Virus record (IMG/VR): IMGVR_UViG_3300033388_001405
Location: 1-37,248 of that record
Length of the DNA: 37,248 bases
DNA from: a virus
Direction: 5' to 3' (one strand)
In this document: piece by piece, positions 1 to 37,248 of the stretch
How positions within the stretch are numbered: the stretch's first letter is position 1
Layout of the letters: every line of letters begins with the position of its first letter
Translations under genes and position numbers: made by a program
Notes under the pieces: model-generated
The model's database searches: none
What the model saw: the letters and a program-made list of their open reading frames with translations, nothing else
What the model was told of the DNA's origin: nothing

Positions 1-421
1 TATGCTTGCCGTGGATCGTATCGGTTGACACTGTTGGAGCTGCGCCGCCGGAAGCCACGGTAACGAAACCCTCCGTATCGCTTCCCTCAAAGCTGTAACT
101 GATGCTGATAGCATCGTCAATGACCGCTGTTTCAGTTATACCCGTGACGATTACGCCTGCCGTGTGATTAGTGCCCGCTGTCTGCAAGGAGAATTCTGCA
201 TCCCCGGCAGCACCAAGCAAGGCCACGGTATTGAGCCCTTCCTGAGACGAACCCTCAGCAGTCGCATTGAAGTCAGTTAAACCGGCAAGGAATACATCCC
301 ATGTATCGCCCATTGCGGTGACGTCCGCTGTTTCACCAATTCTCGAAAGCGTATAGCTCTTGAGGTTGGCGATATTGCCCGCATTGTAAACTAAATTTCC
401 TTTTTTTCCGTGTAAAGCCAT
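1..421 (-). CDS. Major tail tube protein, partial (C-terminus beyond left edge)
   Basis: This leftward gene starts at the ATG ending at 421 and is still open at base 1, giving about 140 visible residues. The residues near the start (SRIGETADVTAMGDTWDVFLAGLTDF in two stretches: a 'TADVTAMGD' turn followed by 'FLAGLTDFNATAEG') are the usual signature of siphovirus tail tube subunits: substitution of a target tag, then a beta-sandwich that stacks as hexameric rings around the tape measure. It directly follows the tail terminator and connector genes, the standard position for the tube gene. The later part, rich in Gly, Ala and Thr ('EGSDTEGFVTVASGGA'), may be the start of a C-terminal extension. 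The family call is by motif and order, not by alignment. Confidence 0.8.
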   Translation of the reverse strand, partial: MALHGKKGNLVYNAGNIANLKSYTLSRIGETADVTAMGDTWDVFLAGLTDFNATAEGSSQEGLNTVALLGAAGDAEFSLQTAGTNHTAGVIVTGITETAVIDDAISISYSFEGSDTEGFVTVASGGAAPTVSTDTIHGKH

Positions 422-435
422 GATATAGCCCTTTC

Positions 436-864
436 TTAATGTTGATACCAGACATCATAGTCCAGATCGATTGTCCTGATATTGTCTATTTTTCCGTGAT
501 TAGTCTCGCTTGTTCTTTGCATTACCAGGTGAGTATATTCACCTGCCGGATAAGTTAATTCTGTCCAGTCGTAAAGCTCTATAAATAACTGTTCCAAGCT
601 AAATATTTCCACTGCCCCATCGTCTTTGTTCGAGTATAAACTGAACGTCATCGCTGCTATTTCTACACCGTTCGTCCGGTCACCGGCAATCTCGTCAATA
701 TTCGTACCGTTCCAGGTGAACACAGCGTATGGATAAACCGGAACATCGTCTGTCCACTTGGCCTCCATAAAGAACAGACCGCCAGTCAAGGCAGAACGGA
801 GTGCATCGCCGTCTGGCGTTGAGTTGAACTTCGTCGTTATCGCTGTAGCTACATTTGCAATCAT
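436..864 (-). CDS. Tail terminator / tail completion protein
   Basis: 142 residues, the usual size for the tail terminator (gpU / HK97 gp10-neighbour, DUF3168-like) that caps the tail tube and joins it to the head. Visible features are an N-terminal helix, then 'YPYAVFTW', a run of strands with 'EIAAMTFSLYSN', and a helix 'EIFSLEQLFIELYDW' followed by a final beta strand, which is the order seen in this alpha/beta family. It overlaps the upstream HK97 gp10-like gene by 4 nt (ATGA-type coupling) and lies just before the tail tube gene, so gene order supports the role more strongly than sequence identity does. It could also be another minor connector protein. Confidence 0.68.
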   Translation of the reverse strand: MIANVATAITTKFNSTPDGDALRSALTGGLFFMEAKWTDDVPVYPYAVFTWNGTNIDEIAGDRTNGVEIAAMTFSLYSNKDDGAVEIFSLEQLFIELYDWTELTYPAGEYTHLVMQRTSETNHGKIDNIRTIDLDYDVWYQH

Positions 865-1295
865 ATTCTGCTATTCGCCTGTTTAAAGAATTTCATTATC
901 TTATTGCGAGACTTAATTAAGGCCGGTCTTAAATACGGCCTCTCGCCTATGTTTTTCGTGCCAACTTCCAAGAAGAATCCATAATCAGGATCGACTCTCG
1001 GCCTCTTGCTGCCTATCTTGTCGATGTCCGGGCCAACCGACCCAACGATAAGGCTTCCCTTACGCCGCACGTCAAAGCTAATGCTGTTGACAAGGATGCC
1101 TGTGTCCCGTGCAGGAGGACTTCCGGGACTTGACGCCCTATGTGTCTTCTTGCCGCGTTTATACAGTCTGCCCGAGCCTGTGCCGCCTGCAAGCTCCTTA
1201 GCCTTGCCCTGTACAGTTATCGCTGCTTTGTTCATAGCGACCAAATTAACCGCCGTAACCTCTGCTATCAGTTTGTTAGGTGTCCATTTAATCAT
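861..1295 (-). CDS. HK97 gp10-like head-tail connector protein
   Basis: 144 residues with the hallmark pattern of the HK97 gp10-like family: an N-terminal helix, then 'SSPGSPPARDTGILVNSI' (Pro-rich turn and TG.L..S motif), 'GSVGPDI', 'YGFFLEVGTK' and the closing 'PYLRPAL'. Members of this family sit at the head-tail joint and are thought to act in neck assembly. The start overlaps the stop of the head-closure gene by one base, so the two are translationally coupled. The basic loop 'RLYKRGKKTHR' lies just before the Pro-rich motif, as in relatives. Confident family call; exact molecular role inferred. Confidence 0.88.
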   Translation of the reverse strand: MIKWTPNKLIAEVTAVNLVAMNKAAITVQGKAKELAGGTGSGRLYKRGKKTHRASSPGSPPARDTGILVNSISFDVRRKGSLIVGSVGPDIDKIGSKRPRVDPDYGFFLEVGTKNIGERPYLRPALIKSRNKIMKFFKQANSRI

Positions 1296-1633
1296 CAGTC
1301 AACCTCCAGCATATCAATCTCAAGGTGATGCTGGCGTCCCGCACCGTCACCGATACCTGTTATCTCAAATGTTTTCCCACGCCATATAACCCTGTCGGCT
1401 TCTTTGATCGTTGTCGACGTTGCATCGTAAGGCGTATAAAGCTTGAATATATTAACAAGCGTCTCTTTGTTGAAGCTATTAGCTTCCTGTAAGTTTCTAT
1501 TCTGGATGGAGCATGTAAGCGAAGCAATCCGCGTCGAATATGCAGAGTCAGCGGTTCCGGTTGTCGTCTGGCTAACGACTACTTTCTGAACCTCACATGT
1601 ATTCGGATATAGATTCATGCCCATGTCATCCAT
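1295..1633 (-). CDS. Head closure protein (SPP1 gp16-like)
   Basis: 112 residues with beta-rich content typical of head closure proteins that plug the portal-adaptor channel: 'YPNTCEVQKVVVSQTTTG' at the start, a middle strand 'LTCSIQNRNL' and the C-terminal 'ADRVIWRGKTFEITGIGDGAGRQHHLEI', the region of the family in which 'I.WRGk.yeI.gi.d..g...h..i' is usual. It overlaps the adaptor gene by 19 nt, and its stop overlaps the gp10-like start. Three Met codons lie close together at the start (residues 1, 4, 6), so the true start may be a few codons in. Confidence 0.75.
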   Translation of the reverse strand: MDDMGMNLYPNTCEVQKVVVSQTTTGTADSAYSTRIASLTCSIQNRNLQEANSFNKETLVNIFKLYTPYDATSTTIKEADRVIWRGKTFEITGIGDGAGRQHHLEIDMLEVD

Positions 1634-2787
1634 TTTTTAAGTCTGTCTGATATTTTACCCGGTAAACTTCCGGCTGTCGACACTGACCCCAAGCCGGTCT
1701 CATACTCGTAATCGCCTATCTTTTCCCGCTTCAGGCTGGAATCAAGGTTGCGTTTGTCGTAATAAGTGCATGTTAGGTCGATACAAATTTGCTCTAAGTC
1801 TGCCGGTATCTCTGCATATCCCGCCGAATACCTGATAACGATATTCTGGAATCCATGATTGAACCGACCAAAGTATTTCAGCAGTCCAGCCTTTACGTCT
1901 GTGGCGTATTCCTCTTGTGGTTCTTCTGGTATATGAGGGCTTGCGTAATTAGTTAGGCACGACAAACCTTTGCCTGTTGGAAGCAATTCAATTGGTGACC
2001 AGAAATTAAGTACGGTATTCTCTAATATAGACCAACCCTTATCGAGAGCGAGAATAGCAACAAAGAGATCGGATAGAGTGTCATAATTAGCAAGAGTCAA
2101 TGTTTCAGAGCCGTTATTTGCTCCGCCCTTTACCTGCAATGTCATATCCGATTCAGTTATCGATACCTGTGCAAAGTAAGCGCCGGCAGTAGTATTCCTT
2201 ATCTGGAAAGCATCTTGCCTGCCAACTCCGAGCATTTCAACCGATATAACCGGGAACTGGTTCAGGATAATTTCCGATTGTCCGTCTCCGTCTTCGAAAT
2301 CGCGGTAAGACTTAACCACAAAATCACGGTTACAGAATACCTGGATTGCGTTTGTTGACCTTGTTATCAATTGCCCTATCAAAGTGTCGTCCGTGCTGGC
2401 TGTAATTCCCTTGTAAAGCTTAAACCGCTCAACAGTGGTAAGTAAGTCGCCGGATGCAATGGTGAGGTCAGATTGACCGAGGACGATGAATGAAAAGATA
2501 TTAACAAGCGGCAAGGTAGCTAACGTTGCTTCGATCCTGATAGTATAAGTCTTGAGTGTTTCAAACCCGTTGGCGGTAGTTGTCTCGATCTTCTTAACGT
2601 AATACCCAGTCGTGCCCGCGTCATCCTGCTTCGCCATCGTACCGGACGCTATCTCGGTGTTTGTGAGCTCTTCGTATATCTTGTATGTAGGCAGAGCGTC
2701 TGCGTCAGCAGCTACACCAGTTCCGGTGTTAACCTGTGCGGTAAACGTCAATTCCTGCTCTAATATACCTATGTCTGGACAACTCAT
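1615..2787 (-). CDS. Head-tail adaptor (gp6-like connector) with added N-terminal domain
   Basis: 390 residues, much longer than a normal adaptor of about 100-200. Residues 110-175 ('LLTTVERFKLYKGI', 'IGQLITRSTNAIQVFCNRDF') and 300-390 ('IRYSAGYAEIPADLEQICIDLTCTYYDKR', read as two motifs) match the phage gp6-like adaptor that binds the portal. Residues 1-105 form a separate beta-rich domain (Ig-like by look) and residues 200-280 look like an insertion between adaptor halves ('TLQVKGGANNGSETLTLANYD'). The added pieces may be surface decoration of the neck. The gene follows a virion gene whose N-terminus is also an Ig-like module. Function of the adaptor core is well supported by order; the extra domains are inferred. 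Confidence 0.78.
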   Translation of the reverse strand: MSCPDIGILEQELTFTAQVNTGTGVAADADALPTYKIYEELTNTEIASGTMAKQDDAGTTGYYVKKIETTTANGFETLKTYTIRIEATLATLPLVNIFSFIVLGQSDLTIASGDLLTTVERFKLYKGITASTDDTLIGQLITRSTNAIQVFCNRDFVVKSYRDFEDGDGQSEIILNQFPVISVEMLGVGRQDAFQIRNTTAGAYFAQVSITESDMTLQVKGGANNGSETLTLANYDTLSDLFVAILALDKGWSILENTVLNFWSPIELLPTGKGLSCLTNYASPHIPEEPQEEYATDVKAGLLKYFGRFNHGFQNIVIRYSAGYAEIPADLEQICIDLTCTYYDKRNLDSSLKREKIGDYEYETGLGSVSTAGSLPGKISDRLKKWMTWA

Positions 2788-2796
2788 AGTAACTCC

Positions 2797-3363
2797 TTAT
2801 TTTATTGTCGGCGTCCCGCCTGTGGACGTAGCATCAACTGCGTTTCTTATCTTTTCAAGGCTGTCGGTTGTAGCATCAAAATCATCACCACCATTGTCGT
2901 CGGCCATCTTCTTGAGGTTATCGGCTAATGTCGCACCACCTGTATCAATGTCGGCAGGTGTTCCGATCTTAGTATTCACGGCATTTAGCGTTGTTTCCAT
3001 AGTGTCCTGTTTCGCCGATGTCGCTCTAGTACTCACCACAACGTCCAGCTTTTCGAGAATCCATACACCGATACTGCCGACAGTGGTTATGCTGGAAGTC
3101 AGCACATCCCATACACTGGCCGCGATAGCAGTTAGGTTTATCGACGTCACTTCTGGCTGGTATATGCCTTGCCCGACTTCATTCGTGCCTTCGTAAGCGA
3201 TCTGCATATCACCTGCCACTATATTGGCGTCACTTGCAACGTATTGGCTTGTGCTCACTTCCGGCAACGATGTAGATGTAGTTCTGGCAGTTCCGTCAGG
3301 CTGGTTCACTATGTAAGTAAGCGTCGCTCCCGACCTGTAACCAAATTGTATCTCATTAGCCAT
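2797..3363 (-). CDS. Virion protein with beta N-domain and helical tail
   Basis: 188 residues. The first 75 residues are beta-rich ('FGYRSGATLTYIVNQPDGTAR', ending 'GIYQPEV'), a small module common at the N-terminus of phage neck and appendage proteins. Residues 80-150 form heptad-like helices ('IAASVWDVLTSSITTVGSIGVWILEKLDVVVSTRATSA'), a pattern seen in whisker or fibre shafts, and the end is a short acidic helical tail. It stands immediately upstream of the adaptor gene, with a 9-nt gap. A neck or fibre attachment role is inferred from this; no precise family is recognised. Confidence 0.5.
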   Translation of the reverse strand: MANEIQFGYRSGATLTYIVNQPDGTARTTSTSLPEVSTSQYVASDANIVAGDMQIAYEGTNEVGQGIYQPEVTSINLTAIAASVWDVLTSSITTVGSIGVWILEKLDVVVSTRATSAKQDTMETTLNAVNTKIGTPADIDTGGATLADNLKKMADDNGGDDFDATTDSLEKIRNAVDATSTGGTPTIK

Positions 3364-3365
3364 AA

Positions 3366-3512
3366 TTATTCCTCTGTAGAGGCTTCTTGTTTTTGGATTT
3401 TCGCTCCCAAGTCATTCAAGATTTTAATCTCGTCTTGTAGTTCCTTCTGGAGCTTTGCAATTTTCATGTTCATGTCAAACCATTCAGCTTTTTGTGTTGT
3501 TAATTCATCCAT
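3366..3512 (-). CDS. Small coiled-coil protein (48 aa)
   Basis: A 48-residue ORF, start ATG ending at 3512 behind a GGGAAG ribosome site, stop two bases before the next gene. The sequence is almost wholly helical and charged, with heptad spacing ('MNMKIAKLQKELQDEIKIL'). It fills what would otherwise be a gap between two structural genes and keeps tight operon spacing on both sides, so it is probably real. No family recognised; a small helical chaperone or virion accessory is only a guess. Confidence 0.55.
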   Translation of the reverse strand: MDELTTQKAEWFDMNMKIAKLQKELQDEIKILNDLGAKIQKQEASTEE

Positions 3513-3523
3513 CGTTCTTCCCT

Positions 3524-3799
3524 TTATGAAACAATATTAGTTATTACTGTGGCGTTTTCTTTGTTCTTTTTGTGTTGATACCTGACAATCTGTGCATCAA
3601 GCCTGCTTGTGATTGTCTTTCGTGCCCGTTCGTCAGGCGACAAAACAACATCCTCGGTCGGCTTCCCGTCTTCACCAATCACATATTCAATCGGAACCCT
3701 TGACGCGAAGCATTCAATTGCTAATGGTGCGTTCTCAGTGTCCACAAAATACGGGAATAGTGTCTTGCCGTCCGGTACTTCTATTTCTTGTATTGCCAT
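3524..3799 (-). CDS. Hypothetical protein (91 aa)
   Basis: 91 residues, start ATG behind a clear TTAAGGAG site. The N-terminal half is beta-like ('IQEIEVPDGKTLFPYFVDTE') and the C-terminal half is a basic helix ('RARKTITSRLDAQIVRYQHKKNKE'). It sits in the virion operon between a coiled-coil mini-protein and a conserved beta-rich virion protein, so a structural or assembly role is likely. No family recognised. Confidence 0.6.
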   Translation of the reverse strand: MAIQEIEVPDGKTLFPYFVDTENAPLAIECFASRVPIEYVIGEDGKPTEDVVLSPDERARKTITSRLDAQIVRYQHKKNKENATVITNIVS

Positions 3800-3808
3800 G
3801 ATTGCTCC

Positions 3809-4585
3809 TTAATTATCTACTAAAACTATATCAAACCCGCCGACAACGCCGAGCTCTGTGCTTGTCGTCGTACATTCCAGTCTTACGTCTGTTTTTTCCT
3901 CTATTGGCCCCGCCGGCATACCGTAACCGTACTGCCATGTAGTATTCCCATCGTTTATGCACTCAACTTGACCCTTTACCTGCCATGCGCCAGTTGTGCC
4001 GTTATTTGGCCTCATTATCTGCTTAAAGGTAGCTGATTCCCTCGACACAGAACTTCCACCGTCAGAAACGCCCGTGTAACCCTTCGTGAAATACCCCGTC
4101 TTGCCTCCTGGTATCGTATAAATCGCTTGCTGGGTCTGTCCGTCATCGGCGGCAATATACGCCCCAGTTGTTCCAGCACTGGCAATTCTTACGGCGATGT
4201 TGCCGACATTTGTGCCGTGGCTTCCAGCGGTCAGAACAATAGCTCGATACATTCTGATGTAAGTATGGCCCGTAACAGCAACAACGGTAGTGCCATTAAG
4301 CGTAATCGTCTCGTCCACTTCTGCCCAGTTAGCGTCCAGCCCGTAGATTTGCATTGTCAAGGCACCTGTATCGGTTCCAGCACCACCATCCTCGTCGTCC
4401 GAACTCACGACTTCCATTGTCTGAGCGGTTGCCGGATAGAACGCATAAATGCCGCCCCCGCTCCATATATCCTCTGGGCCTGTAGCCACTGCCGGGTTAT
4501 GTCCGAATTTGTTTATCGCTGAGTGACCGGGAACATTGCCTTTTACGACCTCTAGCATGAAATCTGTATTTCTTAATTGTGTCAT
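3809..4585 (-). CDS. Conserved beta-rich virion protein, aquatic-phage type
   Basis: 258 residues from the ATG ending at 4585, which overlaps the stop of the upstream fibre gene (TAATG); the frame is open a further five codons upstream but without a better start. The protein is Gly/Thr-rich with repeated short strands ('GNVPGHSAINKFGHNP', 'IWSGGGIYAFYP', 'VSSDDEDGGAG', 'GTTGAYIAADDGQTQQA', 'TGYFTKGYTGVS'). I recognise this pattern as a family that recurs in tailed phages of freshwater and marine samples, usually beside capsid and tail genes and usually unnamed. A capsid decoration or appendage role is inferred from beta-sandwich character and position. Confidence 0.62.
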   Translation of the reverse strand: MTQLRNTDFMLEVVKGNVPGHSAINKFGHNPAVATGPEDIWSGGGIYAFYPATAQTMEVVSSDDEDGGAGTDTGALTMQIYGLDANWAEVDETITLNGTTVVAVTGHTYIRMYRAIVLTAGSHGTNVGNIAVRIASAGTTGAYIAADDGQTQQAIYTIPGGKTGYFTKGYTGVSDGGSSVSRESATFKQIMRPNNGTTGAWQVKGQVECINDGNTTWQYGYGMPAGPIEEKTDVRLECTTTSTELGVVGGFDIVLVDN

Positions 4586-5937
4586 TATATTATCCACCAA
4601 TTAGAACCATCTGATTGTATCGTTATTGATTCATCCTTCGCCAGCGTGAAATTGCTTGAATCTCCGTCTATTTCTTCGCTCCCATCTGTCGCTACGTCTG
4701 TCAAGAAAGTTGCGTTTATGCTCTTAATATTGTAAATCCTACCCTGATTGCCTACTGCTGTTGGAAGCGTCGCAGTTACCGTATTACTCGTACCGTCAAG
4801 CAGGACTGTGTGATTATTACTATCCAACGTATCGTCGCTTGTGATTGTCTCAATATCTGCCCTGAACCCATCTGTCTTAGTCGTGCCTGTTACGTCAAGG
4901 GCTTCTGTAGGAGCAACTAAAGAGCCTATGCGGACGTTGCCTGCATGAGCCATGTTCCCGCCCTGAGAGTAAATGGACCAATTATTATCAGCCCCTGTTA
5001 TGTCTTCTATTAAAAGGCCGTACAGATTATCAAATACACCCCCACCAAAGTTAGATACGGACGCAGTCGCATGGAAGCAAGCCATGTCAGATATATCAGT
5101 ACTACTTGCAAATATACTCAATTCACCCTTAACCGCTGCTAATATGCCGGTAAACTCTGAAGTTGCGAATAGAGCTATATCTATTTTGCCTAATTGCCCT
5201 GATATATCGCCTGAATACGAAGTAGTAGCAACAGGGGTAACTATCCCCGAGAACCCCGTATATAAGGCCGAGGAGGCGGAGGGAGGAGAAATTCGAGCTT
5301 GACTAAAGATACTGCTGAACGATCCAGATGTTATCGCAGTGGATATATCTGTAGTGTTACCAATATTCATAGAAAAAGACGTACCATTTCTATCAACAGA
5401 AAAGAAATCCTCAACCCCAACGCCTGGTATGGATATTTTTCCATCTACCGTAACTTCACCATTGAAGCCGTCAATTCCGATAAGCTCGCTATCGTCATCA
5501 TCGCCTATGAAGCCACCGTTTGCGAGTATCTTGCCGGTTACGTCTATACTGCCACCGAGGGTGGTTAGGCCTGTGCCGGTCTTATTGAAAGCACCATCAC
5601 CTGCGAAGTTGAAATCTGGACCGGATGAGGAATGACCAAAATCTATTTGGTCTAGGGCAGGGTTTAACGTTAGCCAGTTCAACCCAAATGTGTCGCGAAT
5701 CTGGAGAAACCCAGCCTCATTTAAGTTGCCAAGTATTATTGATTTTGGATCATCCGACCAATCAGCAACCGATGAGCCTATCCAGTCCCAAGGGCCAGAT
5801 ATTATGGGGGAAACCAAAGTAAGCCCAGACAGGGACACGGACACTTCGTAAAGGTCAGTGGCGTCGTTCCAAACCATAAGCTGGTTCGCTGCCGACCCGA
5901 AGGGTACTCGATAGTCTGTGATGTTTTTTATGCCCAT
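4585..5937 (-). CDS. Tail fibre-like / appendage protein
   Basis: 450 residues. The N-terminal part ('NITDYRVPFGSAANQLMVWND') is a short attachment-like module, the middle (about 50-330) is low in charge and rich in Gly, Ser, Thr and Ile as in beta-helical fibre shafts, and the last 90 residues ('TSDDTLDSNNHTVLLDG', 'TATLPTAVGNQGRIYNIK', 'SITIQSDGSNWWII') match a C-terminal knob often seen on phage fibres and structural beta-proteins. It probably mediates surface binding. It is unusual in lying among head-side genes rather than after the tape measure, so it may be a head fibre or neck appendage instead of a tail fibre. Confidence 0.65.
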   Translation of the reverse strand: MGIKNITDYRVPFGSAANQLMVWNDATDLYEVSVSLSGLTLVSPIISGPWDWIGSSVADWSDDPKSIILGNLNEAGFLQIRDTFGLNWLTLNPALDQIDFGHSSSGPDFNFAGDGAFNKTGTGLTTLGGSIDVTGKILANGGFIGDDDDSELIGIDGFNGEVTVDGKISIPGVGVEDFFSVDRNGTSFSMNIGNTTDISTAITSGSFSSIFSQARISPPSASSALYTGFSGIVTPVATTSYSGDISGQLGKIDIALFATSEFTGILAAVKGELSIFASSTDISDMACFHATASVSNFGGGVFDNLYGLLIEDITGADNNWSIYSQGGNMAHAGNVRIGSLVAPTEALDVTGTTKTDGFRADIETITSDDTLDSNNHTVLLDGTSNTVTATLPTAVGNQGRIYNIKSINATFLTDVATDGSEEIDGDSSNFTLAKDESITIQSDGSNWWII

Positions 5938-5947
5938 TTTTTACGCC

Positions 5948-6295
5948 TTACTCGGTATATCCTTCAATCAAAACAACGACCTGACCTGCTCCGCTGGCAT
6001 CTACGTCAATAGATTTGCCAGCGGGTACCTTAATAGGGTGACGGAAAGTGAAGACTGCCGGTTGCGCAGTTGTAGTAAACGTTATCCCGCCAGCAATGAC
6101 AACCGGAGTCCCTGTATTGTCTTGAATGGTCACGGTGATCGCTGACAAGCAATAAATCATTATCGACTTGATGATATGCGACTTACCTGCAACCGCCGCG
6201 ACGATTGTTTCCGTGCCCGAAGCGTCCGCCGAGATTCCCTGCTTAGAGAATCCAGATCCACTGCCAAGCGTATGAGTTGTTACTGTAATTGCCAT
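5948..6295 (-). CDS. Small beta-sandwich virion protein
   Basis: 115 residues, almost entirely beta-like with alternating Val/Ile/Thr ('AITVTIQDNTGTPVVIAGG', 'SIDVDASGAGQVVVLIEGYTE'). No catalytic pattern, no signal peptide. Ten nucleotides separate it from the fibre-like gene downstream, so it belongs to the same operon. Size and fold suggest a capsid decoration or appendage subunit; this is inference only. Confidence 0.55.
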   Translation of the reverse strand: MAITVTTHTLGSGSGFSKQGISADASGTETIVAAVAGKSHIIKSIMIYCLSAITVTIQDNTGTPVVIAGGITFTTTAQPAVFTFRHPIKVPAGKSIDVDASGAGQVVVLIEGYTE

Positions 6296-6297
6296 GA

Positions 6298-6408
6298 TTA
6301 TTCCTTTGGTTTAGGTTTTGGCTCTATTGGTATTGGCTTTCTCGGTTCTATACGAATAGGCTTGCGAGGTACTATCGGTATAAAGTGCTCGTTATTGTCA
6401 TTTCCCAT
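6298..6408 (-). CDS. Proline/lysine-rich mini-protein (36 aa)
   Basis: 36 residues with an alternating Pro-basic pattern ('FIPIVPRKPIRIEPRKPIPI' then 'EPKPKPKE'), start ATG ending at 6408 and stop two bases before the next gene. It overlaps the upstream membrane coiled-coil gene by 11 nt. Such extended Pro-rich strips resemble the wall-spanning tails of outer-membrane spanin lipoproteins, but there is no lipobox Cys here, so no function is assigned. Confidence 0.45.
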   Translation of the reverse strand: MGNDNNEHFIPIVPRKPIRIEPRKPIPIEPKPKPKE

Positions 6409-6751
6409 CGTCGACCCTTATAAATCCGCTCATTACTATCAATAATTTATCCAGCTTTACGTCTTGCTGGTCCATCTTCCTGTCCATCTTGTCCAGTCCG
6501 TCCTTGTGAGCTTTCATTGTTGCTGTCATCTCGCCCTTGAAGTACTCGAAATCCCTTGCATTCTTTTCTGCCAGCTCTTTCGCTGACTCTGCCTTTGCTA
6601 ATGCGGCCTTTGCGTCCTCTGCTGCTGCCTCTGAAACAAAAGCATTCGAGTTGTTCGCTCTGTCTACCGCAATTATCGGAGAGGCAATAGCAAGCATTAT
6701 GCCAGCCAATATGCCTATCATCTTAATCGTATTGAATGTCCTGTCCGCCAT
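6398..6751 (-). CDS. Membrane-anchored coiled-coil protein
   Basis: 117 residues. Residues 11-29 are a clear membrane segment ('MIGILAGIMLAIASPIIAV') after a short basic N-terminus, which predicts N-in topology. Residues 38-107 are an Ala/Lys/Glu-rich coiled coil ('AAAEDAKAALAKAESAKELA', 'MDRKMDQQDVKLDKLL'). A short N-terminal anchor plus a periplasmic coiled coil is the layout of inner-membrane spanins, and the overlapping Pro-rich ORF behind it adds to this, but no endolysin or holin is recognised beside it. Alternatives are a signal-peptide virion protein or a superinfection-exclusion factor. Confidence 0.5.
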   Translation of the reverse strand: MADRTFNTIKMIGILAGIMLAIASPIIAVDRANNSNAFVSEAAAEDAKAALAKAESAKELAEKNARDFEYFKGEMTATMKAHKDGLDKMDRKMDQQDVKLDKLLIVMSGFIRVDDGK

Positions 6752-6795
6752 GATCTCTCCTTAAAATGTGGGCGGCGATTAAACCGCCCACTTAA

Positions 6796-7542
6796 TTAAC
6801 GAATCTGTACGCATTTGATGTAATCAACATGGAGAATCGGATCGTTAGTCCCGCCCGATTGACAGACAAAGCTAGGGGTAATTTCAGCAACCGTTATGTT
6901 AGCGGTCACATTAGCTGTGCCAGTCTTGACGCCGTTGATATACTGGTCAATGCTGGTAACGCCGTTAACCTTGAATCCAAGTTTGATCCAGGTGTCTTCT
7001 TCGATGGTAGCTGCCGCCCTTGTTGCTCCAGCTCCACCCTTTTCGGCAGAGAACAATAGGACACCGTCGTCAGTAACGCACTGCCAGCCGATATGATCAG
7101 TAGAGCTATTTGCACTTGTGTCGATAATAGTCGTGTCTGTGATCGACAAGCCGATAAACAGTTCTGCTTTATCATAAGTATCGACAACCTTAACACGCGC
7201 CTCAAACCAGATATCCTTGTCGGCTTCTGGCTTGATGCATTCGCCTATTTTCTGGACATTGATGCCTTGAGTTGCTGTAGTTGAACCTGAATCAGCAAGA
7301 GCAACCCCGCCAGCGGCGTCAGTTAGTGCAAATGTGCCCGCTGTAGCCTGCGTAGCAGTCCAGCCTGCAAGAGTAGCCGCATCGATGTCGTTGAAGTCCT
7401 CAAAGATAACATGAGCCATCCCAGGATCGTGCATTGCTGCGTTGGCTGGGCATGTTGCCCATACCCCACCCGGCATAGCTGCATTGTACTTGTCATCGAA
7501 AAAGACTTGATTACCTTCTGTGTATTTTGCTTTTGTACTCAT
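6796..7542 (-). CDS. Virion protein with concanavalin/LamG-like fold
   Basis: 248 residues. The N-terminus ('GGVWATCPANAAMHDPGM', 'FEDFNDID') and the following jelly-roll-like strands ('IWFEARVKVVDTYDKAELFIG', 'DTWIKLGFKVNGV', 'QYINGVKTGTANVT') match phage structural proteins with a concanavalin-like domain, commonly beside the capsid gene in aquatic phages. The fold suggests carbohydrate or surface binding. It lies two genes downstream of the major capsid protein with good RBS (AAAGGATAATATT before ATG). A capsid-surface role is likely but inferred. Confidence 0.62.
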   Translation of the reverse strand: MSTKAKYTEGNQVFFDDKYNAAMPGGVWATCPANAAMHDPGMAHVIFEDFNDIDAATLAGWTATQATAGTFALTDAAGGVALADSGSTTATQGINVQKIGECIKPEADKDIWFEARVKVVDTYDKAELFIGLSITDTTIIDTSANSSTDHIGWQCVTDDGVLLFSAEKGGAGATRAAATIEEDTWIKLGFKVNGVTSIDQYINGVKTGTANVTANITVAEITPSFVCQSGGTNDPILHVDYIKCVQIR

Positions 7543-7607
7543 AATATTATCCTTTTAATATTAAGGTGGGGGCCGAATTAACGACCCCCGCCAGAGTTAC
7601 GTTAAGA

Positions 7608-8087
7608 TTAAGCCGTTACTGCATTGAGAACTTCCGCGTCGTAGCTTGGTTTCTCCATAGAAATAACAACGCCCGCCAATACAGGATCGTTTGCCACTTC
7701 TACGCATTTCATACGCACATTCGGATAGTTCAAGAACTGATTCTCTGCCTTTGCCCGAACCGTATAGACCTGATGACTGCCCGCCGTGGTAGTAAACCCA
7801 GTAGAGGCTACTGCCGTCCACTTAGTGTTTGTCTCGCCAGCAGAAGTCCGTTTGTACTCAAACTCAACAGCCTCGGAATTCGTGGGCGTGAAGTCGTCCG
7901 TCGATTCAATGGTAATAAGCGTAGTACCAGTAGTACCCACACCGATAGAAAGCTGGAAGTGTGCCTCTTCGTACAAACCCATGCTTACAATGTCGGTGTA
8001 GATGGTTCCGGCAAGAGCGTCAGCTACCGGCGATGCCAATAGCGTAGTGCTTGCCCCTGTTCCTGTTACAAAATGTTTCTGACTCAT
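7608..8087 (-). CDS. Capsid-proximal beta-rich protein
   Basis: 159 residues directly downstream of the major capsid gene (27-nt gap). Strands and turns dominate ('YEEAHFQLSIGVGTTGTTLI', 'VEFEYKRTSAGETNTKWTAV', 'SHQVYTVRAKAENQFLNYPN'). Many phages place a decoration or head-stabilising protein here, so a decoration role is plausible. No active-site pattern is visible and no exact family is recognised. Confidence 0.55.
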   Translation of the reverse strand: MSQKHFVTGTGASTTLLASPVADALAGTIYTDIVSMGLYEEAHFQLSIGVGTTGTTLITIESTDDFTPTNSEAVEFEYKRTSAGETNTKWTAVASTGFTTTAGSHQVYTVRAKAENQFLNYPNVRMKCVEVANDPVLAGVVISMEKPSYDAEVLNAVTA

Positions 8088-8114
8088 ATTATAGTCCTTA
8101 AAAGGAGTTGTTGG

Positions 8115-9461
8115 TTATCTTGCAGCCAATGTTACGAAGCTTGACAGGGTTTTATCGCTGTGCTTCGGTCTCAACGAGGTCTTTTCCCAAGGCTTACCGT
8201 CCATACGGACAATGAACCTGAACGCTGTCTGATCTGATACGAATTTCAAGTGGATACTTGATGCTGCACGAATCTGACCGCCATTCTTTTCGCCGACAAG
8301 GTACTGTCCCCAGTCTGCAAGGGTGATATCGCCTTTATCGCCGAGCGTCTTATTGTGCTCAGAGAAGAAGATCGGACGACCGAGAAGAGTAGTGATAGGT
8401 GCGCCAGTTACGCCGTTAGTACTTGTCTGCATTAGACCAGCCGAAGAACCACCTGTTCCAACTGCTAGTTCTAATGTGGCAATAGTAACAAACGTATCAA
8501 TATTAGCCTGCCATATAGCTGTACTCTGTCCGGTTGGACGTAGACGTGACCACATCTTCAAGATGTTCTTAGTCACGATGGAATCATTAGCTTGGCCTGA
8601 TTCCTTAGCTACCGTAACAAGACTCGGTGCATTCAGAATGCCAAGAGATTGACCCGCTCCATTGCCGTGCAATAAGTCTTCGTCTATCTGGAATCCGATA
8701 GCCTGTCCGAAACCACTATTAAGCATTGGTTCGATTGAAATCGGAGAGTCTTCGAGTAGTTCAGTGGTAGCGAATACCATAGCAGCAATCTTACTGAGTT
8801 CTAAGTTAACCTTGCCGAGTTTCATCTTACTTGAGGTAATGTCCCCGCCTTCGTCAGGACGGTACACTATAATGCCACCAAAGACGTGATTTTCGTGACT
8901 CTCGTCTTCAATGACTGGTATGCCTACTGCGTTTGTCATCATTGGAATCTTCATTGTGCGAGGATAAGCGATGGATGTTTCGAGCAGGTTAGACATTAAA
9001 GTATTGCGGGACATTGTCGGAACAAGGAACCCACCTTCGGAGTCGATGCCTTCGTTTTGACCGGAAGGAGCTTTTGATACCTGGTTGATCCAGTTACTCA
9101 TCTTTTCGGTGAATGTACCACTGGCGGACTTACGGCATTCAATAGCAAACTCTCCCATACAAGAGAATCCACCTGTTTTCAGGAAGTCATCTTCAGTTTT
9201 TTGCTTGAGTTCCAGGTCTGAATTCAGCTTGAGAATGTCATTGACAATCCCCTTCTTGAAATCTGCATCCGGTTCCCATTGGCTGGTGTGTGTTTCGGTG
9301 TCGAGCTTGACAACATCGCAAGCTCGGGGTTCGTAAATCTCAGCGATTGACTTTTCGATGAGCGACTTTGCATCATCCGCTAACATACTGAGGATTTTAC
9401 CTTCTCGATAGGTAATCCCGTCGTTCTTCCACTCTTTTAAGAGTCTTATTTCTTTCTTCAT
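8115..9461 (-). CDS. Major capsid protein, HK97 fold
   Basis: 448 residues. Residues 1-130 are charged and helical, like the N-terminal delta domain that HK97-type phages use as a built-in scaffold and remove with the prohead protease encoded two genes upstream. From about 140 the mature fold begins: 'DSEGGFLVPTMSRNTL' is the typical start of the N-arm and E-loop part, followed by 'ELSKIAAMVFATTELLEDS', 'GFGQAIGFQIDEDLLHGNGAGQSLGIL' (read in two stretches, the P-domain helix and the 'L.GnG.g.p.Gil' motif), and 'WQANIDTFVTI'. The C-terminus ('ADWGQYLVG', 'FRFIVRMDGKP') is the A-domain/P-domain region. Order protease, capsid is canonical; an HNH gene is wedged between. Confidence 0.95.
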   Translation of the reverse strand: MKKEIRLLKEWKNDGITYREGKILSMLADDAKSLIEKSIAEIYEPRACDVVKLDTETHTSQWEPDADFKKGIVNDILKLNSDLELKQKTEDDFLKTGGFSCMGEFAIECRKSASGTFTEKMSNWINQVSKAPSGQNEGIDSEGGFLVPTMSRNTLMSNLLETSIAYPRTMKIPMMTNAVGIPVIEDESHENHVFGGIIVYRPDEGGDITSSKMKLGKVNLELSKIAAMVFATTELLEDSPISIEPMLNSGFGQAIGFQIDEDLLHGNGAGQSLGILNAPSLVTVAKESGQANDSIVTKNILKMWSRLRPTGQSTAIWQANIDTFVTIATLELAVGTGGSSAGLMQTSTNGVTGAPITTLLGRPIFFSEHNKTLGDKGDITLADWGQYLVGEKNGGQIRAASSIHLKFVSDQTAFRFIVRMDGKPWEKTSLRPKHSDKTLSSFVTLAAR

Positions 9462-9601
9462 AATAGGGTTTCCTTAAAATACTGTTTATTAGTTACATCC
9501 CTAACAAACCTATATCCTAATGAACCCTATCTAATGTACTTCTGTGGTACATCTCCGATGGGTATCTTTAATCATCTCCGGAGCGGCGTCTTTAATTGTC
9601 T
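9462..9601 (-). promoter_or_regulatory. Capsid-gene leader with small hairpin
   Basis: 140 nt without a gene, between the HNH gene and the capsid gene. It contains a perfect 6-bp hairpin (ATGTAC at 9534-9539 and GTACAT at 9547-9552, 7-nt loop) and, on the coding strand, a repeated GGAGATG word about 25 nt apart and repeated TAGG words. The capsid gene has its own AAGGAAA site. No convincing -35/-10 pair is visible. It could be an mRNA processing or translation-enhancing leader, or simply the scar of HNH gene insertion. Confidence 0.3.
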
Positions 9602-10045
9602 CTAGGCATTATTCTTGCTTTTTTCTTTATTCTCCCTTTTCCATCTTTTCTTTACTATCTTCATAACTTCTTCTCTTGGTAATATATCAGTGTTATGGAA
9701 CTTATTGTCTATTTTAACACACATTAAGAGAAAATCTTTAAGCGATGTATCGCGTTTAGCGTAATTACATATCGAGCAGACTAACTCAAAGTTCTCTATT
9801 TCGTCCTCGCCGCCCTTTGCTCTCGGTACTATATGGTCGACATGCGTCCTTTGTCCTTCAAGGATAATTTCGTCTCCACACAAAGCACATTCGCAATCCT
9901 GAGTGAGGTATATTTTAATTATATCAGCAGCAGTCACACCTTTGTATGGAGCGGCTTTCTTCTTAAAGAAAACAAGCTCCTCTGGATTGCTCGCTATCCT
10001 TGTAGCTACGGCTAGATATTTAATTTTTAAATCTTCATTTTCCAT
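9602..10045 (-). CDS. HNH homing-type endonuclease
   Basis: 147 residues. Residues 53-94 carry an HNH nuclease with structural zinc: C53 and C56 ('CALCGD'), 'HVDHIVP' at 68-74 with catalytic H71, the GG turn at 78-79, N85, and C90/C93 in 'CSICNYAKRD'. Flanks are helical and Lys-rich, likely DNA-binding. The gene sits alone between the prohead protease and the capsid genes, a place where free-standing homing endonucleases often insert, and it is visibly more AT-rich than its neighbours. It probably nicks or cuts DNA of related phages that lack it; target unknown. Confidence 0.88.
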   Translation of the reverse strand: MENEDLKIKYLAVATRIASNPEELVFFKKKAAPYKGVTAADIIKIYLTQDCECALCGDEIILEGQRTHVDHIVPRAKGGEDEIENFELVCSICNYAKRDTSLKDFLLMCVKIDNKFHNTDILPREEVMKIVKKRWKRENKEKSKNNA

Positions 10046-10062
10046 ATTTATATTATACCAGA

Positions 10063-10740
10063 TTATCCTACAATGTCAACCTCAATCACGGGTTCACACG
10101 GTATTTCAACGCTTATTGACTTTTCTTTCAGATCGGATGCGCACATCATTATTTCGTCTTCTTCAATCTCCTCAACATGCAGGCACTTGATAAGGTCGTC
10201 TGAGATTGTAATGCTCTTGCTCTTGATCGCCTGTGCCAGTGCTTCGGCATTAGCCGGAACCGTGACAGGTGAGAATTCAAGCAGTTCCCATTTAGTAAAC
10301 AGGAATCTAGCGTCGGCAAGGTCGGTATTCGCCTTAATGTCATCCGGTGTCGGCCTGCGTCCCTCAAGGGGTTTGAATCCAACCGAAAAGGCATTGAGGA
10401 ATCCGCCTTTGAACAGTTGCCAGACTTCTTCGGCTCGTTCAGTGGTGGCGAACTTGACCTTTGCGGTAATCCGCTTTACGCCACGCTTCACCCATAAAGC
10501 CTTGCCAACAGGAGGCATATCTGATCGATGTGACCACGGAACAACTGGATTCTTGCGGAAATTCTCAGCGTCCATGCCCTTAGGCACTAATACCTCGTTA
10601 TCCCGGTCAACCGAGCCTGTGGAGATAATCGCAATGACCGATCTTTCCTCCTCGTTGATCTCGCCTGCCTTGCATATCCCAAAGGACTGCTTGGTTTCGC
10701 CGTCAAACTTGTATTCGCATTCGATATGTTCTTCGTCCAT
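10063..10740 (-). CDS. HK97-type prohead maturation protease
   Basis: 225 residues, serine protease of the herpesvirus-like U35 family that cuts the capsid N-terminal domain during head maturation. Visible motifs: 'STGSVDRDNEVLVPKGMD' near residues 40-57, 'NPVVPWSHRSDMPPVGKA' with catalytic H71, 'LNAFSVGF' with the nucleophile S119, and 'LLEFSPVTVPANAEA' near 155-168 (the usual third conserved block). The C-terminal 50 residues are acidic and helical and may be lost by self-cleavage. It stands in canonical order after portal and before capsid. Confidence 0.94.
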   Translation of the reverse strand: MDEEHIECEYKFDGETKQSFGICKAGEINEEERSVIAIISTGSVDRDNEVLVPKGMDAENFRKNPVVPWSHRSDMPPVGKALWVKRGVKRITAKVKFATTERAEEVWQLFKGGFLNAFSVGFKPLEGRRPTPDDIKANTDLADARFLFTKWELLEFSPVTVPANAEALAQAIKSKSITISDDLIKCLHVEEIEEDEIMMCASDLKEKSISVEIPCEPVIEVDIVG

Positions 10741-10744
10741 TGGT

Positions 10745-10927
10745 TTATTCCTTAATTATCGGGATAATCTTTTCTAATACCTCGTTTGACACTAAAACCT
10801 CATATCGCATCTTTGCGATTTCTCCGCACTTGAAGTCAATAGAAATGCTAGATGTATTGTCAGGCACATAAATACCCGCCTCTTTCATTCTTTCCATTGC
10901 ATCAATAGATGTTAACATTTTTTCCAT
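10745..10927 (-). CDS. Hypothetical protein (60 aa)
   Basis: 60 residues between portal-MuF and protease, with an AAGGAAC ribosome site and short gaps (8 and 4 nt) on both sides. N-terminal helix, a middle strand ('SISIDFKCGEIA'), then a C-terminal helix. No family recognised. Tight operon packing argues it is real. Confidence 0.55.
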   Translation of the reverse strand: MEKMLTSIDAMERMKEAGIYVPDNTSSISIDFKCGEIAKMRYEVLVSNEVLEKIIPIIKE

Positions 10928-10935
10928 GAGGTTCC

Positions 10936-12447
10936 TTAATTATCGGATATAATAGGTATTAATTGACAACGACAATTCGGATGTAAAGGAGGGTGAATTA
11001 TTGGTTCATACCCAAACTTCAAAGTGATCGGATCGCCTGACTCAAAGCTGTCGACTGTCAATGTATCGCCCTTTTCAAAGTATTTACCCGATAGAGTAGC
11101 TGTCTTGCCTTTCATCTTCGCACAGTAGGGGCATCTGCGGTCATCCTCGACCGTATCCCACTTTTTACCCGTAACAACGCCGCTTTGCTCCCACGCAAGC
11201 ACAGTGCCCTCGTTATGAGCCCATATAGTCTCTGTCCTGACAACCCTATCGGCCTTAAACCTTGCATCGAACTGATCGCCGACCCGCTTAATCGTCTGGC
11301 TTTTGCTTTCGCCAAGGTTGATCGACTCTGCTATATCGTCCCGCACTTCTTTTTGTACGGTGGTTGCTACTGACTGAATCTGTCCGGCTCGCTCATCCAA
11401 TGAACGGAGGACGGCAGGGCTTGACACATTCACAATAGCATCAGGCTTAACCTTTTCCATCGCGTCGACAAGTCCATTAGTCATAAGACCCCGAACAAAT
11501 GGACGGGCATTGTCGGATATAATAACGCCCCATTTAGTCTCATTAAATACAGAGCTGACAATATCATCAGCAGATGCAGCGAACGCCGCGTCACTTACTT
11601 CGTCCTCAATCGCCTTTGGCTTGCCGTAATTGCGCAAGTTCTTTATAATCTCAGCTTCCATAGACCGGAATACCTGGGTCATGTTGATTTTGAATATATT
11701 TGGCATGAAGTCGGGCTCGGGTAGATCGTTTGTCTGTCCCTCACGTTTTATCACGACCTCGATAGCCTTTTCGGGCGATGTCACTTCTTCAACCTCTATC
11801 GGTTCAGGCTCGACAGGTGCTTCGCCCCAAGGTACTGGGTCGAGACCGTCAATAGCCCTTTCTTCATTGATAGAGCTATATTTAGTAGTAAGGTGGCCTT
11901 GTATCTCTTTAAGCCGTGTTTCCGAGTCTGCCGGAATTGCATCATCGAACAGCAAGAAAAGCCCTTCGCCCCAATTAGGAGTAAATTGCTCATTAAGCTT
12001 CTGTTCGATCATGGTAAGCTTTGGATTGATAGTGAACTGCATCCATAGCTTGATAGACGAACGAAGATTATCCCTTGATATCTCGGTAGGAACTACAAAG
12101 GTGAGAGGCACGCCATAGACGCCGCATGTTTCCTCAAGGGTAGTCTTTCGACCGCCCATGAAGTTCATATCCTTGGGATTGTGGCCGAATTCGTGTATTT
12201 TTGCGCCACCACTGCCAATCATAAGCTTGCCGGTGTTCTTAACTCCGCCCGTCTTGCTACGGAAGTCTGCCTGTATTCGTTTCTTCTCGTCGGGCAACAA
12301 ACTGCTGTCAACCGGTAACTCCATCACCATCGACGGGTTACCGCCATTCTTAAAGCTGGCAATCTCGTACTGATTCATCGCCTCATTGAGATCGATGGAC
12401 TGTTCTCCGGCTCTTGTCGGGCTATCACCCTTGAGCGGGTTTACCAT
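10936..12447 (-). CDS. Portal C-terminal part fused to MuF-like head morphogenesis domain
   Basis: 503 residues in a frame displaced by -1 from the portal N-terminal part. The frame stays open upstream of the first Met and there reads 'NPPREFQPEDIVHFKY' then 'NPLKGDSP', which is the HK97 portal continuation ('..diiHfk...n..G.SP'). Residues 1-215 are the portal stem and clip region. From about 240 to the end is a MuF/SPP1 gp7-type domain: 'VRTETIWAHNEGTVLAWEQSGV', 'DDRRCPYC', 'HPPLHPNCRCQLIP'. The MuF protein is a minor head protein placed with the portal; fusion to the portal is less common than separate genes. See the frameshift finding near 12497-12503. Confidence 0.85.
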   Translation of the reverse strand: MVNPLKGDSPTRAGEQSIDLNEAMNQYEIASFKNGGNPSMVMELPVDSSLLPDEKKRIQADFRSKTGGVKNTGKLMIGSGGAKIHEFGHNPKDMNFMGGRKTTLEETCGVYGVPLTFVVPTEISRDNLRSSIKLWMQFTINPKLTMIEQKLNEQFTPNWGEGLFLLFDDAIPADSETRLKEIQGHLTTKYSSINEERAIDGLDPVPWGEAPVEPEPIEVEEVTSPEKAIEVVIKREGQTNDLPEPDFMPNIFKINMTQVFRSMEAEIIKNLRNYGKPKAIEDEVSDAAFAASADDIVSSVFNETKWGVIISDNARPFVRGLMTNGLVDAMEKVKPDAIVNVSSPAVLRSLDERAGQIQSVATTVQKEVRDDIAESINLGESKSQTIKRVGDQFDARFKADRVVRTETIWAHNEGTVLAWEQSGVVTGKKWDTVEDDRRCPYCAKMKGKTATLSGKYFEKGDTLTVDSFESGDPITLKFGYEPIIHPPLHPNCRCQLIPIISDN

Positions 12448-12467
12448 TGAGGTGTATTTGAAGTGGA

Positions 12468-13001
12468 CTATATCTTCTGGCTGGAATTCTCTTGGTGGGT
12501 TACATATATGTTGATTATATCGGCATCGGGCGATCTTACCATATTACTGTCGACACCACGCTCTAACCACCAATAATCGACCCCGATAGCTTCCAGGTAT
12601 TTAACAGTGAGCTCTTTAAGGTCGTATGCGTTGTCATTGGGGTTTACGTTCCGAAGTAGACCGAGGATTGGATGGTCTGTGACTTCTTCTAGCGTAGCCG
12701 ATCCCACAACCCGCTCTGCAAGCTTAGTACGGAGGAATGCAGTCTTTTCGGGGGCAAGGGCTTTCGATTTGATCTTTTGCGTACTGGGTGAGCCTACGAC
12801 CTTATACAGCCTCAGTGGTACTTGAGCACAAGCGGTTGCGTTACGACCGATACAAGTCCATGACCAACCGCGTATCTTTGCAATCAAAGCCTTGTCCGTA
12901 GAAGCGGAATTAGACCCAATCTGCAACCCGAAGTGCTGCAATACTGAAGCCTGATTGAACGCCTTTAGCACAATACTTCTTAGTTTGCTTTTAAACCACA
13001 T
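12468..13001 (-). CDS. Portal protein N-terminal part (frameshifted gene)
   Basis: Start chosen at the ATG ending at 13001 because AAGGA lies four bases upstream; the longer frame would need a TTG ending at 13028. Residues show the HK97 portal N-half: 'ALIAKIRGWSWTCIGRNATACAQVPLRLY', 'TDHPILGLLRNVNPNDNAYDLKELTVKYLEAIGVDYWWLE' (seen as successive short motifs). After 'DADIINIYV' the frame leaves homology and stops 12 codons later, while the -1 frame carries the rest of the portal. One added base in GTAACCC (12497-12503) would join both parts into a single portal-MuF protein of about 690 residues. The portal forms the dodecameric DNA entry ring. Confidence 0.85.
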   Translation of the reverse strand: MWFKSKLRSIVLKAFNQASVLQHFGLQIGSNSASTDKALIAKIRGWSWTCIGRNATACAQVPLRLYKVVGSPSTQKIKSKALAPEKTAFLRTKLAERVVGSATLEEVTDHPILGLLRNVNPNDNAYDLKELTVKYLEAIGVDYWWLERGVDSNMVRSPDADIINIYVTHQENSSQKI

Positions 13002-13042
13002 ATAGTCCTTGAATGAAGAAGCTTGCAAGTCTCTTTATTTTA

Positions 13043-13071
13043 ACCATACCACAAAGTTAGCTATTTGTCAA
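13043..13071 (-). promoter_or_regulatory. Leftward sigma70 promoter before the portal gene
   Basis: On the minus strand a perfect -35 TTGACA (13066-13071), a 17-nt spacer and a -10 TATGGT (13043-13048), 40 bp upstream of the portal start. It gives the head block its own promoter inside the long leftward operon. The spacer ends in TGTGG, close to the AGGG that precedes the -10 of other promoters in this window. Confidence 0.65.
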
Positions 13072-13105
13072 ACAAAAAAGGTTTATTTTTTACATAATAA
13101 ACAAA

Positions 13106-13219
13106 CTAATGCCAAGGTTTATAGCATAACATATATATCAGCAGTGCTATGCCGCCGCTTATTAACCCGATCCGTGCAAAGTCAAATCCCGTCTGTCCCC
13201 ATATAATTACTTCACTCAT
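13106..13219 (-). CDS. Single-span membrane mini-protein (37 aa)
   Basis: 37 residues with a membrane segment at about 17-33 ('IGLISGGIALLIYMLCY') and short charged ends. Start ATG ends at 13219, 27 bp after the preceding stop; no perfect SD is seen. It lies just upstream of the portal promoter. Phage single-span mini-proteins of this size include holins and exclusion factors, but there is nothing here to choose between them. Confidence 0.4.
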   Translation of the reverse strand: MSEVIIWGQTGFDFARIGLISGGIALLIYMLCYKPWH

Positions 13220-13246
13220 TCTGGCTGCTTTCGATTTACAATATTA

Positions 13247-13453
13247 CTATCTCAGCCCTGTGCTTTCTTTTCTCGGTATCTTACCCTCAATAACAATCCT
13301 CTTAGGCGGCGGCGGTGGTGGATATGGGTGCATTGTCACACCTGCTGGCAATACAACGCAATGCCCAAGGTCTAACTCCTTGAGGCCATCAAGAGAGTTC
13401 GTTACTATTGGCCTGTCTAAGCTCAGCCCCTCTGTGCCTATGTCTTTAATCAT
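13247..13453 (-). CDS. Hypothetical protein with polyproline run (68 aa)
   Basis: 68 residues. Apart from a run of seven Pro at about 44-50 ('HPYPPPPPPK') there is no recognised motif. It overlaps the upstream gene by 8 nt, so coupling is likely. The polyproline stretch would stall ribosomes and need EF-P, which may tune expression of the downstream ORF. Confidence 0.5.
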   Translation of the reverse strand: MIKDIGTEGLSLDRPIVTNSLDGLKELDLGHCVVLPAGVTMHPYPPPPPPKRIVIEGKIPRKESTGLR

Positions 13454-13763
13454 GGCTTATCCCTTCTCTAAGATAACCCTTAACGCATTCAAAGAACACT
13501 TTCGCTGCTTCGGATACGTCTGCATCGCCCGTTACGTCTATTTCGTCTCCGCTCATTTCAAGTGTCAAGGTCTTGCCTGTGCCAGTAGTAAGTGTTATGC
13601 TATTACTCAGACACTCTTTGAAGAACCTTTCGTCATTTTCTATTAAGAGACTGCTTGTGTCGTAATCTATGCTTTCTGCCTTCGGCTCTTTAATCACTGA
13701 CGTATCCGAGGTGTCCGTTAGGACTGCGGACGAATCAGGCGTTTCATGTTCATATCCGTTCAT
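13446..13763 (-). CDS. Hypothetical acidic protein (105 aa)
   Basis: 105 residues. The first 45 are acidic and probably disordered ('DSSAVLTDTSDTSVIKEPK'); the rest is a compact alpha/beta part ('SITLTTGTGKTLTLEMSGDE', then a helix 'EAAKVFFECVKGYL'). It overlaps the upstream Cys-rich gene by 4 nt. No family recognised. Confidence 0.55.
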   Translation of the reverse strand: MNGYEHETPDSSAVLTDTSDTSVIKEPKAESIDYDTSSLLIENDERFFKECLSNSITLTTGTGKTLTLEMSGDEIDVTGDADVSEAAKVFFECVKGYLREGISHD

Positions 13764-13957
13764 TGTTCTGTCTCCTCATTTATTTGAGCTTCTCTCGTAA
13801 CCCCCACCATGCCAGCATTAAGAGGGCAGTCTTCAGGCAGGCTTGATGTGTAACTATCTGTACAGAAATCTTCATCCCGAGCAGAGCATAAGTACCCAGC
13901 ACCTGTAGAATCCCTGCTGAACGGGCAATCACATACAGTTTTGACTTCTATTCTCAT
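13760..13957 (-). CDS. Cys-rich mini-protein, CPL type, paralog 1
   Basis: 65 residues with Cys spacing C9, C11, C24, then 'FCTDSYTSSLPEDCPL'. The same plan ('C..CP', a mid Cys, then 'P.DCPL') is repeated in the next gene upstream, so the two are probably tandem duplicates that have diverged. The pattern suggests a small metal-binding fold. 'LP..CPL' mini-proteins are common in environmental phages and have no assigned function. Confidence 0.6.
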   Translation of the reverse strand: MRIEVKTVCDCPFSRDSTGAGYLCSARDEDFCTDSYTSSLPEDCPLNAGMVGVTREAQINEETEQ

Positions 13958-13968
13958 CTTTCATCCTT

Positions 13969-14181
13969 TCAAATATCAACCTGTATTCTAATCGCAATGT
14001 CACCTTTTCTTAAAGGGCAGTCAGTGGGTATAGTTACCGCCGACCCAACTACATGAGGCTCGTCAATATCTACGTCTACTTTGAAATTCTTAATAACTCC
14101 GTCCAATTCTAATCCGCAATTCATGCCATCGTTATTCAATGGGCATATTTCGCATTTTTCTATAACCACCCTTTGTCCCAT
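13969..14181 (-). CDS. Cys-rich mini-protein, CPL type, paralog 2
   Basis: 70 residues with 'KCEICPLNNDGMNC', a beta stretch, and 'IPTDCPLRKGDI'. It matches paralog 1 in the order of Cys motifs but differs in most other residues. Likely a zinc- or disulfide-stabilised mini-domain. It lies 10 nt downstream of terminase, so it is expressed with packaging genes. Confidence 0.6.
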   Translation of the reverse strand: MGQRVVIEKCEICPLNNDGMNCGLELDGVIKNFKVDVDIDEPHVVGSAVTIPTDCPLRKGDIAIRIQVDI

Positions 14182-14191
14182 AATCTACTCC

Positions 14192-14791
14192 TTAAATATC
14201 ATCCATATCATTCCATATTGCCGGGTCATTATCATCGATGACCATTTCATCCACAAACATGTCAGGCTCGAAATGAGGCTGTTTCTCCTCAAGTTCGATA
14301 AACTCCACGCCTGCCTTCACTCTGCCCTTCAGATAGGTCACTCCGTACCGCACAGCGTCGATTAGATGGTTCAGGTAGTCGACCGGCTTACGGAGTAGCG
14401 TGCCGTCTTTCTTTTGCGCCCACTTATACGAGTTAAGTTCTTTGATAAGATTAGGGCTACCGGCGTCGACGTAGATATTATACTGCTTTACTGTCTGAAT
14501 TCCGTACAAGATTGAATCCTTGCCCTTGACTGCTGGAATCACGGTCAGTCCGTTCTGCCTGAGCTCTACTATCGACTTTGGCTCGGCACTGTCGGCTATT
14601 ACCGGCGTGTACCCTGTCAATGGCAGCAATCTACTGGCTATGCCCGGGTTTGTCAAGCCCTTTTCGTACAGTACTTCCTTGAGATACAGGTCATTACCCT
14701 CGAATGCGATATCAACCGCTGCTGATGGATCGATGCTGAAACCGAAGTCAAGGCCGAATACATTAATATAAGCCCCTTTAGGCTTCCCCAC
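14192..14791 (-). CDS. Terminase large subunit, C-terminal nuclease part (frameshifted)
   Basis: 200 residues counted from a GTG ending at 14791, but no ribosome site precedes that GTG, so it is unlikely to be a separate start. 'FGLDFGFSIDPSAAVDIAF' near the start is the RNase H-like nuclease motif I of PBSX-type (Terminase_3) large subunits, 'VIADSAEPKSI' is the second acidic block, and 'LNHLIDAVRYG' is the C-terminal metal-binding helix. The nuclease cuts the DNA concatemer during packaging. It must be read together with the ATPase part in the other frame, either by -1 slippage or after repair of a missing base. Confidence 0.88.
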   Translation of the reverse strand: MGKPKGAYINVFGLDFGFSIDPSAAVDIAFEGNDLYLKEVLYEKGLTNPGIASRLLPLTGYTPVIADSAEPKSIVELRQNGLTVIPAVKGKDSILYGIQTVKQYNIYVDAGSPNLIKELNSYKWAQKKDGTLLRKPVDYLNHLIDAVRYGVTYLKGRVKAGVEFIELEEKQPHFEPDMFVDEMVIDDNDPAIWNDMDDI

Positions 14792-15540
14792 ATGCCAAGG
14801 CAGTAGATGTTATAGAAGTTCTTGTCACGGGTTACCAGGGACTCCAGTTGAGCCTTGTATGTCTTGTCGATATACTCGTTATCTTTATAGGTGCTGTGCA
14901 TGACAGTCATATGGAAGCTGATTTCCTCACCATCGACTATCGCAGTGTACTTACGCCTTACTGTCTTTTGTCCTGATTCTATCTTTGCTTGCAGCTCATC
15001 CCCGAATAGCTTTTGCCTTATCCAATGGGCTTCGTCTATAGGGTTGAATGTACCTATGATCTGTTTATAATCGGGCAAGTTCCCGCGTAAACGGAGATCG
15101 AGCTGGTTGAAGTCGTCTTCTGTGAATTCTGTCATCTCCTCAAGCCAGATGCTTGTGATACCCTGGATTGATTTGATTTTCTCGGGATCGTCAAGCCCGG
15201 TGTTGATGATCTGAGAACCGAACAGGGTGATTGTCATGTCGGTTTTATTGATTTGAGCCTTATCGGATAGACCCCATTCGATGATATACTCGCAGAATAG
15301 CTTAAATGTGGATGTTCTGGCAGATACCTTAGTCTTACGCAGGCATAGGAAGTTATGCACCCTACCCTCGCTTGCAGCCTTGAGAATGCGGATTAAGACC
15401 TTTTCAGCAGCAAAGTAACTCTTGCCCGATCCACCGCCCCCCATGAGTATCAACCATCTATCCTTATTGAACAGGAGGGGGAAGAACTTGGGGTTGATAC
15501 ATTCCTCGGCGTTGGTTAAGTCTATTATGGTTTTAGGCAT
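14653..15540 (-). CDS. Terminase large subunit, N-terminal ATPase part (frameshifted)
   Basis: Of 295 residues, about 252 are homologous. Walker A 'GGGGSGKS' lies at 34-41, the adenine or R motif region at 'CLRKTKVSARTSTF', Walker B 'SIWLEEMTE' at 130-138, and the coupling motif 'GTFNP' at 163-167. After 'NIYCLGMWGSLKG' the frame runs into 43 unrelated residues and stops at 14653, while the -1 frame carries the nuclease domain. The ATPase motor pumps DNA through the portal. The usual linker of about 20 residues between 'G.WG' and the nuclease motif is also short here, so a small deletion may be involved besides the frame break. Confidence 0.9.
   Translation of the reverse strand: MPKTIIDLTNAEECINPKFFPLLFNKDRWLILMGGGGSGKSYFAAEKVLIRILKAASEGRVHNFLCLRKTKVSARTSTFKLFCEYIIEWGLSDKAQINKTDMTITLFGSQIINTGLDDPEKIKSIQGITSIWLEEMTEFTEDDFNQLDLRLRGNLPDYKQIIGTFNPIDEAHWIRQKLFGDELQAKIESGQKTVRRKYTAIVDGEEISFHMTVMHSTYKDNEYIDKTYKAQLESLVTRDKNFYNIYCLGMWGSLKGLILMYSALTSVSASIHQQRLISHSRVMTCISRKYCTKRA
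14773..14779 (-). promoter_or_regulatory. Candidate -1 slippery heptamer in terminase
   Basis: On the coding strand the bases read A_AAG_GGG in the ATPase frame (codons AAG GGG, lysine and glycine), a textbook X_XXY_YYZ heptamer. Slipping back one base gives AAA GGG, again lysine and glycine, and continues directly into the nuclease frame. No clear stimulatory hairpin was found 5-9 nt downstream. It is the only one of five frame breaks in this window with such a site. Confidence 0.4.
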
Positions 15541-15543
15541 GAT

Positions 15544-15732
15544 TTAGCCCCCAGGCATATCACCAAAGAACCTCAGTGATTTTGGCTCAATCGGCGTCCA
15601 GTCCACCCAGCCATCCTTTGCTGTGCCTATTAAAATACCGGCAATTCTATCCTCTACCCTCTGAGTAGATAGATCACCAATGACCTGCTTGCCGCCATCT
15701 ATTGCATTGCCCGTAAATAGCAGATTCTTCAC
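15544..15732 (-). CDS. Hypothetical protein (62 aa)
   Basis: 62 residues, start overlapping the preceding stop by 4 nt and ending three bases before terminase. It has a Gly-rich central part ('IAGILIGTAKDGWVDWTPIEP') and no recognised motif. Packing between terminase and an upstream zinc-ribbon gene supports expression with packaging genes. Confidence 0.5.
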   Translation of the reverse strand: MKNLLFTGNAIDGGKQVIGDLSTQRVEDRIAGILIGTAKDGWVDWTPIEPKSLRFFGDMPGG

Positions 15733-15980
15733 TTTAAATCCTCCTTGATGGCCTCTATACCCTTGATGTATTTACGATAAGCCTTAAGGCTAGGTGGCCG
15801 AGACGCCCCACATCTTGAGCAGAAGAAAAAAGGCACTTTACTGGTATGCGATATACCAGTCCCAATGCCGCAATAGGTTTTATATTCAGTGAACCTATCT
15901 TCCTCTGGATGCCAATCATGCCCTGATTCTTGACATTCAATATAACCTTCGATTTGTTCCATTCTCTTTGTTAGATTCAT
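15729..15980 (-). CDS. Small zinc-ribbon protein (83 aa)
   Basis: 83 residues. 'ECQESGHDW' near the start and 'FFFCSRCGASRPP' at about 52-63 provide the Cys/His pairs of a zinc ribbon; the C-terminus is a basic helix ('KAYRKYIKGIEAIKEDLK'). The 'C..sGH.w ... f.C..CG' plan is known from many phage mini-proteins encoded next to terminase. A DNA- or terminase-partner role is possible, not shown. Confidence 0.6.
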   Translation of the reverse strand: MNLTKRMEQIEGYIECQESGHDWHPEEDRFTEYKTYCGIGTGISHTSKVPFFFCSRCGASRPPSLKAYRKYIKGIEAIKEDLK

Positions 15981-15991
15981 ATCATTCTCCC

Positions 15992-16402
15992 TTATACATC
16001 CTTCATCTTATCCGGCATCTTGACAGTTATTGATTCATCATTACTGGTTATGTCTGTGCGTTCTTTATGGCCGTGGTTATGCGATAGCAATAGCTTAGTA
16101 AGGCCTGAATCGTATTCTTTATTGAGACCTTTATTGTAGAGCATATTCTTACTTACTTGCTTTACCTTCTTTAAAGACACGGAAAAGTCGGGATGTACTT
16201 TAGCCCATTCATACAGCGTGTCTTCGCAAATTCCTATATAAACCGCTAGCCCACAATTACTTACAAGTTCTTCATTCTCTTTGGCGTAGCTGAAATAACC
16301 ATCCAGATAGTCTTTTGTGTTATACTCCTCTTTGTACTTCGTGGGTGCTCCTGTCTTCATGGTGTAGTTGTACTTCTTGGTTGTCTTTTCTTCTTCTGAC
16401 AT
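15992..16402 (-). CDS. Terminase small subunit
   Basis: Start chosen at the ATG ending at 16402, which has AAGGTGAG in front; a GTG ending at 16411 gives three more residues. The body has the DNA-binding layout of phage packaging proteins: an HTH-type unit 'GLAVYIGICEDTLYEWAKVHPDFSVSL' (seen in two parts), then 'KKVKQVSKNMLYNKGL' and 'LTKLLLSHNHGHKERTDI', the last matching 'f.Lkn..gykdk' in relatives. It should recognise the pac or cos site and hand DNA to the large subunit. It is the usual first packaging gene; two small ORFs lie between it and TerL. Confidence 0.82.
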   Translation of the reverse strand: MSEEEKTTKKYNYTMKTGAPTKYKEEYNTKDYLDGYFSYAKENEELVSNCGLAVYIGICEDTLYEWAKVHPDFSVSLKKVKQVSKNMLYNKGLNKEYDSGLTKLLLSHNHGHKERTDITSNDESITVKMPDKMKDV

Positions 16403-16407
16403 AGTTC

Positions 16408-16644
16408 TCACCTTAACGCATCGTCTATTGTGGCTTTATGGGTTGAGTTTCTGATTATTTCGTCCGTTGTCAATTCAATGCTTGTTGCCCCGCCGTAATG
16501 ATCTCCGTAATGCCTAAATGCAGATACCATCCAGAACTCTTGGTCTTTCCCTAGTACGATAAGGAATTCTTGGCTGCCTAAGTGCTGGATATCCACGTCT
16601 TTGTTTATGGTGCGAATATCGCCTATTTTGATATCTTTGTCCAT
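16408..16644 (-). CDS. Hypothetical protein (78 aa)
   Basis: 78 residues with an alternating strand pattern ('DIKIGDIRTINKDVDI', 'EFLIVLGKDQEFWMVSAF') reminiscent of a small SH3-like barrel. Start overlaps the preceding stop by one base (TAATG). No family recognised; second gene of the leftward operon. Confidence 0.5.
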   Translation of the reverse strand: MDKDIKIGDIRTINKDVDIQHLGSQEFLIVLGKDQEFWMVSAFRHYGDHYGGATSIELTTDEIIRNSTHKATIDDALR

Positions 16645-16823
16645 TATTTCCCTTTGATTGCCTTTTCGATTATATCCAGGTCGTATCTTATGAATTCATT
16701 CAGGATGTCCTCTGCTCTTTCGATTAAGAACGCCTGTTCAACGCATTTGCCACTCCTGAGGTTATCGAGCTTATTTACTATGGCGTGTGCGTCTGCTATA
16801 ATGTCGTCGATAGTGTCACTCAT
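16644..16823 (-). CDS. Small helical protein (59 aa), first leftward gene
   Basis: 59 residues, below common ORF cut-offs. Start ATG ends at 16823 with GTAGGAT upstream, where the AGGA may serve as SD although it overlaps the -10 region of the leftward promoter. It is helical ('DTIDDIIADAHAIVNKLDNL', 'AFLIERAEDILNEFI'). It is the first gene after the divergent control region and its stop overlaps the next start, so it is almost certainly in the operon. No family recognised. Confidence 0.55.
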   Translation of the reverse strand: MSDTIDDIIADAHAIVNKLDNLRSGKCVEQAFLIERAEDILNEFIRYDLDIIEKAIKGK

Positions 16824-16833
16824 AACATTGTAT

Positions 16834-16862
16834 ATCCTACCCTAAATAATGGCACTTGTCAA
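16834..16862 (-). promoter_or_regulatory. Leftward promoter PL
   Basis: Minus-strand -35 TTGACA (16857-16862), 17-nt spacer, -10 TAGGAT (16834-16839). The spacer ends with TTTAGGG, nearly identical to the promoter at 25346-25374. A second copy of the -35 word (16897-16902) stands exactly 40 bp upstream, also followed after 16 nt by AGGG and a weak -10 (TGAATT, 16875-16880), and may be a second promoter or a regulator site. PL should drive the packaging and virion block. Confidence 0.65.
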
Positions 16863-16915
16863 ACAAATTACCAGAATTCACCCTATTTATTAGGCTTGTC
16901 AAGCATTCTTTTTGA

Positions 16916-16964
16916 AAATAAACACATTCTTTACGGTGTGAGCAATGGGGATTTATGTTTATTT
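16916..16964. repeat. 9-bp inverted repeat in divergent control region
   Basis: AAATAAACA at 16916-16924 and its exact complement TGTTTATTT at 16956-16964, with centres 40 bp apart (about four helix turns). They lie between the left and right promoters. This is the layout of a pair of operator half-sites or two single operators facing each other. The best candidate ligand in the window is the XRE regulator at 18742-18969, but no direct evidence links them. Confidence 0.4.
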
Positions 16965-16996
16965 CTCACTTTCTTAATTATTTTCATGGATTTAAT

Positions 16997-17026
16997 TTGA
17001 CAAAAAGGTTTTAGGTGTTATATTGT
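16997..17026 (+). promoter_or_regulatory. Rightward promoter PR
   Basis: Plus-strand -35 TTGACA (16997-17002), 18-nt spacer and -10 TATTGT (17021-17026). The region is AT-rich and the first gene begins 42 bp further on with an AAAGGA site. The spacer has TTTTAGG, part of the AGGG motif seen in other promoters here. PR should start the rightward early operon. Confidence 0.65.
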
Positions 17027-17067
17027 AAATGAATGTTAATTACTATTTTATTTTAAAGGACAAGATT

Positions 17068-17319
17068 ATGAGTGAACCAACGTACGCAGCAGTAAAGAGA
17101 ATAGGAAACTATAAGGTAACGGCAGTTGAGACAGTCCAGAAGACCCATAAGGGCACGAACATGCTTCTAGAGGAGATTGAGAATGTCATGCTTGACGAGG
17201 TGCTGTTTAAAGGCACAACTCTAGAGCTCGCTATCTTCGATGCTATGAAACAGATCGAAAAGGAAGGCAAATGTGATATGTCTAACTTGAAAGTGAGTGC
17301 CCGCCCTTTTCCCGGCTAG
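17068..17319 (+). CDS. Hypothetical protein, first rightward gene (83 aa)
   Basis: Start chosen at 17068 because AAAGGA lies 9 nt upstream; the frame is open 13 codons further but overlaps the promoter. 83 residues with a strand-helix layout ('YKVTAVETVQKTHKGTN', 'LELAIFDAMKQIEKEG'). The last codons fall in the first copy of a 70-bp tandem duplication. No family recognised. As first gene after PR it may act in takeover or regulation. Confidence 0.6.
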   Translation: MSEPTYAAVKRIGNYKVTAVETVQKTHKGTNMLLEEIENVMLDEVLFKGTTLELAIFDAMKQIEKEGKCDMSNLKVSARPFPG

Positions 17320-17423
17320 CCAAAGCAGGCCAGAGCGAGAACATGGCCGATCAAACTTGAAAGTGAGTGCCCGCCCTTTTCCCGGCTAGCCAAAGCAGGC
17401 CAGAGCGAGAACATGGCCGATCA
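17284..17423. repeat. 70-bp perfect tandem duplication
   Basis: Bases 17284-17353 and 17354-17423 are identical over 70 bp. Each copy holds the end of the first early gene's coding words, the stop, and the start ATGGCCGATC of the next gene. In copy 1 that start reads only five codons before a stop, in copy 2 it opens the 195-residue gene. The identity means it is either very recent or an assembly effect. Confidence 0.95.
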
Positions 17424-18000
17424 GAAACCCGCTGGTACTACAACAAGGCAAAGCAGTACGGGCACTCAGTCGAGTGGTTCAGACGGCAATACCTTGGAGA
17501 ATGGTACGCCTGACTACACCCCCGCTGTGGGTGACGTGGTGGAGTTTGAGTACAGGAATACGATTCGTAGAGGTATCGTATTCTGTGCTGAACACAGTGA
17601 CAGGGATAGAGTCTTAACCTCTTGCGGTTCATGGGATATCTTTATCTCTGATTGTCCAGATGTGGTATTTATTAAGAAATCTGGGTTATTATTTCACAGA
17701 AGTGACTCTGAGGGATGCGACCTCGTCAAGGCCTACTTCGCCCAGCCCACCTTCACCGGCTCCTACACTGCTTGCCAGCAGCAGTGGATTGAGCATCATG
17801 GGCTGAAGGTTGGTGATAAGGTTAAGGTAGTGCGGGAGTATGAAAATTACGAACAGGGTTGCTCATCGGTATCAATAGAAGGAGATGCAGATTATGTTGG
17901 TAAGGTGGTTATTATCACTAGGATTACTAGCACGGCTATATATGTCAAAATGGGAGATAGAGCAAATTTCTTCCCTTACTTTGTCTTGGAATCAGCATGA
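17413..18000 (+). CDS. Hypothetical protein with paired VGD motifs (195 aa)
   Basis: 195 residues. The first 35 are Ser/Thr/Gly-rich and probably flexible. Two similar starts of small barrel domains follow: 'AVGDVVEFEYRNTIRRGIVF' at about 39 and 'LKVGDKVKVVREYENYEQG' at about 132. 'VGD.V.v.r....' openings are common in phage KOW or SH3-like domains. The start lies in copy 2 of the tandem duplication with only a weak GAGCGAGA site. Function unknown. Confidence 0.6.
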   Translation: MADQKPAGTTTRQSSTGTQSSGSDGNTLENGTPDYTPAVGDVVEFEYRNTIRRGIVFCAEHSDRDRVLTSCGSWDIFISDCPDVVFIKKSGLLFHRSDSEGCDLVKAYFAQPTFTGSYTACQQQWIEHHGLKVGDKVKVVREYENYEQGCSSVSIEGDADYVGKVVIITRITSTAIYVKMGDRANFFPYFVLESA

Positions 18001-18087
18001 ACCAAGGGACTGAACCCCCCACAAGTTGCCCCCGGCCTAACGGCTTGGGGTAGCATTTAAGACTATTATTATTAAAAGGATATTATT

Positions 18088-18282
18088 ATGGCAAAGCAGA
18101 AACCGATAGTTGTAGACGAAAGAACGCACGAGATTCTCAGGAGAGAAGCTTTGGCGCGGATGACCGAAGATGCAGCAAAGGGAACCGGAAGGAACATCTC
18201 TATGGGCAGGCTCTTGAAGAACATCGCTGACGAGATCAACGAAGCCAGGGATTTCCCGAACCTCCCGGAACAATCTAACTAA
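18088..18282 (+). CDS. Small ribbon-helix-helix-like protein (64 aa)
   Basis: 64 residues, AAAGGA site. The strand-like 'QKPIVVDERTHEILRREAL' followed by a polar link and 'NISMGRLLKNIADEINEA' fits the size and order of small phage ribbon-helix-helix regulators, in which the last helix follows an 'S...L.n.IadE' turn. It may repress early promoters. An 18029-18050 GC-rich hairpin lies just upstream. Alternative: a non-DNA-binding helical mini-protein. Confidence 0.5.
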   Translation: MAKQKPIVVDERTHEILRREALARMTEDAAKGTGRNISMGRLLKNIADEINEARDFPNLPEQSN

Positions 18283-18304
18283 CCCCCCTTTAAGGAATGA
18301 GAGA

Positions 18305-18706
18305 ATGAGCAAGATTCAATTAACAGACAATATGACAACAATCGTGAACAAAATGTCTGATGGAAACCCCGGTGCTATTACGGCAATGATGGAAATGCTA
18401 TCAAAGGGCACAGAGATTGACCCTCAAGCTATGATGGGTGGATTGGGTGCAATCTTAGGATTAGACACCCTCGGTATTTACGGCTCTGACATTTACATCC
18501 TCTGGAGCGACCAGTGCAACAGGGACGTAAGGGAGCTTTTGATGCTCTTGAGAGCTAATCAGCTTGGTTTTGTTAGTAGTGATAAGATTATAGCCAATGC
18601 CAAAGACCAAATGCGAGAGGTTAAGTTTACGCAAGAAGAAATGGATGGATTCAACGATCAGGTTTGCGAACGTCTACCAGAATTCCAGCAACGGCAGCCA
18701 GCCTAA
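18305..18706 (+). CDS. Conserved phage protein of unknown function (133 aa)
   Basis: 133 residues. 'MSDGNPGAITAMMEM', 'GLGAILGLDTLGIYGSDIYILWSDQCNRDVRELLMLLRANQLGFVS' (read as consecutive motifs) form a pattern I recognise from many unrelated phages and mobile elements, always as a small early protein of unknown role. Preceded by the ACCCCC-CTTTA-AGGA leader shared with its three neighbours. The family is conserved but not named. Confidence 0.65.
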   Translation: MSKIQLTDNMTTIVNKMSDGNPGAITAMMEMLSKGTEIDPQAMMGGLGAILGLDTLGIYGSDIYILWSDQCNRDVRELLMLLRANQLGFVSSDKIIANAKDQMREVKFTQEEMDGFNDQVCERLPEFQQRQPA

Positions 18707-18741
18707 CCCCCCCCCTTAACCCTTTATTGAGGAATAGAAAG

Positions 18742-18969
18742 ATGGACATAGGAACGAGAATTAAAATCGCCCGGCTAGCAACTAATACGAGCGTCGAGAA
18801 GGTAGTGGCGTTGGCTGAAATAAGCAGGAATTATCTGTCCCTCTTGGAGAATAACAAAAAAGACCCCAGCTTAAAGATGTTAAAGAAAATAGCGTACGCA
18901 ATACAGTGCCCCGTGACATTCCTTGTTTCAGATGCTCCATTGTGGCACGTTAATATAAGAATGCGATAA
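18742..18969 (+). CDS. XRE/Cro-type transcription regulator (75 aa)
   Basis: Start chosen at 18742 (GAGGAATAGAAAG before ATG). 75 residues forming a single HTH_3 domain: 'GTRIKIARLATNTSVEKVVALAEISRNYLSLLENNKKDPSLKMLKKIAYAI', seen as helix 1, the HTH 'SVEKVVALAEISRNYLSLLE', and the closing helices. The size matches Cro-like or stand-alone phage regulators with no oligomerisation or protease domain. It probably binds operators in the divergent region at 16.9 kb. There is no partner CI-like repressor in view. Confidence 0.82.
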   Translation: MDIGTRIKIARLATNTSVEKVVALAEISRNYLSLLENNKKDPSLKMLKKIAYAIQCPVTFLVSDAPLWHVNIRMR

Positions 18970-18992
18970 CCCCCTTTATAGGAGTATATGAA

Positions 18993-19310
18993 ATGAGTAC
19001 AGAATTAGAAGCAAGATTGAAAGAAGCGGAAGCGAAACTAAGCGGGAACGCAGCCGACAGAGCCGCCTTGTTCGGAGTAAAAGATGTAATTGACGGCGAG
19101 ATAGCCAACCTCAAGCAGCAGATCGAGGACGGGAAGAAGCCGAAGACCATGATTGGAGATGTTGTCCTCTCTCAGAATGGACATAAAGGGATAGTACTTG
19201 ACTCAAACAAAGGCCTTATGGTTCACTGGGAAGACGGGCTGATTTGCAAAGCTAATGAACCGCACGAAGTCAAAGGAAATCCTCTTTTTAATATCTTCGA
19301 CGGCCATTAA
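18993..19310 (+). CDS. Coiled coil plus KOW-like domain protein (105 aa)
   Basis: 105 residues. Residues 1-50 are a coiled coil ('LEARLKEAEAKLSGNAADRA', 'EIANLKQQIEDGKK'), residues 53-90 a small barrel ('IGDVVLSQNGHKGIVLDSNKG', 'VHWEDG') like KOW or SH3 modules in phage proteins. A nucleic-acid or RNA-polymerase-binding role is possible. Preceded by the shared ACCCCC-CTTTA-AGGAG leader. Not a recognised named family. Confidence 0.55.
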   Translation: MSTELEARLKEAEAKLSGNAADRAALFGVKDVIDGEIANLKQQIEDGKKPKTMIGDVVLSQNGHKGIVLDSNKGLMVHWEDGLICKANEPHEVKGNPLFNIFDGH

Positions 19311-19320
19311 AACCCAACAC

Positions 19321-19352
19321 ACTCCCCACGCTCCGGCGTATCTATGGGGAGT
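19321..19352 (+). other. Intergenic hairpin
   Basis: Perfect 8-bp arms ACTCCCCA (19321-19328) and TGGGGAGT (19345-19352), with a small GC stem inside the 16-nt loop. It follows a stop codon by 10 nt but lacks a T tract, so it is unlikely to be a full terminator. It may protect mRNA ends or separate translation units. Confidence 0.45.
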
Positions 19353-19388
19353 ATAACCCCCGCCCTTTATCTTAGGAGATATAGAATT

Positions 19389-19682
19389 ATGGAATTTAAA
19401 TATACAGTTGAACCCGGGTCAAGCAGACAGGCTTGGAAAGTCCTCGAAAATGGCGAATTGATTGCTGTATGCCAGAACGAAACCAATGCCGTAACCGTAA
19501 CAGACCTCCTGAACCAGCACGACACCCTCAAGAAGAAAGAGGCATTGCTTGATGAGACTGTGCCGTGGATTGAACTTTACAAGGGCGTAATGCTTAAATA
19601 TGGCGATGGTACCCTCCCGAATACCAAAAAGGGTTTGATTACAATAGAAGCTCTCTTGGCTAAGATTAAGGAGCTAAAATGA
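19389..19682 (+). CDS. Hypothetical protein (97 aa)
   Basis: Start chosen at 19389 (TTAGGAG upstream). 97 residues: an N-terminal strand pair ('EFKYTVEPGSSRQAWKVLENG') followed by helices with coiled-coil trend to 'LLAKIKELK'. The stop overlaps the next start by 4 nt (ATGA). Typical of small phage early proteins that carry a beta hairpin and a helical end. No named family. Confidence 0.6.
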   Translation: MEFKYTVEPGSSRQAWKVLENGELIAVCQNETNAVTVTDLLNQHDTLKKKEALLDETVPWIELYKGVMLKYGDGTLPNTKKGLITIEALLAKIKELK

Positions 19683-19930
19683 TAACCCCAGAAATACTAA
19701 AGAAGCTGAATTTGAAAGCCGTTCCGTTCTCTGAGATCGGAGAGGGGCAGACGTTTAATATTCTTGTCGATTTCGCTACACCTGATTGCGTTGCATTTCT
19801 TCAGAGAAGGTTAGTTGGCGACAACATCGAGTTTCATGACGGCTCTCCATGCTGTGTACCAGCCAAGCACCATATGAATACTACCGTCTACGTCCCTGTA
19901 TGGCGTCCAACTAAGGAGATAGTCAAATGA
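19679..19930 (+). CDS. Hypothetical protein (83 aa)
   Basis: 83 residues, coupled to both neighbours by 4-nt overlaps. Mixed alpha/beta with two adjacent Cys ('GSPCCVPAKHHMNT') and nearby His, possibly metal-binding. No family recognised. Confidence 0.55.
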   Translation: MITPEILKKLNLKAVPFSEIGEGQTFNILVDFATPDCVAFLQRRLVGDNIEFHDGSPCCVPAKHHMNTTVYVPVWRPTKEIVK

Positions 19931-20220
19931 AGAAATTCGCAAAGACAAGGAAGTTCTTATCCTCCATAGCCAGGGATGGATTATTGAAGACTCTGGCTAA
20001 TATGTACCCCGGTGCTAATGTAAGGATCAGCCAAAGCATTAAGCCGGCGTCAGAGGCCATCCGTTACCGTAAGCGAGCACAGGCCGCAGAAACCAAGCTC
20101 GCAAGCGCCTCATACGCTCTAAGTCAGATCGAAGCCAGAACAGCACCTAGTGTAGATTATACGCCGCGAAGCATTCTTCACGCAATAGCCCAAGCAGGTT
20201 ACCGGGAAACTATAAATTAA
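19927..20220 (+). CDS. Basic hypothetical protein (97 aa)
   Basis: 97 residues, strongly basic N-terminus ('KKFAKTRKFLSSIARDG') and a helical Ala-rich centre ('YRKRAQAAETKLASASYAL'). Basic helices suggest nucleic-acid contact. Overlaps the preceding gene by 4 nt. No family recognised. Confidence 0.55.
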   Translation: MKKFAKTRKFLSSIARDGLLKTLANMYPGANVRISQSIKPASEAIRYRKRAQAAETKLASASYALSQIEARTAPSVDYTPRSILHAIAQAGYRETIN

Positions 20221-20236
20221 CACAGGGAGTAATGAT

Positions 20237-20347
20237 ATGAGCAAGTACGACTATTTAAGCCTAAAGTGTTTCGGTCGAGAGTATCGACACTTGACCGCAG
20301 ACGATCAAATAACAATTGTAGACCTTTATAACGAGAGGAATGAATAA
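20237..20347 (+). CDS. Mini-protein (36 aa)
   Basis: 36 residues, start 20237 after GGGAG. Contains 'LSLKCFGREYRHLTADDQIT'. It ends two bases before the start chosen for the coiled-coil gene. Good ribosome site and spacing make it plausible; function unknown. Confidence 0.45.
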   Translation: MSKYDYLSLKCFGREYRHLTADDQITIVDLYNERNE

Positions 20348-20348
20348 C

Positions 20349-21218
20349 ATGAGTACTGAATTGACCGTATTTAATGAATTTGAAACAGGCTTGGTATTAC
20401 TTGAAGCATCTAATGCCGAAATGGAGTTTGATAACTCACCGGATGGACTGGCAGAACGCCGAGCTTGGTACAAGAAGTTCCGTAAGGGAACTAATGCACT
20501 TCCTAAGCTACGCAAGGCAACGAATGATGAATCTCAAAAGAAAATCAAAGACTGCAACGCCGAAGCTAAGGCCATCCAGTCACGCCTTGACATCATGGAA
20601 CTTCCACACAAGACCATCCTTGACGCAGAAGAAGCCCGTGTCCAAAAAGAAATTGACGATCTCGCAGAAAAGAACCGCCTGGAAGCCGAAGCAAAAGAAG
20701 CCGAGCGGCTCAAAGAACTTGAGGAACGCGAAGCCAAGGCGCAGGCTATTATCGACAAAGCTGCAGAAGTTGAAGCTGCACTTGTAGCCAAGCAGGTGGC
20801 CGATGAGCTCGAAAAGCAGATCGAAGCTGATAAGCTCAAGGCAGTTGAAGAAGCCAAGCAGAAAGCCGTACAGGAAGCCAAGGAAGCGGCAGAAAAGGTC
20901 GAGGATGACAAGAAAGCCGCTGCTGCATTAGCCGAGAAGGAAAAAGCTGAAGCAATCGCCGAGACTAAACGCAAAGCCGAGGCTGAAGCTGAACGACTTA
21001 AAAAAGAGATCTCCGACAAGTACGCCAAAGAACAGACTGAGAAAGAGGAAGCTAAAAAGATCGAAGCTGACCGCATTGCGGATCAAGCCCACAGGGCAAA
21101 AGTTGAACAGCTGATAGTCTGTGACCTCAACACAATACTCCGTGATATTAAAACGGCAGACCTAATTCTCCGTGCCCTTAAACAGGGTTCAATTCGAAAT
21201 GTAGATATCAAATACTAA
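20349..21218 (+). CDS. TolA-like coiled-coil protein of the recombination cluster
   Basis: Start chosen at 20349 because AGAGG is 10 nt upstream; 20340 is too close to it. About 289 residues. An N-terminal domain ('YKKFRKGTNALPKLRKATND', 'RLDIMELPHKTILDAEEARV') is followed by an Ala/Glu/Lys coiled coil over roughly 100-255 and a short folded end ('LIVCDLNTILRDIKTADLIL'). Proteins with this plan (DUF1351-like) sit directly before exonuclease and annealing genes in many phages, as here (8-nt gap to the YqaJ gene). It probably supports recombination or nuclease assembly. Confidence 0.7.
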   Translation: MSTELTVFNEFETGLVLLEASNAEMEFDNSPDGLAERRAWYKKFRKGTNALPKLRKATNDESQKKIKDCNAEAKAIQSRLDIMELPHKTILDAEEARVQKEIDDLAEKNRLEAEAKEAERLKELEEREAKAQAIIDKAAEVEAALVAKQVADELEKQIEADKLKAVEEAKQKAVQEAKEAAEKVEDDKKAAAALAEKEKAEAIAETKRKAEAEAERLKKEISDKYAKEQTEKEEAKKIEADRIADQAHRAKVEQLIVCDLNTILRDIKTADLILRALKQGSIRNVDIKY

Positions 21219-21226
21219 GGAGTATC

Positions 21227-21850
21227 ATGGATTTCCCGATCATTCACACAATGGAGCAAGGCGGCGAAGCGTGGCATTCTGTCCGAATCGGCAAGCTGAC
21301 CGCCAGTAATTTCAGCAAAGTCCTCGCTGGCGGATCAGGTAAGACACGGCTTGATTACATGAAAAAGAAGGCTTACGAGAGAATCCACAATCTCCGGTTC
21401 CCTGACAAGTTCAAGGGTAATGCCTCTATGGATCATGGAACCGAAACTGAGGACGAAGCCCGGTCGCTATTCGCAGCCATCAAGGACATTGAAATCAAAC
21501 AGGTTGGCTTTGTTGAGCATAGCAAAGATATAGGCTGTTCTCCTGATGGACTGATAGGCGATGACGCACTTATTGAAATAAAATGCCCTGACACCTTGAC
21601 ACACATGGATTACATCGGAGGTAAAAGCCTGCCGAAAGCGTACACTGACCAGATACAGGGCCAACTATGGATAATGAAGCGGCAGTGGTGTTATTTTCTA
21701 TCGTATGACGCGAGATATCCAAGTGAACCTTTCCATTGGCGAAAGATAAGCCGAGACGAAAAAGTCATCGCTGAAATCGAAGTGAAAACTGGTAAGTTCA
21801 TTGAGGAACTTGAAAGACTAATTATCACCTTAACAAAGAACCATTTTTAG
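21227..21850 (+). CDS. YqaJ / lambda-type exonuclease
   Basis: 207 residues with every motif of the family: 'AWHSVRIGKLTASNFSKVLAG' at 15-35, 'DHGTETEDEARSLF' with acidic residues at 73-77, 'CSPDGLIGDDALIEIKCPD' with D107, E117 and K119 as the PD-(D/E)XK core, and 'YTDQIQGQLWIM' with Q142/Q145. It resects double-stranded ends 5' to 3', leaving ssDNA for the ERF protein encoded next. The AAGGAG site is 4-8 nt upstream. Length is normal for the family. Confidence 0.93.
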   Translation: MDFPIIHTMEQGGEAWHSVRIGKLTASNFSKVLAGGSGKTRLDYMKKKAYERIHNLRFPDKFKGNASMDHGTETEDEARSLFAAIKDIEIKQVGFVEHSKDIGCSPDGLIGDDALIEIKCPDTLTHMDYIGGKSLPKAYTDQIQGQLWIMKRQWCYFLSYDARYPSEPFHWRKISRDEKVIAEIEVKTGKFIEELERLIITLTKNHF

Positions 21851-21861
21851 GGAGAATTGAC

Positions 21862-22491
21862 ATGATAGAAAAAAGCAAAGAATATTTAGAAATAGCGAAA
21901 GCTCTTTTAATCGCCCAGCCAAAAATCGACACCGCTCTGAAAGCCACTGAAGGGCACTATGGGAAATTCGCTGACTTTTGCGAGGTCCTTAACGTCATAA
22001 AGAAGCCGCTGAATGATGTCGGCGTCCTCATCATCCAGTCACCTGATATTGGCACGAATGCCGATGGCGTACAGTCCCCAATATTAATAACAACATTGAT
22101 TCATGCGGAAACCGGGCAATACTTTTGCTCTAACACGCCAATACTTTGCGCAAAACAAAACGATCCGCCAGCTTTCGGCTCTGGCTTAAGTTACGCTAAG
22201 AGATACGGCTTGCAAGCAATGGGAGTTATTCCATCCGAAGATGATGACGGCAAACTAGCAGCACGTAAAGCCGCGAACGCTCCCAAGCCAACAGAACTCG
22301 AATGGCAGTGCATTGATGCGATCATAGCCAAGATGCCACCTGTGCCAGCTATCGACCGAGATAAGCTTGCTAAGTGGTTCCTGGCTGACAAAGGCAAGTA
22401 CCCATCTACTAAGGCACGGGTAAACGTTGCGGCAGAGCATGTGATGCAGAAAAACCCACAGAATATTTACGAGACTACGCCCACGGGCTAA
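21862..22491 (+). CDS. erf: ERF-family single-strand annealing protein
   Basis: 209 residues. Residues 8-130 hold the ERF domain: an N-terminal helix pair, 'HYGKFADFCEVLNVIKKPLND', 'LITTLIHAETGQYFCSNTPI', then the signature 'QNDPPAFGSGLSYAKRYGL' (99-117) and 'EDDDG' (126-130). The rest is a helical C-terminal tail. It loads on ssDNA made by the upstream exonuclease and anneals homologous strands, giving the phage RecA-independent recombination. Start is 11 bp after the exonuclease stop with GGGAG. Confidence 0.92.
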   Translation: MIEKSKEYLEIAKALLIAQPKIDTALKATEGHYGKFADFCEVLNVIKKPLNDVGVLIIQSPDIGTNADGVQSPILITTLIHAETGQYFCSNTPILCAKQNDPPAFGSGLSYAKRYGLQAMGVIPSEDDDGKLAARKAANAPKPTELEWQCIDAIIAKMPPVPAIDRDKLAKWFLADKGKYPSTKARVNVAAEHVMQKNPQNIYETTPTG

Positions 22492-22591
22492 TCATAGTGC
22501 TAATCGCATCCGGATAACTTAAATGTTTTCCGAACAGTCCTCCGGGGGATGCTCCGGGGGGCTAATTTCAAAAAGTAAGGAGATAAGAATA

Positions 22592-22858
22592 ATGAGTAAA
22601 TGGCTAGAAATTGAGATTACTGAAAAACAGTGCGATACGTTGGCTGCGATATCCAGAAAAGACGGCAATGAAATTCATGATGACGATGCAGCGGGAGATT
22701 TCATAACTTCGATGCTCGACAAAATGCTTGCCGCACAGGATATGTATGAGGCGTTGAGCAATCTATTACCTTATTTTAGTATGAGGAGCGAACCTGACTT
22801 CAAACTTATTACACGCGAGGCTGAACTAGCCCTAGCCAAAGCCGAGGGCAAAGTCTAA
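22592..22858 (+). CDS. Hypothetical protein (88 aa)
   Basis: Start chosen at 22592 (TAAGGAG 12 nt upstream). 88 residues, acidic and helical ('AAGDFITSMLDKMLAAQDMYEA'); its C-terminal half ('MYEALSNLLPYF', 'AELALAKAEGKV') resembles the short 'LyeALk.l......a..AL.KA.G' helix pair found at the ends of very many phage small proteins. Unknown role. Confidence 0.6.
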   Translation: MSKWLEIEITEKQCDTLAAISRKDGNEIHDDDAAGDFITSMLDKMLAAQDMYEALSNLLPYFSMRSEPDFKLITREAELALAKAEGKV

Positions 22859-22929
22859 TGCTAATCCTAACCAAAATCAAAGGCAAGACTGTACGGAATG
22901 AGTATTGTGCGAATGGGAGGGCAAAATGA
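22858..22929 (+). CDS. Possible 23-aa leader peptide
   Basis: 23 codons, start overlapping the preceding stop (TAATG) and stop overlapping the next start (ATGA). Basic ('LTKIKGKTVRNEYCANGRAK'). With overlaps on both sides it could couple translation of its neighbours. Too short to be sure it is a functional peptide. Confidence 0.3.
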   Translation: MLILTKIKGKTVRNEYCANGRAK

Positions 22930-23093
22930 AAGATTCACAGTTTTACTATCTACTTGCTATTGGCGAACTTAATTTGGCATTTTCTTCGGACGGAAAATGG
23001 GCGACATGGTGGGTTATCATGGCTTGTTTTTCCACTGTCTTAGTTTTTACTTCCAAGTATACTGAACGCTACGAACAGAAGGAGAATAAATGA
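22926..23093 (+). CDS. Small membrane protein (55 aa)
   Basis: Start chosen at 22926 after GGGAGGG. 55 residues with a clear membrane span at 26-43 ('ATWWVIMACFSTVLVFTS') and a weaker hydrophobic stretch before it. The C-terminus is charged. It overlaps the next gene by 4 nt. Could alter the host membrane early in infection; no family recognised. Confidence 0.55.
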   Translation: MKDSQFYYLLAIGELNLAFSSDGKWATWWVIMACFSTVLVFTSKYTERYEQKENK

Positions 23094-23440
23094 ATCCATT
23101 CATCAAAAAAGGCGATGCAGAGCTCAGGAAACGTAACCTCGAAAGAGCAGGAAACCGCTGCGAGCTATGCAATTCCACCTACGAGCCTGACAATCACCAT
23201 ATAATGCCGAAAAGCATATATCCGCAGCACAGGTTCGAAAAGATGAATACCGCGATCCTGTGTAGGTTCAGGTGTCATAATCTCGCAGAGAACCACCCGA
23301 CAGACTTTGCAAACGCTATCGAGATGGAAGCCAATTTCCAGGAACGCATTCAATGGGTGAATGAACACACCGGAATAGGCAAATACCCGGCAGAGGTTGA
23401 CTGGGAAGAAATGTACGAAACACTTATGAGCGAGGAATAA
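23090..23440 (+). CDS. HNH-type endonuclease (NinG/Rap-like layout)
   Basis: 116 residues. Zinc pair C24/C27 ('RCELCNST'), HNH His pair 'DNHHIMPKS' at 35-43, N53, and the second zinc pair C58 and C62 with H63 ('CRFRCHNLAEN'). The position directly after recombination genes and before a deformylase fits small phage HNH proteins of the Ninx type, which act in recombination or packaging, but free-standing homing enzymes look alike. It overlaps both neighbours or nearly so. Confidence 0.8.
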   Translation: MNPFIKKGDAELRKRNLERAGNRCELCNSTYEPDNHHIMPKSIYPQHRFEKMNTAILCRFRCHNLAENHPTDFANAIEMEANFQERIQWVNEHTGIGKYPAEVDWEEMYETLMSEE

Positions 23441-23441
23441 T

Positions 23442-23906
23442 ATGAAAATCAAACGTAGAAAAGACAGAGTAACAGCAACCCTAAGACTTCACCCAGACCC
23501 GATACTGACAAAGGTTTGCGAGCCAGTGGAGGAAGGCGAGGACGTATCTAGTAAGGCAAAGGCGATGTTTAAGCTCTTAGGCCAAGAGCAGTATGGAGTA
23601 GGGCTGGCGGCTAATCAGGCTGGGTTCACAGATCGTATAATAGTGGTCCAGAATAGCTTTGGGATATTTGAAGCGTTAGTCAACCCGGCCATAGTTCTCG
23701 CCTCGCCTGTGTCTGATATATCTGAAGAAGGCTGCTTGTCCTATCCGGGAATAACCAAGAAAATATCGAGGCATGTGCAAATTGATGTGCGATACCAAAG
23801 TATGCAGGGTAAGGTTATGCCGCTCCGTTCCTTCGAGGGCTTCGCGGCAAGAATCGTCCAGCACGAAATAGACCACCTCAACGGCAAGTGCAAGGTTGGT
23901 GAATAA
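23442..23906 (+). CDS. def: Peptide deformylase, phage-encoded
   Basis: 154 residues with all three deformylase motifs in the right order: 'GVGLAANQ' at 52-59, 'EGCLS' at 96-100 with metal ligand C98, and 'QHEIDHLNG' at 140-148 with ligands H141 and H145 and catalytic E142. The enzyme removes formyl groups from new N-termini. It lacks the longer C-terminal tail of host enzymes, as other phage deformylases do. One base separates it from the HNH gene and its stop overlaps the next start. It may favour phage protein maturation; host target unknown. Confidence 0.94.
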   Translation: MKIKRRKDRVTATLRLHPDPILTKVCEPVEEGEDVSSKAKAMFKLLGQEQYGVGLAANQAGFTDRIIVVQNSFGIFEALVNPAIVLASPVSDISEEGCLSYPGITKKISRHVQIDVRYQSMQGKVMPLRSFEGFAARIVQHEIDHLNGKCKVGE

Positions 23907-24367
23907 TGGACTTCGTAGGCAAGAAAATAAAAGGCAAGATCGTATTCGATCCGGCAGTAGCAGAGCAAAGGCGCAAGCAGATAGCCCGCATAAAGGAGGG
24001 AATGACCTTCAAAGAGTCAATAACCATCCCGCGAAATGGCAAGTCTCAGGCTCAATTGGGGCTTATATTCGGTAATGCTATTGCGAATACCGTATTACAG
24101 GCCGAAGAAATGGGAATTGGGGTTGATGATCTACTGATTTACCTGCTTAATGGAAACTTTTCAAAGGGGCAAGCGATCACTGCCGACTACTTGCATCAGC
24201 TTATTTACGTCACCTGCCCTACAACGAACGAGAATGGCGATACAGTGACTTTGCGAGATATGAACACAATGGAAGCCTCAAGTCTGTTTGAGCGATACAG
24301 GACGATCATAGCAGGCTTAGGGATTGTAATTGACACACCGGACGAACTAAATAACGATACTTTATAG
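23906..24367 (+). CDS. NinB-like phage recombination-associated protein
   Basis: 153 residues. 'TIPRNGKSQAQLGLIFGNAIAN', 'LLIYLLNGNFSKGQAITADYLHQLIY', 'TVTLRDMNTMEASSLFERYRTIIAGLGIVIDTPDE' (read as successive motifs) recall NinB and related proteins, whose last part ends in '..y......lGi.I..P..'. NinB-type proteins bind ssDNA and assist recombination. Position after an exonuclease-ERF-HNH cluster fits. The call is by pattern only and weaker than for neighbours. Confidence 0.5.
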   Translation: MDFVGKKIKGKIVFDPAVAEQRRKQIARIKEGMTFKESITIPRNGKSQAQLGLIFGNAIANTVLQAEEMGIGVDDLLIYLLNGNFSKGQAITADYLHQLIYVTCPTTNENGDTVTLRDMNTMEASSLFERYRTIIAGLGIVIDTPDELNNDTL

Positions 24368-24378
24368 AAAGGGATAGA

Positions 24379-25122
24379 ATGAGCAAATTCCCATCCAAAA
24401 TCAAATCCGAAGGCCATTATGTGCTACTGTCGCCCATAGACGGGCATCCTGCTTACGGGGCTGGAGACGATGGATTTGTATATTCATTTTATGAATTCCC
24501 AGGCAGCTTTGATTACCTCAATATGCCCAGGAAACTCGTTAGGTTCACATTAGGAAAGAATAAAAGAAGCGGTTACGCTTTAGAATCTCCCGACACATAC
24601 TATGACGCTGCAACGCTAATAGCGAACGCATGGAATATCCTTGGCGATGGCGACATTATAGGGATGAAGGATAGCAACAACGAGAACCTTCGACCTTGCA
24701 ATCTTGAATGGATGGGGCGAGGTGAATATTTAAGACATATGAAGTATATTCGCTTTGGTGAAAAAAACGGATCGTCTAAATTATCTAAACATGACGTCCT
24801 TTTCATCCGAGAGCAGCGAGGAATTACTAAGATGAATGATATCGCAGCCATTTTCTGCGTTCACCCTTCCACTATCAAGCAAATATGGGGCGGCAAGAAA
24901 TGGACACACTTAGGTCCGCTTCCATCCGAAAGGGATGTTGCTTGCAAAATGTGGGCTTATCGGCCAAGACACAACTTGACTTGTTCTGTTTGCAAAACCA
25001 ACTACATAGGCCCTGCCGATTCATTCCGAAGGCATAAGAAAGGATTGGATGTTTGCTGTACTATTCACTGCAGACAGGTTAGGGCTGCAGCTATTAAATA
25101 TGGCAATTGGGCAACTAAATGA
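24379..25122 (+). CDS. HNH homing endonuclease, possibly degenerate, with HTH and zinc finger
   Basis: 247 residues. The N-terminus resembles NUMOD4-type modules ('GDDGFVYSFYE'), followed by a degenerate HNH: 'IIGMKDSNNENLRPCNLEWMGRGEYLRHM' lacks the usual His before the Asp ('v.HiDgn..NN...NLeW'), so catalysis may be lost. Then an intron-endonuclease-type HTH ('LSKHDVLFIREQ', 'IAAIFCVHPSTIKQIWGGKKW') and a C-terminal Cys cluster ('LTCSVCKTNYIG', 'VCCTIHCRQ'). It lies alone as a mobile-gene candidate. Activity is uncertain. Confidence 0.72.
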   Translation: MSKFPSKIKSEGHYVLLSPIDGHPAYGAGDDGFVYSFYEFPGSFDYLNMPRKLVRFTLGKNKRSGYALESPDTYYDAATLIANAWNILGDGDIIGMKDSNNENLRPCNLEWMGRGEYLRHMKYIRFGEKNGSSKLSKHDVLFIREQRGITKMNDIAAIFCVHPSTIKQIWGGKKWTHLGPLPSERDVACKMWAYRPRHNLTCSVCKTNYIGPADSFRRHKKGLDVCCTIHCRQVRAAAIKYGNWATK

Positions 25123-25150
25123 AGCCTGTACGCAGAGAAAGGAGAAAGAT

Positions 25151-25336
25151 ATGAGCAAGATGGTCAAGCGTAACTACTGCCGGGAATGCCCCTACCGCGA
25201 GCGGGGGAATAACTGGGAGCTTGACTATTGTCGGTGGCACAAGAAACTTTGCAAAGACGCGCGGATGGGCGGGAATATTCCTATCCTGAAGTGTAAGAAA
25301 TTCGCGGAAATAGTTGAGAATATTGCGGAAAATTGA
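25151..25336 (+). CDS. Cys-rich zinc-finger-like mini-protein (61 aa)
   Basis: Start chosen at 25151 (GGAGAAAG upstream). 61 residues with 'YCRECPYRERGNNWELDYCRWHKKLC' (in parts: C..C, C..WH, C), then a C-terminal basic helix. Four Cys and one His in 25 residues suggest a single zinc site. The promoter of the next unit follows within 10 bp. Confidence 0.6.
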   Translation: MSKMVKRNYCRECPYRERGNNWELDYCRWHKKLCKDARMGGNIPILKCKKFAEIVENIAEN

Positions 25337-25345
25337 AAGTAACCG

Positions 25346-25374
25346 TTGACAAAGTAGCTTTTTTAGGGTAAGAT
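25346..25374 (+). promoter_or_regulatory. Internal early promoter P1 (AGGG type)
   Basis: -35 TTGACA (25346-25351), 17-nt spacer ending TTTAGGG, -10 TAAGAT (25369-25374), predicted transcript start near 25381. Its core TTTAGGGTAAGAT matches leftward PL (TTTAGGGTAGGAT) at 12 of 13 bases and the promoter at 29735 closely, so these form one promoter class. Confidence 0.75.
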
Positions 25375-25380
25375 TTAAAC

Positions 25381-25470
25381 ATCATGAAGACTACCACTAA
25401 TCAAAACCAAATATTAAAGCTTCGTTACCGACAATTCTGTGGTGGTCTTCCGGTGGCGGAGCTTTTTCTA
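25381..25470 (+). ncRNA. Structured leader or small RNA 1 (competing stems, terminator-like end)
   Basis: Stem A pairs GAAGACTACCAC (25386-25397) with GTGGTGGTCTTC (25439-25450): 12 pairs, one G-U. Stem B pairs AAAGCTTCGTTACCG (25416-25430) with CGGTGGCGGAGCTTT (25451-25465): 15 pairs, three G-U, followed by TTCTATGG after the arm's own T run. The 3' arm of stem A lies in the loop of stem B and directly abuts its 3' arm, so both cannot form fully at once. This fits an attenuator, an sRNA with its terminator, or a folded anti-termination signal. The same plan recurs at 29768-29873. Confidence 0.6.
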
Positions 25471-25481
25471 TGGAGTAAATT

Positions 25482-26012
25482 ATGAGCAAGCCATTTGAAG
25501 TTAAAATCACACGAGCAGACAAAAGGAATCGGAAAATCATATTAGTACTGGAATCTGATATTTTTTCCCACGAAACTTTTGCCATGAATCCATTTTATGA
25601 CGATGGGGATGAAAAAAACCAACTCCAAAACATCAATTTTGTATTGAAAGTTAAAGAGACCAAAGGGGCTATTGAAGCGAACGTAGCCTTCGCTAGCACT
25701 TACCATTTCACAAGAGGTCATCGCCAATTGCATTCTCCGATATCTACGTTTTATCGAGAAAGAAAAGACTGCGCTAGAGCGTGGGTACGAGAATCTAATG
25801 TTTCCAGTGAATATTACGCTGACCACAAAGTTTCTTTATTAAAGCATTGGAGCAAAGACACTGAATTTATTATAGAGCTTAAATCTTTGTTGCAAGAAAA
25901 GGAACGTAAGGCAGTAGATTTAGAAATTGAATCCGCAAGGGATGGATTGCAAACCGCCATTAAAAGGCTCGGTGACGCAGTAGACGCACTCAAAGAAACA
26001 AACAAGGACTAA
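25482..26012 (+). CDS. Hypothetical protein behind structured leader 1 (176 aa)
   Basis: 176 residues, start ATGAGC after GGAGTAAATT. The N-terminal 75 residues are beta-like ('FEVKITRADKRNRKIILVLES', 'INFVLKVKETKGAIEANVAF'), followed by a central 'RGHRQLHSPISTFYRERKDC' segment and a C-terminal coiled coil. It is the first gene of a unit with its own promoter and leader, so it may be a regulated function. No family recognised. Confidence 0.6.
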   Translation: MSKPFEVKITRADKRNRKIILVLESDIFSHETFAMNPFYDDGDEKNQLQNINFVLKVKETKGAIEANVAFASTYHFTRGHRQLHSPISTFYRERKDCARAWVRESNVSSEYYADHKVSLLKHWSKDTEFIIELKSLLQEKERKAVDLEIESARDGLQTAIKRLGDAVDALKETNKD

Positions 26013-26051
26013 CCATGCAAGGCTGGATAAAACTACAACAAGGGGCTTATA

Positions 26052-26774
26052 ATGGCTGAAGGACGAATGCTAAAAAAGCTCATATCGACAAGCAAGAAAT
26101 TAGCCAACCTCAAGACTGATTCAGCAAGACTTTTGTACACTTGGCTACTCCCTCACTTAGACGTAGAAGGTAGGTTTTCGGGCGAACCAGACATAGTGAA
26201 AGGCTCTATTGTACCACGGCTAAAGACTATGGATTACGAAAAAGTAGAAGCATACTTGACAGATATGGCCGAAAATAACCTCATTGATTTGTACGAAATT
26301 GACGGCGATAAATACTTAGAATTGATAAAATTCCACAACTTTCAGACCCTCAGGAAAGGCCGAGAATCGCCGTCTCAGATACCAGATAAAGAAGGACTCC
26401 GGCGGTACTCCGGCGGTACTCCGGCCCAAGTTAAGTTAAGCGAAGCGAACGTAAGCGAAGATAAGTTAAGTGAAGTTAACGGAAGTGAAGTAAAACCCGT
26501 TTCGTCTTTTTCCTCAGGAGATCGTATTTCGCTCGCTTCGGACGAACTGAAGTTTTACGACCTTGTCAATACCATTTTCGGATGCGCCAAGCAATCTGAC
26601 AAGACAACGCTCCAGAACATAGCAAAGCATTTATCGACAAAGCATGAGTACGATGACAAGGTTTTCAGTAAAGCCTACAAGGTTGCTCAGGAATGTAAGA
26701 AAAAGGGGAGCAAACCAATAGCTCTTTTCATAAGCAGAGTTAAAGATGAATTTGATTATAGGAGTACGAAATAA
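26052..26774 (+). CDS. Replication initiator / DnaD-like replisome organiser
   Basis: 240 residues. The N-terminal 110 residues are a winged-helix-type domain ('SARLLYTWLLPHLDVEGRFSG', 'EAYLTDMAENNLIDLYEIDGDKYLELIKFHNFQ' in parts), widespread in phage replication genes. A linker of repeated short units ('KLSEANVSEDKLSEVNGSEV') separates it from a helical C-terminal domain ('KTTLQNIAKHLSTKHEYDDK', 'PIALFISRVKDEFDYRS'). Such linkers encode repeat DNA that can be the origin, as in lambda O. No helicase or loader gene is named nearby; the next ORF may serve this role. Confidence 0.7.
   Translation: MAEGRMLKKLISTSKKLANLKTDSARLLYTWLLPHLDVEGRFSGEPDIVKGSIVPRLKTMDYEKVEAYLTDMAENNLIDLYEIDGDKYLELIKFHNFQTLRKGRESPSQIPDKEGLRRYSGGTPAQVKLSEANVSEDKLSEVNGSEVKPVSSFSSGDRISLASDELKFYDLVNTIFGCAKQSDKTTLQNIAKHLSTKHEYDDKVFSKAYKVAQECKKKGSKPIALFISRVKDEFDYRSTK
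26396..26495 (+). repeat. Tandem repeats in the initiator gene, candidate origin
   Basis: Three 11-bp units ACTCCGGCGGT start at 26396, 26407 and 26418 (the third diverges at its last two or three bases). They are followed over 26428-26495 by a purine-rich tract of diverged AAGTTAAG and GAAGCGAA words. A spacing of 11 bp puts each copy on nearly the same face of the helix. Repeats inside the initiator gene are the normal site of lambda-type origins. Confidence 0.5.
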
Positions 26775-27181
26775 TGAAGAAACATAAACGAACTACAAAT
26801 ATAGATGACGAGTTAGAATACCTCACAAAGATACATGATTATAGGGATGAAGTTATTAAACTTGAGGCGTCCCTTTTAGAACGCAAGAAACTCACAGATG
26901 CCGCCCTCTGCCAACTTCATGAGTACGACCGTTGGTTCAGGAACGGATCAATATTCGTTCTGACTATTGAGCAGATTGAAAAGGCTTGGAATGATAGTAG
27001 TACAAAACATGAAGCAGGCAAGCTATTAGACGAGAACCGCAAAGCAAGAGATTTAAAAGCGATGGCAAAGGATATAATCAAGCACAACCAAGACAGAGCT
27101 AATCTTCCATGCAAGCCAAAGTGTGTTTTAAGGCTCCGTAATCTGGGAACCGGTGAAATAATAGAAGGCAAGCAGGACTGA
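26774..27181 (+). CDS. Hypothetical protein after the initiator (135 aa)
   Basis: 135 residues, start overlapping the initiator stop region (TAATG). Mostly helical and charged ('ELEYLTKIHDYRDEVIKLEA', 'LLDENRKARDLKAMAKDIIK') with a small end 'CKPKCVLRLRNLGTGE'. Helicase loaders often occupy this position, but no Walker motif is present. Unknown. Confidence 0.55.
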   Translation: MKKHKRTTNIDDELEYLTKIHDYRDEVIKLEASLLERKKLTDAALCQLHEYDRWFRNGSIFVLTIEQIEKAWNDSSTKHEAGKLLDENRKARDLKAMAKDIIKHNQDRANLPCKPKCVLRLRNLGTGEIIEGKQD

Positions 27182-27267
27182 TCTAATGCGAATGTTCATA
27201 GCCAGTATAAAGAAAGAGTTTAAGATAACTTGAAGATATTTGTATCGCAGGTAACAAAGGAAATGAA

Positions 27268-27504
27268 ATGAAAATAACAGACATACCGGAATATAACAGA
27301 ATTGGTACCGTGAGAGCCATAAGGGTAACGTCTAAGAATTACGACGAAATCAGCGATACAATAGATGCTGGTGATGGTGTATTAGAGGCGAACGGTGATC
27401 GCGAGGATTGCTTCGGGGAATGGGTAATAGTAGACGAGACAGGCAACCATCTAATGGGAGATGCAACTTTCAAGGAAGGATATAAAAGGGCCGAAAGCCA
27501 ATAA
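27268..27504 (+). CDS. Hypothetical protein (78 aa)
   Basis: 78 residues, RBS AAAGGAAATG. Pattern 'VRAIRVTSKNYDEISDTI', 'CFGEWVIVDETGNHLMGDATFKEGYKRA' (in parts), like the small phage proteins that end in 'G.wvv.......v....F...Y'. These are common and unnamed. A pseudogene fragment of an initiator follows right after its stop. Confidence 0.6.
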   Translation: MKITDIPEYNRIGTVRAIRVTSKNYDEISDTIDAGDGVLEANGDREDCFGEWVIVDETGNHLMGDATFKEGYKRAESQ

Positions 27505-27507
27505 TCC

Positions 27508-27591
27508 CTGTTTATATCACGAATGAAAGATGAATTTGAATATCGAAAGGTTGGGAAATGCGAAATAATGAAAATAGATTCGTGGAAATAG
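27508..27591 (+). pseudogene. Remnant of a second replication initiator C-terminus
   Basis: Starting one codon after the preceding stop, this frame reads LFISRMKDEFEYR, which matches LFISRVKDEFDYR at the end of the initiator at 26052-26774 at 11 of 13 residues, and the nucleotide likeness continues through GAAATAATGAA at both places. It has no start and no upstream domain, so it is a fragment. It marks the far side of a 0.73-kb block that was inserted or exchanged next to the initiator. Confidence 0.7.
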
Positions 27592-27878
27592 AAAAACCTG
27601 TCATTGATTTAACAGAGGCAAGCGAGATAGTGAAATTCAATGCTACCGACACGGATCATGTTTTAGCTGAAGTTCTCCGGGACGACAACACGGTCACGGG
27701 CAGCGGAAAAACACACTTCATGGCGACTAATTTTGATTTAGATCGGTATAGGACTCTTTGCGGAATTGAAGATACTTGTGGGTTTTGGCCGTTTTCGTCC
27801 CTGCAGAACCATAAAGACGAAGACTTTTGTGGCCGTTGCCGGGTAAGCATTGAAGCAGCAATTAAGAAACGTAAATGA
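27558..27878 (+). CDS. Hypothetical protein with C-terminal Cys cluster (106 aa)
   Basis: 106 residues, start overlapping the initiator remnant in another frame. N-terminal part is helical/acidic; C-terminal 'RTLCGIEDTCGFWPF' and 'EDFCGRCRVSIEAA' gives four Cys that could bind zinc. 'H.......C......C......C..C' mini-domains of this kind are frequent in phages. No function. Confidence 0.55.
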   Translation: MRNNENRFVEIEKPVIDLTEASEIVKFNATDTDHVLAEVLRDDNTVTGSGKTHFMATNFDLDRYRTLCGIEDTCGFWPFSSLQNHKDEDFCGRCRVSIEAAIKKRK

Positions 27879-27879
27879 A

Positions 27880-28214
27880 ATGACCCTACAAGCCCTCAAA
27901 GACAAATGGAAAGACGAGATCAACAACTGGGACGTAAAGAACCTCAAGGACTGCGATGAGTTTGTTGCTGATTGCATAAATTACGAGTATTTCCGGGACT
28001 ATGTACTAGACGAACGTCCAGATATGGCCAACAAGAAACGACAAGGGCTCAAATTTAAGCGTCCGGCTGGAATAGTAGCCGATAGTCCCTTGAGGTAGAA
28101 AAGCCGCTGACGGCGAAGCCAGAGGCCTTGCTGGAGGAGGTAGAACCGACGCTATCGAAGACCGGGCAACTACTAAAAGAATTGCTGGACTATCGAGACA
28201 AGAAATATTTATAA
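27880..28214 (+). CDS. Hypothetical protein, broken by a -1 frameshift
   Basis: The first frame (27880-28098, start at the ATG just after the preceding stop) ends at 'GIVADSPLR'. The -1 frame, open from 28086, continues with 'LEVEKPLTAKPEALLEEVEP' and ends 'LLKELLDYRDKKYL' with a stop at 28212-28214. This second part has good protein composition and otherwise would be an unexplained gap. The two frames overlap only over 28086-28098, so the base is missing in or near TCCCTTGAGG. The whole protein would be about 111 residues, helical. No family. Confidence 0.55.
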
Positions 28215-28285
28215 ATCGAATTAAGGTAACCAATCAAACTAACAGGCAATGACAGAAGGCAAGACTAATTAAAGGAGAACGAAAG

Positions 28286-28735
28286 ATGAGAGAGATTAAG
28301 TTTAAGTATGTTATTGAAAGAGACGGGGTTAAGTACCTGTCAGGGGAATACGAGCTTGGCGAAAGCGGATTACCCTCATACGAGCAAGTAATAGAAGATA
28401 TGCAGGGCGGATGCCAATGCTGCCTAAGTGAGTCCAATAACTTCTGTGACGGCTCTTGTGATGAATGGCATGATGCAGAAGTTGTTGACAAGGTACAGTG
28501 GGCAGGCCGAAAGTCAATGCAAGATTGCGATTTATATGATGGCCATATCGTTAACGCGTACGACGGGAATGGCGATTTAGTCGGAACAGGACAAATTGAA
28601 TGGCTTGACGAGCAATGTATCTGGTATATATCCGGCAATATCCATAACGGACTTGGCGATGTATTGATGGATTACGACTTAGAAATAATCGGAAATATAC
28701 ACGAAAATAGCGAACTTATCAATCAAGGAGAATAG
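28286..28735 (+). CDS. YopX-like protein
   Basis: 149 residues. It begins 'MREIKFKYVIE', has a mid part 'DCDLYDGHIVNAYDGNGDLVGTGQIEW' (read in two stretches) and ends 'DLEIIGNIHENSEL', which are the three anchors of YopX proteins ('REIKFR', 'DvYEGDiV', 'EvIGNIyENpeL'). A Cys-rich insert ('GGCQCCLSESNNFC') is less usual. Function of YopX proteins is unknown; they are phage and plasmid accessory proteins. RBS AAAGGAG. Confidence 0.78.
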   Translation: MREIKFKYVIERDGVKYLSGEYELGESGLPSYEQVIEDMQGGCQCCLSESNNFCDGSCDEWHDAEVVDKVQWAGRKSMQDCDLYDGHIVNAYDGNGDLVGTGQIEWLDEQCIWYISGNIHNGLGDVLMDYDLEIIGNIHENSELINQGE

Positions 28736-28737
28736 AA

Positions 28738-28893
28738 ATGTGCGGATACGAATGCAATTCTTGTGCAGACACAGAGGGAGGTCAATGCCCCTGTGTCTAT
28801 GTGAACCCATTCACTAATGATAACTGGGACCCCGACAAGCTCGTGTGCCCTATAACCGGCGAAGAAGCTGAATTTGAATACAAAGGAGAATAG
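28738..28893 (+). CDS. Cys-rich mini-protein (51 aa)
   Basis: 51 residues, start two bases after the YopX-like stop, RBS AAGGAG. Cys pattern C..(Y)EC..C at the start ('CGYECNSC'), 'CPCVYV' and one later Cys: a compact metal-binding or disulfide mini-domain. Unknown role. Confidence 0.5.
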   Translation: MCGYECNSCADTEGGQCPCVYVNPFTNDNWDPDKLVCPITGEEAEFEYKGE

Positions 28894-28897
28894 AAAG

Positions 28898-29413
28898 ATG
28901 ACAGACAAACAGATCATACAGGCGTTAAGAGAGAACAGATTTGCATTTGGCATGTGGCCTGACCCTGAATGCTACGGCGAAGAACTTGGCAAGGCGATGC
29001 AGGCCAAAGCGAATGAGATCGGTAGGAGTAATTTTATAGTATACGGTTCTTCCGCAGTGAGTTGGATTAAAGGTGATGATAAGTCATTCTTTGACAACAG
29101 AACCTACCGTCTTAACCCCGACTACACCGCTCCTGATGAAAAGCCTTATGTTGAGTACAAAGTTACCACAAAGCTGATAGATGAAGACTTCAGAATTCCT
29201 GGTTATGTATTCGAAGACGGGACTTTCCACGGACTGCGTGAGATTCCAGACGGTTTTGTCCTAGCAGGCTTTAAGTTTGGGGACGACGGAATACACGCTT
29301 CGGAGATACTATATCAATTAAGCAGCGGTGACACACAATCTGTATATTATCCAGTAATGGGAGATTTCGAAGTCCTCACCCCTACGCATGTCTGTTTCAA
29401 GAGAGAGGAGTAA
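28898..29413 (+). CDS. Hypothetical protein (171 aa)
   Basis: Start chosen at 28898 (AAAGGAG 10 nt upstream). 171 residues: a helical N-part ('KQIIQALRENRFAFGM', 'LGKAMQAKANEIGRSNFIVY') and a beta-rich C-part ('VEYKVTTKLIDEDFRIPGYV', 'GDFEVLTPTHVCFKREE'). No family recognised. Confidence 0.6.
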   Translation: MTDKQIIQALRENRFAFGMWPDPECYGEELGKAMQAKANEIGRSNFIVYGSSAVSWIKGDDKSFFDNRTYRLNPDYTAPDEKPYVEYKVTTKLIDEDFRIPGYVFEDGTFHGLREIPDGFVLAGFKFGDDGIHASEILYQLSSGDTQSVYYPVMGDFEVLTPTHVCFKREE

Positions 29414-29417
29414 GCTA

Positions 29418-29738
29418 ATGGGCAAGAAACTCCCGCACACCCCAAGAAGCCGCGTGAAGGCCGCTCTACGCCAATTGTGGTTGCGGTCAAGGGAAAGAGC
29501 CAAGGCACTCAAGGACGCAGGCTACAGGTGTACTGGGTGCGATGTGAAGCAAAGCGTGGCGAAGGGGCGGGTGGTCAAGCTTGAAGTTCACCATCTGACA
29601 GAGATTCAGTGGAACGAATTGATTGATATGGTTTTCGATAGACTACTGAACGTGCCGCAGACCCCTTTATGTAAGCCCTGTCACAAGATCGAGACAGAAA
29701 AGCAGGTAAAAGCGAGAGAAAAAAAGAAATCCAGTTGA
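29418..29738 (+). CDS. HNH-type endonuclease
   Basis: Start chosen at 29418 (GAGGAGTAAGCTA upstream). 106 residues: zinc pair C38/C41 ('YRCTGCDVKQ'), 'LEVHHLTEI' with the His pair at 58-59, and 'TPLCKPCHKIET' with C85, C88, H89. The long gap between the two parts holds a helix ('NELIDMVFDRLL'). Its last codons overlap the -35 of the next promoter. May serve in recombination or as a mobile nuclease. The basic N-terminus could bind DNA. Confidence 0.8.
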   Translation: MGKKLPHTPRSRVKAALRQLWLRSRERAKALKDAGYRCTGCDVKQSVAKGRVVKLEVHHLTEIQWNELIDMVFDRLLNVPQTPLCKPCHKIETEKQVKAREKKKSS

Positions 29739-29762
29739 CTTTCCTTTTTTATAGGGTATTAT
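29735..29762 (+). promoter_or_regulatory. Internal early promoter P2 (AGGG type)
   Basis: -35 TTGACT (29735-29740), 16-nt spacer ending ATAGGG, -10 TATTAT (29757-29762), start near 29769. The part from TTTTTT to ATTTAAACA is almost the same as in P1 at 25346. The -35 overlaps the stop codon of the HNH gene. Confidence 0.72.
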
Positions 29763-29767
29763 TTAAA

Positions 29768-29873
29768 CAGCGATGAACATAAACCCAAAAATCTTAGCCC
29801 TTCAACCCACAGCAGTAGACCCTCCTCCTACTTGTTCTTCGCTGAACGCTGTGCGGTTGCGGGGCTTTTCTAT
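29768..29873 (+). ncRNA. Structured leader or small RNA 2 (competing stems, terminator-like end)
   Basis: Stem A pairs CAGCGATGAAC (29768-29778) with GTTCTTCGCTG (29834-29844), 10 of 11. Stem B pairs AGCCCTTCAACCCACAGC (29796-29813) with GCTGTGCGGTTGCGGGGCT (29848-29866), 17 pairs with one mismatch and one bulge, followed by TTTCTATT. As in leader 1, the 3' arm of stem A sits in the loop of stem B just before its 3' arm. The arm sequences differ from leader 1, but the layout and the CTTTTCTAT-GAG end are the same. Confidence 0.6.
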
Positions 29874-29885
29874 TGAGGTGATATA

Positions 29886-30086
29886 ATGAGTGACATAAGC
29901 ATATCAAGCCGAAGAGTGATAAGGAATCTCATCAGGCAAGTTAAGCATTATTCCGATGTTGAGTATTGCGAAAAGGACTGCCCTTGTTATGTATGCAAGT
30001 CCTTACGGTCAGCAAAGAGAGAAGAAAAGAAATTAACCAATATTATAGACACTACTAAGCGTGCTCGAATGTTTTATTCAAGGTGA
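29886..30086 (+). CDS. Hypothetical protein behind structured leader 2 (66 aa)
   Basis: 66 residues, start after GAGGTGATATA. Basic with a Cys group ('YCEKDCPCYVCKSLRSAKRE'), suggesting metal and nucleic-acid contact. It is the first gene of the second promoter-leader unit. No family recognised. Confidence 0.55.
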   Translation: MSDISISSRRVIRNLIRQVKHYSDVEYCEKDCPCYVCKSLRSAKREEKKLTNIIDTTKRARMFYSR

Positions 30087-30090
30087 TATT

Positions 30091-30273
30091 ATGGCAAGAC
30101 GAATCTTAGACAATGAACGCTTTCTAAAATACTCAAACGAGGAATCTAAGCTTGCTATTTGGCGTTACGAAAACACTGTGAACTTCCACACTTCCGATAA
30201 TGGAGTTGCTCTTAGTCCATCACAGGCCCGCCATGTAGCCAAGAAACTAATGCAATTTGCAGACGAAATTTAG
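30091..30273 (+). CDS. Hypothetical protein (60 aa)
   Basis: Start chosen at 30091 (AAGGTGATATT upstream). 60 residues; 'SNEESKLAIWRYENTVNFHTSDN' then 'LSPSQARHVAKKLMQFADEI', a strand pair followed by a helix. The 'ls..qA..la..L..fAdei' end is common in small phage proteins. Function unknown. Confidence 0.55.
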   Translation: MARRILDNERFLKYSNEESKLAIWRYENTVNFHTSDNGVALSPSQARHVAKKLMQFADEI

Positions 30274-30284
30274 GAGATAGAATA

Positions 30285-30496
30285 ATGAAGGTATGGGTAA
30301 CGAGAGACAGGATAGACATTGAAAGGTGCTGCGGTATATTTGAATCCAAGAAAAAGCCGTGCCTTAACAATAGCGGGGCTTATCCAGTAAGTAACGGCGA
30401 TTTGACTTCTAGCAGTTTGTTAAGCGATATAAGTTCTTGCCAGACAAGGGATCCTGCAAGCAATACGAGTTGAGCCTTACGGAGATTAAGAAATGA
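30285..30496 (+). CDS. Small phage protein, broken by a -1 frameshift
   Basis: First frame 30285-30473 begins 'MKVWVTRDRIDIERCCGIFES', the normal opening of a common phage mini-protein, but ends in Ser-rich nonsense. The -1 frame, open from 30413, reads 'QFVKRYKFLPDKGSCKQYEL' and ends 'SLTEIKK' with a stop at 30494-30496 that overlaps the next ATG as ATGA. That end fits the family's usual finish ('ge..evel.i...'). The shift must lie in 30413-30473. Corrected length is about 70 residues. Confidence 0.6.
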
Positions 30497-31107
30497 AACC
30501 AATATTATTCAACGGCGCAATGATCCGTGCAATACAGGATGGAAGCAAGACGCAAACCAGACGACCGATTAAGGGTGTGCCTGATGAATTTCTTACTGGC
30601 GATGTCGCTGCGATAACTAATGGTTCTGAATGGGCTATCGGCAAGACACGGTATGGTTGTCATCCGCGACAAGGAGAGAAAGGCATTACTGCCAAATACC
30701 AAGTAGGGGACGTGCTTTATGTCAGAGAGCGGGCAATCGCGGCAAGGAAAGTAGTCGGTAGTGAAACTAAGTACTTGTTCGTTTACCAAGCCGACTGTGC
30801 ATCTGCTGGATGGTCTACTTTGCCAGAGCGAATTAAGGATATCAAAGAAGGCCACTGTTGCCCCAACGGTTGCTTCCGCGAGCTTGCCCGTATATTCCTG
30901 AAAGTTACTGCGGTGCGGGTGGAGAGAATTAAAGATATAAGCGAAGCCGATTGCATTGCGGAGGGAATAAAACCCGTTGAGGTCAACGGTAAGCAGTATT
31001 TAAATAGAGGTATGTTTGCTAATCTATGGCACTCATGCTATCACGGATCATGGGATCGAAACGATTTCGTCTTCGTCTACACTTTCGAAAGGTGCGACAA
31101 GCCATGA
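30493..31107 (+). CDS. ASCH-domain-like phage protein
   Basis: 204 residues. 'KPILFNGAMIRAIQDGSKTQTRRPI' (in parts: the 'g.KTqTRR' motif), 'YQVGDVLYVRE', 'LARIFLKVTAVRVERIKDISEADCIAEGI' and 'NLWHSCYHGSWDRNDFVFVYTF' match phage proteins of the ASCH/PUA-like group, a fold that binds RNA or modified bases. An insert of Cys residues ('HCCPNGCFREL') is less typical. Role possibly RNA binding or base modification reading. Coupled to both neighbours by overlaps. Confidence 0.78.
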   Translation: MKPILFNGAMIRAIQDGSKTQTRRPIKGVPDEFLTGDVAAITNGSEWAIGKTRYGCHPRQGEKGITAKYQVGDVLYVRERAIAARKVVGSETKYLFVYQADCASAGWSTLPERIKDIKEGHCCPNGCFRELARIFLKVTAVRVERIKDISEADCIAEGIKPVEVNGKQYLNRGMFANLWHSCYHGSWDRNDFVFVYTFERCDKP

Positions 31108-31334
31108 CCCCCGAAGAAAGAAAAGAACAAATAATAGACCAGATCAGAATGCACGTTGACGGCACTCACTACACCCAAAACCGATGCAAGTGTAAAAGGT
31201 GGAAGCGTAGCGGATTACCCCACTGTGTCTGCTGTCTGGCTGATATGCTAAGACAGGCAGAACACGAGATCGAGATTGCCAAGCTAACCGAAGACCTAAA
31301 ACAAATGAGCGATTTATACCAAGGAACGCTATGA
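31104..31334 (+). CDS. Hypothetical protein with Cys motif (76 aa)
   Basis: Start chosen at 31104 (ATGA overlap with the preceding stop). 76 residues: 'NRCKCKRWKRSGLPHCVCCLADML' is a CxC...CxCC basic cluster, the rest is helical. Looks like a small zinc-stabilised DNA- or RNA-binding mini-protein. Overlaps the next gene by 4 nt. Confidence 0.5.
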   Translation: MTPEERKEQIIDQIRMHVDGTHYTQNRCKCKRWKRSGLPHCVCCLADMLRQAEHEIEIAKLTEDLKQMSDLYQGTL

Positions 31335-31945
31335 GTGAAATATACGATTACAGAGAACTGGATTTGCAAAGCCTTGATACAATCTTGTGCGCTGGTAATT
31401 CCAGGATGAGCAAGGCAATATACAAGATGCAAAAGTTCGCCGGAGCGACCGAAGAAGAAGCGAGGATAACGCACATTGCTGGTGTCGATAAGCTCAGGGG
31501 CATAAGTGATCTATACGTCCAAGAGTCGACAACATTCAACAAATGGGCTGGCAAGTCAGGCGTTCAGATAAATCCGTTTGATGAGTGGCTGGAAAACTAC
31601 AACGGAAGTGTTTATGTTAAGAAGTATGACTTTACGAGAACGAATGAGTTTCAAGAAAAAGATTTTGATTTCTGGTGGAAGCATCGCAACGATCCTTATG
31701 AATCAGGTATTGCCGGTGGATTCGAGTTGTTTTTATGTGCATTGCGCCTTCATCGATTCTTTCCGAATTACACACCAATGGCAACAAAGGAATTGCATTG
31801 CTCTGAAAAATATGCGATGCGAGTTGACGCTCACGGGCTTTGGGAAGAAAAGGTATATCCAAATAAAATGCCGCCCTTTATATGGCTCAACCAGACAGAT
31901 GAGCTTTTAAGGTGCAATGTTAGCGAACTAATACAGATAAAGTAA
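31331..31945 (+). CDS. Permuted NlpC/P60-type hydrolase (DUF830-like)
   Basis: 204 residues. 'LDTILCAGNSRMSKAIYKMQ' then 'ITHIAGVDKL' with the likely catalytic H48, and 'KELHCSEKYAMRV' with the likely nucleophile C157, are in the permuted order (His first, Cys last) of YiiX/YebB-type NlpC/P60 proteins. These act as amidases or peptidases on peptides or lipids. No signal peptide. It lies in the early block, not in a lysis cassette, so it may act on host proteins or lipids rather than as the endolysin. The call rests on motif order. Confidence 0.7.
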   Translation: MSEIYDYRELDLQSLDTILCAGNSRMSKAIYKMQKFAGATEEEARITHIAGVDKLRGISDLYVQESTTFNKWAGKSGVQINPFDEWLENYNGSVYVKKYDFTRTNEFQEKDFDFWWKHRNDPYESGIAGGFELFLCALRLHRFFPNYTPMATKELHCSEKYAMRVDAHGLWEEKVYPNKMPPFIWLNQTDELLRCNVSELIQIK

Positions 31946-31960
31946 CAGAAAGGTTGAAAG

Positions 31961-32392
31961 ATGAAAGATTGGCGATTTAGATACAAAATAAAGTGTGCGG
32001 CAACTAGGCATGGCGACCATATAACAGCAGGGGCGTATCATGGCGAGTGCTTAAAGATAGCCGGTGAAGCTGGGCTTGAGAAATGCGGAGAATTCGGGCA
32101 AGGATTCTTGACGGAAAATATGCGGTTCGTGCGAAGGAAAGAAGCCCTTGCAATAGCTCAGCACTACGATCAGATAAAGCACAAGCATAACTGCTTATCC
32201 GGCTGTTTGGTAATCTGGACTGACGATGTGCTTATCGTAACAGCATTCAAGACAGTAGATGCTAACGACTTGAATGTTTTCGCAGACCCTAACCAGACCC
32301 GCATCGGCAGTGGAACCACGAAGACCAAGAATGACAAGATAAAAGCCAAGGCTATAATCGGAACAGTGCCGGTTAGTCTGGAAAGTGAATAA
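31961..32392 (+). CDS. Conserved phage protein of unknown function (143 aa)
   Basis: 143 residues. 'RYKIKCAATRHGDHITAGAYHGECLKIAG' and 'QGFLTENMRFVRRKEALAIAQHYDQIK' (in parts) match a family widespread in phages whose core is 'QGF.t...rFv.R.eA..iA...gQi'. The function is unknown. The C-terminal 60 residues diverge from typical members. RBS AAAGG. Confidence 0.62.
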   Translation: MKDWRFRYKIKCAATRHGDHITAGAYHGECLKIAGEAGLEKCGEFGQGFLTENMRFVRRKEALAIAQHYDQIKHKHNCLSGCLVIWTDDVLIVTAFKTVDANDLNVFADPNQTRIGSGTTKTKNDKIKAKAIIGTVPVSLESE

Positions 32393-32416
32393 TACCTTAA
32401 TGGGAAGGATAGTAAG

Positions 32417-32659
32417 ATGAGTAAAGAATACGATGTACCGCAGGAAGTAGAAGACCTATTCGCTGAAGGTGCTGCGATGGAAGGGCTTCGTGATCGTTAT
32501 ATAAAAATGCCATTCTGTTTTAAGAAGACTAAGAAGTGTGCTATTAAAGCAGAAATCAAGAACAGGCTAGTATGGAGGATGTTCTGTGACATTTTCCCTG
32601 AATTGCGAGGAAAGAGACTTAGTTATAACGCCGGTAAAGTAACCGAAATTGAAAAATAG
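32417..32659 (+). CDS. Hypothetical protein (80 aa)
   Basis: 80 residues, basic and helical ('CFKKTKKCAIKAEIKNRLVW') with a beta end. RBS GGAAGG. No family recognised. A GC-rich hairpin follows its stop. Confidence 0.55.
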   Translation: MSKEYDVPQEVEDLFAEGAAMEGLRDRYIKMPFCFKKTKKCAIKAEIKNRLVWRMFCDIFPELRGKRLSYNAGKVTEIEK

Positions 32660-32679
32660 CAGATGTGTTTTTGGCACAC

Positions 32680-32722
32680 GCCCTGCCCCTACGCCGCGAA
32701 GAAGTATAGCATGGGGCGGGGC
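32680..32722 (+). other. GC-rich hairpin before a ribosome site
   Basis: Arms GCCCTGCCCC (32680-32689) and GGGGCGGGGC (32713-32722), 10 pairs with one G-U and a 23-nt loop. It is followed by ATAAAGGAG and the next gene, without a T tract. It might act as a weak terminator, an RNase stop, or a translation control element for the gene at 32740. Confidence 0.5.
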
Positions 32723-32739
32723 ATAAAGGAGAATAGACA

Positions 32740-32976
32740 ATGAGTGAATGCGTATGTAAATATTACCACTCAGAAAACGGCAGTTGCGGATTCGGTGTAT
32801 TTGAGGAATTTGGTGATGCGTTCAATGACATAAGCGATGATCCCGATATATGCACGGGCCCGGAATGCCAACACGGAATATATGAAGAAGCGACTTATGA
32901 ATACGACTTTGAGCCAACTGAGCTTATGCCTGAATACGGAGTAATAAACTGGAAGCTTGCATTTAGTATGCCATAG
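32740..32976 (+). CDS. Acidic Cys-rich protein (78 aa)
   Basis: 78 residues, very acidic, with five Cys ('SECVCKYYHSENGSC', 'DICTGPECQHG'). Preceded by AAAGGAG and the hairpin at 32680-32722. A small metal-binding acidic protein; DNA mimicry is possible from the charge but not shown. Unknown. Confidence 0.55.
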   Translation: MSECVCKYYHSENGSCGFGVFEEFGDAFNDISDDPDICTGPECQHGIYEEATYEYDFEPTELMPEYGVINWKLAFSMP

Positions 32977-33000
32977 GCTAAAACTTTAAAGGAGAATAGA

Positions 33001-33117
33001 ATGACACGCAAACAAACAGAGCAGACAAGAACACCGCCCGGACAGGCCGAGTTTAAGCAGGACTGCCTTTATGTCATCGACGAATATGGATATTGGACAG
33101 GAGAAAGTCATGAGTAA
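33001..33117 (+). CDS. Mini-protein (38 aa)
   Basis: 38 residues, RBS AAAGGAG. Polar, ending 'CLYVIDEYGYWTGESHE'. The final codons overlap the next start. Good RBS makes it plausible; function unknown. Confidence 0.45.
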   Translation: MTRKQTEQTRTPPGQAEFKQDCLYVIDEYGYWTGESHE

Positions 33118-33478
33118 AGGAAAATTCAAACGAGACAAATCGAAATCATTACTAGAAATGGCAGTTGTAATATCTACCGCTAACGAGAACTGCGAAGGTG
33201 ACAACTGGGGCGATGTGGTAAACCTTTGCGGCGATGCCGATATACTGATTAAGCAGTACGAAAAAGAAATTCAAAAACTCAAAGATGATATCCACTACCA
33301 CACAGCAATGGAATCAGCGGTCGGCGATGCGTTCGCCAAGGATGAAGCGATCATTGAAACCCTCACTACCGAAGTCCTCAAGTACCGTAAACGTGCTGAT
33401 GAGGCAGAGGCAGAACTTGCCGACTGCCGCACAGGCTACGCTATGATAACACCATCGCCGACCTCACCGCCCAGGTAG
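33110..33478 (+). CDS. Coiled-coil protein, N-terminal part of a frameshifted gene
   Basis: Start chosen at 33110 (AGGAG upstream); the ORF is open further but without a better start. About 122 residues, helical ('DILIKQYEKEIQKLKDDIHYH', 'LKYRKRADEAEAELADCR'). After 'CRTGYA' the frame becomes Pro/Ser nonsense ('ITPSPTSPPR') while the -1 frame goes on as coiled coil. A base appears to be missing near 33441-33447. Confidence 0.6.
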   Translation: MSKGKFKRDKSKSLLEMAVVISTANENCEGDNWGDVVNLCGDADILIKQYEKEIQKLKDDIHYHTAMESAVGDAFAKDEAIIETLTTEVLKYRKRADEAEAELADCRTGYAMITPSPTSPPR

Positions 33479-33504
33479 AAATAGCCAAGAAATGCAATAG
33501 CTGT

Positions 33505-34245
33505 ATGCGCCGGGAGATTAACACGCTTACAGACGAACCACTATCCTGTAATCCTATCGGGGATGAGTGTGACCAAGACTGGCGAGATAAGGGGGAGATT
33601 GCCGAGCTACACGCCCAGCTTGCCGAGCATGAGGCTTTCGAGGCTGACTGTGATGGTATGGCGATGAAGATAAAGCTACAAACAACCGACCTAATGAAGG
33701 CTGACGATTTAAGGCTTTACCAGAACCGAAGGCTGGTTGGCCTCACAGAGCGGCTTGCCGAGCATGCCGATGATTTAAAGTCTGAACGGGAACGCATTGA
33801 AGATCTTGAAGAAATAAACAGTTCTTTGCGGATTCACTTCAATAAGCTTGAAGTCAAACTCTTGTCGCATTCTTGGGTGAGCGTTGAGGATGCCGTTATT
33901 GGAGAGGATTATCAGTGCTTCTATGAAAACCTGCCTCGTGCAGTTTACGGACAGCTTGCTCCGTCAGGTAATTGGTTTAGCTCGTATGGGTCTGTTATGC
34001 CTAAACCCCAACTAATCAAGCCCATCCACCTGCCCGACCCAGAGGCGAAGAATACCGTTGACTTCTCTAAGATCGAGCCTGCTACGCACCTGCACGAGTG
34101 TAAGAGAAAAGTCAATGAAGACGGCAATGTAATGTGCGGCAGGTCTAAAGCGATAGGTCATCTAGCTGGCAGGTCTCAGTATACCGAGTTCTGCTCCAAG
34201 CGATGCACTACCCCAGAACCTAAAGCAAAGGAGACTGAATTATGA
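33505..34245 (+). CDS. Coiled-coil protein, C-terminal part of a frameshifted gene
   Basis: The frame is open well upstream of the ATG at 33505: from 33445 it reads 'DNTIADLTAQVEIAKKCNSC' and continues into the ORF, so the true protein begins at 33110 in the other frame. Coiled coil over the first 110 residues ('EIAELHAQLAEHEAFEADCD', 'LAEHADDLKSERERIEDLEE'), then a segment of unknown fold ('SWVSVEDAVIGEDYQCFYEN', 'GNWFSSYGSVMPKP'), and a C-terminal Cys set ('CKRKVNEDGNVMCGRS', 'FCSKRC'). Resembles DUF551-like phage proteins in 'W.sv.d..P..g..V' only loosely. Whole gene about 378 residues. Confidence 0.6.
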   Translation: MRREINTLTDEPLSCNPIGDECDQDWRDKGEIAELHAQLAEHEAFEADCDGMAMKIKLQTTDLMKADDLRLYQNRRLVGLTERLAEHADDLKSERERIEDLEEINSSLRIHFNKLEVKLLSHSWVSVEDAVIGEDYQCFYENLPRAVYGQLAPSGNWFSSYGSVMPKPQLIKPIHLPDPEAKNTVDFSKIEPATHLHECKRKVNEDGNVMCGRSKAIGHLAGRSQYTEFCSKRCTTPEPKAKETEL

Positions 34246-34964
34246 GCGAAGAACGTCCAGTAATAGAGATCGAAAATCCATGCAAGTCATGGTGGGCAGG
34301 TGACAAGAGAGTTGAGCCTTACATGAAAAAAGTGTCTGATGCTTTAGATAGGCATCTTGACAGAGGTCAGTCTCGTACAGATATTTATAACCGATCTTAC
34401 GAGGCTGTTTACGAGGCTATAAAAGACAACCACCGCCAGCCAGACAAGAAGCTGGTGGAGGAAAACGAATCGCTCAAGAAGCAGATAGAAGGCTTCTGGG
34501 ATGCTGTATACTACGGTTATCTAATTGAAACCAGAGAAGAAATCGAGAAGGACTGCAAAGAATCATGGGCAGAAGGAACAAGTCCGTTAGCAGTTGCGGC
34601 ACACTTTATGTGGAAACGTGAGCCAAAGGTCAAGAAGCTGGTGGAGGCGTTGGAGGACATCGCAAGAGGCCCGTTACAGGAGGCTTGTTCATGGCGGACC
34701 TACAGCGTCCAAAGAGCAAACGAAGCCCTCGCCCAGCACGAAGCCGCAGAGACAGACCATATTGTTGACGCCAACAAAATCGAGCCAGAGGCTAAAAACG
34801 CAGATTCAGCCCCCGAAGCTGTGTGCGTGTGGACGCAGGATATAGGTTTATATTTCAAAGTCGGATGCAGGAGTCATATTGTAACTAAAAAGACTGCCAA
34901 TTCTATGTATGATATTGACCACTGCACTTACTGCGGTCTGCCGATACAAGAGAGGAGCAAGTGA
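34242..34964 (+). CDS. Hypothetical protein with C-terminal zinc motif (240 aa)
   Basis: 240 residues, overlaps the preceding gene by 4 nt (ATGA). Helical over most of its length ('MKKVSDALDRHLDRGQSR', 'KLVEENESLKKQIEGFWDAV'), with the 'LVEALEDIARGPLQEACSW' and 'ANEALAQHEAAE' helix pair usual in phage small proteins, and a C-terminal 'VGCRSHIVTKK' ... 'DHCTYCGLPI' that could bind zinc. The C-terminal layout resembles that of the preceding gene, so they may share ancestry. Confidence 0.6.
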   Translation: MSEERPVIEIENPCKSWWAGDKRVEPYMKKVSDALDRHLDRGQSRTDIYNRSYEAVYEAIKDNHRQPDKKLVEENESLKKQIEGFWDAVYYGYLIETREEIEKDCKESWAEGTSPLAVAAHFMWKREPKVKKLVEALEDIARGPLQEACSWRTYSVQRANEALAQHEAAETDHIVDANKIEPEAKNADSAPEAVCVWTQDIGLYFKVGCRSHIVTKKTANSMYDIDHCTYCGLPIQERSK

Positions 34965-35107
34965 TGAGAAAAGTTAGATGTAAAGAGAAAATGAAAATAT
35001 CTGGAAACGTGGAATGTGCCAGTAGGCGAAAGATTATATCTGGCCTGCATGGTTGCTTATGTAACGATGAGAATTGCCATAAGCTTAGAAAGCGAGGCCG
35101 ACAATGA
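34964..35107 (+). CDS. Basic Cys-rich mini-protein (47 aa)
   Basis: 47 residues, below usual cut-offs. Start overlaps the preceding stop (TGATG) and stop overlaps the next start (ATGA). Five Cys ('RCKEKMKISGNVEC', 'GCLCNDENCHKL') among many Lys and Arg: a small zinc or disulfide fold that may bind nucleic acid. Real by coupling on both sides. Confidence 0.55.
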   Translation: MRKVRCKEKMKISGNVECASRRKIISGLHGCLCNDENCHKLRKRGRQ

Positions 35108-35343
35108 ATGACCCTTGGAATGGAATAACAGGAATTGCGATACTGGTCATGCTGTTTTGGTCGGCGTATTTTGTGCGATGGCTCAAAGACCGCAAGCCTA
35201 AGCAGAGGCGGTGTAGGGATTGCAAGTGGCTCGTATTCCCAGAAGACATGTTTTGTGAATGGGATCAGAGATACCGGCGAATTAACCCAGAAAACTGCAA
35301 TTACTACGCCCGCAAGTTCTGGAAGATAGGGAGGGCAAAATAA
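35104..35343 (+). CDS. Membrane-anchored Cys mini-protein (79 aa)
   Basis: 79 residues. Membrane span at about 8-25 ('ITGIAILVMLFWSAYFVRWL') followed by a basic, Cys-containing part ('RRCRDCKWLVFPEDMFCEWD', 'ENCNYYARKFW'). Four Cys fit one zinc site on the cytoplasmic side. Could tether a phage function to the membrane. No family recognised. Confidence 0.55.
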   Translation: MNDPWNGITGIAILVMLFWSAYFVRWLKDRKPKQRRCRDCKWLVFPEDMFCEWDQRYRRINPENCNYYARKFWKIGRAK

Positions 35344-35558
35344 TGAGCAGTTTACGATGGGCATTAGATAATGGTGGCGAATTTGGGGTAGACTATCCAG
35401 ACGGGACAGATTTTAGCTTTGCTGACTGTGAGGACATATCACGAATATTGACAATACTTATAAGAAAATTCAAACGAAAAATCAAACCGAAACCCAAGCC
35501 GAGGTTGATAACCATGAAGATTGGAAATATTAAATTAAGCCGTAGGAGGCCCAAATGA
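35343..35558 (+). CDS. Hypothetical protein, last rightward gene (71 aa)
   Basis: 71 residues, start overlapping the preceding stop (TAATG). Acidic first half ('GVDYPDGTDFSFADCEDISR'), strongly basic second half ('RKFKRKIKPKPKPRL'). Last clear gene of the rightward block before convergence with the leftward block. Confidence 0.5.
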   Translation: MSSLRWALDNGGEFGVDYPDGTDFSFADCEDISRILTILIRKFKRKIKPKPKPRLITMKIGNIKLSRRRPK

Positions 35559-35614
35559 CAGCCCACCACCTCCAAAAAACACGACCCCTCCACAGAGCAA
35601 GGCAGGGATAAATA

Positions 35615-35645
35615 GGGCCGCCAGCCAGTTGCCCAGCGACGGCCC
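35615..35645. terminator. Candidate terminator in convergent junction
   Basis: GGGCCG (35615-35620) pairs with CGGCCC (35640-35645). Read on the minus strand the hairpin is followed by TATTTATC, and it lies 22 bp beyond the stop of the leftward fibre-like gene. The U tract is poor. The whole junction 35559-35666 has no convincing gene. Confidence 0.35.
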
Positions 35646-35666
35646 AAGGAGGGAGGATGATGGATA

Positions 35667-36896
35667 TTATATTCTCGACGCCCGCAACTGGACACGACCT
35701 GCATTGTCCGCTGGCTCAATCTTACTTGTTATCGTTACGACTTCTTTTTCGTACTGCAATAAGCCTTGTGTTAGAGTCAGTGTCGTTACCGTTCTTGCTT
35801 CTGCACTCGCTGTAAAGTCAACCGTGCCGCCTGTGATATTACATGTTGTTATTGTCCCACTGCTTACAGGTCTAATTGCCCCGCCGTTCGCGGTCAAGGT
35901 TGCCACTGTGCCGGTTCCTGAGATCGTAAGAGTGCCCGCCCTGCTTTCAACTGTCGTAGCAGATGTTTTCAGGAATGTATCACCGCCTACGCAGGTGAGG
36001 TCTCCCATAGTTACACCGTTACCGATGGTTAATTGTGCATCAGAGCCGACCGCTGTGTCAAAACTTATCAGGATATCGCCGACTGTGGCAGTTTCCCCGG
36101 TTATCGCTGCGACTCCAACAGACCCTTTTCGGATTTCCTTGATCTCTGTAGCTGCGTTATTAGCTATAATCCTGCATGCGTTTTTGCCCGCATCACTGGA
36201 ATTAGCAGTAAAATAGACGATTATATCACACGCAACAGTTCCGAAGTTGAATTTTAATCTACTTGACCCACCGGCAGACCCAGGATCAAAAGGCTCACCG
36301 ATGAACGCCTTGGAGGTGTTTACCTGCAAGTAGTCGCCGATTACCCCAGTGGCCCCATTCCAGCCGATCTTTCCTGTGTATGTTTTCTTTATTACCAACT
36401 TGGTAAGAGTATTTGCCGCCCCTGACTGATCGAGCCCGTAAAGAATATCGATAGTGGAGTCCTCGACGAACGTGTCTTCGCTTGCGGTTGCTCCCGGGAT
36501 AGTGCCCTCAGACCAGTTATTCGGGTCAGCCCAGTCATTTGGCCCGCCGTTAGTTATAGTTGCTGCTCTTGTGAACGTCGGAGATGCGCCTGTAGCGGAC
36601 GAAGCGACCTTGAAGGCTGTTCCGGCTACGTTGGCCGTAAGAATGACTGTAGCCGTGCCTGACGCGGTTACTCCTGTAAACAGCGGGTCTGTTGTCTCTG
36701 CTTGCCATAGGCCAATTAGTGCCCCTGAGACGGTAGCTGCCGAGGTGTCTACTGCTGTGTATTCAATACTTGACTGTGTTCCGTCAAATCCCGATACCGT
36801 CATTGTAAATACATCGCCGATCGTTATGCTTGCAGGTGTGAATGTATCTACCTGTACTGCTGTCGTTGCTGTTCCAAGCCATTTATTTATTGCCAT
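35667..36896 (-). CDS. Beta-rich tail fibre or receptor-binding-like protein
   Basis: 409 residues. Residues 1-110 form an Ig-like or N-terminal appendage module ('VDTFTPASITIGDVFTMTVSG', 'VILTANVAGTAFKV'). 'GGPNDWADPNNWSEGTIPGA' near 117 is a motif seen at the start of beta-helical 'polymorphic' phage and surface proteins, and the rest (about 150-400) is low in charge with repeated short strands ('GTLTISGTGTVATLTANGGA', 'GTITTCNITGGTVDFTASA'), like a parallel beta helix. A receptor-binding or appendage role is inferred. It is the last gene of the leftward block seen from the right end. Confidence 0.62.
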   Translation of the reverse strand: MAINKWLGTATTAVQVDTFTPASITIGDVFTMTVSGFDGTQSSIEYTAVDTSAATVSGALIGLWQAETTDPLFTGVTASGTATVILTANVAGTAFKVASSATGASPTFTRAATITNGGPNDWADPNNWSEGTIPGATASEDTFVEDSTIDILYGLDQSGAANTLTKLVIKKTYTGKIGWNGATGVIGDYLQVNTSKAFIGEPFDPGSAGGSSRLKFNFGTVACDIIVYFTANSSDAGKNACRIIANNAATEIKEIRKGSVGVAAITGETATVGDILISFDTAVGSDAQLTIGNGVTMGDLTCVGGDTFLKTSATTVESRAGTLTISGTGTVATLTANGGAIRPVSSGTITTCNITGGTVDFTASAEARTVTTLTLTQGLLQYEKEVVTITSKIEPADNAGRVQLRASRI

Positions 36897-36907
36897 TTTG
36901 TTGCTCC

Positions 36908-37147
36908 TTATTTATCCCATTTGTCTTTAGGGCACTTTTCTGTTTCAACTCTTGCTTTCGCCGGAATGTAGCACTTGCATAACGAACACCATAGAGCCTT
37001 TTTTATCCAGTAATTATCTTCACATTTCCGGCATGTTCTTATTCTGCCGTCCGTAAACTCGTATTTCTTGCCAGTGGCTAACGCCGTGTAGCCCTTGGCT
37101 ATTGCTCCGGCCTTGCTTATTATCTTTTTTGCTTTTCCGCAGCACAT
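36908..37147 (-). CDS. Conserved phage zinc-ribbon protein
   Basis: 79 residues with 'RIRTCRKCEDNYWIKKALWCSLCKCYIPAKARVETEKCPKDKW' (in parts: C..C, C..C.CyiPaKaRv, CP..KW). This is a small zinc-ribbon protein that I recognise from many tailed phages, usually encoded between tail or fibre genes, with unknown function. Start overlaps the preceding stop (TAATG). Confidence 0.75.
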   Translation of the reverse strand: MCCGKAKKIISKAGAIAKGYTALATGKKYEFTDGRIRTCRKCEDNYWIKKALWCSLCKCYIPAKARVETEKCPKDKWDK

Positions 37148-37248
37148 TACATCTTTATCCTTGTACCCGTTACTACTGCATTATCTAGGTTGTCAACAAT
37201 AATCTCACTTTCAAAGCCTATGCCGTCGGGTAGATAATAGGACCAGCG
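37147..37248 (-). CDS. C-terminal end of a gene, partial at right edge
   Basis: Open frame from the right edge to a stop at 37147-37149, 33 residues visible ending 'NLDNAVVTGTRIKM'. Its stop overlaps the start of the zinc-ribbon gene, so it belongs to the same leftward operon. The 'LPDGIGFESEIIVDN' stretch looks like a virion protein end, but it is too short to identify. Confidence 0.6.
   Translation of the reverse strand, partial: RWSYYLPDGIGFESEIIVDNLDNAVVTGTRIKM

Follow-up and report, generated by a model that had tools for sequence, protein, structure and literature searches.

The 37,248-nt stretch of viral DNA analysed here, called the window (positions 1 to 37,248 of IMG/VR virus record IMGVR_UViG_3300033388_001405), contains two leaders some 4.4 kb apart in which a promoter, two interlocked RNA stems and a gene are arranged in the same order, and it raises the question of what such a leader does between its promoter and its gene. 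The second of them, unit 2 (29735-29886), is placed between a gene end at 29738 and a gene start at 29886 on the plus strand. Interlocked-stem leaders had been reported at this place in a preliminary description and were confirmed, with the following parts in unit 2.

29735-29762, plus strand: promoter, TTGACT (29735-29740), 16-nt spacer and TATTAT (29757-29762), from the sequence and a consensus scan (10/12)
29768-29779, plus strand: 5' arm of stem A, CAGCGATGAACA, at the predicted transcript 5' end and including the leader ATG, from folding and the detector
29773-29886, plus strand: leader ORF of 37 codons, MNINPKILALQPTAVDPPPTCSSLNAVRLRGFSIEVI followed by a stop, with its ATG at about +5 from the predicted TSS and crossing the predicted terminator, from the sequence, the ORF table and statistics
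about 29796-29813, plus strand: 5' arm of the predicted terminator stem B, from the MFE of the full leader
29814-29832, plus strand: small hairpin within the B loop, GTAGACCCTCCTCCTAC, from the MFE
29833-29844, plus strand: 3' arm of stem A, TGTTCTTCGCTG, inside the B loop, from folding
29848-29875, plus strand: 3' arm of stem B (29848-29866) and U-tract TTTTCTATT, from the sequence and folding
29886-30086, plus strand: downstream gene of 66 aa with its own SD GAGGTG, no family found

Unit 1 (25346-25485), placed between a gene end at 25336 and a gene start at 25482, has the corresponding parts.

25346-25374, plus strand: promoter, TTGACA, 17-nt spacer and TAAGAT, from the sequence and the consensus scan
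25384-25485, plus strand: leader ORF of 33 codons, MKTTTNQNQILKLRYRQFCGGLPVAELFLWSKL, from the sequence, the ORF table and statistics
25386-25397, plus strand: 5' arm of stem A, 12/12 pairs with 25439-25450, from folding and the detector
25416-25430, plus strand: 5' arm of the predicted terminator stem B, 15/15 pairs, from folding
25439-25450, plus strand: 3' arm of stem A, in the B loop and directly abutting the B 3' arm, from folding
25451-25470, plus strand: 3' arm of stem B (25451-25465) and U-tract, from the sequence
25482-26012, plus strand: downstream gene of 176 aa, no family found; the next gene is a phage replication initiator (26052-26774)

Elsewhere, the window encodes a phage peptide deformylase (23442-23906, plus strand; Pfam PF01327, E 1e-33). 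On the minus strand, the large terminase is split over two overlapping frames (14192-15540; ATPase part 14653-15540, nuclease part 14192-14791), through either a sequencing frameshift or a programmed frameshift, and the portal protein is split in two ORFs (10936-13028; 12468-13028 and 10936-12447), the second of which also has a Mu F-like domain.

In both units the strands run in the order A5'-B5'-A3'-B3'-U-tract downstream of a sigma70 promoter, and stems A and B cross with no bases in common. The pair numbers given earlier for stem A of unit 2 were right (11/12 pairs, 29768-29779 with 29833-29844), and the 17-pair stem B was recovered with 16-17 pairs and small interruptions (about 29796-29813 with 29848-29866), followed by TTTTCTATT, a moderate U-tract, and GAGGTGATATAATG. 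Folding also placed the 3' arm of stem A in the loop of stem B, as had been described. The promoter of unit 2 is likewise present, but the AGGG by which it had been typed is part of the spacer and the promoter itself is of the ordinary sigma70 type. Situated between promoter and gene, and separated from the gene by 12-20 nt in units 1 and 2, stem B is a predicted intrinsic terminator, and stem B with a T-tract was also found in six further promoter-bearing units. A small hairpin is possible before the U-tract in unit 1 (window 25448-25470) and in the unit at 393 of locus L061 (393-496), where it is formed from the B 3' arm; it would be a second, weaker terminator option.

The recurrence of the layout was examined with a detector that looks for a pair of crossing stems upstream of a T-tract. 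At the first threshold, on both strands of the 37-kb window, it matched exactly units 1 and 2, in agreement with the claim that the same architecture occurs twice. A promoter requirement was added for the scan of relatives, a set of 84 loci (1.29 Mb) made up of the window and of phages and contigs encoding a relative of the replication initiator at 26052-26774; the loci partly overlap, and these base counts are upper bounds. The scan gave 16 non-redundant matches versus 0 in block-shuffled sequence, 8 of them clear units and about 8 resembling chance matches inside genes. With a stricter detector, 9 matches (the 8 clear units and 1 further) versus 1 in reversed sequence were obtained in the same relatives, and 0 versus 1 in reversed sequence in 1.45 Mb of other viral contigs. 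The clear units are those at 25346 and 29735 of the window, 393 and 2976 of L061, 8246 of L080, 5113 of L068, 9865 of L077 and 19689 of L158. The preliminary description had held that lack of the unit in related phages would speak against it; the architecture is present there, with unrelated arms.

Four loci have a start codon, interlocked stems and an ORF without a matching promoter, namely L072, L087, L251 and L288. In L251, a locus obtained by scanning more generally for leaderless promoters, an SD-like GGAG precedes the leader ORF, whose start is shifted about 30 nt downstream. L288, found as an ERF-gene relative in a high-GC phage, has a very strong interlocked structure in an 87-codon ORF (11931-12194) whose TGA abuts the next start; a 13-bp perfect stem is interlocked there with a very long terminator-like stem (z -5.4). 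Few loci, or none, were obtained when relatives were sought through the ERF gene, the gene at 30493-31107 and the gene that follows unit 1. The promoter sequence AGGGTANNATTTAAACA matched 59 viral stretches with no further unit among them, and the promoter is therefore not the mark of the class. A nucleotide search in phages returned only weak promoter-like matches, in Enterococcus phages. Rfam covariance models gave 0 matches at the gathering score in the window and, with the cutoff relaxed to E 2, nothing meaningful in six loci, of which five contain units. Short leader ORFs with other hairpin or terminator-like layouts were also spotted by eye before the phage replication initiator in L083 (1-423), L065 (about 7850-7960, hairpins sequential and not interlocked), L088 and L099, and stand outside the statistics.

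Between units 1 and 2 the arms are identical at 6/12 and 8/15 positions, about as in random sequence, while pairing is complete or nearly so, which bears out the earlier remark that the arms differ and the pairing is kept. The same holds for L077 and L080, whose promoters are identical over 25 nt and whose arms agree at 5/12 and 9/20 positions, again with complete or nearly complete pairing. The flanks of units 1 and 2 are indeed alike, with 27/36 identities from promoter to TSS (shuffle maximum 25) and 23/33 in the 3' flank (shuffle maximum 23), and the leader body between them is no more similar than expected by chance (54/94 in the alignment; 48.8 on average and at most 56 in shuffles).

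Folding of partial and complete transcripts gave two states. RNA of unit 2 truncated before B3' folded into stem A (-16.0 kcal/mol, z -3.7) and the full leader into stem B (-34.7 kcal/mol, z -4.1), with 0/200 shuffles as good in each case, so that the folding energies, for which no advantage over shuffled sequence had been named as a refutation, were better in both states. For unit 1, the truncated RNA folded into stem A (-17.8, z -4.2) and the full leader into stem B (-24.6), the latter only weakly above shuffles (z only -1.8, 12/200 as good). In nested transcripts of both units, A was the fold up to a length of about 80-88 nt and B was the fold of longer ones. The energies of the A and B states were balanced in 12 units by folding, for example -21.0/-22.1 in unit 1, -24.3/-34.4 in unit 2, -32.9/-29.5 in L061 and -38.8/-39.0 in L072. 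In both L061 units A stays the minimum fold even for the full-length RNA, and termination there would thus need some event that opens A.

Positions within the transcript are similar in the 8 promoter-bearing units, with A5' in nt 1-21, the start of B5' at nt 28-44, the end of A3' at nt 70-90 and the end of B3' at nt 85-120. When A5' was masked, B remained or became the fold in 8/8 of these units, and when masking extended through B5', B was lost in 8/8. Programs for nested structures count A and B as exclusive by rule; by loop-length arithmetic the two could coexist as a coaxial pseudoknot in 10/12 units. Winding B inside the closed loop of A would probably be hindered, and A should at least delay B.

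The leaders also contain ORFs, which had been missed before, and are therefore not purely non-coding switches. In 8/8 promoter-bearing units the -10 box is followed at a distance of 6-10 nt by an ATG (about +1 to +5), in or beside arm A5', compared with 81 of 811 promoter-like sites (10%) in the same loci; the resulting P of about 1e-8 presumes independent units, which is only roughly so. Read from the near-leaderless ATG, the frame stays open across the predicted terminator in only 5/8 units (P about 0.025); if any ATG among the first 34 nt is allowed as the start, an ORF crosses it in 8/8 (P about 8e-5). In L068, L080 and L077, a leaderless ORF of 8-12 codons ends close to B5' and a second frame crosses the terminator. 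Stop and start codons overlap with the next gene in unit 1 (TGA with the downstream ATG, ATGA), unit 2 (TAA with the next ATG, TAATG), L158 (ATGATG) and also L072 (TGATG), which is without a matching promoter. The leader peptides, when compared, had no common sequence or codon run; a specific amino acid is therefore not what is sensed, and amino-acid sensing was ruled out. The downstream genes are diverse, comprising small genes with no family match in the window, an HNH-like protein and a hypothetical 310-aa protein in L061, an MT-A70 methyltransferase in L068 and the replication initiator in L077 and L087, and without a shared function among them the input is more likely to be general, such as translation.

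We consider the units to be transcription attenuators that act in cis and are probably switched by the ribosome, at a probability of about 0.52. We infer the direction and the input of this switch, its sign from the structure. The sigma70 promoter would give a near-leaderless transcript whose first 11-21 nt are A5', holding or flanking the leader start codon. Once polymerase passes A3', stem A would close just before B3' is made, and as long as A stands, terminator B would be topologically hindered and polymerase would continue into the gene. A ribosome bound at the 5' AUG would cover A5' and leave B5' free, in which case A would not form, B would form and transcription would stop at about +90 to +120. 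A ribosome well advanced over B5' would block both stems and allow read-through; in the window units, where the leader ORF ends on the next start codon, read-through could be linked with translation of the downstream gene. The output would then be set by how leader translation is timed against the progress of RNA polymerase.

A ribosome on a 5' AUG covers roughly 15 nt downstream, from which it follows that most or all of A5' would be covered and B5' would not. Together with the masking results and the L061 folds, this position logic favours leader initiation promoting termination, unless the ribosome quickly reaches B5'. Initiation by 70S ribosomes on a leaderless 5' AUG has been described, that of lambda cI included, and fMet-tRNA supply and (p)ppGpp are reported to affect leaderless initiation (PMC9031893). 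Intrinsic terminators can be active within the first 100 bp of a coding region, where the ribosome still lags behind polymerase, and terminators are repressed by ribosomes close to them (PMC4824070).

The sign may also be the opposite, as in pyrBI. Termination would then be the default, B displacing A, and only a ribosome closely trailing polymerase through the leader ORF would prevent the terminator, with A a pause hairpin or merely a guard of the start codon. In both window units B is the minimum fold at full length, an ORF crosses the terminator in all 8 units and the pyrBI leader ORF likewise contains its terminator (PMC4824070). We nevertheless regard this explanation as unlikely, because without shared bases B has no branch-migration path by which to displace an A of 10-20 bp, both L061 units keep A at full length and the leaderless ORFs of three units end no further on than B5'.

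A trans-acting protein or RNA might work the switch, through put- or N-like antitermination or a phage protein on A or B, the ORFs being incidental; a terminator directly behind a phage promoter and the bistability of A and B would suit such control. No evidence for a trans-acting phage protein was found in this analysis, the units have neither a conserved primary-sequence box between them nor an Rfam match, no opposite-strand promoter-like site lies over either window leader and the near-leaderless ATG in 8/8 would be left unexplained, all of which makes the explanation improbable. About as doubtful is a constitutive promoter and terminator yielding a stable phage small RNA of 90-120 nt, a length typical of sRNAs, whose free A5' and A3' arms, complementary and exposed in the terminated product, would act in trans, also on nascent copies of their own leader. 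The closeness of the gene to the terminator in both units (12-20 nt), together with its SD and stop/start overlap, points to read-through, and units 1 and 2, which share a genome, have different arms and so cannot cross-regulate. A promoter and stem-loop cassette that exchanges genes by recombination without any switch would account for the alike flanks, different middles and different downstream genes of units 1 and 2, and such PeSLs mediate gene shuffling in T4-like phages (PMC4503421), but it is very improbable given that recombination cassettes need conserved sequence, that units of most different phages share none and that the interlocking and the 5' ATG would go unexplained.

Ribosome-controlled attenuation, the preferred reading, also appears closest among known systems, the units being most like leader-ORF transcription attenuators of the pyrBI or trp type. 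Of the features of these attenuators, a predicted intrinsic terminator ahead of the gene was found, as was a leader ORF overlapping the alternative structures, in the form of predicted ORFs (8/8 with the ATG, 8/8 crossing the terminator); regulatory codons matching a pathway were not found in the peptides, which precede diverse genes, and the pyrBI type does not require them. The pyrBI leader has a conventional start and senses UTP, whereas the phage leader ORF starts at about +1 to +5, and we know of no interlocked antiterminator stem in pyrBI. Common to the pyrBI attenuator of E. coli and the units are an intrinsic terminator inside the leader ORF and, for the units as proposed, a decision on termination by ribosome-polymerase spacing (PMC4824070). 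Like the trp, ilv and his attenuators, the units have a leader ORF and predicted alternative folds that include an intrinsic terminator. In the trp type, terminator and antiterminator are built partly from the same bases and regulatory codons occur in the peptide, whereas the phage stems cross without shared bases and the peptides have no common codons.

In the RepY-RepZ (IncI) and Tap-RepA (IncFII) plasmid systems, a leader-peptide ORF is coupled to a replication-initiator gene and the ribosome opens an RNA structure; these systems act on translation and use antisense RNA. The L077 and L087 leaders resemble them in lying directly before the phage replication initiator, but the phage units involve a terminator, and no antisense promoter was seen in the consensus scan. 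Antisense-RNA attenuation of the pT181 or P4/P1 c4 type was rejected on the same scan, which gave no opposite-strand promoter-like site over either window leader. To our knowledge, PeSL cassettes have no leader ORF or interlocked stems, and the lambda cI mRNA encodes a full protein with no terminator in its 5' part. The units share with PeSL cassettes of T4-like phages an intergenic promoter and stem-loop repeated in one genome (as cited in PMC4503421), and with the leaderless lambda cI mRNA a phage transcript that has its start codon at the 5' end (PMC9031893).

The suggestion that the units form an undescribed repeated regulatory RNA class thus stands in part: the leader recurs, its structure is conserved and it has no Rfam match, but as a leader-ORF attenuator-like design it is of a known kind and not wholly new. 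No phage example of this design was found in the literature search; most subscription papers, those on PeSL included, lay outside its scope, and novelty is therefore provisional. We tentatively propose, as the less probable full form of the idea, an undescribed phage RNA class in which a ribosome on the 5' AUG of a near-leaderless ORF triggers premature termination, the gene is read only if leader initiation fails or runs ahead, and control is exerted by crossing stems without shared bases whose sequence is free to drift.

Bacterial biosynthetic operons provide the textbook cases of leader-ORF attenuators; the literature searched contained no description of them as a sequence-free architecture that recurs in phages. 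If the leaders work as attenuators in the way set out above, a phage gene would sense the translation state of the host at its own promoter with no protein factor, and the crossing-stem design would be a compact, testable switch. Because only order and pairing are kept, such units would be invisible to homology searches and Rfam, and they could be widespread and unannotated.
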